A DNA stretch of 64,000 bases from an uncultured Nitrospira sp. (lineage in GTDB: Bacteria > Nitrospirota > Nitrospiria > Nitrospirales > Nitrospiraceae), in contig CABVRZ010000003.1 of assembly GCA_902500775.1 (NCBI GenBank), positions 88,622 through 152,621 on the forward strand, read 5' to 3'. Below are positions 1 through 64,000 of this stretch, in pieces. Under the pieces are notes generated by a model. The model made no database searches. It worked only from the letters and a program-made list of their open reading frames with translations, and was not told where the DNA came from. The first letter of the stretch is position 1, and every line of letters begins with the position of its first letter. The position numbers and the translations under genes are program-made.

Positions 1-231
1 AAGCAGCGCTCAAGTCTGAACACGATGTCGTCAACTCATTGAAGCAGAATGCTCAAGTGACTTCCAACCGAGCCGCCGAAGTGGAATCCTCTTTACAACA
101 GAAGGTGGCGATGCTGGAGCAGCAGGCGGCACGAATCCTGGAGTTGGAAGCAGCGCTCAAGTCTGAACACGATGTCGTCAACTCATTGAAGCAGAATGCT
201 CAGGTGACTTCCAACCGAGCCGCCGAATTAG
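1..231 (+). repeat. 147-bp tandem coding repeat
   Basis: Bases 1 to about 84 recur at 148 to about 231, an offset of exactly 147 bp (49 codons). Over roughly 80 bp I see a single mismatch (A/G at 56 versus 203) before the copies diverge. More copies may lie left of the window edge. The unit keeps both reading frame and heptad phase. Confidence 0.85.
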
Positions 232-650
232 AATCCTCCTTGAGCGCCGAACGCGAAGCTGCCGAACAACTGGTCCAGCAACTGTCCGAACTGGAAGGAG
301 TCTCGGTCAAACTAAAAGATGCGGAAGCGCGACTGGCGAATGACCAGCAGCGGATTGTGGAGCATCAACAGGCACGTGCGTCACTTGAAGCCGAGCTCTT
401 GACTGAGCGGAAAGGAGGAAGTGAAACGGCTCAACGTCTACAAGAATTGGAAAGAGCGGCTAAGAGAGTTCAGGAGCTGGAAGGAATGCTTGCGGCTGAA
501 AGTGAACGCAATGAGGTGCTGAGGCAACGGGTGCAAGAGTCAGAACAATCTGCTGAGAGCGCGACCAAGCGCTTTGAAGATCTGGTCAGAAAATTGGGGG
601 AGATCGCAGGGTTGGCGTCTCAACTTGGAAGCGGAAGGGGACAGTCGTAG
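1..650 (+). CDS. Coiled-coil protein, C-terminal part (runs in from left edge)
   Basis: The frame is open from base 3 and ends at TAG 648-650, so only the C-terminal ~215 residues are present; a TTG at 39 is not a credible start because the coding repeat continues upstream of it. The protein is almost entirely Ala, Glu, Gln, Leu, Arg and Ser with heptad spacing, which predicts a long coiled coil; no catalytic motif, membrane segment or Cys is seen. It contains a near-identical tandem repeat of 49 residues (seven heptads). It lies 55 bp upstream of a degenerate Hpt-like protein and then an HD-GYP protein, which suggests a signalling or polarity scaffold, but the specific function is unknown. 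Confidence 0.75.
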   Translation, partial: AALKSEHDVVNSLKQNAQVTSNRAAEVESSLQQKVAMLEQQAARILELEAALKSEHDVVNSLKQNAQVTSNRAAELESSLSAEREAAEQLVQQLSELEGVSVKLKDAEARLANDQQRIVEHQQARASLEAELLTERKGGSETAQRLQELERAAKRVQELEGMLAAESERNEVLRQRVQESEQSAESATKRFEDLVRKLGEIAGLASQLGSGRGQS

Positions 651-704
651 GCCGGATGACCGGCGCGCTTATGTGATTGGAGTTGTGCTGAAGGGTGGAC
701 GCGT

Positions 705-1643
705 ATGCCTGTTGAAGCGGAAGATGGGTTTCAAAAAGAGCTCGTTGAGCTTTTTGTGCAAGAGGCACATGAGTGGCTTCAGCAGATTCATGTTGCGCTC
801 GATGAACTGCAACAGGCACCAGAATCAAGCCGACACCGTTCGTTGGCTCAGGCGATCAAGGTTGGGATCACGAACCTTGGTGGGTCTGCAGCCACTGTTC
901 ATCTCACCGATGTCGAGCGTGCAAGTTTTTCCGCATTGCCGTTTATTGAAGCGGTGCAAGATCCGTCTGCCAGGATTTCGGCTGATGACTTCCTCGCTCT
1001 TTGTAAGCAGTTAGGACATATCCATGGAGCCTTGACTCGAGCGACAGGAGTGATGTTCCGCGAAGCGTCTCCGCAGCCTCCCGAAAATGGTCAACTAATG
1101 ACAATTCCGACGAAGCAGCTGTTGACCATACTGCATGAGCTTCAGATGAACTCCGGCCTATCCCAAACAGTTCCACGAAATCTTGTCCAGACTATCGTGG
1201 CGCAAGCCGAAGCACTTATTCAGTGTGGCACGGGACACTGCCAGGTAGCTTCAATCCAAGAGTTTCTCGATCGATCGGCTGAGGGAGACCAAGGGTTCCT
1301 CACACTCGTGCAGCAACAGGCGGTTCATCTGACTGCTGTTCTCCATGCACTCACATCGGGCCATACCGTGCCTGAGGCTTGTTCCACGGACCTGTTGATG
1401 GCCGTGGAGCGCGTCGCACAGTTGTGGTCAGCTGCCCAGCAAGTGAATGCCTCACAAGTCGTGACATTTTTTATGGGACTGCATAGTTTTCTCACGATAG
1501 TGTTACAACAACGTGTGGTTGTCTCGGCGCAGAGCGTGGCGGCCGTTCAGACGCGCCTCACTCAGTGCGTCCGGACGATCGAAGAATGGGTAGAGAGTGG
1601 GCGAGTAGAACGGTTAGCTATCCAAGGCGTGTTATTGCACTGA
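705..1643 (+). CDS. Degenerate Hpt-domain-like signalling protein
   Basis: 312 residues. The N-terminus (residues ~10-35, LVELFVQEAHEWLQQIHVAL) looks like the first helix of a histidine phosphotransfer domain. The region around residues 54-66 (VGITNLGGSAATV) aligns with the usual Hpt phospho-acceptor segment AAHTLKGSAATV, but the acceptor His is Thr56 and the following Lys is Gly. Phosphotransfer through this site therefore looks impossible. The remainder is helical with no family I can name. Degenerate Hpt modules occur in FimL- and ChpA-like proteins, so a docking or scaffold role is a reasonable inference. It sits between a coiled-coil gene and an HD-GYP gene on the same strand. Confidence 0.7.
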   Translation: MPVEAEDGFQKELVELFVQEAHEWLQQIHVALDELQQAPESSRHRSLAQAIKVGITNLGGSAATVHLTDVERASFSALPFIEAVQDPSARISADDFLALCKQLGHIHGALTRATGVMFREASPQPPENGQLMTIPTKQLLTILHELQMNSGLSQTVPRNLVQTIVAQAEALIQCGTGHCQVASIQEFLDRSAEGDQGFLTLVQQQAVHLTAVLHALTSGHTVPEACSTDLLMAVERVAQLWSAAQQVNASQVVTFFMGLHSFLTIVLQQRVVVSAQSVAAVQTRLTQCVRTIEEWVESGRVERLAIQGVLLH

Positions 1644-1873
1644 ATCAAAACTTCTGTGATCGCTCCGGCTCTGTCACATCGATAGCAATTGGTTTCCTCG
1701 TGAGTCAGTCAGGAACCAGCTCTTGATCCAGAAGAGCGTTACAATCTGCTATGTGGGCGTCGATGTTCTCAATGTACTCATGTGTCAAACTCTCAAGGTT
1801 GCAGTCATACGGCGAAGCCCCAACGGTCCCAGCAGCGGTGTCATAGCGGATTTGTGTGTCGAAAGGAATATTC

Positions 1874-2908
1874 ATGTTCCTGACGGGTGGTGTCGTGAAG
1901 ACGTGGTACGAGAGGGCCATTCAGACATTGGACGAATCGGCGGTAGCCGTCAAGGCCCAGCGTGCTATTCCGATGCGAAGGCTCGAAGCGCTTGCATTGG
2001 ATATAGTTGCGTCATTGCAGGAGACCGATGAGCTTGTGGTTGAAGCGTTGTCTGGACCTCCAGGGTCTCCACTCCTTACCAACTTAGTGAACGTTGCGAT
2101 CCTGGGTTCCCGAGTTGGAATTGGGTTGGGGTACTATGGAGAAGAACTGCAACGACTTGCTTTGGCTGGACTTGTTCATGATATTGGGTTATTCGCCGTG
2201 CCTACACAGGTGCTGACCAAAGCTGGGCGGTTAACTCCAGAGGAACGGACGTTGATCGAACAACATCCGGAGCGCGGGGCGGAGATTATGCTTACGTGCG
2301 ACTCAGCCTTTCATTGGCTGGCGCCACTGACATGCCAGGCGCATGAACGATGGAATGGACAGGGGTATCCCCGTCGCCTCCAAGGAAGACAGATTCATGA
2401 GATGGCCCAGATTTGTGGACTGGTTGACGTGTTTGATGCATTGGTGAGTGAGCGACCGTATCGTACCAGGCTGTTTCCGCATGAAGCCATGAAAGAACTC
2501 CTTGTGACTGAGCGGGCGACCTTTCCTCGGGAGATTCTCAAGGCGCTGGTCGAGCAGTTGTCGGTGTATCCGCTAGGGACCACAGTTCGGCTGACTACTG
2601 AGGAGGTGGGAGTGGTGGTGAAGATCAATACCCGCTATCCTCTTCGTCCAGTCGTCAAGGTGATAGGCTCAGAGCAAGGAAGGGAACCTCGTGAGCTAGA
2701 TTTGAGCCTCACTCCGTTGATCGCAGTCGTTGAGACGATAAAGCCGCCTGCTGCGGGACAGGTTGAACTGAGAAAGATGTTAAGGAGGCCGCCTCTGTCT
2801 TCTACAACGACGCAGGTTTCGGATCAGTTCACATCGCTTCTTGAGAGTCTTGATGCCATCGCATCCACTCTTCAAGAGGTAATTGACGTCAAAAAGCGTC
2901 ACTCTTGA
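1874..2908 (+). CDS. HD-GYP domain protein, divergent metal site
   Basis: 344 residues. The HD-GYP signature is clear: HDIG (~102), a following EQHPERG His, then AHERWNGQGYP and DVFDALVSERPYR. HD-GYP proteins normally degrade cyclic di-GMP with a two- or three-iron centre. Here the first histidine position of the domain reads NLVNVA instead of HxxRVA, and the first His of the usual HHER pair is Ala, so two expected metal ligands are missing and activity may be reduced or lost. I chose ATG 1874 because AAGGA lies 6 nt upstream; a GTG at 1856 is in frame, and a TAG at 1844 blocks anything earlier. The C-terminal ~110 residues have no recognisable domain. Confidence 0.8.
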   Translation: MFLTGGVVKTWYERAIQTLDESAVAVKAQRAIPMRRLEALALDIVASLQETDELVVEALSGPPGSPLLTNLVNVAILGSRVGIGLGYYGEELQRLALAGLVHDIGLFAVPTQVLTKAGRLTPEERTLIEQHPERGAEIMLTCDSAFHWLAPLTCQAHERWNGQGYPRRLQGRQIHEMAQICGLVDVFDALVSERPYRTRLFPHEAMKELLVTERATFPREILKALVEQLSVYPLGTTVRLTTEEVGVVVKINTRYPLRPVVKVIGSEQGREPRELDLSLTPLIAVVETIKPPAAGQVELRKMLRRPPLSSTTTQVSDQFTSLLESLDAIASTLQEVIDVKKRHS

Positions 2909-3263
2909 TCACGTAGCAGTCAGCAACTTTTCCACCTGTGGTGAGTTCGTTCTCTGTTCGAAACCCGTTCTCTCAAGCCTGTCCCTTTCGTCCTGCCTAC
3001 GTCAACCCGTATGTCATGGGTCGTCTGTCGCAGTACCCAGCTAAGAGTGGGGCTGTATATTCTGGATCAGAGGATGGATGGGACAAATGATCAAGAATAT
3101 CGATGATATAGAGTGCGCACACCGTGGTATCTGACACACTTGGGAGGAGTGCGGGAAGACGGTCTTTGCAGAGGATCACTTCTCCCACTTTATCTGGGAA
3201 GCACAAGGTCGTTATAATGCTCTTCCATTGTCAGGTTAGCGTGTGAACTAGAAGGGGAGTCGC
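2909..3263. other. Intergenic region without recognised features
   Basis: About 355 bp between the HD-GYP gene and the next membrane protein gene. I see no convincing ORF, tRNA or strong hairpin. A 69-codon minus-strand frame (3206-2997) lacks similarity to anything I recognise. Confidence 0.4.
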
Positions 3264-3794
3264 GTGCCAAAACTCATTACCGTTCATCACCCACAGCAAA
3301 CCATGCAGCAAGCGCTCGAATACGTGAAGACGTATATTCTATTTCCGTCCGGTTTTCTCGGTCTGGTCTGTTTAGTCGGGAGTGTTGGGGGGCTGGGATA
3401 CCAGTTGCTCGGAACCGACAGCTATACGTGGGATACCTTTTATCAGAGTTCAGGCTTATTCCTGTCTGGGATCGGGCTTGGGGCCGCACAGACTCTGTAT
3501 CAGCGGTATTTGCTTCGTGAGTTCCCTGAGGTTCTGGCTGCGCGGATGCGAGACGGGTTTAACAGACAGAAGGGGAAGCTCAAGAAACAAGCTTCCGCAC
3601 CGGACATCGAACATGCAGGACGCCAACTGATTCCTCTCGTGTACAGTATCGGTATCCTGTTGCTGGTGGGAAGTGCCATTGCCGCTTTCTCCTACGGCCG
3701 TGTGCACATGATTCCTGCCCTTCTGATGCCTTGGGCAGGATTCTATTGGGCGAAGATGTTCCTCTGGAGGCGGGTGATCACCGTCGCGAAGTGA
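3264..3794 (+). CDS. Small inner-membrane protein, unknown function
   Basis: 176 residues from GTG 3264, which has GGGGAG 5 nt upstream. Hydrophobic stretches at about residues 27-47, 58-76, 127-145 and 150-165 predict four membrane helices. The linker at ~85-120 is basic and helical (ARMRDGFNRQKGKLKKQ) and probably cytoplasmic. I do not recognise a family. The gene converges on lpxD: the two stops are 14 bp apart. The function cannot be inferred from context. Confidence 0.65.
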   Translation: MPKLITVHHPQQTMQQALEYVKTYILFPSGFLGLVCLVGSVGGLGYQLLGTDSYTWDTFYQSSGLFLSGIGLGAAQTLYQRYLLREFPEVLAARMRDGFNRQKGKLKKQASAPDIEHAGRQLIPLVYSIGILLLVGSAIAAFSYGRVHMIPALLMPWAGFYWAKMFLWRRVITVAK

Positions 3795-3808
3795 TGGTGG
3801 ACAGATCG

Positions 3809-4900
3809 TCACGAGCGTCGTTTTTTGGATCCTGACGTTCGTCGTGGCGGCGTCTGAGTTTGGTGTTCTAGAGCTGCGACACGCTGTTCAAGGCTACGCA
3901 CGAGCTCACGTGTCTCAGGAAGATGAAAGATCCCGCCCTGAATCCGCAAAGCCTTTTCTCGCGGCATAGCGGGTATGCCACCGACGATTTGATTTGACTC
4001 AATGCTACGATTGACGCCAGATTTTGCCGCGATCATCACCTGGTCGCCGATCGTGAGGTGATCAGCCAGCCCAGCCTGACCGCCAATCATGACGTGTCGA
4101 CCGATGGTCGTACTCCCGGCAATGCCCACTTGGGCAACAAGAATGCAGTGCTCTCCTACCGTGACATTGTGGGCAACTTGGACGAGATTATCTACTTTCG
4201 TACCCTGCTTGATGACAGTGTGGCCGAATGTGGCACGGTCGATCGTCACATTCGCACCGAGTTCCACATCGTCTTGAATCACAACGCCGCCGAGTTGAGG
4301 AATCTTATGGTGCCGGCCTTGATGCTGGACATAGCCGAACCCATCTGCTCCGATGACCGTGCCGCCATGGACGATCACGCGAGCGCCAAGGGAACAGCCT
4401 TCGCGGACCACGACGTTGGGGTACAGAATGCAATCATCCCCGATTGTGGTGCCTGATCCGACAAAGACGCCAGGGTACAGGGTCACGCGATCTCCGATCG
4501 TTACGCGGTCGCCGAGCGTCACAAATGGCCAGATGGATGGATCGGAGCCTATTCGGACATCTGCCCCCTGAGTGACCTGTTCTGCAATCCCTCTGGGAGG
4601 CGGGGTTTGCACAAAAAATCTCTGGGCGACACGTGCGAATGCCAACATGGGATTGTCAACGACGATTTGAGGAATGGCCAGATCTGGCTGATGCCGATGG
4701 ATCAGTAGTGCCGCGACCTGGGTGGTTGCTGCGGTCTTGACCATCTTGTCATTGGTAACGAAGGACAGGGCGCAGGAGTTCGCCTGGCCGAGGCTTGTCA
4801 GCGCCGAGACCGGTGTCTGGAGATCACCGTGAACAGTACCTCCAACGACGTCATGGATTTGGGCGAGCGTGATTGGTGTGGGGAGTTGAGGCTTACTCAT
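3809..4900 (-). CDS. lpxD: UDP-3-O-(3-hydroxyacyl)glucosamine N-acyltransferase
   Basis: 363 residues, the usual LpxD length. LpxD transfers a 3-hydroxyacyl chain from ACP to UDP-3-O-acyl-glucosamine, the third step of lipid A synthesis in the cytoplasm. The N-terminal uridine-binding domain (~1-100) is followed by left-handed beta-helix hexapeptide repeats (for example RIGSDP, TIGDRV, SLGARV). The catalytic His sits in [15 protein letters not shown]. The ATG at 4900 overlaps the stop of the upstream ACP gene by 4 bp (ATGA), so the two are probably translationally coupled. This pairs an acyl donor carrier directly with the acyltransferase. The C-terminus is a basic tail ending [11 protein letters not shown]. 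Confidence 0.95.
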
Positions 4901-5364
4901 CGTGTCGCACCCTTCTTCTTGGTCTTCGCGGTTGCCGTTGCGGCCGCTGTAGGTTTTTTGGAGGAGCGCGATGTGGATTTCGCCGGAGAGGATTTTGACG
5001 ACACTCGCTTCTTTGAAGCGGAGTGTGATGCGCTCGCCTTCTTCGAGACGGACTTCTTCGAGGTTCCCTTGGAGGGGGCTGCGGCCGTCTTCGGTGATCC
5101 CGATTGGGTAGGTTCAGTAAGTCGTTGTTGGACGTAGGCGGCAACGGATCCGACGGTGCTGAGCCCTGGAAGGTCCTGGTCCGGAATTTGAAGCTTAAAG
5201 CGCTCTTCGATCTCGAACAATAACTCGATGACGGCGACCGAGTCGAGCCCCAGATCATCTCGAAGGTGGTGGTTCTCCGTGATGGACGCAGGGTCCCTCT
5301 TGAGGTAAGTGGCCAAGGCATGCACGATGTTTTTGGTGATCGCAGGGTCGATCCGTTCAGTCAT
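4897..5364 (-). CDS. Acyl carrier protein with basic histone-like tail
   Basis: 155 residues from ATG 5364, which has AAGGAG about 9 nt upstream; an in-frame extension to 5439 lacks such a site. Residues ~1-80 are an acyl carrier domain with the 4'-phosphopantetheine serine in [20 protein letters not shown]. The remaining ~75 residues are low-complexity Lys/Ser/Ala/Thr ([18 protein letters not shown] and similar), resembling histone H1 or AlgP-type tails. ACPs are normally about 78 residues and acidic, so this tail is unusual. The gene lies between fabF and lpxD on the same strand and overlaps lpxD by 4 bp, so it probably supplies acyl chains for lipid A. The tail might bind membrane, nucleic acid or a partner protein; that is speculation. 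Confidence 0.85.
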
Positions 5365-5450
5365 TATGAATACTCCTTCACTAGTGGAATGAGGCCCTTC
5401 GCAGCAACGCCTGCGACGTGGCGCCTCATGATCAGTCAATCATTCATTGC

Positions 5451-6707
5451 TTACGCTACAAATTTCTTGAAGACCACGGTGGCATTGTTGCTGCCGAATC
5501 CGAAAGCATTTAAGAGGGCATACCGAATCTTTCGTTCTTGAACTGCTCGACGAATGCCGTCCAATCGACAATCCTGGTCAGGCTCCTCGTAGTTCGCGGT
5601 TGGATGAATCTGCCCGGTATGAATTGACAATGTGGTGGCAACGGCTCCAATAGCGCCGGCTGCACCAAGCGTATGGCCAACGAGCGATTTGGTGGCGCTG
5701 ATGGCGATCTTGTCTGCTCGATTCTTGAACAGGTTTCGAATAGCCTTGGTCTCGACGGCATCTCCGATCGTTGTGGATGTGGCATGGGCATTGATGTAGT
5801 CGACCTGATCAGCGCTGATCCCGGCTGACTCCAGTCCGATTTTCATCGTCATGCTGATTTCCTGCCCATCCTCCTGAGGAATCACCATGTGGTAGGCTTC
5901 GCTTGTGGCCGCATATCCAGCGATTTCGGCATATATTCTGGCCTTCCGTTTCTTGGCATGCGCCAAGGATTCCACGATGAGCGCGGCTGCTCCTTCACCC
6001 ATGACGAAGCCGTCTCGACGTCGGTCGAAGGGGCGAGACGCACGTTCAGGGGCATCATTAAACTCACTGGATAGGGCGCGTAAGGAGCAGAATCCCGCAA
6101 AGACCAGCGGGGTAATGCTGGCATCAGCACCAGCGGCAATGACGACATCGGCCTGACCGGTGCGAATGCAGTGGAGCGCCTGGCCGAGGGCATGGGCACT
6201 GGACGAACAGGCCGTCGAGATGGTGAGGTTGGGACCTTTCGCGCCATGCGCCATGGCAACAATTCCCGAAGCGGAATTCAGCGTAATGGTCGGAATAAAA
6301 TTTGGATGGACGCGGTGGGGGCGTTGCGTTTTAAAGAGCTGCGTAATCTCACGTTCACCCATGACCATCCCGCCCATGCCGGCCCCGACGATGACTCCCA
6401 CGCGGTGCGGACGTTCCTTGGCCATATTGAGATCCGCATCGGCCAGCGCTTCCTTCGCGGCGACCAACGCAAACTGCGCATAGCGATCGACGCGATTGGC
6501 TTGGGTGGCGGTCAGGTATTGTTCCGGTGAGAAATTATGGACCTGGCCGGCGACCCGAGAACGGTAGTCTGACATGGGAGCCCAGCCTAAGGAGGGAATA
6601 GCCGTCACCCCCGATCGACCCGTGAGGGCCGACTTCCAGAATTCGCTGACACCGATTCCGATCGGAGATATCACCCCAAGACCTGTGATCACAACACGTG
6701 AGGCCAT
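5451..6707 (-). CDS. fabF: Beta-ketoacyl-ACP synthase II (FabF-type)
   Basis: 418 residues, standard KAS II length. It condenses malonyl-ACP with acyl-ACP in fatty acid elongation. The catalytic triad is visible: Cys in STACSSSAHALGQ, His in NAHATSTTIGD and His in KSLVGHTLGAAGAIG. The start is supported by AAGGAGGGAG just upstream of ATG 6707. It is followed 86 bp later by an ACP gene and then lpxD, and preceded by lptG and lptF, all on the minus strand. This may be a KAS dedicated to lipid A acyl chains rather than the housekeeping enzyme, but the sequence alone cannot decide that. Confidence 0.93.
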   Translation of the reverse strand: MASRVVITGLGVISPIGIGVSEFWKSALTGRSGVTAIPSLGWAPMSDYRSRVAGQVHNFSPEQYLTATQANRVDRYAQFALVAAKEALADADLNMAKERPHRVGVIVGAGMGGMVMGEREITQLFKTQRPHRVHPNFIPTITLNSASGIVAMAHGAKGPNLTISTACSSSAHALGQALHCIRTGQADVVIAAGADASITPLVFAGFCSLRALSSEFNDAPERASRPFDRRRDGFVMGEGAAALIVESLAHAKKRKARIYAEIAGYAATSEAYHMVIPQEDGQEISMTMKIGLESAGISADQVDYINAHATSTTIGDAVETKAIRNLFKNRADKIAISATKSLVGHTLGAAGAIGAVATTLSIHTGQIHPTANYEEPDQDCRLDGIRRAVQERKIRYALLNAFGFGSNNATVVFKKFVA

Positions 6708-6785
6708 GCTGCTCCCTCCTTATAGTGGCGCCACGGCGCCTTTCTTACCGGAAGACCGGTAGACAGTCAACAAAGAAACGGATGT

Positions 6786-7877
6786 CTAATGGCGAACTTT
6801 TAGCAACAAATACAGACCGAAGCTCAAGAACAGGGCATTTGCCATCCAACCGGCTAAGATGGGTGCCAGAACGCCTCCTCGTCCAAGTGCGATGGCGATG
6901 GAATGTGTGGTCCAATAGCAAAATCCCACAATAAAAGCTTGTCCGATTCCAACCGTCATGCTGCCTCCGCGGATACCGCTCCGTCGTAGACTCAATGCAA
7001 TTCCGACGAGGACCATCACAATCGTAACTAGGGGCGACGCCATGCGGCTGTAGTAGTCCGTGAGCAGGCGGGAAAACGTGAAGCCCTCCTGGCGAAAGCG
7101 TTCAAGGTAGTTCTGAATTTCCCTAAAGGTCATTGTTTCTGAGTTCCCCACGAGTGAACTGGAGAAATCATCTGGAATCAATGGAATACTGATGGCCTGT
7201 TCCGAGAACTGAGTGAGCTCCACGGTCTCATTTGAGTGAAATCGGCGATGTCGGCCGTTTTGAAGGACCCAACCGTCTGTGATATAGCGGGCCTCCTCCG
7301 CCTCCGTAATCCGGTCGAGTTGGAACGGTGGACGGAAATAAAAAATGCGTATCCCTCGCAGGGTCCTGCCTTCAGCATCAATTTCAGCAACCTTCATAAG
7401 GCTATTCGCGCTGATTCGTGCCCACGGTTGAACGGCTTTGACGGTGACCGGTGCCGGTTTTTGCTCGATCTGGATTGCGCGGACCTCCTCAGCCTTTTCA
7501 GAGGCTAGCGGGATGATCGTAGAGCTGAAGCTGAAGAGGATGAGTGACACGCCACCAGCGAACAGAAGAAAGGGAGAGGACATCCAGAACAGGCTCATTC
7601 CACAGCTTCGCATGGCTGTGATTTCGTTGCTGCGTGAGAGAAGACCGATGGTCATGAGGGTGGCGACGAGAACGGCAAATGGAGCGACCTGGAAGGAAAT
7701 CAAGGGGATCTTCAGTGCGAAATATAAGAGAATGGGTAGGATGCCAGATTCATAGCGAAGGAAGCGACGAACTTTTTCAAAAAAATCGATGACCAAATAG
7801 ATCGTCACCAAGCCGGAAAAACACATCCCGAAAATTTTTGCATACTCGCGAAGAATATAGCGGAACAGAATCGTCAT
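6786..7877 (-). CDS. lptG: LPS export permease LptG
   Basis: 363 residues of the YjgP/YjgQ family. LptG pairs with LptF and the LptB ATPase to extract LPS from the inner membrane. Three N-terminal membrane helices (~10-30, 55-80, 98-120) carry the family segment LSRSNEITAMRSCGMS. A periplasmic beta-jellyroll domain spans ~130-260, and three C-terminal helices follow from ~275 (ASPLVTIVMVLVGIALSLRR). The start lies 4 bp after the lptF stop, so the two are one operon. I call it LptG rather than LptF from gene order and the N-terminal sequence; the paralogues are similar. Confidence 0.9.
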   Translation of the reverse strand: MTILFRYILREYAKIFGMCFSGLVTIYLVIDFFEKVRRFLRYESGILPILLYFALKIPLISFQVAPFAVLVATLMTIGLLSRSNEITAMRSCGMSLFWMSSPFLLFAGGVSLILFSFSSTIIPLASEKAEEVRAIQIEQKPAPVTVKAVQPWARISANSLMKVAEIDAEGRTLRGIRIFYFRPPFQLDRITEAEEARYITDGWVLQNGRHRRFHSNETVELTQFSEQAISIPLIPDDFSSSLVGNSETMTFREIQNYLERFRQEGFTFSRLLTDYYSRMASPLVTIVMVLVGIALSLRRSGIRGGSMTVGIGQAFIVGFCYWTTHSIAIALGRGGVLAPILAGWMANALFLSFGLYLLLKVRH

Positions 7878-7881
7878 CGTG

Positions 7882-8973
7882 CTACTGCCGGCTCATCCGG
7901 TAGAAGAGACCAAGGGTGATGATCATGAAAATGACGTTAGGGAGCCAAGCGCCCCAGAATGGGTGAAGAATGAGGGCCGTCACTAAAAAATCACACCCAA
8001 TATTCAGAATGTAGAAAGCAATGATGATGCCAACACCAACGGCGAAACCACCGACACGACCGGACCGTTTCGATACAATCCCGATCGGCACACCAAGCAG
8101 GCAAAAGATGAGGGAGGCCGTTGGGAAGGCCAGGTCTTTATAATATTCCATCATACGGCGAAGTGCAGTGGCATCTTGGCCTCCGGTTTCAGTAAGGCGC
8201 GCCGTGATTTGTTCGTACGAGGGGCGTTCTTCAGTCGCAGCATAACTACTGAGGTTTAAGTTGATCTTAATATCGTAGTTGGCAAACGCAATCTGTTGAG
8301 ACTGATCAGTCTGAGTCGGACGACTGTGAATCATGCCGTTCTCTAACTGCAGGGCGACATGGTCATGCGCCGCATCCATAAAGATTCGATAGTGTTCCGC
8401 CACAATGACGCGTGGTTCATTCGGAAGGCGCTCATCGGAGATGAAGATACCAGGAGCCGGGTGATCCTGGTCACCTTCCGGAACATAAATCATCATGTTG
8501 GGAATCGGCTCGTTGAAGGTGCCACGTTCCAATGCGAGCGCGAGCTGGTCCTTCAAGAGGTTAAGCGCCACCTTCTTGAGATTGAGCGAACTCCATGGCT
8601 GTCCCCATTGAGACAAGACCAACGTCAAGGTAAAGACGCAGATGGAAAACAAGAGCACTGGTTGCGAGAGGCGAACAAGGCTGAGTCCGGCCGCACGCAT
8701 GGCGACAAGTTCTTTGTCAAAGGACAACCGACCAAAGGCCGTGACCGAGGCGATCAGCCCAGCTATGGGAAGCGTAAGCACGAGCCCTGAAGGAAGCAAC
8801 ATGGCAATCACTTTGAGGACGGCCCAGATCCCGACCCCTTTGGAGACCAGTAATTCGACGAGACGCAAGAGTTCTCGGGTCAGCATGACAAAACAGAGGG
8901 CACCAAGGCTGAGGCCGAACGGAGACAGGAGTTCCGTGAAGATATAGCGATCGAGTAGTGTGCGTAAGATCAC
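7882..8973 (-). CDS. lptF: LPS export permease LptF
   Basis: 363 residues, YjgP/YjgQ family, partner of LptG in the LptB2FG transporter. The N-terminus MILRTLLDRYIFTELLSPF is typical of LptF. Then come the cytoplasmic coupling segment RLSFDKELVAMRAAGLS, a periplasmic domain (~130-260), and C-terminal membrane helices with the conserved PTASLIFCLLGVPIGI segment. It is the first gene of the minus-strand envelope cluster lptF-lptG-fabF-acp-lpxD. The 297 bp up to the divergent cold-shock gene must hold its promoter; I could not assign it with confidence. Confidence 0.9.
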   Translation of the reverse strand: MILRTLLDRYIFTELLSPFGLSLGALCFVMLTRELLRLVELLVSKGVGIWAVLKVIAMLLPSGLVLTLPIAGLIASVTAFGRLSFDKELVAMRAAGLSLVRLSQPVLLFSICVFTLTLVLSQWGQPWSSLNLKKVALNLLKDQLALALERGTFNEPIPNMMIYVPEGDQDHPAPGIFISDERLPNEPRVIVAEHYRIFMDAAHDHVALQLENGMIHSRPTQTDQSQQIAFANYDIKINLNLSSYAATEERPSYEQITARLTETGGQDATALRRMMEYYKDLAFPTASLIFCLLGVPIGIVSKRSGRVGGFAVGVGIIIAFYILNIGCDFLVTALILHPFWGAWLPNVIFMIITLGLFYRMSRQ

Positions 8974-9270
8974 AGAAGTTCAGAGACGGGGAAATTGAGG
9001 ACACTATAGGAGAGTCCATCTCCCTTGTAAACACAGGAGAAAATCTTGTCAGTAAAGATTCCCTTGACAGAGAATACGCCCTATGTTACATGCAGCGCGA
9101 ATTTATCCTAATATGATAATGGGTTCCGTGAGCGATTCATCACTCCTTCAGGTGCCCGTCCATCTCTGCCAGCCGAGTGTTCGTTCGTCCGATTCTACAA
9201 TTCTTATCGAGCAAAGCGTGGGTCAATGGGCTACGTAACTATTCGTCGTTGTTGACAAAAGGAGGAGTCC

Positions 9271-9489
9271 GTGAAGACAAAAGGTACGGTCAAGTGGTTC
9301 AATGATCGCAAAGGGTTTGGGTTTATTCGGCTGGATAATGGAGACGATGTCTTCGTTCACTACTCAGCGTTACAGGGAGACGGATTCAAGACGCTCAAAG
9401 AAGGCGAAAACGTTGAGTTTGATATCGTACAAGGCGCCAAGGGTCCGCAAGCGGCCAATGTGTTGAAGTCGGCCGTCGTCGCCTCCTAA
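9271..9489 (+). CDS. Cold-shock domain protein (CspA family)
   Basis: 72 residues from GTG 9271, with AGGAGGAG about 4 nt upstream. A single cold-shock domain, with RNP1 (KGFGFI) and RNP2 (VFVHYSAL) intact and the KGTVKWFN start. These proteins bind single-stranded RNA and DNA and melt mRNA structure. The family is often controlled through a long 5' leader; about 300 bp separate it from the divergent lptF. That region contains a TTGACA at 9064-9069, but no clear -10 element at the right distance. Confidence 0.95.
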
Positions 9490-9656
9490 TTGCTCATTCG
9501 TGTCTGATGTTCGGTGGAAGGACTGCTTCTCCTGCTCATGCGTGGAGGGGGAGTGGTTCCTTCCGCCGCAAGGTCCCTGCCTGTTTCCCTCAATTCCTAG
9601 ACAAAACTCATTGAGACTGTTAGCGTTTGGCTGTTCTGTTCATGGAGGGCAGGCTC

Positions 9657-11627
9657 GTGCCATTGGATCGAGGTCGTATCCTTCAACAGGCTCAGTTGCT
9701 GGCTTCTCGAGGACAGTACGAAGCGGCAATTGCAGAGTGGAAAAAACTGGCCACTGAAAATCCTGGCGATGGCAGTATCTACAATACCATCGGTGATTTA
9801 CACTTAAAGCGTAACGTGCCGGGCGAAGCCGCTGGCTCCTATCTGCAAGCGGCGGCAGCCTTTCGAGCGGAAGGCGCAACTCTCAAAGCCATTGCGGCGT
9901 TCAAGAAGGTCCTCAAGTGTGATGCAAATCGCTATGAGGTCTACCGTCACCTTGGGGATTTGAATGTCGAACGTGGCCTCATCAGCAGTGCCGTGCAGGA
10001 TTATCTTACCCTGGGGAAATATTATCTCAAGGAGCGTCGTGGGAAAGATGCGCTCGAGATCTACAAAAAGATCATCGCCCACGATCCGTCGAATCTCAAT
10101 GCACAGCAACGCGTCGCAGAACTCTGCATTCAAGAAAATCAGCAGGATGAAGCAACAAAGGTCTATCTGCAGTTAGGGCGAGAGAAATCAGCTCAAGGAC
10201 GGTACGATGAGGCCAAGGACGCGTATCTCGCCGTTTTGAAGATTGATCCAAAGAACAGCGAGGCGGCTCAATTCGTTGACAGCCTTAAAAATGGCGGCAC
10301 CGGATCGGTCAGCGCGGTGAAACCCACCGCTGCTGCACCGACTTTGAAATCTATGCCAACGCAGAAACCCACGGAGCCGGTTGATCTGCTCGCCGAAGCC
10401 GTTCGTCGCATCGCAGAAAAACAGTACAGCGGCGCAGAAGCCATCCTGAACCAGCTGTTGACGCGAGAGCCTGGAAACCCACAGGTCTGCCAACTGCTGG
10501 CTCGGCTGCATTTGCAACGGGGCGATGTGCAAGTGGCGGTGGGGGAATATCGATTTTTAGCCGGAGCGGCATTGCGGGCCCACGATTTGGATCTGGCGGA
10601 ATCACTGATTCAAGAGGTGCTCAGCGTAGACCCGAACTCTGTTCCGCTGTTGGAGTTGAACGGTGAACTGTATGAAGAAAGAGACAACCATGCCGTGGCC
10701 GCACTTCAGTATGCCAAGGCTGTCGAAGTCCTGTTAGCTCATCCAGAGCCTGGGATGGAAAGTCTCCACGAGGAACTGTTTGAGAAGGTGAAGGCTCTGT
10801 CTCCTGATGCCGAATTCGTGAGTCGTCTATCCGAGAAAGTGAAGAAGGGGTCTGCGGGAGCCATGGAGGCAGTGCAAGACGAGGTTCAGAGCGAACAGCC
10901 TCCTGCAGATCGACAAGGCGAGGTGGTGGAGACAGAACCGACGGAGCAAGAGGCACCGGAGATTGTCATTATCGGGGCTGAGCCAGATGTTGTCTCGTCT
11001 TCCTCAAATATTTTTTCAAAGGACCACGACTTACAGGCCACGCATGTTGTCCAAGACCCAGAGGCGCACACCCACTCGACCGAAATGGCTCCTTCGATCG
11101 AGGGTTCCGTAGTGACCACGCAGCCAGTTTCTCATGTGACCATATCAGCGATCAATTCAGCGTCGGATCATGCACCAACTCCGGCGATACCAGCCATGAC
11201 AGGCGGGGAAGGAGCAAAGGAATCGCCAGAGCCACCACCCGACTACGAGACATATTATGCTTTGGGAGTGGCCTATAAGAATATGGGGTTGTACGAAGAA
11301 GCCAAGGACGCGTTTCAGGTCTCGCTGGGCAGTGATGCATTCTATCTTGATTCGGCCTTGATGATCGCCGTCTGCCTGAAGGACGAGCAACAGCTCATTA
11401 AGGCGATTGCGGGACTCGAAACTGTGTTAACCGATCCTCGTTGTCAGGGAGCGAAAGGGCAAGCCATTCGCTATGAGTTGGGACTACTCTATGAAGCGGA
11501 GGAACAGTGGGAGAAGGCGGCCCTCGCCTTTCAAGCGATTCCTTCGTTTCATGATGTTCCGCAGCGGTTGGCAGCGCTCAAGGGAAAGTACGAGGGAGGG
11601 GAGGTCGGCTTTCGATATGCCTCGTAG
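9657..11627 (+). CDS. Tetratricopeptide-repeat protein
   Basis: 656 residues from GTG 9657, chosen because GGAGGG lies 7 nt upstream; ATG 9642 and TTG 9627 are in frame but lack a site. The N-terminal half has at least seven TPR-type helix pairs (AIAEWKKLATENPGDGSIYN, ALEIYKKIIAHDPSNLNAQQ and similar). A second block covers ~235-370. An acidic, Ser/Glu/Pro/Val-rich disordered linker of about 130 residues precedes a final TPR block near the C-terminus (YETYYALGVAYKNMGLYEEA). There is no signal peptide, so it is probably cytoplasmic. TPRs mediate protein-protein contacts; no partner can be named. Confidence 0.85.
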   Translation: MPLDRGRILQQAQLLASRGQYEAAIAEWKKLATENPGDGSIYNTIGDLHLKRNVPGEAAGSYLQAAAAFRAEGATLKAIAAFKKVLKCDANRYEVYRHLGDLNVERGLISSAVQDYLTLGKYYLKERRGKDALEIYKKIIAHDPSNLNAQQRVAELCIQENQQDEATKVYLQLGREKSAQGRYDEAKDAYLAVLKIDPKNSEAAQFVDSLKNGGTGSVSAVKPTAAAPTLKSMPTQKPTEPVDLLAEAVRRIAEKQYSGAEAILNQLLTREPGNPQVCQLLARLHLQRGDVQVAVGEYRFLAGAALRAHDLDLAESLIQEVLSVDPNSVPLLELNGELYEERDNHAVAALQYAKAVEVLLAHPEPGMESLHEELFEKVKALSPDAEFVSRLSEKVKKGSAGAMEAVQDEVQSEQPPADRQGEVVETEPTEQEAPEIVIIGAEPDVVSSSSNIFSKDHDLQATHVVQDPEAHTHSTEMAPSIEGSVVTTQPVSHVTISAINSASDHAPTPAIPAMTGGEGAKESPEPPPDYETYYALGVAYKNMGLYEEAKDAFQVSLGSDAFYLDSALMIAVCLKDEQQLIKAIAGLETVLTDPRCQGAKGQAIRYELGLLYEAEEQWEKAALAFQAIPSFHDVPQRLAALKGKYEGGEVGFRYAS

Positions 11628-11636
11628 CAGGCGGCT

Positions 11637-12611
11637 CTACCCCTTCATGGCACTTCCATTTACCTGATTTGGTGCCCGTCGACCTTCCAACACCGCGGCA
11701 ATATTTTTAAGACAGATGAGCCCCATCCGCACTCTGGTCTCGAGTGTTGCCGATCCAAGATGGGGAAGCAGGACCACATTCGGAAGCGCGAGAAGGCCGG
11801 CCGAAACGATCGGCTCCTGTTCGTAGACATCCAGTCCAGCACCCGCGATGGTTCCGGTTTGAAGCGCTGAGAGTAACGCGGCTTCGTCGACGACCGGACC
11901 TCGTGCAGTGTTGATGAGGAACGAGGTGGGCTTCATGGTGGCCAATTCACGTGGGCCGATGAGATGGCGTGTAGCCTCCGTGAGCGGGACGTGGAGGGAG
12001 AGGAAGTCAGACTCCATCAGGAGTTCGGAAAGGGATCGCCTGGCCCATGCCGCGCCTGGCGGTGAGGTAATGGAATGACGTCCCGCATAGATCACTGGCA
12101 TGTCAAATCCCACAGCGCGTCGTGCCACCGCTTGTCCGATGCGCCCCATGCCGACGATCCCAAGGGTCTTGCCTGATACCTGAGCTCCAAGCATCCGTGT
12201 TGGGCTCCAGCCGGGCCAGGTGCCAGTCCGGACCCACGTCTCTCCTTCGACGATCCGTCTGGAAACAGCGAGTAAGAGGGCCCAGGCGAGGTCAGCCGTC
12301 GCGTCGGTCAACACATCAGGTGTATTGCTGACGACGATGCCACGTTGTGCGGCAGCAGTCACATCGATGTTGTTATACCCCACCGCATAGTTGGCGATGA
12401 CCTTGAGTCGAGTTGTGTGGGCCAGGAGTGAAGCGTCGATGCGATCGCTCAGTGTACAGATAGCGGCGTCAGCCTCCAGCAGCTCTTTCTGAAGTTCGCT
12501 CGCAGTCGGTGGAGTATCCGAGGGGGTGCTGAGCAGACGGTACTGTTGCGGGATCGCCTCGAGCACAGATTGAGGGAGAAGCCGAGTGATGTAGAGCGTT
12601 GGTCGATTCAT
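11637..12611 (-). CDS. D-2-hydroxyacid dehydrogenase (glyoxylate/hydroxypyruvate reductase type)
   Basis: 324 residues from ATG 12611, with GGAGGG 9 nt upstream; an ATG at 12632 would add seven residues but has no ribosome site. It has the NAD(P)-binding motif GMGRIGQAVARR and the catalytic Arg (NTARGPVVDE), Glu (DVYEQEP) and His (LPHLGSATLETR) of the family. The likely reaction is NAD(P)H-dependent reduction of glyoxylate or hydroxypyruvate. It is divergent (95 bp) from a gene for a glycolate/2-hydroxyacid oxidase, which fits a shared role in two-carbon acid turnover. Exact substrate cannot be fixed from sequence. Confidence 0.88.
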   Translation of the reverse strand: MNRPTLYITRLLPQSVLEAIPQQYRLLSTPSDTPPTASELQKELLEADAAICTLSDRIDASLLAHTTRLKVIANYAVGYNNIDVTAAAQRGIVVSNTPDVLTDATADLAWALLLAVSRRIVEGETWVRTGTWPGWSPTRMLGAQVSGKTLGIVGMGRIGQAVARRAVGFDMPVIYAGRHSITSPPGAAWARRSLSELLMESDFLSLHVPLTEATRHLIGPRELATMKPTSFLINTARGPVVDEAALLSALQTGTIAGAGLDVYEQEPIVSAGLLALPNVVLLPHLGSATLETRVRMGLICLKNIAAVLEGRRAPNQVNGSAMKG

Positions 12612-12706
12612 ATCGTATGACCCTCCGCACATTCTAGGCGATTGTGTCCTGGATCGACAATCGCCTTGTCCTTTTCATGATTGCTGTTTAGAATGCGAGT
12701 GTTCTC

Positions 12707-15541
12707 ATGGTCTCGCCCACACTCATTCAACCGACTAAGTCCCGCGCTGTCGCCAATGATCTTCGCGCCCTCCTAGGCTCGTCGAAAGTCAAAGACGATC
12801 TGCCGACCATTACAGCCTACGCGGTGGATGCCAGCATCTACCGGATTCCTCCGCAGGCAGTCGTCCTTGTGGAATCAGAAGAGGACATGGCGGCGACTGT
12901 TGCCTATGCCGTGACGCAAGGCATTCCGCTCACCCCACGGGCAGCCGGCACGAACCTCACCGGATCTGCGATCGGATCCGGGATCATTCTTGACGTGTCA
13001 CGTCTGAACCGGATTCTTGAGGTCAATCATGAGGAAAAATGGGCCCGGGTCCAACCGGGAATGGTCCTGGCTGAACTCAATCGGCAACTCAGCTCCCAAG
13101 GACTCATGTTCGGACCGGATCCGTCGAGCGGGGAGATGTGTAAACTGGGCGGGATGATCGCCAACAACTCTTCCGGCCCCCATACGCTCCGCTATGGATC
13201 TGTGAAAGACAATATCCTCCGTCTCCGGGTCTGTCTCGCCTCCTCGTCGTGGATCGAGGCCCGATCCTATGCGCTCACGGATCCGTCGCTCGAGCGTCTC
13301 TTAACCATGGTGCCGGCCTTACGGGATGTCTTGATCCTGGTTCAGGCCCATACGGACCTCATCGGAGAGAAACAACCAACCGTCAGTAAGAATAGTTGCG
13401 GGTACAACCTGTTTGGGATCGCGGATGGGCTGGCGCGAGGCGTATTCGATATTCCCAAACTGTTTGTTGGCAGCGAAGGCACGCTCGGCGTCGTCAGTGA
13501 AGCCACGCTGACGTTGGTGAACAAGCCGACCTCCACACTCACCGCCCTGATCCACTTTACACAACTTGAAGAAGTTGGCGATGCCGTCCCACGGATTCTA
13601 ACACTCCGACCCAGCGCGTTGGAGGTGATGGATGCCAACACGCTGAACCTTATCGGGAGGGCGGCACACGGCATTCCCGACAACGCTGCTGCAACGCTGC
13701 TGCTTGAACTGGATGCCGACGCGATTGAAGTGGATCTGCATGAGCAGGCGGAGGCCCTGGGTACGATCTGTCGTCCGTATGCACTGGCCTCACCACCGAC
13801 GCTCGCCTTCGATGCTGAACGGCGAGAGCAGCTGTGGAAAGCGCGGAAAGCCTTATACCCGACGCTCTACCGATTTGACCCGAAAAAGAAACCGATCAAC
13901 TTCGTTGACGACGTGGTGGTCCCGGCTCAGCGCATTAGCGATCTGATTCGGTACTTGGAAGAGTTCTTTAAGGGGCAAAATGTACCGGTGGCCATCTTCG
14001 GCCACATCGGCAATGGCAACGCACACATCGTTCCACTCTTGGACGTAAACGATCGTGGTGATTTCGAGAAGATGGTACGAGCCTATCAAGAAGTCCACTC
14101 GGCGGTCTTGAATCAGTTCGAGGGATCGATTTGTGGCGAGCATGGCGATGGTCGTATTCGCGCCGAATTTGTGAAGCGCATGTTCGGCGATGAACTGTAC
14201 GATCTCTTCGTGCAAGTGAAGAGGGCCTTTGATCCGAGTCATGTCCTGAATCCTGGTATCAAGCTCAGCGAGGCCTCGTTCACTGAGCATATCGATTACA
14301 CCAGACTCTCGAAGTCCTGCGCGACCTGTGCCAAGTGCAACTCGGTCTGCCCCGTGTACGATGTCTTTCAATCGGAGGACATGAGCGCCCGTGGGTGGTT
14401 CGAGATTGTGACGGCCAAGGACTACAGCTATCTCAATTCCAAGCGTGTTGTCGAGGCTTGTCTCAACTGCAAATCATGCCGCACGATCTGTCCGGCTGGT
14501 GTGGATGTTTCGGACCTGATTCTGCAGAAACGGGCTGAGCACCCAAACCGCCTAGCCGGGTGGATTTTCAGGAGTCAGACGAAGGGCATCAATTTTGAGG
14601 CCATGCTCCGTACGCTGGCTGCGACGCAGACCATCTGGGATCGCCCGTTCTTTCGAAGACTGCTGGAACGAATCTTGGCGCCCGTCATGAAGCGCTTGGC
14701 TCCAACCGCTCGATTGCCGCATGACCTTGTGTTGCCAACACTCGCACGACGACACTTGCGTGAACGATACGCCCACTTGACGACGAATGGAGTCGATCCC
14801 GTTCCATCACAGAGCGTTGCCTATTTCCATGGTTGTGCCGCCAACTATTTTGACGATGGAGTCGGGGATGCGGTGATCGAGGTTTTGAAGAAGCATGGAG
14901 TCGAGCCGGCCTTGCCGCCGCAACGCTGTTCAGGTACCCCGATTCAGACCTATGGACATACCGACCTGGTAATCGACGGCGCGCGATTCAATCTCAAGTC
15001 GTTGGCTCCATATGAAACGGTTGTCACCGGCTGCGCGTCCTGTACCCTCATGTTGAAAGACTATCCCGCCCTCTTTCCAGAGGGAGCCGAACGTCAGCAA
15101 GCGGAGGCGCTGGGCAAGAAAGTCGTCCATATTGCAGAGTTTGTCGCCCGCTCGCCCAAGCAGCCACCCATGGCCACGCGCCACGGCCTCACACAACGTG
15201 TGACCTATCATTCCTCCTGCCATCTTCGTGCGGCAGGTGTGACCAAGGAGCCAAGGCAGGTGCTGGCGTCGTTACCTGGCGTCAACTTTGTGGAGATGCA
15301 GGATGCCGACCGTTGTGCCGGAGGTGCTGGGACCTATGTGGTCAAAGACTACGACACGTCACAGAAGATCTTCGGGCGAAAGGCCCGTGCAATCACAAAT
15401 ACCGGCGCGGAAGTGGTTGCGACGAGCTGTCCAGCCTGCATGGTACAGTTGAAAAATGGCTTGCGCGATTCTGTTGAAGTGAAGCATGTCGCGCAACTGC
15501 TGCAGGAGGCCTATCGGGCAGGGGAGGGGCAGCAGAGATGA
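12707..15541 (+). CDS. Fused FAD-binding/Fe-S 2-hydroxyacid oxidase (GlcD-GlcF type)
   Basis: 944 residues joining two usually separate subunits. Residues ~35-255 are an FAD-binding type-4 domain (PRAAGTNLTGSAIGSGI, NSSGPHTLRYGS), and ~270-525 the FAD-oxidase C-terminal domain (FGHIGNGNAHIVPL, GEHGDGR). Then come two 4Fe-4S motifs at ~535-548 (CATCAKCNSVCP) and ~585-597 (CLNCKSCRTICP). Two CCG domains of the heterodisulfide-reductase/GlcF type follow (YFHGCAANYF ~706; YHSSCHLRAAG ~835; SCPACMVQ ~908). Such fusions oxidise D-lactate, glycolate or D-2-hydroxyglutarate and pass electrons to the quinone pool or another acceptor. The substrate is undetermined. It is divergent from a 2-hydroxyacid dehydrogenase. 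Confidence 0.92.
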   Translation: MVSPTLIQPTKSRAVANDLRALLGSSKVKDDLPTITAYAVDASIYRIPPQAVVLVESEEDMAATVAYAVTQGIPLTPRAAGTNLTGSAIGSGIILDVSRLNRILEVNHEEKWARVQPGMVLAELNRQLSSQGLMFGPDPSSGEMCKLGGMIANNSSGPHTLRYGSVKDNILRLRVCLASSSWIEARSYALTDPSLERLLTMVPALRDVLILVQAHTDLIGEKQPTVSKNSCGYNLFGIADGLARGVFDIPKLFVGSEGTLGVVSEATLTLVNKPTSTLTALIHFTQLEEVGDAVPRILTLRPSALEVMDANTLNLIGRAAHGIPDNAAATLLLELDADAIEVDLHEQAEALGTICRPYALASPPTLAFDAERREQLWKARKALYPTLYRFDPKKKPINFVDDVVVPAQRISDLIRYLEEFFKGQNVPVAIFGHIGNGNAHIVPLLDVNDRGDFEKMVRAYQEVHSAVLNQFEGSICGEHGDGRIRAEFVKRMFGDELYDLFVQVKRAFDPSHVLNPGIKLSEASFTEHIDYTRLSKSCATCAKCNSVCPVYDVFQSEDMSARGWFEIVTAKDYSYLNSKRVVEACLNCKSCRTICPAGVDVSDLILQKRAEHPNRLAGWIFRSQTKGINFEAMLRTLAATQTIWDRPFFRRLLERILAPVMKRLAPTARLPHDLVLPTLARRHLRERYAHLTTNGVDPVPSQSVAYFHGCAANYFDDGVGDAVIEVLKKHGVEPALPPQRCSGTPIQTYGHTDLVIDGARFNLKSLAPYETVVTGCASCTLMLKDYPALFPEGAERQQAEALGKKVVHIAEFVARSPKQPPMATRHGLTQRVTYHSSCHLRAAGVTKEPRQVLASLPGVNFVEMQDADRCAGGAGTYVVKDYDTSQKIFGRKARAITNTGAEVVATSCPACMVQLKNGLRDSVEVKHVAQLLQEAYRAGEGQQR

Positions 15542-15619
15542 GGTCAAGCTACCTGATCATGTATAGTAGCCGCGCACACGGATCAGAGTGATGTGGGTGA
15601 TGGGCCAGGTGACTCGCTG

Positions 15620-15898
15620 ATGGTATCGATACAGATCTTTGGTCAGACACTGCGGGCCGTTGTTGATGAAAGTGAGCTCGAAGTATCTGTGCCAGGTACG
15701 ACCACCGTGAAGCAACTCGTCGAAACCAATCCCGCACAACTCGGTGGGTTGCGTCCGTTCATTCAGAACCGAGAAGCGCTCGTCATGATCAATAAAAAAA
15801 TTGGCTCAGAAGACTCGCCGGTTTCTGACGGCGACGTCGTCAAATTCTCCTTTCAATCTCGCGCGTCCTACGACGGCAACCGCGACATTCCAACCTAG
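15620..15898 (+). CDS. MoaD/ThiS-like beta-grasp protein without terminal GG
   Basis: 92 residues from ATG 15620; a GTG at 15593 would add nine. The pattern VSIQIFGQTLRAVVDE, then VPGTTTVKQLV, then ALVMINKK and SPVSDGDVVKFSF is the ThiS/MoaD beta-grasp arrangement. ThiS and MoaD end in Gly-Gly, which is thiocarboxylated, but this protein ends NRDIPT, so it is probably not a conventional sulfur carrier. It starts 79 bp after the fused 2-hydroxyacid oxidase gene on the same strand and may be co-transcribed with it. The function is unknown. Confidence 0.65.
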   Translation: MVSIQIFGQTLRAVVDESELEVSVPGTTTVKQLVETNPAQLGGLRPFIQNREALVMINKKIGSEDSPVSDGDVVKFSFQSRASYDGNRDIPT

Positions 15899-16014
15899 CC
15901 ACAGGCTATCGGCCCTCCTGAGCCTTCGGTATGAGAGTCGGCACCTCTCTTTCCAAGTGGGCGGTGGTTTCTGACGATTAAACCGGGTAAGCTGCGGCGG
16001 CTCGAGAGACCATC

Positions 16015-17319
16015 ATGCACGAGACGTCACGTTGGATTCCGATCCCTCTGTATCTCCAAGTCCTGATCGCCGTGATCAGCGGAGCCACGCTCGGCGTGGT
16101 CTTTGGGCAAGAACCCTATCTGAACGGCTTGCGCAACGAGCAACTCGGCCAACTCGGTCTCCGGGTGGTTTGGGCGCTCAAGACACTTGCTATTCCGCTC
16201 ATCTTTTTTGCAATTCTCGATGCCTTGGTCCGCACCAGTATCCCATTGAGTCAGGGAACCAGGTTGTTGATCATCTGTCTCGTCAACGTGTCCGTCGCCA
16301 TGGCCATCGGTTTGGCGATCATGAATCTCTGGCGGCCGGGGTTGGCCTGGCTGGGGCATGTGGATGAGCTCCTCCATCTCGTGCCCGGCACCACGCTCTC
16401 GTCCTCCGCGTTGGCCAACGTACAGGCCGGGTCGCAAAGCCCGATCGAGTACCTCGCGTCCTACATCCCCCGCACCCTCGCCAATCCATTTTCGAGTAAC
16501 AATATCATCGGTGTTGTTCTCCTTGCCCTGCTTCTGGGTGGCACCCTGCGATACCTCCATGGCAAGTCAGACCAGAAGGGTGGAGTGGTCGCAACAGCTG
16601 CGCGAGGCATCGAACACATCTATGGGTGGCTTGTGCTGATTCTCGAGTGGATTATCCTGGTAGTTCCACTGGCCGTCTTCGGTGTCGTCGCCCAGGTCGT
16701 CGGTAAGTCCGGCGTCGGCGTCTTCTCCGTCCTCTGGATATTCCTTGTGGCCATGCTGGCAGGTCTTACGGTCCATTCCCTTCTCTACTATCCATTGGTG
16801 GCCTGGCTGGTGGGCAAGAAATCCCCGAAGAAGTATCTCGGACAAGGGGCCGATGCCATCATGACGGCTGTTTCGTGCAATAGTAGCTTGGCTACCGTGC
16901 CGGTCACCCTTCGTTGCCTTGAACGAATGCGGGTCTCGGCACAATCAGCGCGCCTTGCAGCCTGTGTCGGGACGAATCTCAATAACGACGGGATCACGCT
17001 GTACGAGGCGATGGCTGCGCTGTTCCTGGCGCAAGCGCTGGGCTACGATCTCCCCATGGCAAAACAGGTCTTGATCGTCTTCGCTTCTATTATCGCCGGG
17101 GCTGGTGTCGCCGGCATCCCGGAAGCCGGGCTAATCGTCTTGCCTCTGGTCTTAGCTGCCGCTGGATTACCCGATCAGGTGATCCTGGCGGCGATTCCCC
17201 TCATTATGACCGTGGACTGGATCATCGCCCGGGCCCGTTCCGGCGTGAATGTCATGAGCGACATGCTCGTCGCCATCCTGCTCGACAGGGGCACGGCAGC
17301 AACTTCGACGAAAACTTAA
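16015..17319 (+). CDS. Dicarboxylate/amino acid:cation symporter (DAACS family)
   Basis: 434 residues with about eight membrane helices and two re-entrant hairpins, typical of the GltP/DctA family. Diagnostic segments are SCNSSLATVPVTLRC (usual serine-rich hairpin), NLNNDGITLYEA (usual NMDGT segment, altered here), AGVAGIPEAGLIVLPLVL and the final helix DWIIARARSGVNVMSDM. The family imports C4-dicarboxylates or acidic amino acids with H+ or Na+. The serine and NMDGT motifs differ from textbook forms, so substrate should not be assumed. Its stop overlaps the stop of the convergent vapC gene by 4 bp. Confidence 0.88.
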   Translation: MHETSRWIPIPLYLQVLIAVISGATLGVVFGQEPYLNGLRNEQLGQLGLRVVWALKTLAIPLIFFAILDALVRTSIPLSQGTRLLIICLVNVSVAMAIGLAIMNLWRPGLAWLGHVDELLHLVPGTTLSSSALANVQAGSQSPIEYLASYIPRTLANPFSSNNIIGVVLLALLLGGTLRYLHGKSDQKGGVVATAARGIEHIYGWLVLILEWIILVVPLAVFGVVAQVVGKSGVGVFSVLWIFLVAMLAGLTVHSLLYYPLVAWLVGKKSPKKYLGQGADAIMTAVSCNSSLATVPVTLRCLERMRVSAQSARLAACVGTNLNNDGITLYEAMAALFLAQALGYDLPMAKQVLIVFASIIAGAGVAGIPEAGLIVLPLVLAAAGLPDQVILAAIPLIMTVDWIIARARSGVNVMSDMLVAILLDRGTAATSTKT

Positions 17320-17705
17320 GTTGAAGCAGGGATGTAAAGGGCCAAGCCAGGAATCTTTTTGAAGTGGGCATCGAGGCTGTACACACGGCAATCATGCTCA
17401 AGAGCCAATGCCGCAATTAGGAGATCTGATAGCGGCAGAGTTATCCCTTTTCGAAGAAGTTGTGCCGAGAGATCGCCGGTGCGCATCCATATCGAGGGAG
17501 TCGCTTCACGATACGGTAAGGCTGAGAGAGCATCAGAGAGTGTCTCTCGTTCTGAAGAAATCCTGCAGCCTTGCAGCAGCTCGGCCAGCACGACACCGAC
17601 CAGCATCACCTCGTCGGCATCGATGAGCAGGTCCAGCGTGGCCTTTTCCAATGAGTTCGGACGATTGAAGAAGGGAATCCAAACGGATGTATCAGCGATG
17701 ACCAT
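17316..17705 (-). CDS. vapC: VapC-type PIN-domain toxin
   Basis: 129 residues. The PIN-domain acidic residues are present: Asp5 (IADTSVW), Glu in VVLAELLQGC, Asp in LPLSDLLIAALA and Asp in VYSLDAHF. VapC toxins are Mg2+-dependent ribonucleases that cut tRNA or rRNA. The start overlaps the end of the vapB antitoxin gene by 14 bp, the standard antitoxin-toxin arrangement. It lies just outside the type I RM locus, on the opposite strand. Confidence 0.9.
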   Translation of the reverse strand: MVIADTSVWIPFFNRPNSLEKATLDLLIDADEVMLVGVVLAELLQGCRISSERETLSDALSALPYREATPSIWMRTGDLSAQLLRKGITLPLSDLLIAALALEHDCRVYSLDAHFKKIPGLALYIPAST

Positions 17706-17931
17706 GGCGGCGGCGTTTCAACGTCGATTGATGCTGAAGTTCAACTGCTTCCAACCGCTTCCAGTCAAGATCAAGATGGATCGTGCCGCTTAATGACTTG
17801 AGCTGATCGAGCTTTTTTCGCCGGATCATTTCTGCGGCGGCTTGATGAATAGCCTCGGTCTTCGTTTTGGCGGCGGTCACGTCCATCAATTGTCGAATCA
17901 GCTTCTCATCCAGATCCAATGTGGTGCGCAT
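17692..17931 (-). CDS. vapB: VapB-type antitoxin
   Basis: 79 residues. The N-terminus MRTTLDLDEKLIRQLMDVT followed by KTKTEAIHQAAAEMIRR is the ribbon-helix-helix type VapB found with PIN toxins. The C-terminal part (~45-79) should wrap VapC. It is the first gene of the operon, and a good promoter lies 27 bp upstream, consistent with autoregulation by the VapBC complex. Confidence 0.88.
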   Translation of the reverse strand: MRTTLDLDEKLIRQLMDVTAAKTKTEAIHQAAAEMIRRKKLDQLKSLSGTIHLDLDWKRLEAVELQHQSTLKRRRHGHR

Positions 17932-17957
17932 GGGTCCATCCTCAATGATATGCCTCT

Positions 17958-17986
17958 ATCGTATGCATGGAGTATGCAGATGTCAA
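17958..17986 (-). promoter_or_regulatory. vapBC promoter with phased direct repeats
   Basis: On the minus strand a perfect -35 TTGACA (17986-17981) is followed by a 17-bp spacer and a -10 TACGAT (17963-17958). GTATGC on the plus strand occurs twice, at 17961-17966 and 17972-17977, 11 bp apart (one helical turn), covering the spacer and -10. This is a plausible VapB operator. Confidence 0.6.
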
Positions 17987-18119
17987 ACATTCTGATGGGA
18001 AACTGCTACCGTTTGGGAATTCATGAAGAAGGCGTGATTTCTTAGCGGGAAACGGGTATCTTCCACGGTCAATTCTCCACTCACAAGTTGAGTGACATGC
18101 TTTCCTAGGAAACTCCTTC

Positions 18120-19598
18120 ATGTTCGAACAAGCCTTCAGAAACATCGATGACGTACTTCGGAAAGAAGCCGGTTGCACGACCGAGCTGGACTATACCGAG
18201 CAAACCTCCTGGCTCTTGTTTCTGAAATACCTCGATGGGCTGGAGCAGGACAAAGCCGACGAAGCCAAGCTGGAGGGCAAGCGCTACAGCTTCATTCTTG
18301 ATAAGGAATTTCGTTGGGAAAGCTGGGCTGCGCCCAAGGACAAGAGCGGCCAGATCGATCACAACAAAGCCCAGGCCGGCGACGACCTACGCGGCTTCGT
18401 CAATCTGAAGCTCTTTCCCTACCTCCATGGGTTCAAGCAGCGGGCCAGCGGGCCGGACACCATCGAATACAAGATCGGCGAAATCTTCGGCGAGATCAAA
18501 AACAAGATCCAGAGCGGCTACAACCTGCGCGAGATCATCGACCACATCGACGAACTGCGCTTCCGCTCGCAAAAAGAGAAGCACGAGCTCTCGCACCTCT
18601 ACGAAGCCAAGATCAAGAACATGGGCAACGCCGGGCGCAACGGCGGCGAGTACTACACTCCGCGCCCGCTCATCCGCGCCATGGTGCAGGTGGTCAAGCC
18701 GAAGCTCGGCGAACGGATCTATGACGGAGCCTGTGGGTCGGCGGGATTTTTGTGCGAAGCGTATGACTACTTGAGCGCTAGGCCAAACCTGACCGTCTCG
18801 CAGTTTCAAAGCCTTCAGACCAAGACTTTCTATGGCAAGGAGAAGAAGTCGCTCGCCTACGTGATCGCGATCATGAACATGATCCTGCACGGCATCGAGG
18901 CGCCGAACATCATCCACACCAACACGCTCACGGAAAACCTGGCCGACATTCAGGAGAAGGACCGCTGCGATGTGGTGCTGGCCAATCCGCCCTTCGGTGG
19001 GAAAGAGCGAAAGGAAGTGCAGCAGAACTTTCCCATCCGCACCAGCGAGACGGCCTTTCTGTTCTTACAGCATTTCATCAAGAGTCTGAAGGCGGGTGGG
19101 CGTGGCGGCGTGGTCATCAAGAATACCTTCCTTTCCAACACCGACAACGCCTCGGTGAGTTTGCGGAAGTTGCTGCTGGAAAGCTGCAACCTGCACACGG
19201 TGCTCGATTGTCCGGGCGGCACGTTCCAAGGCGCGGGCGTCAAGACGGTGGTGCTCTTCTTCGAGAAAGGTTCACCGACCCTTCGACCGGGCTCAGGGCA
19301 GGCCCGCAAGATCTGGTTCTACCAGCTCGACCCAGGCCGCAGCCTCGGCAAGACCAACCCGCTCAATGACGACGACCTCAAAGAGTTCGTGAAGCTTCAG
19401 AAGTCCTTTGCCGACTCGCCCAAGAGTTGGAGCGTGAACGCGAAGGAGATCGACCAGGCCACATTCGATCTCTCGGTGAAAAATCCCAACGGCGGTGAAG
19501 TCGTGACGCACCGCAGCCCAAAGGAGATCATGGACGAGATCGCCGTGCTAGATGCAGAGAGTACGGAGGTGTTGAGACGCGTCAAGGCGTTGCTATGA
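18120..19598 (+). CDS. hsdM: Type I restriction-modification methyltransferase subunit
   Basis: 492 residues. HsdM methylates adenine (N6) within the bipartite site chosen by HsdS, using S-adenosylmethionine. Seen: the N-terminal HsdM domain (~5-150), GGEYYTPRPLIRAMV (~180), SAM motif I as YDGACGSAGF (~200) and catalytic motif IV NPPFGG (~289). It overlaps hsdS by 4 bp (ATGA). Near residues 386-395 the stretch PTLRPGSGQARK interrupts an otherwise conserved FFEKG...RKIWFYQL block; the DNA there matches a common interspersed repeat. The insertion is in frame, so the enzyme may still be active. Confidence 0.93.
   Translation: MFEQAFRNIDDVLRKEAGCTTELDYTEQTSWLLFLKYLDGLEQDKADEAKLEGKRYSFILDKEFRWESWAAPKDKSGQIDHNKAQAGDDLRGFVNLKLFPYLHGFKQRASGPDTIEYKIGEIFGEIKNKIQSGYNLREIIDHIDELRFRSQKEKHELSHLYEAKIKNMGNAGRNGGEYYTPRPLIRAMVQVVKPKLGERIYDGACGSAGFLCEAYDYLSARPNLTVSQFQSLQTKTFYGKEKKSLAYVIAIMNMILHGIEAPNIIHTNTLTENLADIQEKDRCDVVLANPPFGGKERKEVQQNFPIRTSETAFLFLQHFIKSLKAGGRGGVVIKNTFLSNTDNASVSLRKLLLESCNLHTVLDCPGGTFQGAGVKTVVLFFEKGSPTLRPGSGQARKIWFYQLDPGRSLGKTNPLNDDDLKEFVKLQKSFADSPKSWSVNAKEIDQATFDLSVKNPNGGEVVTHRSPKEIMDEIAVLDAESTEVLRRVKALL
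19279..19303 (+). repeat. REP-like repeat inserted in frame in hsdM
   Basis: The ~25 bp here have the CCTTCGAC..GCTCAGGGCAGGC form of an interspersed element I recall from many bacterial genomes. It adds about eight residues to HsdM. It is the only copy I noticed in this window. The assignment is from memory of the motif, not from a search. Confidence 0.45.
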
Positions 19599-20893
19599 AG
19601 ACAGTTGTATTGCGAGTGACAGAGACTGGTGGGCGAGATGCTACCACGCGGTATATTCCGCCAAAGCTTGCGTTGGCAGTAGGAATGCCAGCGACACTTG
19701 CGCCAAAAGACTGGCGATGGACTCCGTTGACGGAGCTTGCTCGCCTGGAGTCGGGGCATACGCCGAGCAGGAAACATCCCGAGTATTGGGGAGGCACCCT
19801 TCCGTGGATCGGAATCCAGGACGCGAAAACCAACCATGGCCGATGCATTGAAGACACGCAGGAAAAGACAAACGAGCTCGGTATCGAGAATTCATCGGCA
19901 CGGATCTTACCGGAGAATACCGTTTGTCTTTCGCGAACAGCTTCAGTTGGATACGTGGTCGTTATGGGCCATCCTATGGCAACCAGCCAGGATTTTGTGA
20001 ATTGGGTTTGTTCAAAGTACCTTGATCACAACTTCTTGAAGTATCTCTTCATCGCAGAGGGCGAAGAGCTTCTCCGGTTCGCTAGCGGTGCGGTTCATCA
20101 GACCATCTATTTCCCGGAGGCGAAGGCCTTTCATATTTGTCATCCCGCTCTCCCCGAACAGCAGCGCATCGTCGGTATTCTCGACGAAGCGTTTGATGGC
20201 CTTGCTATCGCCACAGCCAATGCCGAGCAGAACCTCCGCAACGTCCGCGCCCTCTTCGAAAGCCACCTGCAATCTGTCTTTACGCAGCGGGGTAAGGGGT
20301 GGGTGGAGAAGCCTCTCTGGAAACTTTGCACCTTCAGTAGCGGAGGGACGCCGTCAAAAACGAACCGTAGCTATTGGGCAGGGACAATTCCGTGGGTTTC
20401 GGGACGTGACATGAAGACGACTCGATTGTCGGATACAGCATTACACATCTCTCAAAGGGCTGTTGATGAATCATCAACGCGCATGGCACCTGCTGGCTCC
20501 CTGTTAACTCTTGTTCGTGGGATGGGACTCGCGCACGGCGCTCAAATATCTGAACTAATGGTTTCGTGTGCTTTCAATCAGGATATCCGGGCGATCCAAC
20601 CGGAACAAAACGTTGTCCCGCGATTTCTACTTTTTGCGTTGCGTACCAGGATTAACCATGGCGAGAACGTTTTGAGCAACGCTGCCCATGGAACTCTTAA
20701 GATTGACATGGATGAATTGAGGAATGTGGAAGTTCCTATTCCCATTCCCGAAGAGCAGCGACGGATTGTCCGGACCATTGACGATCTCTCTTCCGAAACC
20801 CAACGCCTCGAATCCATCTATCAGCAAAAGCTCGCCGCGCTGAGTGAACTGAAGAAGTCGCTGCTGCGCCAGGCGTTTAGTGGGCAGCTGTGA
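19595..20893 (+). CDS. hsdS: Type I restriction-modification specificity subunit
   Basis: 432 residues with two target-recognition domains. TRD1 (~35-200) begins WRWTPLTELARLESGHTPSR and TRD2 (~235-400) begins WVEKPLWKLCTFSSGGTPSK; both include the family's LPWIGIQD/IPWVSGRDM segment. Each is followed by a conserved helix (LPEQQRIVGILDEAF; IPEEQRRIVRTIDDLS) that sets the spacing between half-sites. The C-terminus LSELKKSLLRQAFSGQL is typical. The ATG overlaps the hsdM stop by 4 bp. The N-terminal ~35 residues are an atypical leader. The recognition sequence cannot be predicted. Confidence 0.93.
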   Translation: MKTVVLRVTETGGRDATTRYIPPKLALAVGMPATLAPKDWRWTPLTELARLESGHTPSRKHPEYWGGTLPWIGIQDAKTNHGRCIEDTQEKTNELGIENSSARILPENTVCLSRTASVGYVVVMGHPMATSQDFVNWVCSKYLDHNFLKYLFIAEGEELLRFASGAVHQTIYFPEAKAFHICHPALPEQQRIVGILDEAFDGLAIATANAEQNLRNVRALFESHLQSVFTQRGKGWVEKPLWKLCTFSSGGTPSKTNRSYWAGTIPWVSGRDMKTTRLSDTALHISQRAVDESSTRMAPAGSLLTLVRGMGLAHGAQISELMVSCAFNQDIRAIQPEQNVVPRFLLFALRTRINHGENVLSNAAHGTLKIDMDELRNVEVPIPIPEEQRRIVRTIDDLSSETQRLESIYQQKLAALSELKKSLLRQAFSGQL

Positions 20894-20907
20894 TGGCTTG
20901 ACGCAAA

Positions 20908-20926
20908 ACTTGACTTATACTTGACT
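20908..20926 (+). repeat. Phased direct repeats upstream of fic
   Basis: ACTTGACT occurs at 20908-20915 and again at 20919-20926, an 11-bp period, in the 50-bp gap between hsdS and fic. This could be a repressor operator or overlapping -35 boxes for a promoter driving fic and hsdR. No clean -10 could be assigned. Confidence 0.35.
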
Positions 20927-20943
20927 CTTTATTAGCCTCTCTC

Positions 20944-21951
20944 ATGGCCTATGTTCCGCACTTCACCATCACGCCGGCCCTGCTTGGAGAAGTCGAGCAG
21001 GTGGCGGCGCTGCGCGAACGCATTCACAGCGCCGTGGTGGATCTCGCATGGATTCCCGCCCTCCAGAAAGACACCCGCAGCCGCACCGCCCATGCTTCGA
21101 CGGCCATCGAGGGGAACCCGCTGACGCTCGCGCAGGTGCGCGCGTTGGAGGAAGGACGCGAACTCTCTTCGTCCGGCGCGCGACATACGCGAGAGGTGCT
21201 CAATTATTTTGCCGGGCTTCGGTACGTGGAGAAGCATGCCGGCAAAAAGACGATCCGCCATGCGGACATTCTGGCCCTGCATCGGATTCTGGCCGGAGAG
21301 GTGATGGATCAGGGCGAGGCGGGGGCGTATCGCACGATCGCGGTTCGAGTCGGACAGTACCTCCCTCCTCCGGCCGATGCTGTGTCGGGATTGATGTTCG
21401 AGTTGCTGGAATGGTGGAACCAGCCTGCCAAGACGCTTTCGCCGGTGCTCAGTTCAGCCATTCTGCATTATCGCTTCGAGACCATCCATCCGTTTGCCGA
21501 CGGCAATGGCCGCACGGGCCGGGCGCTTGCGCTGTGGGAACTGTACCGGCGCGGCTTCGATACACAGCATATTTTTTCAGTGGATGAATATTACTGGGAG
21601 GATCGGCCGAGATATTATGCCGCGTTGGATGCGGTGCGGAAGGCGGGAGACGATCTGACCGCTTGGTTGGAATATTGTGCGGCGGGGCTACGCCACACAC
21701 TCGAACGGGTGTGGTTGCGGATTCATACGCTTCAGGCGAAACCGATGGAAAAACTGGTTTTGCGTCCGAAGCAGGAACAGCTGCTGCACCTGCTTCGCGA
21801 TCACGGCAGCATGACGCCCGGTGAAATCTGGACGGCGCTGGGCCTGTCCCGGCAGGGGGCGATGGATGTGTTGCGCCCGCTGCTCAATGCCGGGCTTGTG
21901 GAAAAAGTCGGTGGGAAAAAGACCGGACATTACGTTTTACGCAGCCTATGA
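20944..21951 (+). CDS. Fic family protein with N-terminal inhibitory helix and C-terminal winged helix
   Basis: 335 residues. The Fic active-site motif HPFADGNGRTGR (~182-193) is complete, so transfer of AMP (or another phosphate-containing group) to a target hydroxyl is expected. The inhibitory motif S-x-x-x-E-G-N is present as STAIEGN (~52-58), making this a self-inhibited class II Fic. The C-terminal ~70 residues look like a winged helix-turn-helix (GSMTPGEIWTALGLSRQGAM), so it may also bind DNA. It lies between hsdS and hsdR and its stop overlaps the hsdR start by 4 bp, so it is part of the RM operon. Targets are unknown. Confidence 0.9.
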   Translation: MAYVPHFTITPALLGEVEQVAALRERIHSAVVDLAWIPALQKDTRSRTAHASTAIEGNPLTLAQVRALEEGRELSSSGARHTREVLNYFAGLRYVEKHAGKKTIRHADILALHRILAGEVMDQGEAGAYRTIAVRVGQYLPPPADAVSGLMFELLEWWNQPAKTLSPVLSSAILHYRFETIHPFADGNGRTGRALALWELYRRGFDTQHIFSVDEYYWEDRPRYYAALDAVRKAGDDLTAWLEYCAAGLRHTLERVWLRIHTLQAKPMEKLVLRPKQEQLLHLLRDHGSMTPGEIWTALGLSRQGAMDVLRPLLNAGLVEKVGGKKTGHYVLRSL

Positions 21952-24339
21952 ACGAAGCCGAGACCAGAGCCGAGCATATCGATCCCGCTCTCAAGGCGGC
22001 GGGCTGGGGCGTGGTCGAAGGCTCAAGAATTCTGCGCGAGTATCCCATCACGCCGGGCCGCATTGAAGGCCTGGGGCGGCGGGCGAAGCCGCTGATCGCC
22101 GATTACGTGTTGGTCTATCGCAATACCAAGCTCGCCGTCATTGAAGCCAAGGCCTGGGATGAAGCGTTGACTGAAGGGCTGGCGCAAGCGAAGAACTACG
22201 CCGGGAAACTGGCCATCGGCTTCCAATGGCCAGAGCATCTACGCCATCGACATTGAGACCGGCAAGGAAGGGGAGCGGCTCAACTATCCCGGCCCGGATG
22301 AACTTTGGAACCTGACGTTTGCCAAAGAGGACGCCTGGCGGGATCGGTTTGCCTCAGTCCCGTTCGAGGACAAGGGCGGATCGCATCCCAGCCGCTACTA
22401 TCAGGACATTGCTGTCGAGCGAGTGATGGAAGCGATTGCTTTCAAGAAACCACGCATCTTACTCACCTTGGCAACCGGCACAGGCAAAACCTTCATTGCG
22501 TTTCAAATTGCATGGAAAATTTTTCACAGCCGCTGGAACTTGAGCCGCGAGCTTGATCGAGATAAGCAGCGCCGTCCGCGTATCCTGTTTCTCGCCGACC
22601 GCAACATTCTCGCCGATCAGGCGTACAACGCCTTCTCGGCCTTTCCTGAAGACGCGCTGGTGCGGATCGCGCCGGAGGACATTCGCAAGAAGGGCAAGGT
22701 GCCGAAGAACGGCAGCCTGTTCTTCACGATCTTTCAGACCTTCATGAGCGGACCTCCGAAAGACGGCAAGCCCTCGCCGTACTTCGGGGAATATCCGTCG
22801 GACTTCTTCGACTTTATCGTGATCGACGAGTGTCATCGCGGTGGCGCGAACGACGAGAGTAACTGGCGCGGCATTCTGGAATACTTCGTTCCGGCCGTCC
22901 AGCTTGGCCTGACTGCTACGCCCAAACGCAAGGACAACATCGATACCTATGCCTACTTCGGCGAGCCGGTGTACGTGTATTCGTTGAAGGAAGGAATCAA
23001 TGACGGCTTCTTGACGCCGTTCAAGGTGAAGCAAATCTCCACGACGCTCGATGAATATGTCTATATGCCGGACGACCAGCTCATCGAAGGCGAGATCGAG
23101 ACGAAGAAACGCTATACGGAACGCGATTTCAATAAGATCATTGAGATCAAAGAGCGGGAAAAGAAGCGTGTCGAGATCGTCATGAGCCAGATTAACCAGC
23201 AGGAGAAGACGCTGGTCTTCTGTGCCACGCAAGACCACGCGCTGGCCGTACGTGACATCATCAACCAGATAACGAGTAGCTCGGACCCGAACTATTGCCA
23301 GAGAGTCACGGCGAACGACGGCGAATTGGGTGAGCAGCACTTGCGGGATTTTCAGGACAACGAAAAGAGCATCCCCACGATTCTGACCACGTCGCACAAG
23401 CTCTCGACCGGTGTGGATGCCAGAAACATCCGCAATATCGTCCTGATGCGTCCGATCAACTCGATGATCGAGTTTAAGCAGATCATCGGACGCGGCACGC
23501 GACTCTATGACGGCAAGGATTATTTTACGATCTATGATTTTGTGAAAGCCCACCACCACTTCAGCGATTCGGAGTGGGACGGGGAACCGATTGAACCGGA
23601 ACTCTGTAAAACGTGCCAGCAGCATCCCTGTATCTGTATCAAAGAATCTCCCCCGCCGTGCTATGTCTGCGGTCAACAACCTTGCAAATGTGATAAGAAG
23701 CCTTGCCCGAAGTGCGGTAATCGGCCCTGCAAGTGCAAACGGAAGGCGAAGGTGAAACTCGCTGATGGGAAGGAGCGTACCATCCAGCACATGATGGTGA
23801 CGACGTTCTGGCATCCCGATGGCACGCCCATCTCGGCACAGCAGTTCTTAGAAATGTTCTTTGGCAAGTTGCCGGAGTTCTTCAAGAATGAGGCTGAACT
23901 TCGCACTCTCTGGAGTGCGCCCGATACACGCGCCAAACTGTTGCAGGGGCTTGCTGAGAAGGGATTCGGCTGTGAGCAGATGGCAGAGATGCAACGGATC
24001 ATCGACGCGGAGAAGAGCGACCTGTTCGATGTACTGGCCCATGTGGCCTACGCGATGGTGCCGCTCACGCGCGAAGAACGGGCCGTCAGGGCAAGAGCGG
24101 AGATCAGCGTGCATTTCACCGGCAAACAGCAGGCCTTCTTGGAGTTCGTGCTTGCGCAGTATGTCAGCGTCGGCGTGGAAGAACTGGCGCAGGATAAACT
24201 CTCACCTTTACTGAAGCTCAAATACCATAACGCCATCGCCGATGCCGTGGCCGACCTTGGTCAGCCCGAGGAGATTAGAAGGGTCTTCACTGGATTTCAG
24301 AAGTATCTCTATCAACCGCAGATTCAGACAGGTCCTTAA
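21948..24339 (+). pseudogene. hsdR: Type I restriction endonuclease subunit, frameshifted
   Basis: The first frame (21948-22256) encodes the N-terminal nuclease domain, with the PD-(D/E)xK residues in LIADYVLVYRNTKLAVIEAK. It then runs out of frame after KLAIGF. The next frame, open from about 22219, resumes with ASNGQSIYAIDIETG and continues to 24339. It carries Walker A (TLATGTGKTF), the DEAD-box variant DECH (IVIDECHRGG), TATPKR and the motif VI region IGRGTRLYDG. The break at ~22219-22226 looks like a short out-of-frame deletion at a GCTTC-type sequence. A Cys-rich segment (~23610-23740) has three CxxCxxxPCxC units. As written the subunit is split and restriction should be lost unless frameshifting or re-initiation joins the parts. 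Confidence 0.85.
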
Positions 24340-24362
24340 GGCATAAAAATAATACTATGCCT
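24339..24362 (+). terminator. Short hairpin at the end of hsdR
   Basis: AGGCATA (24339-24345) pairs perfectly with TATGCCT (24356-24362) around a 10-nt AT-rich loop, starting at the last base of the hsdR stop. There is no U tract, so function as a terminator is uncertain. Confidence 0.35.
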
Positions 24363-24422
24363 AATCGTCAGCTCATGAAACTTGAGTTAAAAACTCTCGA
24401 AGAATATTTATATGGTCAGATA

Positions 24423-24452
24423 CCTGTGTTCAGCTACTCTGCTGAACACAGG
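24423..24452. terminator. Perfect 12-bp hairpin downstream of the RM locus
   Basis: CCTGTGTTCAGC (24423-24434) and GCTGAACACAGG (24441-24452) form a perfect 12-bp stem with a 6-nt loop (TACTCT). It lies between the convergent hsdR and XRE-type genes, so it could act as a bidirectional terminator or be an RM-island boundary repeat. No U run follows on either strand. Confidence 0.4.
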
Positions 24453-24575
24453 CTTGCCCTTGATAACGAAGAAGATTGCCAGATCTAGAATCCTGCAGAT
24501 TGTCTGCTGACAGGCCCCACTTTTCTGATAGTGGTACTGTAGCCGAAATTAGGCGGCGGATTGTTTGGTTACATC

Positions 24576-24815
24576 TCAGCCAGGAAACACGAGGACGGCG
24601 GGGTGGCATCGCAGAACGCGCGCCAGCGTTTTCGCCCGTTCGACTCCCAGATTGATGCTATCGTTTTCGATGGCTGAGATGGTGGACTGGAGAATTTTAG
24701 TCCTCCGCGCCAGCTCGCTCTGCGTGAGCCCCTGCAGTTCACGAACAATCCGAACAGATTCTCCCACTGATACGGCCACACGCGCTTATGCCGGACGGAT
24801 GTCCTTGTGTTTCAT
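24576..24815 (-). pseudogene. XRE-family antitoxin gene with in-frame stop
   Basis: From ATG 24815 the frame reads nine codons (MKHKDIRPA), hits TAA at 24788-24786, and then continues in the same frame with a clear helix-turn-helix, ESVRIVRELQGLTQSELARR...STISAIENDSINLG. Translation could restart at GTG 24779 and give a 67-residue XRE protein with an intact HTH, so this may be either a pseudogene or a shortened functional antitoxin. The ATG overlaps the stop of an upstream RelE/ParE remnant, the usual toxin-antitoxin order for HigBA-type pairs. Confidence 0.6.
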
Positions 24816-24937
24816 GATGGCCTCCGATAATCGTGTGCGGTCACATCCATGACGATAACCTGAATGAGATGCTCCTCAATTCTATAGATCACGCGATATT
24901 GCACAATCACCCGTGATGAGCGATGCACCAGATCAAA
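24812..24937 (-). pseudogene. RelE/ParE-type toxin remnant
   Basis: A 3' fragment of about 41 codons. The residues IVQYRVIYRIEEHLIQVIV and VTAHDYRR match the C-terminal strands of RelE-fold toxins. An in-frame TAG lies just upstream, and no N-terminal half is seen. Its TGA overlaps the ATG of the XRE gene. The toxin is therefore almost certainly dead. Confidence 0.55.
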
Positions 24938-25104
24938 CTAGTCTTGGTGTAACGACTATGGGTATCAGCGATCGGAGCTCGGGATGTGCTGGACGGATGC
25001 ATGGTACAATGACGTCACCAACAGATTAACTGTATCTCCCGGTGGTTCTTCATATAATGGGAGCACAGGGGTAAGGTCACTCTAATCGAGAAGGGAGCCG
25101 ATCA

Positions 25105-25482
25105 ATGTCACGATATACTATGCCACGAGCTGCCGTGCTCGCCGCATTCTTCATCCTCGTCACTGCCACACTGTTGCCATTCCATCCGGTATTCGGCGAG
25201 GGTGGGGCGCGACGTGATGTCATGCGAGCTGAGGATCAGCATCGTCAGGATGCCATCAAGCTTGCCAAGGAAGCCGCTGACCATAGCAAACAGGGTCATA
25301 CGGGTCCATTCCTGGCTAGCGCGGAAGCGGCCATGCAGCATGCGCTGAAGGCCGGCAAGGATGCGCATCTGGATGCAGGGATCGCAGAGCTGAAACATGC
25401 CATCGAGCATGGGAGCGCAGGGCATGCGGACGTGGCGACAAAACACACCGAACAAGCGGTCGCGCACCTGTCTGAGAAGTAA
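25105..25482 (+). CDS. smbP: Small periplasmic metal-binding protein (SmbP-like)
   Basis: 125 residues from ATG 25105, preceded by GAAGGGAG. A signal peptide is clear (hydrophobic ~10-30, cleavage after VFGEG or nearby). The mature part is an all-helical, His-rich repeat protein: His residues recur about every seven positions (DQHRQDAIKLAKEAADHSKQ, SAEAAMQHALKAGK, ELKHAIEHGSAGHAD, HTEQAVAHLSEK). This matches SmbP, the periplasmic copper-binding protein first described in the ammonia oxidiser Nitrosomonas europaea. A role in copper or other metal buffering in the periplasm is likely. It is transcribed alone. Confidence 0.85.
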   Translation: MSRYTMPRAAVLAAFFILVTATLLPFHPVFGEGGARRDVMRAEDQHRQDAIKLAKEAADHSKQGHTGPFLASAEAAMQHALKAGKDAHLDAGIAELKHAIEHGSAGHADVATKHTEQAVAHLSEK

Positions 25483-25613
25483 GAAGCAGAGAGGAGGCTC
25501 GTTGTAAGTCTTGTTGGTCCGTCTTATTCGCGGCGGCTCGTGGCGAAACCGGGACCGGGGTTGACGCAGCGGTCTATCACGGTGGCAGTCGAAGCGTTCG
25601 CGAATAGTACGTA

Positions 25614-26123
25614 CTACGGGAGTGGCTCCAAGACGCCGACAGGGGGCTTGCGTTTTGCTTTCCGATAGACCCAGGGCGGGACGGGATGAGGATCGTTCCA
25701 TAGGCCTCGTTTGGTTTGGCGAGCTTCAGTCTCCAAGGTTTCAAGCACCGTATCAGCCGGCGCATATTTTCGGTACCACCAGCACCACCCATCTTTGACC
25801 AGGAGCTGGTTCACGTTGGTCTCATCCGCGAGCATCACCTCGGCCACAAGTCGTCCGTACTTATCTGTTTCATACGGGCGGATTGTGACCGCCTGGCCGA
25901 AGGTCAAGACCGCCGTCGCGAGTTTGGCTCGGGTGCCATAGGCTTGTCGTTTCTCTGGGCAATCGATCCCGTGCAAGCGAATCTTGGTCGCTTGCCCGTT
26001 CGCCAAGACTTCAATCGTGTCGCCGTCCTTGACGGAAACCACCAGGGCCGTGAACGAGAATGCGGGGGCACTGAACAAAAGCAGGAGAAGACAGAGCGGC
26101 AGTTGTAACAGGAGCAATCGCAT
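25614..26123 (-). CDS. Secreted thermonuclease-like (SNase) protein
   Basis: 169 residues from ATG 26123, which opens directly onto a signal peptide (MRLLLLQLPLCLLLLLFSAP). The staphylococcal-nuclease OB fold is recognised from VKDGDTIEVL, KIRLHGIDCPE, and the Tyr-Gly-Arg of DKYGRLVAEV. The catalytic Arg/Glu set (R in IRLHGID, E in PEKRQ, R in YGR) appears present. A Trp-rich segment (GWCWWYRKYAP) is typical of the bacterial exported subgroup. It probably degrades DNA or RNA in the periplasm or outside the cell. The long open frame upstream to 26315 is non-coding. Confidence 0.87.
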   Translation of the reverse strand: MRLLLLQLPLCLLLLLFSAPAFSFTALVVSVKDGDTIEVLANGQATKIRLHGIDCPEKRQAYGTRAKLATAVLTFGQAVTIRPYETDKYGRLVAEVMLADETNVNQLLVKDGWCWWYRKYAPADTVLETLETEARQTKRGLWNDPHPVPPWVYRKAKRKPPVGVLEPLP

Positions 26124-26525
26124 TCGTCCGTGAGTTCCGTGAAACAGAACCTGCCTTGAAGGGGGCCACAGTTGATGATGTGTGAATAAGTATACGATAA
26201 GACACGTACGTATGCATTGCAAATAGTATCCATACGTACTCTTGGAGGATCTGGTTGTAAGAGGTACAGAGAAGGCGTGATGTCCGTAGCAGCGGTATCG
26301 GCAAGCCGAGCACAACGCTGTTCAACTGGCGATAGATGCTGATCAGCGGTTAAGAAGCGGCCAACTGCGCGGTTGCTCATCTAGAGCCTTGATACGGGCA
26401 CGTACTGTAAAACCGACCCCTCATCAACCCCTGCGTAAAGATTGCGATGTAAGCTGCGCGCAACCAGCCGTTCCCTGTTAAGATGAGACCGCTTCATTCA
26501 CCATGTAACCAAGGAAACAGAGGCG
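26124..26525. other. Divergent intergenic region, nuclease/hflX
   Basis: About 400 bp between two divergent genes. Apart from a 9-bp inverted repeat at 26206-26239, I see no RNA gene and no credible ORF. It must hold the promoters for both genes. Confidence 0.4.
26206..26239. promoter_or_regulatory. Perfect 9-bp inverted repeat (possible operator)
   Basis: GTACGTATG (26206-26214) and CATACGTAC (26231-26239) are exact reverse complements separated by 16 nt, upstream of the exported nuclease gene. The ~25-bp centre-to-centre distance suits either a dimeric regulator contacting separate half-sites or a small RNA hairpin. Confidence 0.35.
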
Positions 26526-27911
26526 ATGACGACTCCCTCGCAATCTCGTGCCGTGCTGGTGGCGATCCAGACTCCCGTTGTGACCAAGGAGGAGCTGGAA
26601 AGTTCCCTGCATGAGCTCACCCGTCTGGTAAAGACCCTCGGTTACCAGGTTGTGGGGCAGGTCACTCAAAAGCGGAGTTCCGATAAGTTTGCGACGGTCC
26701 TGGGGCGGGGCAAACTCACCGAATTAGCGCGGTGGACCGGTGGACCTGGAACCATTGCGTCATTTCAGAAACCGATGCACAAAGCGGGTTCGAAGCGCGA
26801 GGCTGTGGAAATGGAGGACGTCGGGGATATGGAGGATGAGGAGTCGGAGGAAGACAGCGAGGCCTCATCCGTTCCTCGTGAATTGGCTCAGATCGTCATC
26901 GTGGACTGCGATCTGTCGCCGTCACAATTGAGTAATCTCGAACGTGCGGTCGGCGTCCCTGTGCTCGATCGGACCGGAGTCATTATTGAAATTTTCAGCC
27001 GGCATGCCAGGACGAGAGCGGCTCGACTCCAGGTGGAGATCGCAAGGCTCAACTATCTGGCGCCACGAGTGCGTGAAACCGGTGGCGGCAGTGAGCGACA
27101 AGGCGGAGGGGTCGGAGGGAAAGGAGCGGGAGAGACGAGTCTTGAGCTCGATAAGCGAAGAATTCGTGATCGAGTGAAGGAACTCAAGACGGAATTGGCG
27201 GCGATTGGAGGCGAGCACCACACGCGTCGCGCAAGACGGGAACATGAATTGACCGTTGCCCTTGTCGGATACACCAATGCGGGAAAATCCTCCCTCATGC
27301 GGGCGATGACGGGAAGTGAGGTGCTTGTGGCCGACAAGTTGTTCGCCACACTCGATACCACGATCAGACCGCTGTATCCTGAAACGCGTCCCAAAGTGCT
27401 CATGAGCGATACGGTGGGATTCATCAAAAAACTCCCGCATGACCTGGTGGCGTCGTTCAAGTCGACACTCGATGAAGCGGCCTGCGCCTCACTGGTGTTG
27501 TTTGTCGTCGATGCCTCGGACCCCTCCTTTCGATCCCAACTTGACGTCACGCGGAAGGTATTGGCCGAAGTGAGCGCCACGGATATTCCCAGTCTCTTGG
27601 TATTGAATAAACAAGATCGTCTCGGACAGGATGAAATCAGCTTGCTGAAGACTGAATATCCCGACGCCGTGCTTCTGTCTACGAGAAGCCGGGACGATCT
27701 GACCGCGTTGCGTGAGCGCATCATGGGGTACTTTGAACGTGAGATGATCGACGAGGAGTTGCATCTTCCATTTACGGCACAAAAGCTCCTGGCGGAGATC
27801 CGTGCTCGGATGCGGATCTTATCAGAGCAATACGATGCCGAGGGCGTGAGGATACGGGTCCGATCGACCCCTGAGCATCTGGCAACGATTAAACAGAAGC
27901 TCGCGCCCTAA
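26526..27911 (+). CDS. hflX: Ribosome-associated GTPase HflX
   Basis: 461 residues. HflX binds the 50S subunit and rescues or splits stalled ribosomes. The N-terminal HflX domain (VLGRGKLTEL; DCDLSPSQLSNLERAVGVPV) is followed by the RTRAARLQVEIARLNYLAPR helix, a Gly-rich loop and the GTPase domain: G1 GYTNAGKSS, G3 DTVGFI, G4 NKQD. There is an insertion of about 45 residues at ~75-120 with a very acidic run (EMEDVGDMEDEESEEDSE) between VLGRGKL and the DCDLSPSQ motif that I do not expect in the family. It is transcribed alone. Confidence 0.95.
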   Translation: MTTPSQSRAVLVAIQTPVVTKEELESSLHELTRLVKTLGYQVVGQVTQKRSSDKFATVLGRGKLTELARWTGGPGTIASFQKPMHKAGSKREAVEMEDVGDMEDEESEEDSEASSVPRELAQIVIVDCDLSPSQLSNLERAVGVPVLDRTGVIIEIFSRHARTRAARLQVEIARLNYLAPRVRETGGGSERQGGGVGGKGAGETSLELDKRRIRDRVKELKTELAAIGGEHHTRRARREHELTVALVGYTNAGKSSLMRAMTGSEVLVADKLFATLDTTIRPLYPETRPKVLMSDTVGFIKKLPHDLVASFKSTLDEAACASLVLFVVDASDPSFRSQLDVTRKVLAEVSATDIPSLLVLNKQDRLGQDEISLLKTEYPDAVLLSTRSRDDLTALRERIMGYFEREMIDEELHLPFTAQKLLAEIRARMRILSEQYDAEGVRIRVRSTPEHLATIKQKLAP

Positions 27912-28116
27912 GTGTCGAATCTTCACACTAACTGGCTCTTTGTCCATTGAGGTGCAGCGCGGTGATCTGTAGGAGCAGGACTGAGGGACCAGGCTCGTTT
28001 TCAACACCTGGAAAACAGAAAAACAGGGCAATCCTTTCGCGTCCACGTACAATGACCCTGTGGCCGGTTCAATTCTCTCTCCAAACCTGATCGACCCCAT
28101 GTGATGAGCTGAACCC

Positions 28117-28869
28117 ATGATTATTACTGAGACTGAAGCGACTGATCTTCCGACTCCGACGGGGCCGATGCGGACCTATCTCGTTCGTCCCAACGTGGAG
28201 GGACGTTATCCGGGAGTGGTCCTCTACTCAGAGATTTTTCAGGTCACGGGGCCGATTCGGCGTATGGCAGCGATGCTGGCAAGCCATGGATTTGTGGTGG
28301 CGGTGCCGGAGATCTTCCATGAGTTCGAACCGGCCGGGACGGTGTTGGCCTATGACGAGGTGGGGGCGGCGCGGGGCAATCAACACAAAATCACCAAAAC
28401 CTTGTCGGGCTATGACGGCGACGCGCGGGCGGCACTGGACTATCTGGCGTCGTCCTCGTATTGCACGGGGAAGATGGGTGTGATGGGGATCTGCATTGGA
28501 GGCCATCTGGCGTTTCGTGCGTCGATGCAGCTCGATGTGTTGGCCGCGGCCTGTTTCTACGCCACGGACATTCACAAGCACAGTCTCGGCCAAGGACTCC
28601 ACGATGATAGCCTGGACCGGGTTGCCGAGATTCGGGGTGAACTGCTGATGATCTGGGGTCGACAGGACCCTCACATCCCCCGCGAGGGGCGAGCGCTCAT
28701 TTACAATGCATTGAGTGATGCCGGAGTACATTTCCAGTGGCATGAGTTCAACGCGGCACACGCATTCATGCGCGACGAAGGTCCCCGTTACGATCCGGCT
28801 GTTGCCATGATGTGCTATGACATGACGGTGGAACTCTTCCACCGTCGGTTGGGTGAGGGCAGGACATAG
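28117..28869 (+). CDS. Dienelactone hydrolase family protein
   Basis: 250 residues with an alpha/beta hydrolase fold. The expected triad is visible: nucleophile Cys in MGICIGGH, Asp in WGRQDPHIP and His in NAAHAFMRD, plus the Glu of SEIFQ that activates the Cys in this family. Family members open lactones or act as carboxylesterases. The substrate is unknown, and no aromatic-degradation genes are nearby. The stop is 10 bp from the stop of a convergent zinc peptidase gene. Confidence 0.88.
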   Translation: MIITETEATDLPTPTGPMRTYLVRPNVEGRYPGVVLYSEIFQVTGPIRRMAAMLASHGFVVAVPEIFHEFEPAGTVLAYDEVGAARGNQHKITKTLSGYDGDARAALDYLASSSYCTGKMGVMGICIGGHLAFRASMQLDVLAAACFYATDIHKHSLGQGLHDDSLDRVAEIRGELLMIWGRQDPHIPREGRALIYNALSDAGVHFQWHEFNAAHAFMRDEGPRYDPAVAMMCYDMTVELFHRRLGEGRT

Positions 28870-28878
28870 GGGTTGGGC

Positions 28879-29565
28879 CTATCGACGGAGGAACGCGATC
28901 CAGCGCCAGAGGTTGAGCAAGCTCGCGAGGGATGCGGCCAAGTAGGTGAAGGCGGCGGCCGTGAGGATGCTGCGAGCCCCCCGCTCATCGTCTGGCGAGA
29001 GGTAGTTGCCCTGCCGGAGAACGGGCAGGGCGCGTCGGAAACTGGCGTCCCACTCAACCGGCAGCGTCAGGAGGTGGACGAGCGTGGAAATCCCCATTGT
29101 CGCGAGTCCCGCCATCATGACCACGACACTCGCGACGGGTGTGCGAGCTACGGCTGCCGCGATGGGAATCCCCATCATCAAGACGGCTCCGAGCTTTTCT
29201 GCTCGCTGTGCCACCCGCACCAGCTTTGTGCGCTCCGCCAGTGGCTGGTACCCCAGATGGTCTTGAATGGCGTGCCCGACCTCATGAGCGGCGATGGTAA
29301 TCGCCGTGAGGGACTTGCCCTCGAATATTGCGGGTGTCAGGCGGACTGCTTTAGTCACAGGATCATAGTGGTCGCCCATCTCAGTCGGCTCGACAGTGAT
29401 GTGCTGCAGGTCAAACCGATTGAGCAGATGGCGGGCCAACTCTCCTCCGGTTCCTGGATAGTCCGGACGGGGCGTGCTGTGCCTGGCAAACACACGCCTG
29501 GTCCACAGTTGCGGCCCAACCAGGAACAGGGCCACGACGAGCACGAGCAGAACGACGCGCACCAT
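28879..29565 (-). CDS. Membrane zinc metallopeptidase (YugP type)
   Basis: 228 residues. An N-terminal membrane helix (~1-17) is followed by the zinc site HEVGHAIQDHLGY (HExxH). Further hydrophobic segments at ~130-150, 155-175 and ~205 suggest a multi-pass protein. This is the DUF230/YugP family of putative neutral zinc metallopeptidases. A housekeeping role in membrane protein quality control is plausible but unproven. The start codon faces a 174-bp gap upstream of the flavoprotein gene. Confidence 0.85.
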   Translation of the reverse strand: MVRVVLLVLVVALFLVGPQLWTRRVFARHSTPRPDYPGTGGELARHLLNRFDLQHITVEPTEMGDHYDPVTKAVRLTPAIFEGKSLTAITIAAHEVGHAIQDHLGYQPLAERTKLVRVAQRAEKLGAVLMMGIPIAAAVARTPVASVVVMMAGLATMGISTLVHLLTLPVEWDASFRRALPVLRQGNYLSPDDERGARSILTAAAFTYLAASLASLLNLWRWIAFLRR

Positions 29566-29739
29566 AAATGAGGACTTCTCCCTCTACCGGACTGTCACAC
29601 CTTGGTGATAACTGGTTCTTACTCTTTCTAGGCTACCACAAGTGCTATGGGATGTTTTTATCACAGGAAGTAGGCCTGGTATACTCCCGCGCGGCTAGAG
29701 GCGCGACGTGTATCGCCCCCTTCGTGAGCCTGCGCAGTT

Positions 29740-30936
29740 ATGAAGCACACCTATGACGTCATCGTAGTCGGAAGCGGACCGGCTGGTACCTGCGCGGCCT
29801 GGCGGCTGGCACAAGAAGGGCTAGAAGTGGCCGTGCTGGAGAAGGCCACGCTGCCACGGTACAAAACGTGTGGTGGCGGGATCATAGGTCGTGGACTTCG
29901 AGTATTGCCTGTGGATGTGCGCCATGTAATCGAGCAGGACTGTCATACTGCGCGGCTCAATGTCTTCCCCATGGGCCTCTCCTTCACCACCTCTCGACCA
30001 TCGCCCATTGTATCCATGACGATGCGCGATCAGTTTGACTATGCCTTGCTGTCGGTAGCACGGGCTGCAGGTGCAACGCTGCATCAACGTTGTGCAGTTG
30101 AAGCGGTCTCATTACAGCATGACGCTGTGACGGTCGTGACTCCAATGGGTGACATGAGGGCCAAATTCGTGGTGGCAGCAGACGGTGCGCTGAGCACGGT
30201 GGCACGGAAAGTTGGGATGGCGGATGGACGGCTCCTGATTCCGGCGCTCGAGTATGAAGTCCGGATACCTCAAGAGCGGTTGGATCGGTTTCGCGGCGTG
30301 GCCCGATTTGATTTCGGTCTGCTTCCCCATGGCTATGCCTGGGCTTTTCCCAAACGAGAGCATCTGTCAATCGGGGTCCTTTCGATGGTCCCGCGGGAAC
30401 GCGAGTTGAAGCGCGCAATCGGACAGTATCTCGATCTGCTGGGGTATCGCGATGCGACTCAGATTCAGCAACATGGATTCGTGATTCCCATCCGGCCCCG
30501 AAAGGGGCCGTTTATCGATAAACGTGTCCTCTTGGTTGGAGACGCGGCCGGCTTTGCAGACCCAGTCACGGGGGAAGGGATTTCGTTCGCTATTCGCAGT
30601 GGCTTGCTGGCAGCGCAATCGTTGATTGACAGCCATTTGGAGGAAGCGGCCGTTCAACAGATGTATACCCGCTCACTCGCGGACAGCATCCTTCCGGAGT
30701 TGCGCACAGGACGATGGCTGGCCAAGTTGCTGTACGACTTTCCTCGTCTTCGTTCTTGGGCCTTTTCTCATCAGGGACAGCGGCTCTGCGAAGCCGTGAC
30801 GGAGGTGATGGTTGGGACGCGAACCTATCGCGATCTGGCGTTCAGGCCACGGAACCTGTTCACCATGCTGACTTCCCAATGGGTCAAAAAGGTGGGTGGC
30901 AGATCCATGCCATCGAGCAATCGCCAGATGGAATAA
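29740..30936 (+). CDS. Geranylgeranyl-reductase-family FAD oxidoreductase
   Basis: 398 residues. The Rossmann FAD motif VVGSGPAGTCAAWRLAQEG is at ~10-28, followed by LPRYKTCGGGI, and the second FAD-binding motif is LLVGDAAGFADPVTGEGIS. This is the GGR group, which saturates isoprenoid double bonds on lipids or quinone side chains. Candidate substrates are menaquinone or isoprenoid tails; sequence cannot choose. Start: ATG 29740, overlapping a run of non-coding sequence, with no strong Shine-Dalgarno. Confidence 0.85.
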   Translation: MKHTYDVIVVGSGPAGTCAAWRLAQEGLEVAVLEKATLPRYKTCGGGIIGRGLRVLPVDVRHVIEQDCHTARLNVFPMGLSFTTSRPSPIVSMTMRDQFDYALLSVARAAGATLHQRCAVEAVSLQHDAVTVVTPMGDMRAKFVVAADGALSTVARKVGMADGRLLIPALEYEVRIPQERLDRFRGVARFDFGLLPHGYAWAFPKREHLSIGVLSMVPRERELKRAIGQYLDLLGYRDATQIQQHGFVIPIRPRKGPFIDKRVLLVGDAAGFADPVTGEGISFAIRSGLLAAQSLIDSHLEEAAVQQMYTRSLADSILPELRTGRWLAKLLYDFPRLRSWAFSHQGQRLCEAVTEVMVGTRTYRDLAFRPRNLFTMLTSQWVKKVGGRSMPSSNRQME

Positions 30937-31008
30937 CGGGAGGACAGGTCTTTCCCCTTCGACGAGGAGTGCGGTATTCTTCCGGCACCAGAATGAAGGG
31001 GAGGGAAG

Positions 31009-32028
31009 ATGAATCGCTCATTGTTCGGTTGTGGATTCGGCCGTGGCAGAGGCTGTTCTGGTCTCATCGTCTTCTGTTTGATGAGTCTGGGGCTTAGTTT
31101 CTGGACTGGATGCAGTGAAACCTCGTTGACGGTCTCCCATGTTGATCTGGAACCGTTCACCGCCTATCAGCAGCTTGCTCGCCTGGAAGTGACGTCGGAT
31201 CGCTTATTTGAGGTGATTGCGGCTCAGTCAGATGCCGCAGGATATAGTCGTCTGCTCGAAGCTCAGTCCGGCCTGTCAACGCCATTGTCGTTGACCGATA
31301 CTGATCGAATTGAGCAATCGTTTGTGCATTCGCTCAAAGTCATGCTCTTTGATCTCGCGCCGACGAACTTCTGGGAAAATCATCTCGCGGAATACTATGA
31401 CACCAGATTGCCTGGCGATGAAGCGCAGGCACTGCTGGCACGGTATGCCGAAGAGAGTGTGTCACAGTCGTCCAAGCTCCAAGACCTGCGCGAGTCGTTC
31501 ATTAAAGACCGCTTGCCGGAGCTTTTGCCGGTGGTGCGTGCGCGGTCTCAGATCTACCAGACTCCTAGCCAGGCGATGGAACCGACCGTATTACCCGGTG
31601 ACCACGTCATTGTACATCAGGTTGCGTATCAGGCTGCTGAGCCCCAGCAGGGGGATGTCGTCGTCTATCGCTATCCAGACGAGAATGGAAAACGGTTTCT
31701 CCATCGCGTGATTGGGCTCCCTGGTGATCAGATTGCCATTCGTGATCAGGTGGTGTACCTGAATGGTGAGGCATTACCGGAGCCCTATGCTCGCCATTCC
31801 GACCGCTCCAGTATGGCCGGACATGTCCGAGACCATCTTCCACCGATTACGGTTCCACTTGGGACCTACTTCCTCATGGGTGATAATCGGGAGGAGAGTT
31901 TAGATAGCCGTTTTTTGGGGCCAATCAGCAAGGATCATGTGCTAGGACGGGCGCTGTTTATCTACTGGTCGGTGAGCCCTGACTCACATGCTCCACGATG
32001 GGAGCGGCTCAATCAACTCGTGCGCTGA
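31009..32028 (+). CDS. Signal peptidase I-like protein lacking catalytic Ser and Lys
   Basis: 339 residues from ATG 31009, with GGAGGGAAG immediately upstream. The N-terminal ~45 residues are a hydrophobic export signal with a possible lipidation Cys (SFWTGCSE). Residues ~50-180 are an extra helical region not found in standard LepB. The S26 domain follows: AMEPTVLPGDHVIV, RVIGLPGD and MGDNREESLDSRFLG. In active signal peptidase I the first motif is SMxPT and the Lys lies before RxxGLPGD. Here the Ser is Ala189 and the Lys is His232 (FLHRVIGLPGD), so both catalytic residues are gone. It probably is not a peptidase; it may bind a peptide or partner. It is followed 72 bp later by a SpoIIE-type regulator. 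Confidence 0.85.
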   Translation: MNRSLFGCGFGRGRGCSGLIVFCLMSLGLSFWTGCSETSLTVSHVDLEPFTAYQQLARLEVTSDRLFEVIAAQSDAAGYSRLLEAQSGLSTPLSLTDTDRIEQSFVHSLKVMLFDLAPTNFWENHLAEYYDTRLPGDEAQALLARYAEESVSQSSKLQDLRESFIKDRLPELLPVVRARSQIYQTPSQAMEPTVLPGDHVIVHQVAYQAAEPQQGDVVVYRYPDENGKRFLHRVIGLPGDQIAIRDQVVYLNGEALPEPYARHSDRSSMAGHVRDHLPPITVPLGTYFLMGDNREESLDSRFLGPISKDHVLGRALFIYWSVSPDSHAPRWERLNQLVR

Positions 32029-32100
32029 CGGCGATTGCAGTACCGCTGACGAGGGTATTCTCTTCCCTCATGACTCGAACGTTCCGATGGGAGCCTCACC

Positions 32101-34878
32101 GTGTTGGGAATCTGTGACCCGCTGCTTGCAGTCTGTTCGATGTTACTCGGTGGTGCAGCGTCCTACGTCATCCTCAGCATTGCCGAACGGATGCGTGCCC
32201 CTGACCAAGGGCAGGCCACGATCCGATGGTTGTTTATTGGAGCTGTTGCAGCCGGCCTTGAGATCTGGGCCATGCATTTCATCGGGAACCTCGCCTTTTG
32301 TCCAAGTGCCTCGGCGACCGAAGATGCAGGCCTTGCTATACTCTCATTGCTCTCCGCCGGAGCAACCGGAGCCATTGCTGTCTATGTGATCAGCAGTCAC
32401 GTTGAGGGCTGGATGCGGCTCATCTCTGGGGGCATGCTGATGGGGGCGTGCATGAGTCTCACCCACGTGGCCAGCACCATGGCCGTGCACCATCCGATCG
32501 ATCTCCAAGCTATTCTTCTTCCGTTTGTCTATTCGGTCATCGGAATCGTTGTGCTCAGTGTGATCGTCACCGTAATCGGAGGATGGAATATCACCTACGG
32601 TGGTTGGCGAGTGACGGAAAAGGCAACCGCCATGGGGTTCGCCCTTGCCGGGACACATCTCATCGGGTTAATTCCGATGTACGGAATGGGAGATGTCGCG
32701 AGCCGTATTCAGCCACCGGCCATCGACGTTGATCTGCTTGCGGTCGTCGCCGTGTCGCTTTCCACCCTCCTAGCCATTATCGATCGCCAAGTGACGAAGG
32801 CCTCTAGGCTGGCTCGTGCGAGTCATGCTCGACTGATTGAGGCCATCGAAAGCGTTCCGCAATGGTTCGCATTGTTTGACGTGGACGATCGTCTGGTCAT
32901 CTGTAATCGCAAATATCGAGAAGTCATGTCCGGGACTGGGGCTCAGGTTCAATCCGGTGACTTCTTTGAATCGATCGTGCGCCGAACGGCCGAACGCGGC
33001 GATATCCCGGCCGCGATGGGAAATGTCGACCCCTGGATGCGCTGGCGTCTTGAGATGCATCGCAATCCGGTGACACCGTACATTCAGCATCGGTCCACCG
33101 GAGAGTGGCTGCAAATCAATGAGCGGAAGACCCACGATGGCGGGATCGTCTTTATTGCCACCGATATTACGGCGTTGAAAAATGCCGAACAGGCGGCCGA
33201 GGATGCCAAGGCACGGTTAGCGGATTCGTTAGCCCTGGTCGAGGCCGCGAAATCCCGTATGCAGGAAGAATTGAATGTTGGTCGTGATATTCAGCTCAGC
33301 ATGCTCCCACGGGTATTTCCTGCCTTCCCTGATCGAAAGGAGATCGAGCTGTACGCGGTGCTTGAACCGGCTCTGGAGATCGGCGGCGATCTCTACGATT
33401 TTTTCCTCGTCGATCAGCATCGGCTGTGTTTTGTTATCGGAGATGTGTCGGGCAACGGAGTCCCTGCCGCGCTGTTTATGGCCATGACAAAAATCATGGT
33501 GAAGACCAGAGCAGCCTCTGATCCCTCGCCCGCCAGTATCGTGACGCATGTGAACGATGCGTTAAGTGCCGAGAACGATAGCTGCATGTTCGTCACCTTA
33601 TATCTTGGCATCTTGAATCTCCGAGACGGCACGCTGGTGACAACCAATGCCGGCCATAATCCGCCCTTATTAAAGCGAGGGAATGGAACGTTCGAATGGC
33701 TGACGGCTCAAGATGGGCCCCTCGTCGGTCCTATGGCAGGCATTGCGTTCAAGGAAAGCACGATTCAGTTGGAACCTGGTGACGAACTCTTTCTCTACAC
33801 CGATGGAGTCACGGAAGCCGACAATAGGAGGCGCGAACTGTTCGGCAAGGATCGGCTGAAAATGGTGCTGGGTAAATCACGGGCCCTTTCGGTGGTCGAT
33901 CGTTTGGGGGACGTGATGCAGGCGGTACGGGTCTTTGCGGGTGACGCGCCGCAGGCCGACGACATTACCATGCTGGGATTGCGCTATCACGGCATCACTC
34001 CCTCTGATGTTGCGACGCGAATCTTTCGACGGACGATGCCCAACCAGTTGGAGGCCATTCCAGTCCTCCAGATCGCCTTTGAGGAGTATGTGGCACAATG
34101 GGAAGGAGCCAAGCCGTTGATCCCCACACTCAATATGGCGCTGGATGATCTGCTGAACAATGTGGTGCAGTATGCCTTTCCCAACGACCCGACGGAGCAT
34201 CACATCCATGTGGAAGGTGATGTGCAGGATGGGTGTGTCCTGCTGACTATTACGGATGACGGCATTCCCTTCAACCCTTTAAGCGCCGCTCCTCCAGACC
34301 TTTCCTTGTTGCTGCATGAACGAGAAATCGGCGGGTTAGGGATTCATCTGGTCCGCTCCATGTTTGACGAAGTCACATACCACCGCAACGTGGGACGCAA
34401 TGTGCTGACGGCGAAGAAGAAACTGGTATCCGAATCGTCTGTCCGCGGTCAACGTGGTGATACGACTCGAATTGGCGCGAGTGATGTCGAGAAGCAGCCA
34501 CCCTCACTGTCTCACGCGCCGGTAGGCGTGGGGATCCATGTCGAATCAGGTCGACGCGGGAATGTGGTGATCGTAATGCCGCGCGATCGCTTTGACACGA
34601 ACAGCGCACCGGAGGTCGAACGGATTTTAATGGACCACATCGAGAGCGGCGAACGTCGGATTGTGTTGGACCTCTCCCGTATTTTGTACATATCCTCGAT
34701 TGGATTGCGGGTAATTCTAAGGGCTGCCATGGTCATGACCAGAATGGGCGGAAGACTCGTGCTCTCAGGGGGAAACGAGCAGGTTCTCACAGTCCTCCAA
34801 TTGAGTGGAGCCTTGATGATGAGTCTCCATGCCGCAACTTTAGAAGATGCCCACTCAAAGGCCCAAGAGGATGGGTAA
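32101..34878 (+). CDS. MHYT-PAS-PP2C-HATPase-STAS membrane signalling protein
   Basis: 925 residues from GTG 32101, with GGGAG 7 nt upstream. Residues 1-225 form seven membrane helices of the MHYT sensor type; the motif histidines survive as WAMHFIG (H59), LTHVAS and GTHLIG, though the Met/Tyr/Thr positions vary. A PAS domain (~245-360) follows, then a coiled linker, then a SpoIIE-type PP2C phosphatase (~393-625; GRDIQLSMLP, EIGGDLYDFF, GDVSGNGVPAALFM). Next is an HATPase_c domain of the RsbW anti-sigma kinase type (~640-785; LDDLLNNVVQYAF, DDGIPFNP), and finally a STAS domain (~805-925) with the phospho-Ser region YISSIGLRVIL. All components of a partner-switching circuit are thus on one chain. 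A stand-alone STAS gene follows. Confidence 0.9.
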   Translation: MLGICDPLLAVCSMLLGGAASYVILSIAERMRAPDQGQATIRWLFIGAVAAGLEIWAMHFIGNLAFCPSASATEDAGLAILSLLSAGATGAIAVYVISSHVEGWMRLISGGMLMGACMSLTHVASTMAVHHPIDLQAILLPFVYSVIGIVVLSVIVTVIGGWNITYGGWRVTEKATAMGFALAGTHLIGLIPMYGMGDVASRIQPPAIDVDLLAVVAVSLSTLLAIIDRQVTKASRLARASHARLIEAIESVPQWFALFDVDDRLVICNRKYREVMSGTGAQVQSGDFFESIVRRTAERGDIPAAMGNVDPWMRWRLEMHRNPVTPYIQHRSTGEWLQINERKTHDGGIVFIATDITALKNAEQAAEDAKARLADSLALVEAAKSRMQEELNVGRDIQLSMLPRVFPAFPDRKEIELYAVLEPALEIGGDLYDFFLVDQHRLCFVIGDVSGNGVPAALFMAMTKIMVKTRAASDPSPASIVTHVNDALSAENDSCMFVTLYLGILNLRDGTLVTTNAGHNPPLLKRGNGTFEWLTAQDGPLVGPMAGIAFKESTIQLEPGDELFLYTDGVTEADNRRRELFGKDRLKMVLGKSRALSVVDRLGDVMQAVRVFAGDAPQADDITMLGLRYHGITPSDVATRIFRRTMPNQLEAIPVLQIAFEEYVAQWEGAKPLIPTLNMALDDLLNNVVQYAFPNDPTEHHIHVEGDVQDGCVLLTITDDGIPFNPLSAAPPDLSLLLHEREIGGLGIHLVRSMFDEVTYHRNVGRNVLTAKKKLVSESSVRGQRGDTTRIGASDVEKQPPSLSHAPVGVGIHVESGRRGNVVIVMPRDRFDTNSAPEVERILMDHIESGERRIVLDLSRILYISSIGLRVILRAAMVMTRMGGRLVLSGGNEQVLTVLQLSGALMMSLHAATLEDAHSKAQEDG

Positions 34879-34883
34879 GGAGG

Positions 34884-34905
34884 CGAGAGAGGTTTGTCTC
34901 TCTCG
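34884..34905 (+). terminator. Hairpin after the signalling gene
   Basis: CGAGAGAG (34884-34891) pairs perfectly with CTCTCTCG (34898-34905) around a 6-nt loop, 5 nt after the stop codon. It has no U tract; it may be a processing or termination stem between the fused regulator and the STAS gene. Confidence 0.35.
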
Positions 34906-35016
34906 GGCAGCCGATATCGGGCCGGTGGATCCAAAGGCGTATCGCTGCTATCATATGAACACTCGGAACCCAGCTCGGGTTCCGTGCCCAATGCTTACTA
35001 TGTATGGAGGAGAATG

Positions 35017-35400
35017 ATGGACCAAGGAACCCGACACACATTGACCGTCACGTCCCACGACAACGCGGGAATTACTTTCGTGAAGATGCAGGGCAGCCTC
35101 TCCGCCACAACCGCTGAACACGGCAACAAGGAGATGAAGAAGGTGTTGGATCACGGGGCAAAAAAGGTTGTGTTGAACTTGGCTGATGTTGACTATATCA
35201 GCAGCGGGGGGATCCGAGTCCTCATTCTGGCCTCAAAGGAGTTGAGCGCGGTTAAAGGCCAGATGAAGATTGCGGCAGCAAAAGGGATGGTTAAGGAAGC
35301 GCTCGAGGCTAGTGGATTCCATCTGCTGAACCGTGTGTACGGAAGCACCATTGAGCTCTGTAGTACAGAGGAACAAGCGGCTGCAGCCTTTACCAGCTAG
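35017..35400 (+). CDS. STAS-domain anti-sigma factor antagonist
   Basis: 127 residues from ATG 35017, with GGAGG 6 nt upstream (ATG 35014 is the alternative). A single STAS domain: GITFVKMQGSLSATTAEHG, KVVLNLADVDYISSGGIRVL with the phosphorylatable Ser of the YISSGG motif, and a helical end. Anti-sigma antagonists bind an RsbW-type kinase when dephosphorylated and are reset by a PP2C phosphatase. Such kinase and phosphatase domains are both in the upstream 925-residue protein, so this is a natural substrate. It is likely to be in the same regulatory unit. Confidence 0.9.
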   Translation: MDQGTRHTLTVTSHDNAGITFVKMQGSLSATTAEHGNKEMKKVLDHGAKKVVLNLADVDYISSGGIRVLILASKELSAVKGQMKIAAAKGMVKEALEASGFHLLNRVYGSTIELCSTEEQAAAAFTS

Positions 35401-35585
35401 CTGGCTCTGTCCCTCATCCATCCGGGTCAAAAAACGGTTGGGTTCTTTCCTATGTCACTCTCGTTCCTGACCTCCAACGCGAAACAGTGTGAGACGCGTT
35501 TTCGGCATAGCTCAATTGGTAAACCATGGGCTCTGGTTAAAAATTCCCTTTGGGCGGTTGGGCTTCTCCTGGCGGTTGCGCGACA

Positions 35586-35789
35586 ATGAGTCAGGTGACG
35601 AATCTCTTCGAGGAATCATGTCGCCAGTCGTTTGCACGACAACTCTCGTCTGTATTGTCTCACGAGGGTGAACAACCAGATGTCTCGGCGGCCCTTGCCT
35701 CCAAGACTGCCTCCACGCTTCTGTTGTACAGGAACAACCTGACATACGTTGCGACCGAGATCCTGTCCGACTGCATCTGCGGCGAATAG
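35586..35789 (+). CDS. Possible small protein, unknown
   Basis: A 67-codon frame from ATG 35586 (MSQVTNLFEESCRQSFARQL...). It has no strong ribosome site, no motif and no family I know. It lies in the ~610 bp between the STAS gene and the next credible gene, where I otherwise see nothing. It may be non-coding. Confidence 0.25.
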   Translation: MSQVTNLFEESCRQSFARQLSSVLSHEGEQPDVSAALASKTASTLLLYRNNLTYVATEILSDCICGE

Positions 35790-36017
35790 TCACTCGAGTG
35801 CCGTCTTAACTGTTCGTATCCCTATCGTATACAGGATAGCTGGGTGACCTATGATTGTGTGCATTCATGAATAAGTTTTCATCTTCTCCTAATCCTCTCT
35901 TCATGTTGCGGGATTATAACCCTACACCAGGGTGAGCTGAGGCTGTGTGCACGTGAGTCGAAGCAATCATGATGCTACAGCGAGGGGTTCAGGCATATCG
36001 CACAAGGAGGATGCATG

Positions 36018-36338
36018 ATGAAAGATGTGACGAAGGGAGTGACGCTTGCTCCAGTGGTTCTTCCGACTCCATTGAGAGGGGAGTCTGGGCGGTTGTCACC
36101 TAATCATCTCTTAGAACTAGTGACCAGGTTGTGCCTCTTCAAGGCCGAGCGCTGGGGGCGTCGCGCGCTCTTTTATGAGAAACATCGTGACTATTTTCCA
36201 CGCTTATCCGTCAGTCGATTTGTGCATCGATGCCGTGCATTGGAAGCAAGGTATCGAGCCCTGGCTCACCTGATCTTCCTGGTCCCAGCTGATGAGCGCC
36301 TCGTTCCAGTTCGTGCGTTGGGTGCTCGACGAATCTAG
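36018..36338 (+). CDS. Small basic hypothetical protein
   Basis: 106 residues from ATG 36018, with AAGGAGG 7 nt upstream (ATG 36015 is the alternative). The protein is Arg- and Leu-rich and helical (LELVTRLCLFKAERWGRRAL, LSVSRFVHRCRALEARYRAL). The region has a faint resemblance to the N-terminus of IS4/IS982-type transposases, but nothing decisive. There is no signal peptide or membrane segment. The ribosome site makes it likely to be translated. Confidence 0.5.
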   Translation: MKDVTKGVTLAPVVLPTPLRGESGRLSPNHLLELVTRLCLFKAERWGRRALFYEKHRDYFPRLSVSRFVHRCRALEARYRALAHLIFLVPADERLVPVRALGARRI

Positions 36339-36426
36339 TTGAGTCTGCCTGTGAACCGGGAATACGTTGGTCACATGAGTAATATCGGGAGACGTTCTTG
36401 TCAGGTCCAACAGTTCGTAACCCCAT

Positions 36427-36457
36427 CCGAGTGGAACAGAGCAGCTGTTCCATTCGG
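36427..36457. promoter_or_regulatory. 13-bp hairpin upstream of the DEAD-box gene
   Basis: CCGAGTGGAACAG (36427-36439) and CTGTTCCATTCGG (36445-36457) pair over 13 bp with one G-U, loop AGCAG. It lies in the 345-bp gap between the small basic protein and the helicase, in which I see no other feature. No U tract follows, so it may be a terminator without one or a leader structure for the helicase mRNA. Confidence 0.45.
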
Positions 36458-36683
36458 ACTATCTCTGTCGATGGTATGGAAGATCGGGACTGTGACTCCT
36501 CAGCCTGACTCCCATACTCCTTTCGTTTCCTTCTGAATAGAACCCCCGCGTGGTGCTTGATACATCTGAGTATGTCTTGCGCTGGCCGTCCTCTTCCACG
36601 TACCATCGGCAGCGAACGCATGATACCGGTGTCCTCTCAGTGACTCTCGGTCCATTCCCAGAATGAAAGGTGCCAGCATTTGT

Positions 36684-38423
36684 ATGAAACAGAACCAATC
36701 ATCGACTTCCACCAGCCCGAATGCCACAGGCTTCTCCCCAGGGTTTGCATCACTGGGGCTTGAAGCGCCGCTTCTCACGACACTGGAAACGCTGGGCTAT
36801 GAAGAACCCACTCCGATCCAACGGGAGGCCATTCCGCCGCTCCTTGCCGGCCGTGATTTGCTTGGCCAAGCGGCCACGGGCACGGGTAAGACAGCCGCGT
36901 TTGCCTTGCCGCTGTTGCAGCAACTTGGGCATGGGGTGACGACGCGTCCCGCAACTCTCATTCTCGTTCCGACTCGCGAGTTGGCCATTCAGGTTGGAGA
37001 AGCCATACAACGCTATGGAAAAGAGCTGCGCACAAGCGTGCTCACCCTGTACGGTGGCCAGCCCTTTGGGCCACAATTGTATGCGCTGAAGCGAGGTGTC
37101 GATGTGGTGGTGGCTACACCTGGACGAGCGCTCGATCATATCCGTCGTGGGACGTTGCGCCTACAGGCGGTGAAGCTCGTTGTGTTGGATGAGGCCGACG
37201 AGATGCTCGATATGGGATTTGCAGACGATCTGGATGCGATTTTGGACCAGACGTCGAAAACCAGGCAGACCGCGTTGTTTTCAGCAACGATGCCTCCGAG
37301 AATTCGTTCGATCGCCCATCGACACCTCCGCAATCCGGTGGAGATTACGATCGCAAAAGAATCGGTTAAGGCAGGGACGACCCCCCGCGTTCAGCAAACG
37401 GCCTATGTCGTGACACGACCGCATCGAGCGGCCGCGCTCGCCCGAGTGATCGAGATGGCTGGTGCCAAATCAGCGTTGGTGTTTTGTCGGACGAGATTGG
37501 AAGTTGATGACGTGACGACCATGCTGATCGGCCGCGGTCAACGGGCCGAGGCCATTCATGGCGGGATGAGTCAGGGACAACGCGACCGAGTGATGCAAGC
37601 CTTTAAGTCCGGCCAAACGTCGCTGCTCGTGGCCACTGATGTCGCAGCACGTGGCCTGGATATTCCACATGTCTCGCATGTGATCAACTATGACCTTCCG
37701 GCTTCGGCAGAGGTGTATGTGCACCGTATTGGTCGAACAGGCCGAGCTGGTCGTGAAGGGACAGCCATCACTATTCTTGATCCGCGAGAGCAGCGTCTTC
37801 TGAGATCCATCGAGCAGCATACTAAAGCCCGTGTCACCGTGCTCCCTATCCCCTCCGTTGCTGATCTTCGAGCCAAACAGTTAGATCGCATACAGGCAAC
37901 CGTGAGTGAGACGTTAGAGCAGGGAGAACTAGATGCTTGCAGGTGTCTAGTGGAGCGATTGTCTACTCATACGCCGATTGATGTGGCCGCCGCCGCCATC
38001 AAATTGCTCGTTCGTGCTCAGGGCGGAGAACGTGCAGAACAGGAGATACCAGCTCTTCCTCTCCGTCCCCCTGATATTCGAAGGCCCATGCAGGAGGGTG
38101 TGCGGCATGGCGGTCGACTGCAGCGCGGGACGACAGGGGCTGATCGTCGGCCTATTGGACGGGCGGCTGATCCGGGGCGGAAAGCCGGGATGGCGCGTGT
38201 CTACGTGGGGGCTGGACAGGAGGCAGGCATCCGCCCTGGAGATCTCGTTGGTGCCATCGCCAATGAGGCGAAGATCAATTCTTCCATGATTGGTGCCATC
38301 GAGATTGAAGAGAGATTCTCCATCGTGGATGTTCCTGAATCCCTGGCTCCCCGCATTATCCAACTGCTTAGTCGTGCACGGATCAAGGGAAGAAAAGTGT
38401 CCGTCCGAATGTTTCACGACTAG
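36684..38423 (+). CDS. DEAD-box RNA helicase with DbpA-type RNA-binding domain
   Basis: 579 residues from ATG 36684 (AAAGGTG ~10 nt upstream; ATG 36663 is in frame but lacks a site). Motifs: Q motif (EPTPIQREAIPPLL), Walker A ATGTGKT (~65), DEAD in VLDEADEML (~167), SAT (~202) and HRIGRTGRAG (~347). A linker of about 100 residues is Arg-, Gly- and Pro-rich. The last ~75 residues (ARVYVGAGQEAGIRPGDLVG...KVSVRMF) are a DbpA RNA-recognition fold, as in DeaD/CsdA. The role is probably ribosome assembly and cold-adapted RNA unwinding. Confidence 0.93.
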   Translation: MKQNQSSTSTSPNATGFSPGFASLGLEAPLLTTLETLGYEEPTPIQREAIPPLLAGRDLLGQAATGTGKTAAFALPLLQQLGHGVTTRPATLILVPTRELAIQVGEAIQRYGKELRTSVLTLYGGQPFGPQLYALKRGVDVVVATPGRALDHIRRGTLRLQAVKLVVLDEADEMLDMGFADDLDAILDQTSKTRQTALFSATMPPRIRSIAHRHLRNPVEITIAKESVKAGTTPRVQQTAYVVTRPHRAAALARVIEMAGAKSALVFCRTRLEVDDVTTMLIGRGQRAEAIHGGMSQGQRDRVMQAFKSGQTSLLVATDVAARGLDIPHVSHVINYDLPASAEVYVHRIGRTGRAGREGTAITILDPREQRLLRSIEQHTKARVTVLPIPSVADLRAKQLDRIQATVSETLEQGELDACRCLVERLSTHTPIDVAAAAIKLLVRAQGGERAEQEIPALPLRPPDIRRPMQEGVRHGGRLQRGTTGADRRPIGRAADPGRKAGMARVYVGAGQEAGIRPGDLVGAIANEAKINSSMIGAIEIEERFSIVDVPESLAPRIIQLLSRARIKGRKVSVRMFHD

Positions 38424-38697
38424 TCGAGCCGCAGTGCAAACAGGCCATGAACCGGTGAGGTTGGTCAACCGTGCATGACTAGTTAGTTACACGGATTCCG
38501 ATGCCGAACAAGAGAGCAGGCGATGATGGGGTGCATTCTAAGTCGGACTTCAATCACGATATGTCACGAAGTGGATTCCATGGAGTTGGTCATGGCCGAG
38601 GTACCGATGGTTTCGTGCGAATGAACGATTGAAGCCGCCATCGCATGCCGGCGTACAAACCTTCCCAGCATTCCCGCGCCAACTACTAGACGCTGTA

Positions 38698-40683
38698 ATG
38701 GACCCTGCACCACGCGCCGGCTCAGGCATGACGAATCCTCCTCCCATTATCCCAGCGGCAGTAACCCTTCCTGAGATCACGGTTAAGGCCGTGGTGCTGT
38801 CGGTTCTCCTCGCAGCCGTTCTGGCTGCAGCCAACGCCTACTTGGGTTTATTTGCCGGGATGACTGTGTCTGCCTCTATTCCAGCGGCGGTCGCGTCCAT
38901 GGCGATCCTACGGCTGTTTCGTGAATCGAACATTCTTGAAAATAATATCGTACAAACCGCGGCTTCATCTGGTGAAGCGCTGGCTGCCGGTGTGATCTTT
39001 ACGATTCCTGCCCTGCTGTTGGTCGGCTATTGGTCGGAGTTCGACTACTGGCAGACGACGGTCATTGCGACCGTGGGGGGATTGCTCGGTGTGCTCTTTA
39101 CGATTCCCTTGCGACGTGCCTTGATTGTGACCGCCCGTCTCCGGTTTCCAGAGGGGGTTGCGACAGCCGAGGTGCTCAAGGTTGCGACAGCGGACCGAAG
39201 GGAGGCTGGGTCACGCAACGCGGTGAAGGATATTCAGTCGCTGTTCCAGGCCGCACTGTTGGGAGCTGTGGTGAAGTTTGGTGAGAGTGGGATGCGGCTC
39301 TGGGCCGAATCATTGGAGGGTGCAACCCAGGTTGGGCGGACCTTCTTCTATGCCGGCCTCAATCTCTCCCCGGCACTGCTTGCGGTAGGATTTATCATCG
39401 GTCTGTACACGTCGATGGTCGTATTTCTTGGTGGCGTGATCGGCTGGTTTATTCTGATGCCGCTGTGTGGGCTTCTCAATGGGATCCCGCCTGATGTGAC
39501 TGGACTCAAAGCGGCCACAATGATTTGGAGCACTCAGGTTCGGTATGTCGGTATCGGTGCGATGTTAACCGGTGGCTTGTGGACGTTGACGAAATTGCGA
39601 GAGCCGGTCTGGAGAAGCCTGCAGACTCTCCGTGAGAACTACCAGGCTCGTCACCATTCATCGGACGAACAGGGTCTGGTGCGAACGGAACAGGATGCCT
39701 CGCTTCTGTGGATCCTGGTTCCATTTGGTCTTTCGCTGATTCCCATGGCCTGGATCTACACGTCAGTGGTGGAGAGTCTCCCTATCGGACTACTCATGAC
39801 TGTGGTGATGGCACTGGCGGCATTCCTCTTTTCGTCAGTGGCGGCCTATATGGCGGGGTTGGTGGGAAGTTCCAGCAATCCCGTGTCAGGTGTGACCATA
39901 GCGACGATCATGCTTGCGGCTCTGTTACTTGTCCTGTTCATGGGCGCAGGACATCCGGCTGGACCGGCCGCCGCGTTGGTGATAGGAGCAGTGGTGTGTT
40001 GTGCAGCTGCCATGGGCGGAGATAACCTGCAAGATCTGAAAACTGGGCATCTGGTCGGGGCCACACCCTGGAAGCAACAGGTGATGCAGGTGATCGGAGT
40101 CGTGACCGCTGCCGTGATTTTGGTCCCGGTCTTGTCTTTGCTTCAGGCGAAGTACGGGATCGGAGAAGCGACAGTGAATCATCCCCATCCATTGAGTGCA
40201 CCTCAGGCGACGTTGATGGCCAGCCTGACGCGGAGCGTCTTTGGCGCAGGGCTGCCGTGGCATCTCGTCGGATTGGGTGCGGTAATCGGAACACTTGTGA
40301 TTCTGTTGGATCGACGGCAAGAATCCCGCGGGAGTGAGTTGCGGTTCCCTGTGCTGGCAGTGGCGCTCGGGATCTATCTACCACTCAAACTCTCGGCTGC
40401 GATCGTTGCTGGAGGTCTGATTGCGACGATTGTCAAACGTGTGACAGAGAGTAGTGGTGAACCTTCGCAACGGGGATTGCTGTTTGCAGCCGGGTTGATT
40501 ACCGGTGAGGCTTTGATGGGGATTCTATTGGCCTTACCGATTGCCCTAAGTGCCGTCTGGCCTGATCTTGGTGCTGATCCCTTTGCGCTGTTTATGACTC
40601 CGCCGCTTGGTGGCTGGCCTGGGTTTGCCATGCTGTTCCTTGTCGGAGTGAGCCTCTATCGGATCGCTGTGGGGAAATGGTGA
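38698..40683 (+). CDS. OPT-family oligopeptide transporter
   Basis: 661 residues from ATG 38698. Alternatives are TTG 38629 and ATG 38728; none has a strong Shine-Dalgarno. About 14 membrane helices. The family segments are AANAYLGLFAGMTVSASIPA (helix 1-2), ENNIVQTAASSGEALAAGVIFTIPAL, FPEGVATAEVLK and CAAAMGGDNLQDLKTGHLVGATPWKQQ. OPT transporters import peptides or metal-chelator complexes with protons. In bacteria most members are uncharacterised. The gene is 70 bp upstream of the RubisCO-like gene on the same strand. Confidence 0.9.
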   Translation: MDPAPRAGSGMTNPPPIIPAAVTLPEITVKAVVLSVLLAAVLAAANAYLGLFAGMTVSASIPAAVASMAILRLFRESNILENNIVQTAASSGEALAAGVIFTIPALLLVGYWSEFDYWQTTVIATVGGLLGVLFTIPLRRALIVTARLRFPEGVATAEVLKVATADRREAGSRNAVKDIQSLFQAALLGAVVKFGESGMRLWAESLEGATQVGRTFFYAGLNLSPALLAVGFIIGLYTSMVVFLGGVIGWFILMPLCGLLNGIPPDVTGLKAATMIWSTQVRYVGIGAMLTGGLWTLTKLREPVWRSLQTLRENYQARHHSSDEQGLVRTEQDASLLWILVPFGLSLIPMAWIYTSVVESLPIGLLMTVVMALAAFLFSSVAAYMAGLVGSSSNPVSGVTIATIMLAALLLVLFMGAGHPAGPAAALVIGAVVCCAAAMGGDNLQDLKTGHLVGATPWKQQVMQVIGVVTAAVILVPVLSLLQAKYGIGEATVNHPHPLSAPQATLMASLTRSVFGAGLPWHLVGLGAVIGTLVILLDRRQESRGSELRFPVLAVALGIYLPLKLSAAIVAGGLIATIVKRVTESSGEPSQRGLLFAAGLITGEALMGILLALPIALSAVWPDLGADPFALFMTPPLGGWPGFAMLFLVGVSLYRIAVGKW

Positions 40684-40753
40684 AACCTACTGTTTATCGA
40701 TCGTTCGTGGAGTCGTAACTCGGTGAGTTCTTACTATTAGCTGAGCGTTTCCT

Positions 40754-41893
40754 ATGACTGAGTGTCTCATGGCGTCGTATGAAATTAATGGGCCTGAGTC
40801 AAACGCTCGCGCCATAGCCGAGCGGATATGTCTGGATCAGACCATTGAAGGAGACGCAAGTTTGTTGGCGCCACCTCTCCAGCTACAAATCGTAGGGCGG
40901 CTTGAGCATCTGCGACCGACTTCTGCGGGGAGGTGTGAAGCGACGATTCGGTACGCCAGCGACCTGCTTAGTGGGGATTGTACTGATCTGTTGAACGTCT
41001 TATTTGGAACGAGCAGTTTTCGCGGTGATGTGACACTGTCATCTTTTACGCTGACGCAAGGACTCTTGTCTTTGTGGCGTGGCCCCCGGTTTGGGATAGA
41101 TGGACTTAGGTGTGCAGTCGATGTTGTCCATCGTCCGTTGCTCTGTGCCGTGCTGAAGCCGTTGGGGCGCTCTGCTCAGGAACTGGCCGAGTTAGCGGCG
41201 CAATATGTGGAGGGTGGGGTCGATATCATCAAGGACGATCAAAGCCTCGTCGATCAACCCTGGTGTCCGTTTGAGGAACGGGTGGTCCGTTGTGCCGAAG
41301 CGATTGGGAAAGCCAGTAGCCAGCGCGGTCGACCCTGCCTGTACCTTGCCCACATCAGTGGATCGTTAGAGGTCATGCGTCGGCGAGCGACACAAGCCAA
41401 GGCACTTGGCGCAACAGGACTGATGATGGCACCTGGGTTAACCGGCTTCGATGCCTTGAGAGCGCTTTCCTCGGATGAGACCGTGGTTCTGCCGATTGCC
41501 TGTCACCCGACCATGTTGGGGGCTTCAGTTGACCGTGGACGCGGAGGGCTGTTACCACGAGTGGCCTATGGACTCTTGCCTCGTCTGGCCGGTGCTGACC
41601 TCTCGATCTATCCTACATTCGGATCTGATTACCCAATGTCACAAGACGACTGTTGTTCGGTAGCAGACAGCTGTCGGCAATCGTGGGACCATATCAAGCC
41701 GATGATGCCGGCTGTTGGTGGGCGAGTAGGGCCTGAACGGATTTCTATACTTGGCTCACCGTTAGGCCGAGATGTGGTGTTGGTCTTGGGCAGTCGTATC
41801 CAGAAACATCCTGGCGGAGTCATCGCTGCAATAGAAGAATGTCTCCGTATGGTAACGACAGAGCGCTCATCCGATTGTCCCTCGACTTCCTAA
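40754..41893 (+). CDS. RubisCO-like protein (form IV)
   Basis: 379 residues, shorter than form I/II RubisCO large subunits. The TIM-barrel domain is recognised from AVLKPLGRSAQELAEL (K135, equivalent to Lys175), GGVDIIKDDQSL (K160, carbamylated Lys in RubisCO) and PIACHPTML (H251). The residue after KDD is Gln rather than Glu, the second Lys of the usual KPK motif is missing, and I see no loop-6 GKLEG motif. It therefore should not fix CO2. Form IV members act in methionine salvage or other enolase/isomerase steps, but the specific role here is unknown; no mtn genes are nearby. It follows an OPT transporter. Confidence 0.82.
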   Translation: MTECLMASYEINGPESNARAIAERICLDQTIEGDASLLAPPLQLQIVGRLEHLRPTSAGRCEATIRYASDLLSGDCTDLLNVLFGTSSFRGDVTLSSFTLTQGLLSLWRGPRFGIDGLRCAVDVVHRPLLCAVLKPLGRSAQELAELAAQYVEGGVDIIKDDQSLVDQPWCPFEERVVRCAEAIGKASSQRGRPCLYLAHISGSLEVMRRRATQAKALGATGLMMAPGLTGFDALRALSSDETVVLPIACHPTMLGASVDRGRGGLLPRVAYGLLPRLAGADLSIYPTFGSDYPMSQDDCCSVADSCRQSWDHIKPMMPAVGGRVGPERISILGSPLGRDVVLVLGSRIQKHPGGVIAAIEECLRMVTTERSSDCPSTS

Positions 41894-41965
41894 ATGCATC
41901 AGCGCTTGGTATGCTGAATGTCATTGGTTTCTAGGAATCGGCAACCTGCTATCACGGAGGAGAAG

Positions 41966-42268
41966 GTGAAGCTATCCACGAGGTTCTTCGAGATTCTGCG
42001 CATGATCGGTCGCCTTCGGTCGGACCTTCCCTTGTTGGTTCGGCTTGTCAAGGCCTGGAAGGAGGGACTGTATCCAGGCCTCTCCATACGTACGCTTGCC
42101 TCACTTGCCGTGGCAGTGCTTTATGTCGTGAGTCCCGTAGACTTTGTGCCGGATTTTATTCCCGGCATCGGGTTCCTCGATGACGCCGCTGTGGTTGCAC
42201 TGGTGCTGCATAGCATGGCCCAGGACCTTGCTGCATTCCGCACATGGGAAGAGAGTCGCAATCGTTAA
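41966..42268 (+). CDS. DUF1232 (YkvA-like) small membrane protein
   Basis: 100 residues from GTG 41966, with GGAGG 5 nt upstream; ATG 41918 would add 16 residues but has no site. One or two hydrophobic segments carry the YkvA signature VVSPVDFVPDFIPGIGFLDDA. The function of the family is unknown. It lies 72 bp after the RubisCO-like gene. Confidence 0.85.
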   Translation: MKLSTRFFEILRMIGRLRSDLPLLVRLVKAWKEGLYPGLSIRTLASLAVAVLYVVSPVDFVPDFIPGIGFLDDAAVVALVLHSMAQDLAAFRTWEESRNR

Positions 42269-42317
42269 TAGTCTTGCTCCTGCAGGCAGCATGACTGCTG
42301 TCTTTCATGGGGTGTGC

Positions 42318-44858
42318 TTACGGAGGTCTGTGTGAGCCCGGTCGTTTCGCCTTGGCCGTTGGCGGGGCGCTGAGTGGATCTTCAGGCCAATGGTGTTTCG
42401 GATACCGTCCTCGTAGCTCTTTGCGAACCTCCTGATACGATCGTTTCCAAAAGCCTCCCAGATCCTGAGTAATCTGCACCGGTCGTTTTGCGGGTGAGAG
42501 GAGATGTAACATCACGGGTACCTTTCCCCCTGCCACCCGCGGGGTTTCCTGACACCCAAACATTTCCTGCAACCGAACGGCTAGGACCGGCAGATCAGAG
42601 CGATCGTACTCAATGCGAAGACGAGATCCGCTCGGCACTGTGATATGGGTTGGAGCGAACCGGTCAAGCAGCCGGTGTTGTTCGTAGGAGAGTAGAGCAT
42701 GGAGAGGGATGGTCAGATCAAGTCTGGTGACCCGGTCGAGCGTGGTCAGACCGGTGAGGTAGGGGCCGAGCCAAGTCTCAAGCGTGTTATCGAGCGCCTC
42801 ATCGGACACATCGGGCCAATTCGAGTCCGGTTCTTCAAGGTGTTTGAGCCATGCGACACGCGCTCGCCACTGCAGCAGTTCAGGAGAAAACGAGAAGATG
42901 TGCAGGCCGGTCTGACGAATCCCTTGTAGGAGAGCAGCGGTACAGAGGTCTGGATCCGGGCGGGAAAGTCCTTCTTCAGCCAAGACCAATGACCCAAGCT
43001 GTTGACGTCGCGAGGCGCGAACCGCCCCTAGTCGCTCGTCCCAAGCAACGGATTGTTCTTCCACGATATGGTCACGATACAATGATAGGATCTCTTCAGC
43101 GGTGATAGGAGCGGCAAGATTGATTCCTGCCCACTGCGTGGTTCCATCCAAGTCGGCGATAACGAGAAATAGCTCCTTGCTTAATGGGTCTGGCCATGTG
43201 AATCGAGCGCCGCGCCCATTTGCGAGCAGGTAGCGTGGTTCATCACCAGGCTGTCGTCTGGCGATTCGATCTGGATACGCAAGCGCGAGTAGCAGCCCTG
43301 CTGCATGGGATAGATCGAGGTCGGCAGGTTGGCGTAGCCTCCCAACGAGTCCAATCAATTGTCGCTTCCAGAGTTCGGTTGTTTGTCTCAGTCGATGAAC
43401 AGTTGAGCGATCCACCGTCAGGCCGGATATGGATTCATAGTCTCCCCGTAGGGCGTCGAGTCTACTCCGCATATCGACGATATGCAGTTCACGTGGACCA
43501 TGCAGAATGTCGCGTTCGCTCAACAATGCTGCGAGTCCACACGCCTGGTCGACAAGCCCATGGGGGACGGCCTTGAGCAGCATATGGGCCAAGCGGGGAT
43601 GCAAGGAAAGTGCAGACATGGTCCGTCCATGATCTGTGAGCTGTCCCTCAGCGGTAAACGCTCCCAGTCGTATCAGGAGCTCGTTGGCCTGTGCGATCGC
43701 AGCAACTGGGGGCGACGTGAGCCACGACAGGTCCATGGGATTCTGCGTGCCCCACTGAGCAAGGTCGAGCAACAGCGGCGCCAGATCGGCCTCCAGTATT
43801 TCTGGTGAACGGTGGGCCGTCAGGGTGGCCTGCTCCCGTTCCGTCCAGAGTCGGTAACACAGTCCCGGTTCTAATCGACCGGCTCGACCACGGCGTTGCT
43901 CAGCTGAATCTTGCGTGACGCGAATGGTCTCTAATCGTGTCAGGCCGGAACGGGGATCGAAGCGAGGCTGCCGAAGCTTGCCGGCATCGATGACGACTCG
44001 CACCCCTTCGATCGTTAAACTTGTTTCTGCGATAGATGTGGCGAGCACGACCTTTCGGGTACCAGGAGCTGCTGGGCGAATGGCGGCATCCTGTTTCTCG
44101 AGCGGCAGATCACCATGCAGCGGAGCAATCAGCACAGAGGGATCAAGCTTGGCATCGAGCAGCATGCGTTCGACTCGACGGATCTCTGCCATCCCTGGGA
44201 GAAAGACCAAGAGGCTGCCATGATCTTTGGCGAGTGATTGACGGATCAGCTGGGTGATCGCCACATCGAGTCGTCCGGTGATAGGCTGATCCAAGTAGCG
44301 AATCTCAACGGGAAACATGTGGCCAAGACAGGTGATGAGCGGTGCCTGGTTGAGCAGTGTTCCGACTGGCCCACAGTCGAGTGTAGCGGACATAACGAGC
44401 AGACGAAGGTCCGGTCGGAACAGTCGTTGCGTCTCACGACAGAGAGTGAGTCCAAGGTCGGCTTGCAGGCTGCGCTCATGGAATTCGTCGAAAATCACGA
44501 TGCCATACGCCTCCAGCGATGGATCCTGTTGCAGCAGCCTGGTCAACACGCCCTCGGTGACCACTTCGAGCCTTGTGGTCGGCCCAACTTTTGTGTCAAG
44601 ACGCATGCGATAGCCGACGGTTTCTCCAACTCGCTCTTGTCGCTGTTCCGCCATGCGGCGAGCGGCGGCTCGTGCCGCCAATCGTCGAGGTTCAAGCATC
44701 AAGATTTGTTTACGGGACAGCCAGGCTGCATCCAGCAATGCCAGCGGGACGCGCGTGGTTTTCCCAGACCCTGGCGGAGCGTTGAGGAGCGCATTGGGAC
44801 CGGTGGCCAATACGCGGTGAATCTCCGGCATGATTTCTTCTATTGGAAGTGAGGACAT
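42318..44858 (-). CDS. hrpB: ATP-dependent helicase HrpB
   Basis: 846 residues from ATG 44858, matching the family length; the open frame upstream to 45095 is not family-like. A DEAH-type helicase: Walker A NAPPGSGKTT, DEFH in VIFDEFHERS, SAT in VMSATLD and the motif VI region DSAEQRRGRAGR. The C-terminal HrpB extension is present (RLRIEYDRSDLPVLAVRLQE, VMLHLLSPAKRPVQITQDL). Cellular function is poorly defined; it is probably involved in RNA processing. It converges with the YkvA-like gene. Confidence 0.93.
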   Translation of the reverse strand: MSSLPIEEIMPEIHRVLATGPNALLNAPPGSGKTTRVPLALLDAAWLSRKQILMLEPRRLAARAAARRMAEQRQERVGETVGYRMRLDTKVGPTTRLEVVTEGVLTRLLQQDPSLEAYGIVIFDEFHERSLQADLGLTLCRETQRLFRPDLRLLVMSATLDCGPVGTLLNQAPLITCLGHMFPVEIRYLDQPITGRLDVAITQLIRQSLAKDHGSLLVFLPGMAEIRRVERMLLDAKLDPSVLIAPLHGDLPLEKQDAAIRPAAPGTRKVVLATSIAETSLTIEGVRVVIDAGKLRQPRFDPRSGLTRLETIRVTQDSAEQRRGRAGRLEPGLCYRLWTEREQATLTAHRSPEILEADLAPLLLDLAQWGTQNPMDLSWLTSPPVAAIAQANELLIRLGAFTAEGQLTDHGRTMSALSLHPRLAHMLLKAVPHGLVDQACGLAALLSERDILHGPRELHIVDMRSRLDALRGDYESISGLTVDRSTVHRLRQTTELWKRQLIGLVGRLRQPADLDLSHAAGLLLALAYPDRIARRQPGDEPRYLLANGRGARFTWPDPLSKELFLVIADLDGTTQWAGINLAAPITAEEILSLYRDHIVEEQSVAWDERLGAVRASRRQQLGSLVLAEEGLSRPDPDLCTAALLQGIRQTGLHIFSFSPELLQWRARVAWLKHLEEPDSNWPDVSDEALDNTLETWLGPYLTGLTTLDRVTRLDLTIPLHALLSYEQHRLLDRFAPTHITVPSGSRLRIEYDRSDLPVLAVRLQEMFGCQETPRVAGGKVPVMLHLLSPAKRPVQITQDLGGFWKRSYQEVRKELRGRYPKHHWPEDPLSAPPTAKAKRPGSHRPP

Positions 44859-44954
44859 GACGTGATAGGGTGCACTCCTGCAATCGCTTACTTTATCAGA
44901 ACACAACAACGCGAAGGAATGACGAATCCCTGGCCACACAATAAGGAACCGGTG

Positions 44955-45152
44955 ATGTCGACGTATCGTTGGAGCACTGATAAACCAACTCAGCCTGGCT
45001 GGTATTGGTTCCGTGGGAAGGCCCATGAGGCTGATGCCTTTATCGTCCTCGTCGATGAAGCTGGACAGTTTCAATGGCCGGATGGAGGATTTCAAGAAGT
45101 CTCACTAGCTCACGGCGAATGGGCCGGTCCCCTCCAAGAACCAGACGAGTAA
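44955..45152 (+). CDS. Small conserved-looking hypothetical protein
   Basis: 65 residues from ATG 44955, with AAGGA 7 nt upstream. The sequence is acidic and Trp-rich (TQPGWYWFRGKAHEADAFIV, GEWAGPLQEPDE). It has no membrane segment or known motif. It is transcribed divergently from hrpB, with its start about 97 bp from the hrpB start. Function unknown. Confidence 0.65.
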   Translation: MSTYRWSTDKPTQPGWYWFRGKAHEADAFIVLVDEAGQFQWPDGGFQEVSLAHGEWAGPLQEPDE

Positions 45153-45659
45153 TGTTTCGCGACTCAGCCTAAGTCCGCACCTGTCTTCCCATCAGCTGAC
45201 GCTCCTTCATGCTACGATGGGCGCATGACTGCCCATGGCGGTATCCCTATCACCACTGCAATCCCTCAATGACTGGATCGCTTGCCCTGGTCGCGCTGGC
45301 ATTGGCTGATCGTCGAAGCACTCGGAGTGACTTGGCTGCTTGATGGACTTGAAGTATCTGTCGTGGCAGCGCTGGGTCCGATCCTGATCCATTCGGAAAC
45401 TCTTCATCTGACTCACTCGTAAGTTGGACGCACCGCATCTGTTTATTTAGCCGACTCGGTCTGTGGGGCACTGCTATTTTCATATCTCACCGATCGGCAG
45501 GGACGGGAAAAGTGGTTCATGCTCATTTTAGCACTGTACTTGATCGCGACGGTGCTGACGGCTTTTTCGTGGGATCTCTTTAGTTTCATGTTTTTCCGAT
45601 TCTTGACCGGAGCCTGAATCGGTGGGGAGTATTTCGGCTGGTAGGGTTTTGCTTGCACT

Positions 45660-45990
45660 GCTGCTAAATGAAGAACCCTGCCTTTAAAGGTGGGGTCTCC
45701 TTATACTTCGGTGGAATCACCATGTGCAGATGAACATGGTTCCGTTCCACTCCAATCTCCTCCAAAAACCAATCGGGGTGAAATTCCCACACGGCCCGGA
45801 GGACCTTCTTGAGGTATTCCGCTATCCCGGGCACGAGGATTTTCCGCCGGTACCGTGTCACCCATATCAAATAGCACTGGGTCTTGTAGACCACATGGGC
45901 CTGTCGATGGAGCTTCATCGACGGCGATCATAGCATCAGGCGAGCAACAGGCGGCTCCCAGCTTTCACCCCCACCCTCCCAGGTGGGGAA
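45660..45990. mobile_element. IS200/IS605-type relic (internally deleted)
   Basis: About 330 bp inserted in the MFS pseudogene. The right end has a perfect hairpin, CCCCACC (45969-45975) with GGTGGGG (45982-45988), the kind of subterminal hairpin recognised by single-strand transposases. The left end has the palindromic CCTTTAAAGG followed by a GTGGGG. The internal transposase gene is shortened, so it looks like a deletion derivative. Exact ends were not determined. Confidence 0.6.
45664..45918 (-). pseudogene. Truncated IS200/IS605 TnpA transposase
   Basis: 84 residues. The N-terminal half of a Y1/HUH transposase is clear: KTQCYLIWVTRYRRKIL and the HUH motif in NHVHLHMVIPPKY. The frame then joins directly to sequence (KETPPLKAGFFI) that belongs to the element end. 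The second half with the catalytic Tyr is missing, so it cannot transpose itself. Confidence 0.8.
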
Positions 45991-46473
45991 CTCCCGCGCA
46001 ATTAGTCTCACCTATGGAATGGCCGGATGCCTTCTCGTACTCACAGGGTACCTGTTCTGGCAGGGAGCCTTGTTACTCACCACGCACATGCTGATCTGGT
46101 CCGCGGTCTTCTTTTTTGCCTCAGCTTGGGCGAGTGCCGCGTACCTCGTGGTCAGGACGAGGTGTTTCCTTTGGAAATTCGGGCCGTGACAATCTCATTG
46201 TTCTTCATGGTGGCGCATGGCGCTGGTGTCGCAGCCCCATGGCTGCTGTATGGAATCATGATTGAAATATCAGCCACGAGTGTCTTCTATGGCTATCTGC
46301 TTGGAGGCGGTATGATGCTGACGGGAGCAGTGATCGAGCTATGGCTTGGCGTGAAGGCAGAGGGGGCAATCGCTTGAAGACATCGCATCACCACTCTCGG
46401 TGCGGAATTCTGGCTTCGGATACAGGTGCAGAAGACCTGTGCGCGATCACCCTCCCTGTTTGAAGGTGTCGCG

Positions 46474-47220
46474 CTATTCGTCTGAATACCGATGGTGGAG
46501 CTTCACCGGTGACCTATGGCGGGCTCTGATTCGTAGATTGATCATCTCCACAGTGATCGAAAATGCCATAGCAAAGTAGATATAGCCTTTGGGGACATGC
46601 ACATCGAAGCCTTCGACCATGAGAGTCACTCCGACGAGAATGAGGAAGGACAGGGCCAAGATTTTGATCGTCGGATGGGTATCGACAAAATCGCCAATGG
46701 GACGGGCAGCCAGCATCATCACGAAGACCGCCAGAATGATCGCCGTCGCCATAACCGAGATGTCGTTGACGAGCCCCACGGCGGTGATGACTGAATCGAG
46801 GGAGAATACAAGATCGAGCACGGCGATTTGTAGGAGCATCATGCCTAAACTCGCTGGAACGGAGGAGTCGGTCTGCTCCGTCTCTCCTTCCAAACTGTTA
46901 TGGATCTCATGAGTCGCTTTGGCAAGGAGAAAGAGGCCGCCGACAATCAGAATCACATCGCGACCGGAGATGGCCTGACTCAGCACGGTAAATAAGGGCG
47001 CCGTCAGTCCCATCATGAGTGAAATTGAGAATAGCAATCCCAGTCTCGCAATCATGGCCAGTCCCAACCCCAGACGCCGTGCGAGGTCACGCTGGTGTTT
47101 CGGTAGTCGAGCGACCAGGACCGAGATGAATATAATATTGTCGATGCCAAGCACAATCTCGAGCGCCGCAAGCGTTCCCAATGCAATCCACATTTCAGGA
47201 TTCGTCAGCCAGTCGAACAT
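46474..47220 (-). CDS. TerC-family integral membrane protein
   Basis: 248 residues from ATG 47220, with GGAGGA 4 nt upstream; an ATG at 47247 would add nine residues. Seven or so membrane helices carry the conserved acidic segments EIVLGIDNIIFISV and LDLVFSLDSVITAVG, which mark TerC/Alx proteins, and PTIKILALSFLILVG. The family is implicated in manganese export and tellurite or alkaline stress. Manganese handling is the most likely role, by analogy. Confidence 0.92.
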   Translation of the reverse strand: MFDWLTNPEMWIALGTLAALEIVLGIDNIIFISVLVARLPKHQRDLARRLGLGLAMIARLGLLFSISLMMGLTAPLFTVLSQAISGRDVILIVGGLFLLAKATHEIHNSLEGETEQTDSSVPASLGMMLLQIAVLDLVFSLDSVITAVGLVNDISVMATAIILAVFVMMLAARPIGDFVDTHPTIKILALSFLILVGVTLMVEGFDVHVPKGYIYFAMAFSITVEMINLRIRARHRSPVKLHHRYSDE

Positions 47221-47858
47221 CTCGTCCTCCAGGTCATCGTGAGACAATACGGGAACAGGTATTCACTGATCTAAGGAGCCAGGGGCTTGTCATTCCTGGC
47301 TTGGAACGTGGGAGAGTATCATAATTGGTCGTGTGGGCGTGTCAGCCTTATCCCACAGGATCATGATGATGTCATAGGGGTCTCATCTGTGTAGCCTTCA
47401 AGTAGTCGTCGGAGCTGTTCACCATGTCTCATATGCACAGTCTCCAGGTCACTCACGGGTATTGACGAAAATAGATCACACGTGACACAGGCGTTGACTA
47501 GTGGCCTGTAACAGGCAATTGTGTACCGATACGCCGAGACGGATCACCGTATTTCCACTTCACGATCTTGGGAGCCTTAGTATAGTGCGGGATGTACCGC
47601 ATCAGTTTCTTCTCGAGGTCTTTGACCGATGTAAAGACGTCTCGTGCGATGACAGCGCGCTCGATCTTGGCGAACCAGAGCTCGACCGGGTTCAGCCACG
47701 ATGAGTACGTCGGCGTAAACTGTAGATGCACCTGCGAGTGAGTCTGCAGAAAGTCAGTAACCCGTTGGGTGTTGTGTGCCGAGAGGTGATCGGCAATCAC
47801 ATGAATCTCTTTGCCTACGGGTTGATTGGCCACGAGGTCCGTCAGAAAGGCGATGAAT

Positions 47859-48724
47859 TAGACTTCTTGCAGAACCTCCGTTTGAGGATTTCCTTTCCGC
47901 CATGGATGTGCTTCCATGCCTTTTCTGTCAGGGAGGAGCGCCATGGAGATTCAGGGATGTGACGGAATGCCGGAGGAGACGTTCCGGCGGTTGACCGGGG
48001 TGAGGAAGCGGACGTTTACCGAGATGGTCGCCGTGCTGGAGAGTGCCGAGGCGACACTCAAGAAGCGGGGCGGCAAGACGTATCTGCACATTGGTCACAG
48101 CTACGGCGTGAGCGAGAGTACGGCGTATCGCACGATTCGCTGGTGTGAGAACGTGCTCATCAAGAGCGGTGCCTTTACGCTGTTGGGTAAGAACGCCCTG
48201 CTCCATCACGAGAGGGCCTATGAGGTCGTCCTGATCGAGGCAACGGAAACACCTGTCGAGCGTCCTCAAAAAAACAGCGTCGGTACTACTCGGGCAAGAA
48301 AAAGCGCCACACCCTAAAGACGCAACTCGTCGTCGAAGGAGCCACGGGTAGGATTCTCTGCCTTGCTCACGACGCGGGCCGCCGCCACGACTTCCGGCTG
48401 TTCAAAGAATCCGGGGGCCAGCTGCATCCCAAGACCCACGCCATCACGGACACCGGCTACCTGGGCCTCCAGAAACTGCATGGCAACACCACGATGCCGA
48501 AAAAGCGCAGCAAAAAGAATCCGCTGACTACGGACGACAAGCGGCACAACCGTGCCATCTCCAGAGACCGCATCCTCGTAGAGAACGTCATTGGTGCTGT
48601 GAAACGTTTCAAGATTGTCTCCGGCCGATACCGAAACCGCAGAAGGCGCGTTGGCCTGCGCTGTACGCTCATTGCTGCGGCGTACAACAAGGACGTGACG
48701 CCATGAAGTTATGCAAGAGGTCTA
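47859..48724 (+). mobile_element. IS5-family (IS427-type) element nested in the IS630
   Basis: Ends TAGACTTCTTGCAGAAC (47859-47875) and the complement of GTTATGCAAGAGGTCTA (48708-48724) match at 15 of 17 positions. The 866-bp length fits the IS427 group. A very short target duplication of one or two T is possible but cannot be fixed. It carries a two-frame transposase on the plus strand. Confidence 0.82.
47943..48706 (+). CDS. IS5-family transposase made by -1 frameshift
   Basis: OrfA runs from ATG 47943 (GGGAGGAG just upstream) to 48317; orfB lies in the -1 frame and ends at 48706. A run of seven A (48268-48274) sits exactly where the frames must join: re-reading one A gives ERPQKKQRRYYSGKKKRHT instead of the orfA ending. 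This is the usual programmed frameshift or slippage site of this IS group, and the fused product is about 254 residues. It has an HTH (GVSESTAYRTIRW) and the DDE residues in ITDTGYLG and RILVENVIGAVKR. The first acidic position reads LIEATETPVERP, Glu where Asp is usual. Confidence 0.78.
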
Positions 48725-49463
48725 TTGTTCGGAGGTATGCCGGGCCGCCGTCTTGCCCAGCACCTCGCCCGTCTTGGTATTCAACGCGGCGTACAGGGAC
48801 AGCGTGCCATGCCGGTAATATTCGACCCATGCCGTTCAGCTCGTCCCGGCGACAAGGGCAGCACCGGATCTTTGCGATCCAGTGCCTGGAGAGCCGTGTT
48901 CTCGTCGACGTAAAATACCGCTGCATGCTGTGGTGGGTTCAGATAGAGGCCAATAATATCAGCCGCCTTACTCTCGAATGCTGGATCGTTGGACGCCATA
49001 TCGCGCTCCAGCCGGTGGGGCTTGAGCCTATGCTTCGCCCAGACACGCGCTACCCGCATGTGGCTGACCCCAAGCTTGGTCGCCAACTTGCGAGTGCTCC
49101 AGTGCGTCGAGCCGTCGGCTGGCACTCGCCGCGTGGCCTCCAGAATACGGGCTTCCGTTTGTGGAGTGTCTCGCTGGGGAACTTGCCCGCAATGGCGGCT
49201 GTCCAGCCCCGCCACCCGTTCAGCGGCAAACCGTTGGCTCCAGGTTGCGACAAAACCACGGCTACACCCCACGGTGCACCACACCGCATCCCACGGTGCC
49301 CCTTCAGCCAGGAGCAGAATCACGCGGGCTCGCCGCGCGGCGTCGGCACGTCCAGTCCGGCTTCGCGCTTGTCGGCTCAGTTCCATCCGTTCATGCTTCG
49401 TCAGAACCAGTGCGTTGTGCATGAACACAATTATAGTCTACAAATGGGTGTTACGATCCACTA

Positions 49464-49975
49464 GTTTCCCAATTGAGGCAAAGTTTCCCTCAATTGCGTG
49501 GCATAACATAAGTTGGTTCCCCTTATGCTGTAAAGGAAACCAGAGAGCATATTCTAGGGAGAATACGAGCAATCAGCAAGGCGTGAAACACGGTCCTGAG
49601 CGACTTCGCTTACTGCTACCATAGGACACCCGGAACCAAATTTACCTCGTGGAAGCTGTTATGAAAAGCGTTGTGAAATAGGCGGGGAAAGAGGGGAAAT
49701 TTGAAGAAAGTTGGGGAACAGCCAACACGCCGTTTCTCCGGTGTTCATGTGGCTTTTTAAGGGGTTCGGCAGTGTGCTAGTCTGAGTTTACGAGACTGCC
49801 CGATTCGGCCGCTCTCGCACCTCTCCGTTATCGTAGAACGCAGGCTGGATTGAGTATCGAGCAGGTGAGGACAACGTGCTCGATGAGTGTGCCGAGCGTA
49901 CCGTGCTGCGTGGTGATTTGCAATGGGTTCATGTGACTTCGTCGCCCTCGACGCTCAATCAACAAATTTGAACGA
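49464..49975. other. Intergenic region between IS630 and thiI
   Basis: About 510 bp. I see no ORF with coding character, no tRNA and only a weak 5-bp stem near 49780. It probably contains the decayed flank of the IS insertion. Confidence 0.35.
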
Positions 49976-51163
49976 TCAACCGGATGAGGAGGGAAACGAT
50001 AGCTCAGTTAACTCGGCCTGCTCGAGTCCTCGCTTGACCAAGCCGTTGATATCCAGCAGGCGTTCAATCCTCTGCACATCCTCGATGCGGGTTTTGGTGC
50101 TGGGGTGGGGTGGCACGAAGAGTTTGCAGCAGTCCTGGTCCGGCTCGATCGAGGTTTCGTAGGTCCCGAGGTCTCTCGCTTCGTCGATGATTTCACGCTT
50201 GTCCATGCCGATCAGTGGCCGAAGGATCGGCAGTTCCGCCGCTTCTTCAATCGCACACAAGTTCTGCGGCGTTTGGGAGGCCACTTGTCCCAGGCTGTCG
50301 CCGGTGACCAGCGCCCAACATTGTTCCCTCCTGGCTAACTCCTCCGTGATCCGGACCATCATTCGGCGATACAGCACGACACGGAAGGGTGCTGGCGCGT
50401 TCAGGACGATCTCCCGCTGAATTTCGCCGAACGGAATGATGTAGAGGCGGGATTCATATTGATACTGAGTCAGGGTCCGCACGAGATCGCGGACTTTCTC
50501 TTCAGAAGCTCGGCTGACCAGTGGTCGTCCAGAAAAGTGAATGAAGGAGGCCTGGCAGCCTCGTTTGATGAGACGGTAGGCGGCGACTGGCGAGTCAATC
50601 CCACCCGAGATGAGACAGGCGACCCGTCCGCTGACACCGACGGGCATGCCGCCAGGACCTTCGATCTTTTCCGCTGAGCAAAATGCATCCTTCGTCAAGA
50701 GTTCTATGTAGACCGTCAAGTCTGGGTGTTTCAGACTAACCTTTTTACCGGTTTTCTCACAAATGGCTGCACCAACGGATTGTTCAATATCCATCGAGGT
50801 CAAGGTCAATCGCTTATCGGCACGTTTCGCCGTGACTCGAAACGTATGGAACGATTTGGCATTGAGTTCCTCACCCGCAGCTATGGAGAGCGCCTCCAGA
50901 TCCGGCTTTTCCAATTGCAGTGGAATGGTACGGCCCAATGAGAAATTCGCAACGCCGCACACTCGAACCAGCCGCTCTCGAATGATCTCCGCGCTGGCTT
51001 CCGAGGGCAGCTCAACGCGGATGCGGCTGTGGAGGTTCTGGACTTGCCGAACGCCGATATCTTTCAGCGCTGTGCGGATATTCTGAACGAGGTGTTGCTC
51101 GAAGTAGTTGCGATTGTTTCCCTTCAGCGCAAGCTCGTGGTAATGGATGATGGCGGTTCGCAT
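49976..51163 (-). CDS. thiI: tRNA 4-thiouridine synthase ThiI
   Basis: 395 residues. An N-terminal ferredoxin-like/THUMP region (~1-165) binds tRNA, and the PP-loop ATPase motif SGGIDSPVA follows at ~184. ThiI adenylates U8 of tRNA and inserts sulfur, and in some species also supplies sulfur for thiamine. The C-terminal rhodanese domain of the E. coli enzyme is absent, as in many bacteria. The gene follows trxB by 39 bp on the same strand. Confidence 0.92.
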   Translation of the reverse strand: MRTAIIHYHELALKGNNRNYFEQHLVQNIRTALKDIGVRQVQNLHSRIRVELPSEASAEIIRERLVRVCGVANFSLGRTIPLQLEKPDLEALSIAAGEELNAKSFHTFRVTAKRADKRLTLTSMDIEQSVGAAICEKTGKKVSLKHPDLTVYIELLTKDAFCSAEKIEGPGGMPVGVSGRVACLISGGIDSPVAAYRLIKRGCQASFIHFSGRPLVSRASEEKVRDLVRTLTQYQYESRLYIIPFGEIQREIVLNAPAPFRVVLYRRMMVRITEELARREQCWALVTGDSLGQVASQTPQNLCAIEEAAELPILRPLIGMDKREIIDEARDLGTYETSIEPDQDCCKLFVPPHPSTKTRIEDVQRIERLLDINGLVKRGLEQAELTELSFPSSSG

Positions 51164-51202
51164 GGACGGTGAGAGGGAAGGGATGATGTAACTTCTTACT
51201 TT

Positions 51203-52117
51203 TTACGTGCTTTCCAGGAAACGTTCCGCGTCAATGGCAGCCATGCAGCCAGTACCGGCTGCTGTAATCGCTTGGCGGTAATGGGAGTCTTGTACGTCTC
51301 CGGCCGCAAATACGCCGGGCGTGCTTGTCGCCGTGCCGTGATGTGTTCTGATGTAGCCTTTTTCATCCATGTCGAGTTGACCAGTGAAGAGGGGCGTGTT
51401 TGGCCGATGGCCGATGGCGATGAACACGCCGGCACAGGGGAGCTCTGTCGCCTTTCCCGTAACGCTGTTTTTGAGGCGCACGCCGGTGACGACTTCTCCG
51501 CCAAGAATATCCTCGACCACGGTATTCCAGACGAAGGCGATCTTCTCGTTGTTCATCGCCCGTTGTTGCATGATTTTCGATGCCCGTAGTTTGTCGCGCC
51601 GGTGCACAATCGAAACCTTTGTCGCGAATTTGGTCAGAAAGGTCGCCTCTTCGATCGCACTGTCTCCGCCTCCCACGACCACCAATTCCTTGCCACGGAA
51701 AAAAAAGCCATCGCAGGTGGCGCAGGTGGACACCCCGTGGCCCGTGAGTCGTTTCTCATTGGGTAGTCCGATCGGTACGGCAGATGCACCTGTGGCGATG
51801 ATAACGGTCTTGCTCTGAATCGTGTGTTCGCTGTCGACGGTGATGCTGAATGGACGCTTCGTAAAATCGACTGCGCTGACATCGCCGGTCAGAAACTCGG
51901 AGCCGAACCGCTCAGCTTGGGATCGCATCTCTTTCATCAGCTCAGGACCCATGATACCCTTGGCGAACCCAGGATAGTTTTCGACGTCCGTGGTTGTGGT
52001 GAGTTGGCCGCCCGATTGCCAACCTTCGATGAGCAGGGGAGACAGGCTTGCTCGTGCGGTATAGATCGCAGCGGTTAACCCGGCTGGTCCTGAACCGATG
52101 ATGACGACATTCCGCAT
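51203..52117 (-). CDS. trxB: Thioredoxin reductase
   Basis: 304 residues, normal for the low-molecular-weight bacterial enzyme. It has the FAD motif IGSGPAGLTAAIYTARA at the N-terminus, the redox-active CATC in GVSTCATCDGFFF, the NADPH motif VVGGGDSAIEEA, and the FAD C-terminal motif GVFAAGDVQDSHYRQAITAA. It reduces thioredoxin with NADPH. It sits upstream of thiI, whose persulfide chemistry needs reductant, so co-expression makes sense. Confidence 0.95.
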   Translation of the reverse strand: MRNVVIIGSGPAGLTAAIYTARASLSPLLIEGWQSGGQLTTTTDVENYPGFAKGIMGPELMKEMRSQAERFGSEFLTGDVSAVDFTKRPFSITVDSEHTIQSKTVIIATGASAVPIGLPNEKRLTGHGVSTCATCDGFFFRGKELVVVGGGDSAIEEATFLTKFATKVSIVHRRDKLRASKIMQQRAMNNEKIAFVWNTVVEDILGGEVVTGVRLKNSVTGKATELPCAGVFIAIGHRPNTPLFTGQLDMDEKGYIRTHHGTATSTPGVFAAGDVQDSHYRQAITAAGTGCMAAIDAERFLEST

Positions 52118-52277
52118 AGGAGGAAGACTCTATCACAGCGAGGGAAGAGAGAGGTAGCAGGTTGTTTGCGGCTAGACAGGAATCAGGACGTCGTGCCGTC
52201 GCACTTTGTCGTTCAAGACGTTCGTCCAAGACCACACAAAAAACCTATCGTAGACATGGTGACTGGGAGCTACGTGC

Positions 52278-52898
52278 TCAGGAGTGGGACTTTGATGAGG
52301 CCAATTGAGAGAGCATCACAAATGCTTCTTGAACCTGCCTCTTCCCAACTGCACGGGGTGCTGTCCCGTCGATGACGATATCGGCCATCTGGGTCTTTCT
52401 CGCCAGTGACATCTGGCTGCGAATGCGCCGAAGGGCTTCAGCTCGTGAGAGACCATTCCGTTTCTTGAGGCGGGCGATTTGAGTCTGTTGGTCGGCGGTG
52501 ACCACGATAATCTTCTGCACTCGCTTGTCGATGCCGGCTTCGAAGAGCAGCGGAACGTCGTAGAGCACAACTGCTGTCGGATCTTTTCTGGCCGCTTCTC
52601 TGGTCAGTCGTTGTTGTTCGCGGGCTACACGAGGATGGATGATACGTTCTAGTCGGCGTCGTTTTGCGGGATGACGGAAGACGATCGAACCAAGGGTTTG
52701 ACGATTGATCGTCCGATTGGGATTCAAGACCTCCTTGCCAAATGCACGAACAATGTCCCTCCAGGCTGGTTTGTCCGGCTGGACGACTGCTCGTGCCAAA
52801 GCATCGGCATCGATCACGATCGCCCCGCACTGCTCGAACATCTGTGCCACGGTGCTTTTCCCGGTAGCGACTCCTCCGGTGAGTCCGATTAGGATCAT
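52278..52898 (-). CDS. coaE: Dephospho-CoA kinase
   Basis: 206 residues from ATG 52898; an ATG at 52916 is the alternative, and neither has a strong ribosome site. The P-loop is GLTGGVATGKST at the very N-terminus, followed by IDADALAR and YDVPLLFEAG. It performs the last step of coenzyme A synthesis. It lies 160 bp upstream of trxB on the same strand and is divergent from an exported beta-helix protein. Confidence 0.93.
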   Translation of the reverse strand: MILIGLTGGVATGKSTVAQMFEQCGAIVIDADALARAVVQPDKPAWRDIVRAFGKEVLNPNRTINRQTLGSIVFRHPAKRRRLERIIHPRVAREQQRLTREAARKDPTAVVLYDVPLLFEAGIDKRVQKIIVVTADQQTQIARLKKRNGLSRAEALRRIRSQMSLARKTQMADIVIDGTAPRAVGKRQVQEAFVMLSQLASSKSHS

Positions 52899-52967
52899 GG
52901 CGACGGAGCTTATCATGCGCCCACCCCGACAATAAACTGAGATTGACATCCTCAGTCCCCTGCTTGT

Positions 52968-54008
52968 ATGAATTTTGTCATGTCTCGATTGTTGCTGATT
53001 GTTGCCGTGTGTTCGTTTGTTGGTCCTGGAGTTACTGTAGCCGGGACGGAGGGTGTGGTCTCTAGTCCTCGGACAATCACCGTTGCCTTGGACGGTTCAG
53101 GCGATTTCTCGTCGATTCAGGAGGCGGTGGACAATGCTGGGAAGGGTGACACGGTATTGATCAAGGCCGGCGTGTATCCACAGGACCTGACTGTCCATAG
53201 TAAGGAGCGGCTTAAGATTGTCGGTGCCGGCGCTGAGAAGGTGGTGCTGCAAGGGCGAGGGCAGATGGTGGGCGTCCTTCATGTGGGTAAATGGCCGTAT
53301 GGCGCCACGGATATTGAAATCAGTGATTTGACGATCAATGAGCATGGGGGACATGCGCTGGGGATTTTCAACGGCCACCGCATCACGCTCCGTCACCTTC
53401 ATGTCAAGGGCATGGTCTTCAGCCAACAGGTTCAGGACGTTCGAATCGAAGACTGTGTCATCGGTGGAAGCGAGACGACAGGCGCGCATTTTGCTGACTC
53501 TCAGGCCGTTCTGGTTAGAAACTTTATCCATGATAATGATCATGGGATCAATGTCACCGGTAAGTCGTCGGTTCGATTCGAGCACAATGTGATTACGCGA
53601 AGTCTCTTTGAGGCTGTTGTCATCGGTGATCAGTCTGCCGCAGTCCTCGTGAACAATACGCTTGTGAAGAACGGTGGTGGCGCGGCATTTCTCGGAACAT
53701 CGAGGATTGAGGCGATGGGGAATATTGTGAGTTTCAATACGATCGGCTTTCTGATTGCCTCATCCAGTCAGACTCGGGTTGGATACAATCTGTTTTTTAA
53801 CGGTGAGACCAACTATATGAGAGCAGGCTCGCCGAATCGCCCCGCTCCGGAGTTGAAAGCCGACTCTGATCTCTTGATGGATCCCCGGTTTGTTGATGCA
53901 GAACGCGATGACTTTCGTCTTCCACCTGATACCACGCTGCTCAATGTGGGTGGATTGCCCTATCTAGGAGCGCTCCCGCCTCGCCAATCTGTATCAACTC
54001 GTCAGTAA
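52968..54008 (+). CDS. Exported right-handed parallel beta-helix protein
   Basis: 346 residues. A signal peptide covers ~1-25 (LLLIVAVCSFVGPGVTVAG). Then DGSGDFSSIQEAVDNAGKGD opens a pectinesterase-like fold, and repeated turns such as RIEDCVIGG, LVRNFIHDN and RFEHNVITRS show the right-handed beta-helix with right-hand coils of 20-25 residues. I see no clear pectin methylesterase active-site Asp/Gln/Arg set, so enzymatic activity is uncertain; it may bind or cleave a surface polysaccharide. It lies upstream of two glycan-active enzymes. Confidence 0.82.
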   Translation: MNFVMSRLLLIVAVCSFVGPGVTVAGTEGVVSSPRTITVALDGSGDFSSIQEAVDNAGKGDTVLIKAGVYPQDLTVHSKERLKIVGAGAEKVVLQGRGQMVGVLHVGKWPYGATDIEISDLTINEHGGHALGIFNGHRITLRHLHVKGMVFSQQVQDVRIEDCVIGGSETTGAHFADSQAVLVRNFIHDNDHGINVTGKSSVRFEHNVITRSLFEAVVIGDQSAAVLVNNTLVKNGGGAAFLGTSRIEAMGNIVSFNTIGFLIASSSQTRVGYNLFFNGETNYMRAGSPNRPAPELKADSDLLMDPRFVDAERDDFRLPPDTTLLNVGGLPYLGALPPRQSVSTRQ

Positions 54009-54157
54009 TATCATTAAAAACAATAGGATAGCTGATGTGGGTGTCAGAGGGCATGCGTCTGATATCCTTTTGAGGTGAGTTCGATGCCTGTCCGTGGAGA
54101 GTCCGGCTCAAGTAACTGCTTGAGTATGCCGAGAAAGATCCAACCAGGAGGTCGTCC

Positions 54158-54343
54158 TTGGCTAGCTTTCGAAGCAGCAACGAAAAGTTGTCGGGCGAGG
54201 GAATCCCCTCACTGATGGATATGGAGTCGGGGAAATTAGTTGGTGCCGTGCTTCCCATGTCTGAACAGGCTCAGATCCAGATGCGGAACAGTATCGAGGT
54301 GATTGAGTATCTCCTGAACCAGGAACGAGTGATCTGGAGTTGA
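54158..54343 (+). CDS. Small protein with TTG start
   Basis: 61 residues from TTG 54158, preceded by AGGAGGT with good spacing, which is the main support. The sequence (LMDMESGKLVGAVLPMSEQAQIQM) has no recognised motif, and no membrane segment is seen. It may be a small regulatory or hypothetical protein. Confidence 0.5.
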   Translation: MASFRSSNEKLSGEGIPSLMDMESGKLVGAVLPMSEQAQIQMRNSIEVIEYLLNQERVIWS

Positions 54344-54615
54344 GTGTCTGAGCCGTTTCTCTAACCTGCTTTTCTCATTTGTATTCTCAGGCTTCTGAGA
54401 GTTTCTCCCTATCCAGTTAAGCGGATCCTGTCTCTGCCCGTGTTTGGTGAATGCCGCTCTTTGGTTAATCCTGAGTCATTCAGGCCATGGGACAAAAGAC
54501 CGAAGGCGGACTTGTGCTGCTGTGCCTCAACGGAACTCCGGCTTGATTTTGATATATCTTGAGTGCATCGTAGCCGGAGTGTCCTGCGAACATGTGTGGT
54601 GAGGACGAGGTTCCT

Positions 54616-57297
54616 ATGAGGAAAGTCGCTCGAAGGTCGTCTCATTCTCAGGCTCTTCCTGGCGCCGAACGGCAACGGCTGGAAGAAGATGCGCTCCGTA
54701 AGCGGCATTGGAAGCGTTGGGGGCCATATCTCAGCGAACGGGCTTGGGGGACGGTACGAGAAGACTACAGTCCTCATGGTACGGCCTGGGAAGCGTTTTC
54801 TCATGACCATGCTCGCTCCCGGGCCTATCGCTGGAACGAAGACGGACTTGCCGGGATCTCGGACCGTCATCAATACATCTGCTTTGCGATCGCTCTTTGG
54901 AATGGACGCGATCCTATTTTGAAGGAGCGAGTGTTCGGGGTCACGGGTAACGAAGGAAATCATGGTGAAGATGTTAAGGAGTACTATTTCTATTTAGATT
55001 CGACGCCAACTCATTCCTATCTCAAGTATTTGTATAAGTACCCGCAAGCCGAATTTCCCTATGCCCAATTGGTTCATGAAAATCACCGTCGTGGACGACA
55101 AACGGGAGAGTATGAGCTCATTGATACGGGTGTCTTCGATGAGGATCGTTACTTCGATGTGGTGGTGGAGTATGCCAAGACGACCCCGGAGGAGCTCTGC
55201 ATCCGGATTCAGGTCACGAATCGGGGGCCTGACCGTGCTGAGTTGACCCTGCTGCCGACCCTGTGGTTCAGAAATACCTGGTCGTGGGGACTCGATGCTC
55301 GTCGTCCACGCATGCGTGAAGGAACCCCAGTGAAGAATCTCAGTGTCGTTGAACTAGAGCACGAGTACTACGGTAAACGCTTCCTTTGGTGCGAGCGAAC
55401 GCCACCATTGCTGTTCACGGAAAATGAGACCAACTCCCGGCGGTTGTACGGAGACCAGGAAGGCTCAAAGTACGTGAAAGACAGCTTTCATGACTACCTC
55501 ATTCATGGGCAAACCGATGCGGTCAATCCCGGGAGAGTCGGGTCGAAGGCAGCCGCGCAGTATGCGCTGACCTTAGCTCCTGGGGAATCGGATATCGTTC
55601 GTCTCTGTCTGACCAATCAGTCGGATCCGGGAGCCCTTAGCGAGACGCATATCGATGGACTTTTTGCCCAACGGGTTGCGGAGGCCGATGAATTCTATGA
55701 CGACCTGGCTCCGCCACATCTTTCGAAAGACGCAAAGCTCGTTCAACGACAGGCCTTCGCCGGATTGCTGTGGAGCAAACAGTTCTACCACTATGATCTG
55801 AAACGCTGGCTTGTGGGCGATCCCGGGATGCCAGATCCGCCTCAATCGCGATTGCGCGGACGAAACTCCGACTGGACGCACCTCTATAATGCCGATGTGA
55901 TTTCGATGCCGGACAAGTGGGAGTATCCCTGGTATGCCGCGTGGGATTTGGCATTCCATTGCATTCCGTTGGCCCTCGTCGATTCAACCTTCGCGAAGGA
56001 ACAACTGATCCTTATGCTCCGTGAATGGTACATGCACCCCAACGGGCAGGTTCCTGCTTATGAATGGGCGTTGGGGGACGTGAATCCTCCGGTTCATGCC
56101 TGGGCTGCCTGGCGTGTCTACAAAATCGAGAAGAAGCGGAGAGGAGTCGGGGATCGAGTCTTCCTTGAGCGTGTGTTCCATAAGCTCCTGCTTAACTTTA
56201 CCTGGTGGGTCAATCGAAAGGATGCTGAGGGGAAGAACATCTTTCAGGGAGGATTCTTGGGCCTCGACAATATCGGTGTCTTCGATCGGAGTGCTCCCCT
56301 GCCGACCGGCGGCCATATTGAACAGTCGGACGCCACCAGTTGGATGGGGATGTATTGCCTGAATATGCTGTCGATTGCGCTGGAACTGGCCCGTGACAAT
56401 CGAGCGTACGAGGATGTGGCGAGTAAGTTCTTCGAGCACTTCGTCTATATCTGTCGCGCTATGAATAACATCGGTGGGGAGAAGATTGAGCTCTGGAATC
56501 GAGACGACGGCTTTTTTTATGACGTCTTGCATCTTCCGGACGGACAGACCTGTCCACTCAAGGTCCGGTCTCTCGTCGGCCTGATTCCGCTGTTTGCCGT
56601 CGAAACCTTGGACTCCGATTTGATCGATCAACTTCCACGGTTCAAACACCGGATGCAGTGGTTTATTGAAAACCGGCCGGACTTCAGTATCCATGTGGAA
56701 ACCCAATCACAGGATGGCGAAGTGCGGCGGTTTTTGTCGCTCGTGAATCGTTCGCGGTTAAAGTCCGTACTGCACTACATGCTGGACGAAGAGGAATTTC
56801 TGTCCCCCTATGGGATTCGTGCTCTTTCGCGTTATCACAAGACTCATCCCTATGTGCTTTCTCTCATGGGCCGAGAGTATCGGGTCGATTACGAACCGGC
56901 TGAATCAGGTACTGGCCTCTTCGGGGGCAATTCAAACTGGAGGGGGCCCGTTTGGTTTCCCGTCAACTATCTGCTGATCGAATCCCTCCAAAAGTTTCAC
57001 TACTTCCTGGGTGAAGACTTCAAGGTCGAGTACCCGGTTCGATCCGGACGATTCATTTCGCTAAACGAGGTGGCCTCTGAGCTATCCCGACGGCTAACGC
57101 ATATCTTTCTCCGCGATAAGAGCGGTCGACGCCCTGTGTACGGCGATGTCAGAAAATTTCAGGAGGATCCCTACTGGCGGAATGCCATCCCGTTTTACGA
57201 GTACTTCCATGGAGACAATGGCGCTGGAATTGGTGCCAGTCACCAGACGGGATGGACCGGATTGGTGGCCAAGCTTATCCAGCAGTCTGGTGAGTAA
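54616..57297 (+). CDS. GH63-type (MGH1-like) glycoside hydrolase
   Basis: 893 residues from ATG 54616 (a GAGG lies just upstream; ATG 54592 is in frame but has no site). The N-terminal ~350 residues form a beta-sandwich-like region ([27 protein letters not shown]). The (alpha/alpha)6 barrel follows, with signature segments [17 protein letters not shown] and [17 protein letters not shown]. These mark GH63, which includes mannosyl-oligosaccharide glucosidase-like enzymes; bacterial members hydrolyse short alpha-glucosides such as glucosylglycerate. There is no signal peptide. The next gene, a debranching-type enzyme, starts 26 bp later, so the two form an operon. Confidence 0.88.
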
Positions 57298-57323
57298 CGT
57301 CGGATACCAGCCTACGACCGTCG

Positions 57324-59342
57324 ATGAACGTTGAAACAGCGAAGTGTCAAGATCTCGATCGTGCTCTGAGCCTGGAGTGGCTGGAGACAAATGGGTGTGG
57401 GGGATTTGCATCAGGCACGGTGGCTGGTGCCAACACGCGCCGCTATCATGGGTTGTTGGTTGTGGCAGCATCCCCAGAGTACCATCGCTACGTGTTGGTG
57501 AATCATCTCGAAGAATGGCTCTCCATCGACGGACAGGAGTTTCCGTTCTCGACGAATGTGTATCCGGGCGTGATCCATCCTCAGGGCTACCGCCATTGCG
57601 TTTCCTTTTCATCGACTCCTTGGCCAACCTGGACGTTTGTATTTCGTGATCAAACGGTCAGCCGAGAAGTCTTCTGTCTGCAGGGCCAGAGTACAGTTGT
57701 GGTGTGCTGGAGGGTTCTCAGCCAAACGACGGAGTTGATTGAACTGCGGGTACGACCGATGCTCACGGGTCGCGACTATCATGCCCTGCACCAGGAAAAC
57801 GGCACGCTTTCCCCTGAGGTGAAGATCACCGAGCAGCGGGTAACCTGGCGTCCCTACCAGGGTCTTCCCGCTGTGCATTGCAAGCACACTGGAACCTATC
57901 ACCATAGCCCTGCTTGGTATCGACGGGTGCAGTTCCGTCTCGAGCAGGAGCGTGGGCTTGATTTTCAAGAAGACTGGTGGGCTCCGGGAGAAGTGCGGTT
58001 CCAATTGGAGCCCGGTAGGGCGCAGGTCCTTGCTCTCACCAACGAATCGGTCGATGAGTTCGAAACCGGAGTGCTCATTCAGAAGGAACGTGCCAGGCGG
58101 ATGCGGCGTCCCAAGGCTGTGAAGCGTCCAGATCGACTTGCTGAAGCACTCCGACGGGCCACCGGTACGTTCCTCGTTCGGCAGGGCTCTCGACAAACGG
58201 TGATCGCTGGCTATCCCTGGTTTACCGATTGGGGACGAGACACTTTCATCTCATTACCCGGCCTCTTTCTCGTGACCGGACAGTACGAGGTCGCCTGGCA
58301 CATCATTGAATCCTTCGTCCCTTTTGTGTCGAAGGGGATGGTACCGAATCGCTTTCCTGATCGTGGTCACGACCCTGAGTACAATGCCATTGATGCCTCC
58401 CTCTGGTTTATCCATGCGGTCGATCGCTATCTGATGTACAGCAACGATACGAAACGAGTTCGAGTTGTCGCATGGCCGGCCATCAGACAGATTCTCGATG
58501 GATATCGGAAAGGGACGAGATACAACATCAAGATGGACGCCGATGGACTGATTTCGGGAGGGATGTCGGGGGTACAACTGACATGGATGGATGCCAAAGT
58601 CGGGGAGTGGGTTGTGACGCCACGGCAGGGAAAGCCGGTGGAAATTCAAGCCTTGTGGATTCGAGCCTTGCAAGTCGGAGCTCGCTTGGCTGCAAAATTC
58701 GGCGAACAAGACTATGCCGCTGACTGCAGGCGAGATCGAATGCGGGCCGTCACATCATTCCGTACGCGATTCTGGTATGAAGGCGGACAGTATTTATACG
58801 ATACCATCGATGGGCCAGAGGGGGATGACGCATCGATCCGCCCCAATCAAGTCTATGCGATTGCGCTGTGCGATGATCTGCTGACGAACGAGCAAGCCAT
58901 ATTGGTGCTTCGGCTCGTCAAAGAACAACTCCTGACTCCTGTGGGGCTTCGAACGCTGTCACCTCAAGATGGTCGGTATCGGCCACGCTATGAAGGGGGG
59001 CCCCAAGAACGGGATAACGCCTACCATCAGGGAACCGTCTGGCCGTTTCTGTTAGGGGCTTTTGTGACGGCCTGGGTGAGCACGTTTGGGCGCACCACCA
59101 AGGTCAAACGCGAGGCGCGGGTATTTCTGAAAGGAATAGAAGCGAGCTTACGAGACACCTGCCTTGGCCACGTCTCGGAGATTTTTGACGGTGACTCTCC
59201 GCATGCTCCACGTGGCTGTCCGGCACAGGCCTGGTCGCTTGCAGAGCCTCTTCGTGCCATGGTCGAAGACCTTGGGCTGCGGATTGTGTCAGAGAGACCC
59301 AAGCCGGTTCGATGCAAACATCCCACTGTTCAATCAGACTAG
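57324..59342 (+). CDS. Amylo-alpha-1,6-glucosidase/glycogen debranching-type enzyme
   Basis: 672 residues. The N-terminal domain opens with LEWLETNGCGGFASGTVAGA and NTRRYHGLLVVAASP, characteristic of the GDE N-terminal fold. The (alpha/alpha)6 barrel has the active-site segment YPWFTDWGRDTFISLPGLFL and ends with DNAYHQGTVWPFLLGAF. This is the GH133-type enzyme that removes alpha-1,6-linked glucose. Sits 26 bp downstream of the GH63-like gene. Together they point to turnover of an alpha-glucan or an alpha-glucosylated solute; which one is unknown. Confidence 0.92.
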   Translation: MNVETAKCQDLDRALSLEWLETNGCGGFASGTVAGANTRRYHGLLVVAASPEYHRYVLVNHLEEWLSIDGQEFPFSTNVYPGVIHPQGYRHCVSFSSTPWPTWTFVFRDQTVSREVFCLQGQSTVVVCWRVLSQTTELIELRVRPMLTGRDYHALHQENGTLSPEVKITEQRVTWRPYQGLPAVHCKHTGTYHHSPAWYRRVQFRLEQERGLDFQEDWWAPGEVRFQLEPGRAQVLALTNESVDEFETGVLIQKERARRMRRPKAVKRPDRLAEALRRATGTFLVRQGSRQTVIAGYPWFTDWGRDTFISLPGLFLVTGQYEVAWHIIESFVPFVSKGMVPNRFPDRGHDPEYNAIDASLWFIHAVDRYLMYSNDTKRVRVVAWPAIRQILDGYRKGTRYNIKMDADGLISGGMSGVQLTWMDAKVGEWVVTPRQGKPVEIQALWIRALQVGARLAAKFGEQDYAADCRRDRMRAVTSFRTRFWYEGGQYLYDTIDGPEGDDASIRPNQVYAIALCDDLLTNEQAILVLRLVKEQLLTPVGLRTLSPQDGRYRPRYEGGPQERDNAYHQGTVWPFLLGAFVTAWVSTFGRTTKVKREARVFLKGIEASLRDTCLGHVSEIFDGDSPHAPRGCPAQAWSLAEPLRAMVEDLGLRIVSERPKPVRCKHPTVQSD

Positions 59343-59436
59343 GACCCGACATTTTTCGTAGTTCATCATTCCCTTACTTGACAGGATAGAGGATGCATCC
59401 GTAGTCTCCACGTATGGTATTGGGGAGGGCTTTGAC

Positions 59437-59985
59437 ATGCTGATGAAGATTCGATCCAGCCGAAAACAGCGAGTTGTTATTGTTAGAGGGGTGCTCTGTC
59501 TGTTGATTGGCCTCATCGTTCCCCGACTCGCGCTGGCCGATGATCTGCCGAAAGAATCAGTATTACCGTTGAGACTTGCGGACAAGGCGATTCAAGCCGC
59601 GCTAGATGCCTGTAAGAAAGATGGGTACCGAGTGAGTGTCTCCGTCGTCGACCGTGGGGGTGTGCTTCGTGCGATGGGGCGTGCCGATGGTGCTGGGCCT
59701 CATACGGTCGACAGCAGTCGAAAAAAAGCCTATACCGCCGCCAGTTTACGGCGTCCCACGAGTGAGGTGGCCGATCTCATCACCAAAGTTCCCACGCTTC
59801 AGGCCCTTCGCGATATGAATGGAGAGGTTCTGATTGTGGGAGGTGGGCTCCCCATCGACATTGGAGGAGAGGTGGTTGGTGGAATCGGAGTGGGGGGAGC
59901 ACCAGGCGCCCATCTGGACGACGCCTGTGCGCAGGGAGGCCTGGATGCCATTGGTGCGGTCCCCAAGGTTGCTCCAGCCAAGTGA
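59437..59985 (+). CDS. Exported GlcG/HbpS-like protein
   Basis: 182 residues with a signal peptide (~1-34, CLLIGLIVPRLALA). The DUF336/GlcG-HbpS fold is recognisable from ALDACKKDGYRVSVSVVDRG, the AYTAASLRRPT segment and the glycine-rich end GEVVGGIGVGGAPGAHLDD. HbpS binds heme; other members bind cobalamin or have no known ligand. Export suggests a periplasmic ligand-binding role. The next gene starts by overlapping its stop codon (GTGA). Confidence 0.85.
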   Translation: MLMKIRSSRKQRVVIVRGVLCLLIGLIVPRLALADDLPKESVLPLRLADKAIQAALDACKKDGYRVSVSVVDRGGVLRAMGRADGAGPHTVDSSRKKAYTAASLRRPTSEVADLITKVPTLQALRDMNGEVLIVGGGLPIDIGGEVVGGIGVGGAPGAHLDDACAQGGLDAIGAVPKVAPAK

Positions 59986-60437
59986 GATTCCCGGCATGGG
60001 TGGTGATGGGTGTTCCTCTGTTGCAGGCTGTGATCGGATGTAATAGCAACGTTCCCGAGACCGCATCACTTGAACTCGCATCGTTCCACTTTCAAGTCAC
60101 CATTGTGAGAACGGCAACTGATCCATTTCTTCAGCGATTCAATCTCACGATGCATATCCAGGGACGAGGAGATTGCCGGTCCTCAACAGAATTGTTCCCT
60201 GATACGGGCTACGCCGGTCGGCGGAACGTCTACTTGGCGGCAAAGGGGCGAGTGTATGTTGTTGGACAGTACGATGCTCGAGTCCTCGATACTCAAACCT
60301 GTCAAACTAGTTTGGCCGAATTTCGCCATCTCGACCGAGATGTGATCTTTCTTGGGAGCTTCGATCAGGACCAAGAAAAACACTGGAGATATGTTTCCGC
60401 GCTTCAACGACAGGAGTTGCCGTTTGAAAAGCGATAG
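59982..60437 (+). CDS. Predicted lipoprotein, unknown function
   Basis: 151 residues. GTG 59982 overlaps the stop of the GlcG-like gene by 4 bp. The N-terminus has a lipoprotein signal with lipobox AVIGC (Cys at ~20). The mature part is mostly beta (ASLELASFHFQVTIVR, NVYLAAKGRVYVVGQYDARV), with paired Cys residues. I do not recognise a family. Translational coupling suggests it works with the upstream exported protein. Confidence 0.65.
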   Translation: MRFPAWVVMGVPLLQAVIGCNSNVPETASLELASFHFQVTIVRTATDPFLQRFNLTMHIQGRGDCRSSTELFPDTGYAGRRNVYLAAKGRVYVVGQYDARVLDTQTCQTSLAEFRHLDRDVIFLGSFDQDQEKHWRYVSALQRQELPFEKR

Positions 60438-60532
60438 TGATGGCATTGAACGGTCATTACCAGTGTTCCTGATGATGTAGTGTGGTACCCGTTATCGCTC
60501 GATAACGATTGGACAGAGAGCGAGTTTGCCTC

Positions 60533-60739
60533 ATGCGGCAACCCATCATTGGTTACCATCAAGACGAGTGTGGCGACTGGGTTGCCGATCTGGGCTGTGG
60601 TCATGGGCAACATGTCCGACATCATCCACCGTTCTTCAACCGTCCATGGGTGCTGACCGATGGTGGACGAGCGCAACATCTCGGCACACTCCTGAACTGT
60701 AAAAAGTGTGAGGAGCCGGCTGTCGCCAGTCCGTTATAG
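60533..60739 (+). CDS. DUF3565 family small protein
   Basis: 68 residues from ATG 60533. The pattern IIGYHQDECGDWVADLGCGH, GQHVRHHPPFFNRPWV and LNCKKCEEPA is the DUF3565 signature, with Cys/His positions that could bind zinc. Function unknown. It is transcribed alone. Confidence 0.85.
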   Translation: MRQPIIGYHQDECGDWVADLGCGHGQHVRHHPPFFNRPWVLTDGGRAQHLGTLLNCKKCEEPAVASPL

Positions 60740-61143
60740 CCCCCGCCAAGCCGCATTCATCCATGTAGACTGGCTGCAGGTCTCTACGTCCGGACCACTC
60801 TTGAAGGCATACCTGCGTTCTTCGTAGTATGGAATTGGGTGATACCGGAGAATTCTTCGTGGCCTACTGGTCTTTCCACTACGCCTTGTGCCCTGGGAGC
60901 AAGGTGGATGACAACTGGACGCCCGTCTCTCAACAGCTTCCGGAGCACGAGCCAAAATGTTCTGAGTGTCAGCCATGAAGGCACAACCGCTTGCATCAGT
61001 GATCATGCAGCACCGCATCGTGAGTTCCTGGCTCTCCTGAGACCTCCCATCAATCGCGATAGAGCCGTTTAGATCTCTTGACAGAATAGAAGGATTTGTT
61101 TGACAACCATGGCTATACGATTCAAACGGATCGTTGACTCCTT
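60740..61143. other. Intergenic region before ydbH
   Basis: About 400 bp. Several short open frames occur on both strands (for example 60996-60784 minus) but none has a ribosome site, a motif or a family resemblance. I see no RNA gene. It probably contains the promoter of ydbH. Confidence 0.35.
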
Positions 61144-63948
61144 ATGTTGACGCAGCGCTATCAAGTTACAGCCCTGTTGGTTCTTGTTGTGTTGTGCGGG
61201 TGCTACCTGTTGTTGCCGTTAGGGGCCTCGTATGTCTTGGCTGATGGGCTCCGCGCGTATGGGTACCATCATGTCATCCTGCAGCTGGGGTATCCAGGCT
61301 GGACAGAGATGAATGTGCCGGTCATTTCCTTCCAACAAGATTTGGGAGAAGAACGACTGATGATCTCCCTGACAGATACAGAGATTCAGTATGACCTAGG
61401 GCATCTCATTCAGGGTCGTGCGAATCGGATCCTGCTCAGAGACGTGGTCATCCATGTGTTGACTGTGCACTCACCGGCCTCCATCACTGGCGGAAAACAA
61501 GAGCAGAGCATGACGGAGGACGAAGCCTCACCGTGGAAGTTGCTCACAGCGGGTGATCTCTTACGGAGTCTTCCCCTTCTCCCATTTGGCGAATTGCAGC
61601 TCGTGCATCTCTCGGTTTTCCGTGAGCAGGCGACGGGACCTCTCCGCAAAGTGACGATTGATGGAGAGCTGATCGCTGCCGGCACTGAGGTCGGAGGACA
61701 CCTCTCATTTCAAGGACGAGATACAGGCTCCTATGGTCTCGTCGTGACAGGGAGTTCGGCGAGTACGTGGTCGGCTACTCTGTCATCAAAGCGACCCCGT
61801 GCGGCACCGATTGTCTCCTGGCAATCGCGATCGCATCCGACCGGTGGTTCGGAGATTCAAGTCGACGGGCAACTTCGAATTAATGTACAGGAGCTGGCCC
61901 CATTCATTGCGCTTCTTGTGCCAATCGGCCCGGAACTGGAAAAGGTCACCGGGCAGGTGACACTGGATTGGGCAGGGATTGCGGCGACACAGGCTGCGCT
62001 CGGATCTCTCTGGGAAGATGAGCATACCCATGTCGATGGTCAAGTACGTGTCAATGTGACGCTACCCGGATTGAAAGGAGTGGCGAAAGACATTGCACTC
62101 GCTTACGAGGGACGATTTGTCGGCAATGCTACCGAAGCGGAATGGACCATGAGCCCTGGTGTGCTCCTCACAGCAACGGTTAATACGCAACCACGTCTCA
62201 TTCCCGACGTAGTTCGGTTGATTCTTCCTCACGGAGATCAGCCGGTACGGATTGAGAACAAGGGTGTTGTGCAGGGGGCTCTCTATTGGAAAGAAACTCC
62301 CATGCGTACAGTGGCCCAAGGCCCGCTGCAGGTCACCTACGGCAGATCATCAGGGCCTTTGATCGCAATGTTTGAAACTGCCAGGGCGGAAGGGCGAGGG
62401 AGCGAGTTGATATTGGCTGAAGGGGCATACCAACTGGAAGGAGCGCTTCCTCGAGCGTTGACCGAGCAGCTGCCTGCGAAGGAGGTAGCGGGCCGAATGC
62501 GCGGGACCGTACGGTTAGAACGGGCACATATTGCAGGGGTGGTACTTCCATTCTCCTCGGTTACGCTGAAACAGGTCGGACACGGTGCAGTTTTTGTCCC
62601 GAGAGCGACAGTGAATCTCTCGGAACCTCTGACCGTGGAATGTGATCTGATTCCGATGCACTGCGTTGGTGGACCGTTGACGGCTAGGATTCAGGCTCCT
62701 ACCGTGAGAATAGGTGAGCAGACGGTCACGTTGACTCGGGGGCTGCTCAGCGTCCAGGACATGGAAACGAGAGGCGCGAATTGGACAACCAGCGGGATGT
62801 TGGTGGTTGATGGGGTCAATGTGGGGTCTGGAGGAGCTATTCCTTCCCCAAGTCATTGGATTGCAAAGTTTTCAGCTGACCAGACAGGTATTGGGGCGGA
62901 TCTACGGGCCGATCTTCCGAGGTATGAAGGGATCGTGACAGCCAGAGTTGAGCAATCGCTCAGGACGTCATACGGTGTCTTGCATGGCACGATTGGCCCA
63001 GTGAGGTTTGATGGAGCAGAGCGACGACTCAGCCGACTCATAAGAACCATTGGCCCATTGAGCGATCTTATCGATGGGACTATTCACGCAACAGTTGATA
63101 TGGCCTGGGATGATCCCGTCGGTAGCCAATCCAGTGGCAGTACAACGATGACCTCTGCGACCGCACAGTTTGTGGCGGAGAACGTTTCCGGGTACCATCA
63201 TGACTACGGCGTGAAAGGGTTGAGTACGTCCATGGTGCTTCGAGTAGAGGGAACTGGGTCTATTATGATGGCCCAGCCAGCATCGCTCTTTGTGGCGACC
63301 CTCCAGACTGGTGTTGATGTTACCAACGTCAGAACCTCCTATCAGGCACGGTGGAGATTGACGGATCCTCTCCCGATCGTTGAAGTGAAAGACTTTCGCT
63401 GTGACGTCTTTGGAGGGACGATCACTAGTCCTGGTCTTGTGATAAACTTAGCGTCGTCCCCATCCAAGACAACCGTTGCCCTCCAGAACCTTGATCTCGC
63501 AAAGATTCTGAGTGTGGAGCAGCAACGGGGACTGCAGGGAACTGGTACGCTCAATGGGACACTTCCCGTCACGATCACCCCACGGGGCGTGGTCGTGGAT
63601 GAGGGCATCATTGAGGCGCAACCTCCCGGCGGTGTGATACAGCACAGCCTAACTGCTGAGTCGTCAAAGGCACTTTCAGAATCTGATCCTCATTTCCAGC
63701 TCGTTACGCAGGCGCTCAATAATTTTCACTACACGGTGCTGCGCGTAGGGGTTAAGTATGGAGAAACTGGCATGTTAGATCTGAGCGCCCGATTAGAGGG
63801 GCGGAATCCAGATCTGACGCAGTCCCCCCCTATTCACTTTAATCTCACGGTGCAAGAGCATATTCCGACCCTTCTAAAGAGTCTCCGGCTGATTGAAGAG
63901 ATACCGAATAAAATCGAGGGAAAATTTAGACGACTCTCATCCTCATGA
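61144..63948 (+). CDS. ydbH: YdbH-family intermembrane lipid transport protein
   Basis: 934 residues from ATG 61144. An N-terminal anchor helix (~10-33; LLVLVVLCGCYLLLPLGASYV) precedes a very long beta-rich periplasmic body, typical of AsmA-like bridge proteins. The C-terminal ~150 residues match the YdbH (DctA-YdbH) domain: NNFHYTVLRVGVKYGETGML, LEGRNPDLTQSPPIHFNLTV, ending in LRLIEEIPNKIEGKF. YdbH, with YhdP and TamB, moves phospholipids to the outer membrane. The following gene begins with a lipoprotein-like leader, which suits YnbE, its usual partner. Confidence 0.9.
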   Translation: MLTQRYQVTALLVLVVLCGCYLLLPLGASYVLADGLRAYGYHHVILQLGYPGWTEMNVPVISFQQDLGEERLMISLTDTEIQYDLGHLIQGRANRILLRDVVIHVLTVHSPASITGGKQEQSMTEDEASPWKLLTAGDLLRSLPLLPFGELQLVHLSVFREQATGPLRKVTIDGELIAAGTEVGGHLSFQGRDTGSYGLVVTGSSASTWSATLSSKRPRAAPIVSWQSRSHPTGGSEIQVDGQLRINVQELAPFIALLVPIGPELEKVTGQVTLDWAGIAATQAALGSLWEDEHTHVDGQVRVNVTLPGLKGVAKDIALAYEGRFVGNATEAEWTMSPGVLLTATVNTQPRLIPDVVRLILPHGDQPVRIENKGVVQGALYWKETPMRTVAQGPLQVTYGRSSGPLIAMFETARAEGRGSELILAEGAYQLEGALPRALTEQLPAKEVAGRMRGTVRLERAHIAGVVLPFSSVTLKQVGHGAVFVPRATVNLSEPLTVECDLIPMHCVGGPLTARIQAPTVRIGEQTVTLTRGLLSVQDMETRGANWTTSGMLVVDGVNVGSGGAIPSPSHWIAKFSADQTGIGADLRADLPRYEGIVTARVEQSLRTSYGVLHGTIGPVRFDGAERRLSRLIRTIGPLSDLIDGTIHATVDMAWDDPVGSQSSGSTTMTSATAQFVAENVSGYHHDYGVKGLSTSMVLRVEGTGSIMMAQPASLFVATLQTGVDVTNVRTSYQARWRLTDPLPIVEVKDFRCDVFGGTITSPGLVINLASSPSKTTVALQNLDLAKILSVEQQRGLQGTGTLNGTLPVTITPRGVVVDEGIIEAQPPGGVIQHSLTAESSKALSESDPHFQLVTQALNNFHYTVLRVGVKYGETGMLDLSARLEGRNPDLTQSPPIHFNLTVQEHIPTLLKSLRLIEEIPNKIEGKFRRLSSS

Positions 63949-63956
63949 GGCTGATC

Positions 63957-64000
63957 ATGATGAAGACAATGATGCTGAAACGAGCCGGCGTGCTGCTCTG
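63957..64000 (+). CDS. Start of a probable YnbE-like lipoprotein (runs off the right edge)
   Basis: Only the first codons (MMKTMMLKRAGVLLC) are present, 8 bp after the ydbH stop. They look like the start of a lipoprotein or signal peptide. The gene order ydbH-ynbE is conserved in other bacteria, so this is the likely identity, but the sequence itself cannot confirm it. Confidence 0.4.
   Translation, partial: MMKTMMLKRAGVLL

Follow-up and report, generated by a model that had tools for sequence, protein, structure and literature searches.

The locus lies in a 64,000-nucleotide stretch of Nitrospira DNA, referred to here as the window, and consists of a long sensor gene on the + strand (32101-34878, 925 amino acids, GTG start with GGGAG upstream) followed by a small gene for a free STAS protein. 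The long gene encodes an MHYT-type membrane sensor, a PAS domain, a PP2C phosphatase, an RsbW-like HATPase and a STAS domain, all five of which exceed the curated cut-offs in a Pfam search (Table 1). The fused STAS domain is referred to as STAS1 and the free protein as STAS2. The Nitrospira orthologues of the 925-residue protein share 70-91% identity over its whole length (77-91% for complete proteins on contigs labelled Nitrospira sp.), and STAS2 is found behind the sensor gene in Nitrospira genomes wherever the contig is long enough, decayed copies excepted; because of this conservation and the regular presence of the free STAS gene, the long reading frame is not a chance frame. The first-pass annotation of this DNA, made from the letters alone, had described five modules on one chain followed by a free STAS protein, and this architecture is confirmed by Pfam and by conservation. 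A scan for promoters and terminators at the locus gave results no better than chance level.

Table 1. Features of the sensor locus: position in the window with strand, residues, and basis of the assignment
MHYT-type membrane sensor	32101..32820 (+)	1-240	Pfam MHYT, 22-sequence alignment, low-confidence AlphaFold2 model
PAS domain	32845..33192 (+)	249-364	Pfam PAS_7, 70.9 bits, E 1e-19
Long helix between PAS and PP2C, candidate coiled-coil signal linker	33166..33300 (+)	356-400	AlphaFold2 secondary structure
PP2C/SpoIIE phosphatase	33415..33987 (+)	439-629 (Pfam); fold from ~410	Pfam, 171 bits, E 3.5e-50
RsbW/SpoIIAB-like HATPase	34039..34419 (+)	647-773	Pfam HATPase_c_2, 64.8 bits
Disordered linker, putative former intergenic spacer (kinase to STAS1)	34432..34536 (+)	778-812	pLDDT <50, junction compared with split genomes
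Fused STAS1	34552..34848 (+)	818-916	Pfam STAS, 47.4 bits, alignment to SpoIIAA
Free STAS2 protein	35014..35400 (+)	127-128 aa	Pfam STAS, 58.6 bits

The free STAS gene is real, as judged by its Pfam score and its conservation, but the start listed for it at 34894 is over-extended: the start common to the relatives is the ATG at 35014 or 35017, which lies directly after GGAGGAG and ~135 bases past the stop of the long gene. The full-length AlphaFold2 model of the sensor protein reaches a mean pLDDT of 63, with confident folds for the PP2C, HATPase and STAS domains and a helical N-terminus of low confidence, and its closest fold match in the PDB is the RsbU-RsbW (PP2C-kinase) part of Rv1364c (3ke6). 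Modelled alone, the HATPase-STAS1 segment reaches a pLDDT of 86 and a pTM of 0.70, its linker being disordered, and matches the folds of SpoIIAB, RsbW and SpoIIAA.

On the input side, Pfam reports a single MHYT repeat (PF03707, residues 54-109, 31.2 bits against a cut-off of 21), and seven helices are predicted in the low-confidence model (7-31, 37-65, 72-99, 105-130, 134-167, 173-186 and 212-250). In an alignment of 22 Nitrospira orthologues, His59, His122, His186, Cys5 and Cys67 are invariant; the methionine of the MHYT motif is mostly isoleucine, and the three motif histidines are kept. The MHYT domain of CoxC from Afipia carboxidovorans senses CO via copper (PMC11347149), which by analogy makes a metal, gas or redox signal the likely input here, though most of the methionine ligands are gone. 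The earlier proposal of a metal or gas bound at the MHYT histidines thus finds a precedent, and the three invariant histidines fit such a sensor. CoxC, an MHYT-LytTR protein, has the membrane sensor domain in common with the Nitrospira protein and differs from it in its output, which is DNA binding. In RsbU and related phosphatases, a helical linker carries the action of the sensor domains to the PP2C dimers (PMC12143880), and in the same way the MHYT-PAS part probably gates the PP2C domain via the helix 356-400. A literature search found no paper combining MHYT, SpoIIE and STAS.

Relatives outside Nitrospira were collected by scanning bacterial genomes with two peptide patterns, the best 80 matches being a sample rather than a census and comprising 77 foreign loci from Clostridia, Bacteroidales, Synergistaceae, Desulfosarcina, Gammaproteobacteria and others. 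Among these best 80 matches, PP2C and HATPase lie on one chain at 68 of the 77 foreign loci, a free STAS gene is found within 1.5 kb on the same strand at 39, and the STAS domain is fused at none. The closest foreign relatives of residues 371-780 in this sample are pairs of a sensor-PP2C-HATPase protein and a free, often adjoining STAS protein (Clostridia, Bacteroidales, Desulfosarcina and others), and the nearest proteins from Nitrospiraceae other than Nitrospira (G350, G402, G372) likewise consist of sensor, PP2C and HATPase with an adjoining free STAS. Ordinarily, therefore, kinase and phosphatase share one chain and the STAS protein is separate. The same arrangement is described for HsbR of Pseudomonas (PMC5085249) and SypE of Vibrio (PMC10120452), which combine PP2C and HATPase on one chain and act on the separate STAS proteins HsbA and SypA; they differ from the Nitrospira protein in their receiver-domain input, in place of a membrane MHYT-PAS sensor, and in their unfused STAS. 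In Rv1364c of Mycobacterium tuberculosis, kinase, phosphatase and STAS are even found together on one chain (PMC9138534). The premise of the first-pass annotation that these modules normally reside on separate proteins is not supported by the foreign loci or by these three systems.

Rv1364c, the best structural match, shares the PAS-PP2C-HATPase-STAS order, and its kinase and phosphatase act on Ser600 of its own STAS domain (PMC9138534; PMC10950880). However, no membrane sensor is described for Rv1364c, it has a glutamate at the position of the kinase base where the Nitrospira protein has Asp683, and its link to SigF has no counterpart in the Nitrospira protein, for which the search yielded no sigma partner; the second, free STAS adjoining the Nitrospira gene is a further difference. 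The parts are known, and what is distinctive at the level of sequence is the STAS1 fusion, found only in Nitrospira when compared with the 77 foreign loci, the second STAS behind it and the lineage-wide Asp683.

The five-domain protein is encoded in one open frame in 40 of 79 Nitrospira genomes, while in others it is cut by contig ends or split. Runs of N break the gene in some drafts (L021, L029), and the fusion might itself be regarded as an assembly or frameshift artefact, but this has a negligible probability and is already refuted by the one open frame across the junction in the 40 genomes, among them the single-contig genomes G024 and G059. Eight genomes (G005, G015, G017, G063, G071, G072, G091 and G092) carry a split form, in which an MHYT-PAS-PP2C-HATPase gene precedes STAS1 and STAS2 as genes of their own, in this order; G092 was called split from its match pattern only, and in G005 the N-terminus is missing at a contig end. 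Between the end of the HATPase and STAS1 lie 195 bp in those fused genes that were compared, against 190-196 bp in the split ones, and a ribosome site with an in-frame ATG persists at the old STAS1 start within the linker of three fused genes (L009, L020, L026). Given the near-equal junction lengths and the leftover start, the simplest reading is that neighbouring genes were fused by loss of a stop codon and/or a frame shift. In these three genes a free STAS1 might also be made from the in-frame site; such an internal restart was rejected as a general feature, because a clear site is found in these three fused genes only, is absent from the window and is weak or missing in the rest. The split forms sit near the base of the tree, the basal branches of which are weakly supported, and the likely order of events, which for split before fused leans partly on outgroups, would begin with a PP2C-HATPase protein and a free STAS, continue with the appearance of a second STAS and end with the fusion of STAS1. 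Alternatively, the history may have involved more than one fusion, or a fission.

The two STAS domains differ in what they have retained. Ser866 of STAS1 aligns with the phosphorylated Ser58 of SpoIIAA, and the acceptor serine is present in 57 of 57 STAS1 sequences, with Asp832 also kept. In STAS2, Ser63 (counted from the ATG at 35017) aligns with the same SpoIIAA residue and is kept in 57 of 58 sequences, the remaining one having an X. At the position of the kinase-contact aspartate of SpoIIAA, however, which is Asp832 in STAS1, STAS2 has Ser in 42, Ala in 14 and Asp in 2 of the 58 sequences, and the aspartate is thus lost in STAS2 and retained in STAS1; among the short free STAS proteins near the foreign relatives (best 80 matches), 57 of 66 have it. 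These residues bear on the view that the locus is a plain three-gene operon reduced to two genes, where the fusion would fix stoichiometry and membrane location with the logic unchanged, STAS2 would serve as an RsbV-like output and STAS1 would be a neutral tethered copy. Such a view agrees with the eight Nitrospira genomes that manage without the fusion, with the near-equal junction length and with the leftover ribosome site and ATG in a few fused genes, but against it stand the Ser866 and Asp832 kept in the fused copies and the loss of the kinase-contact aspartate from STAS2 instead of STAS1, and we consider it unlikely.

In the catalytic domains, the metal-binding aspartates of the PP2C (Asp430, 448, 568, 620 and 621) are invariant in the 22 Nitrospira orthologues. 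The same holds for Asn687, the G1 motif DDG (719-721) and the G2 motif GGLG (744-747) of the HATPase, so that the N, G1 and G2 boxes, on which the first-pass interpretation depended, are intact on alignment. When aligned with SpoIIAB, Asn687 falls on Asn50 and Asp683 on Glu46. Glu46 of SpoIIAB acts as the catalytic base. Asp683 is found without exception in the 51 MHYT-type copies from Nitrospira, fused and split alike (one of them cut ahead of its sensor by a contig end), whereas the position is Glu in 69 of 69 PP2C-HATPase proteins from outside Nitrospira among the best 80 matches, and also in three other Nitrospiraceae, in the HAMP-sensor paralogue of G021, in G035 and in Rv1364c. The catalytic glutamate of a partner-switching kinase is thus replaced in the MHYT-type copies. 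Since the change is common to fused and split forms, it probably predates the fusion. It also makes it doubtful that the kinase is active; phosphorylation may be very weak or may not occur at all. A literature search on the effect of Glu-to-Asp in SpoIIAB or GHKL kinases returned nothing usable. Taken as a whole, the earlier interpretation is partly supported, by the five-module chain with its free STAS, the intact boxes and the MHYT histidines, and it overlooked Asp683 and the loss of the aspartate in STAS2.

From the architecture, the motif conservation and the likely history observed here, we infer the enzymatic activities, the signal and the direction of the circuit. The reading we prefer, to which we assign about an even chance, is a membrane-bound, signal-gated phosphatase/kinase with the tethered STAS1 as internal substrate and the free STAS2 as output. 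The seven-helix MHYT sensor, probably responding to copper/gas or redox, would act together with the PAS domain through the helix 356-400 on PP2C dimers and thereby gate the phosphatase. The HATPase would bind ATP and phosphorylate Ser866 of the tethered STAS1, perhaps slowly due to Asp683, and active PP2C would strip the phosphate from this residue. The phosphorylation state of STAS1 would then set the occupancy of the HATPase surface, and depending on this occupancy STAS2 would be held and modified there, or released to a partner. STAS1 is expected to be the internal substrate, in analogy to Ser600 of Rv1364c (PMC10950880). STAS2 is the only free output of the module, and it could have a target other than a sigma factor, as SypA acts downstream of the kinase SypE (PMC10120452) and HsbA binds FlgM or a cyclase (PMC5085249); STAS proteins of this type can be downstream outputs rather than classical anti-anti-sigma factors. 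In favour of this reading we counted the Pfam domains, the invariant motifs, both acceptor serines, the match to Rv1364c (3ke6), the SpoIIAB, RsbW and SpoIIAA folds, the layout of the relatives and the retention of STAS2, and against it Asp683, the Ser/Ala in STAS2, the loss of most MHYT methionines and the lack of a sigma factor nearby.

If the kinase were inactive, the HATPase could be an ATP-binding docking platform with STAS1 as its tethered occupant, and the protein a signal-gated phosphatase for a STAS that is phosphorylated by another kinase, e.g., the REC-HATPase on contig C29. This pseudokinase explanation draws on the contrast between Asp683 in all MHYT-type copies and Glu in the foreign proteins and the HAMP-sensor paralogue, as well as on the presence of a second kinase in the genome; yet the remaining kinase motifs and Ser866 are invariant, Asp is still able to serve as a base, and there is no sign of cross-talk with C29, so that we regard it as possible though rather doubtful. 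A related idea, which we judge improbable, is that with the Glu-to-Asp change the kinase of this one genus slowed down or ceased to catalyse and turned into an ATP-gated docking domain, onto which its own substrate was then welded as a built-in competitor; STAS2 would then be controlled by the occupancy of the tethered domain and the sensor-gated phosphatase, not by the balance of kinase and phosphatase.

The presence of both split and fused forms in a single genus constitutes a natural experiment on the effect of STAS tethering, and with the lineage-wide Glu-to-Asp change the need of partner switching for an active kinase can be tested simply. If the MHYT domain binds copper or a gas, the circuit would be tied to O2, NO or CO, of which at least O2 and NO would bear on nitrite oxidation. 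In the literature searched there was no account of such signalling in Nitrospira, and nothing relevant on SpoIIE or anti-sigma antagonists in this genus.

The search for sigma factors nearby, proposed in the first-pass annotation, found none adjoining the locus; 13 sigma-factor loci and one FlgM are present elsewhere in the genome. A conserved neighbour as effector was also considered, since a signal peptidase, a 107-amino-acid orphan, a DEAD helicase and an OPT transporter form a neighbourhood whose synteny extends to many Nitrospira; it contains neither sigma nor anti-sigma genes and was taken as chromosomal context. The signal-peptidase-I-like protein upstream of the sensor gene (window 31009-32028) has a long extra N-terminal part, and the 107-amino-acid protein downstream of STAS2 (36015-36338) has no Pfam or NCBIfam match and is conserved at 63-80% identity. 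A second partner-switching module of the same genome is located on contig C29 (L057 6676-9593) and consists of separate genes for STAS, REC-PP2C, a 123-amino-acid ORF and REC-HATPase. In the G021 paralogue (L066 7848-10358), which has Glu at the kinase base, a HAMP-type sensor replaces MHYT-PAS and a broken STAS1 lies behind. Truncated or decayed copies (L188 3549-5386, L185, L179) were also noted: G069 has an incomplete additional copy, the G064 copy is cut off at residue 484, and in G093 part of the MHYT domain is fused to STAS2. Finally, a RuBisCO-like protein adjoining the OPT transporter (40754-41893) is nearest to MtnW-type enolases, with scores well under the curated cut-offs.
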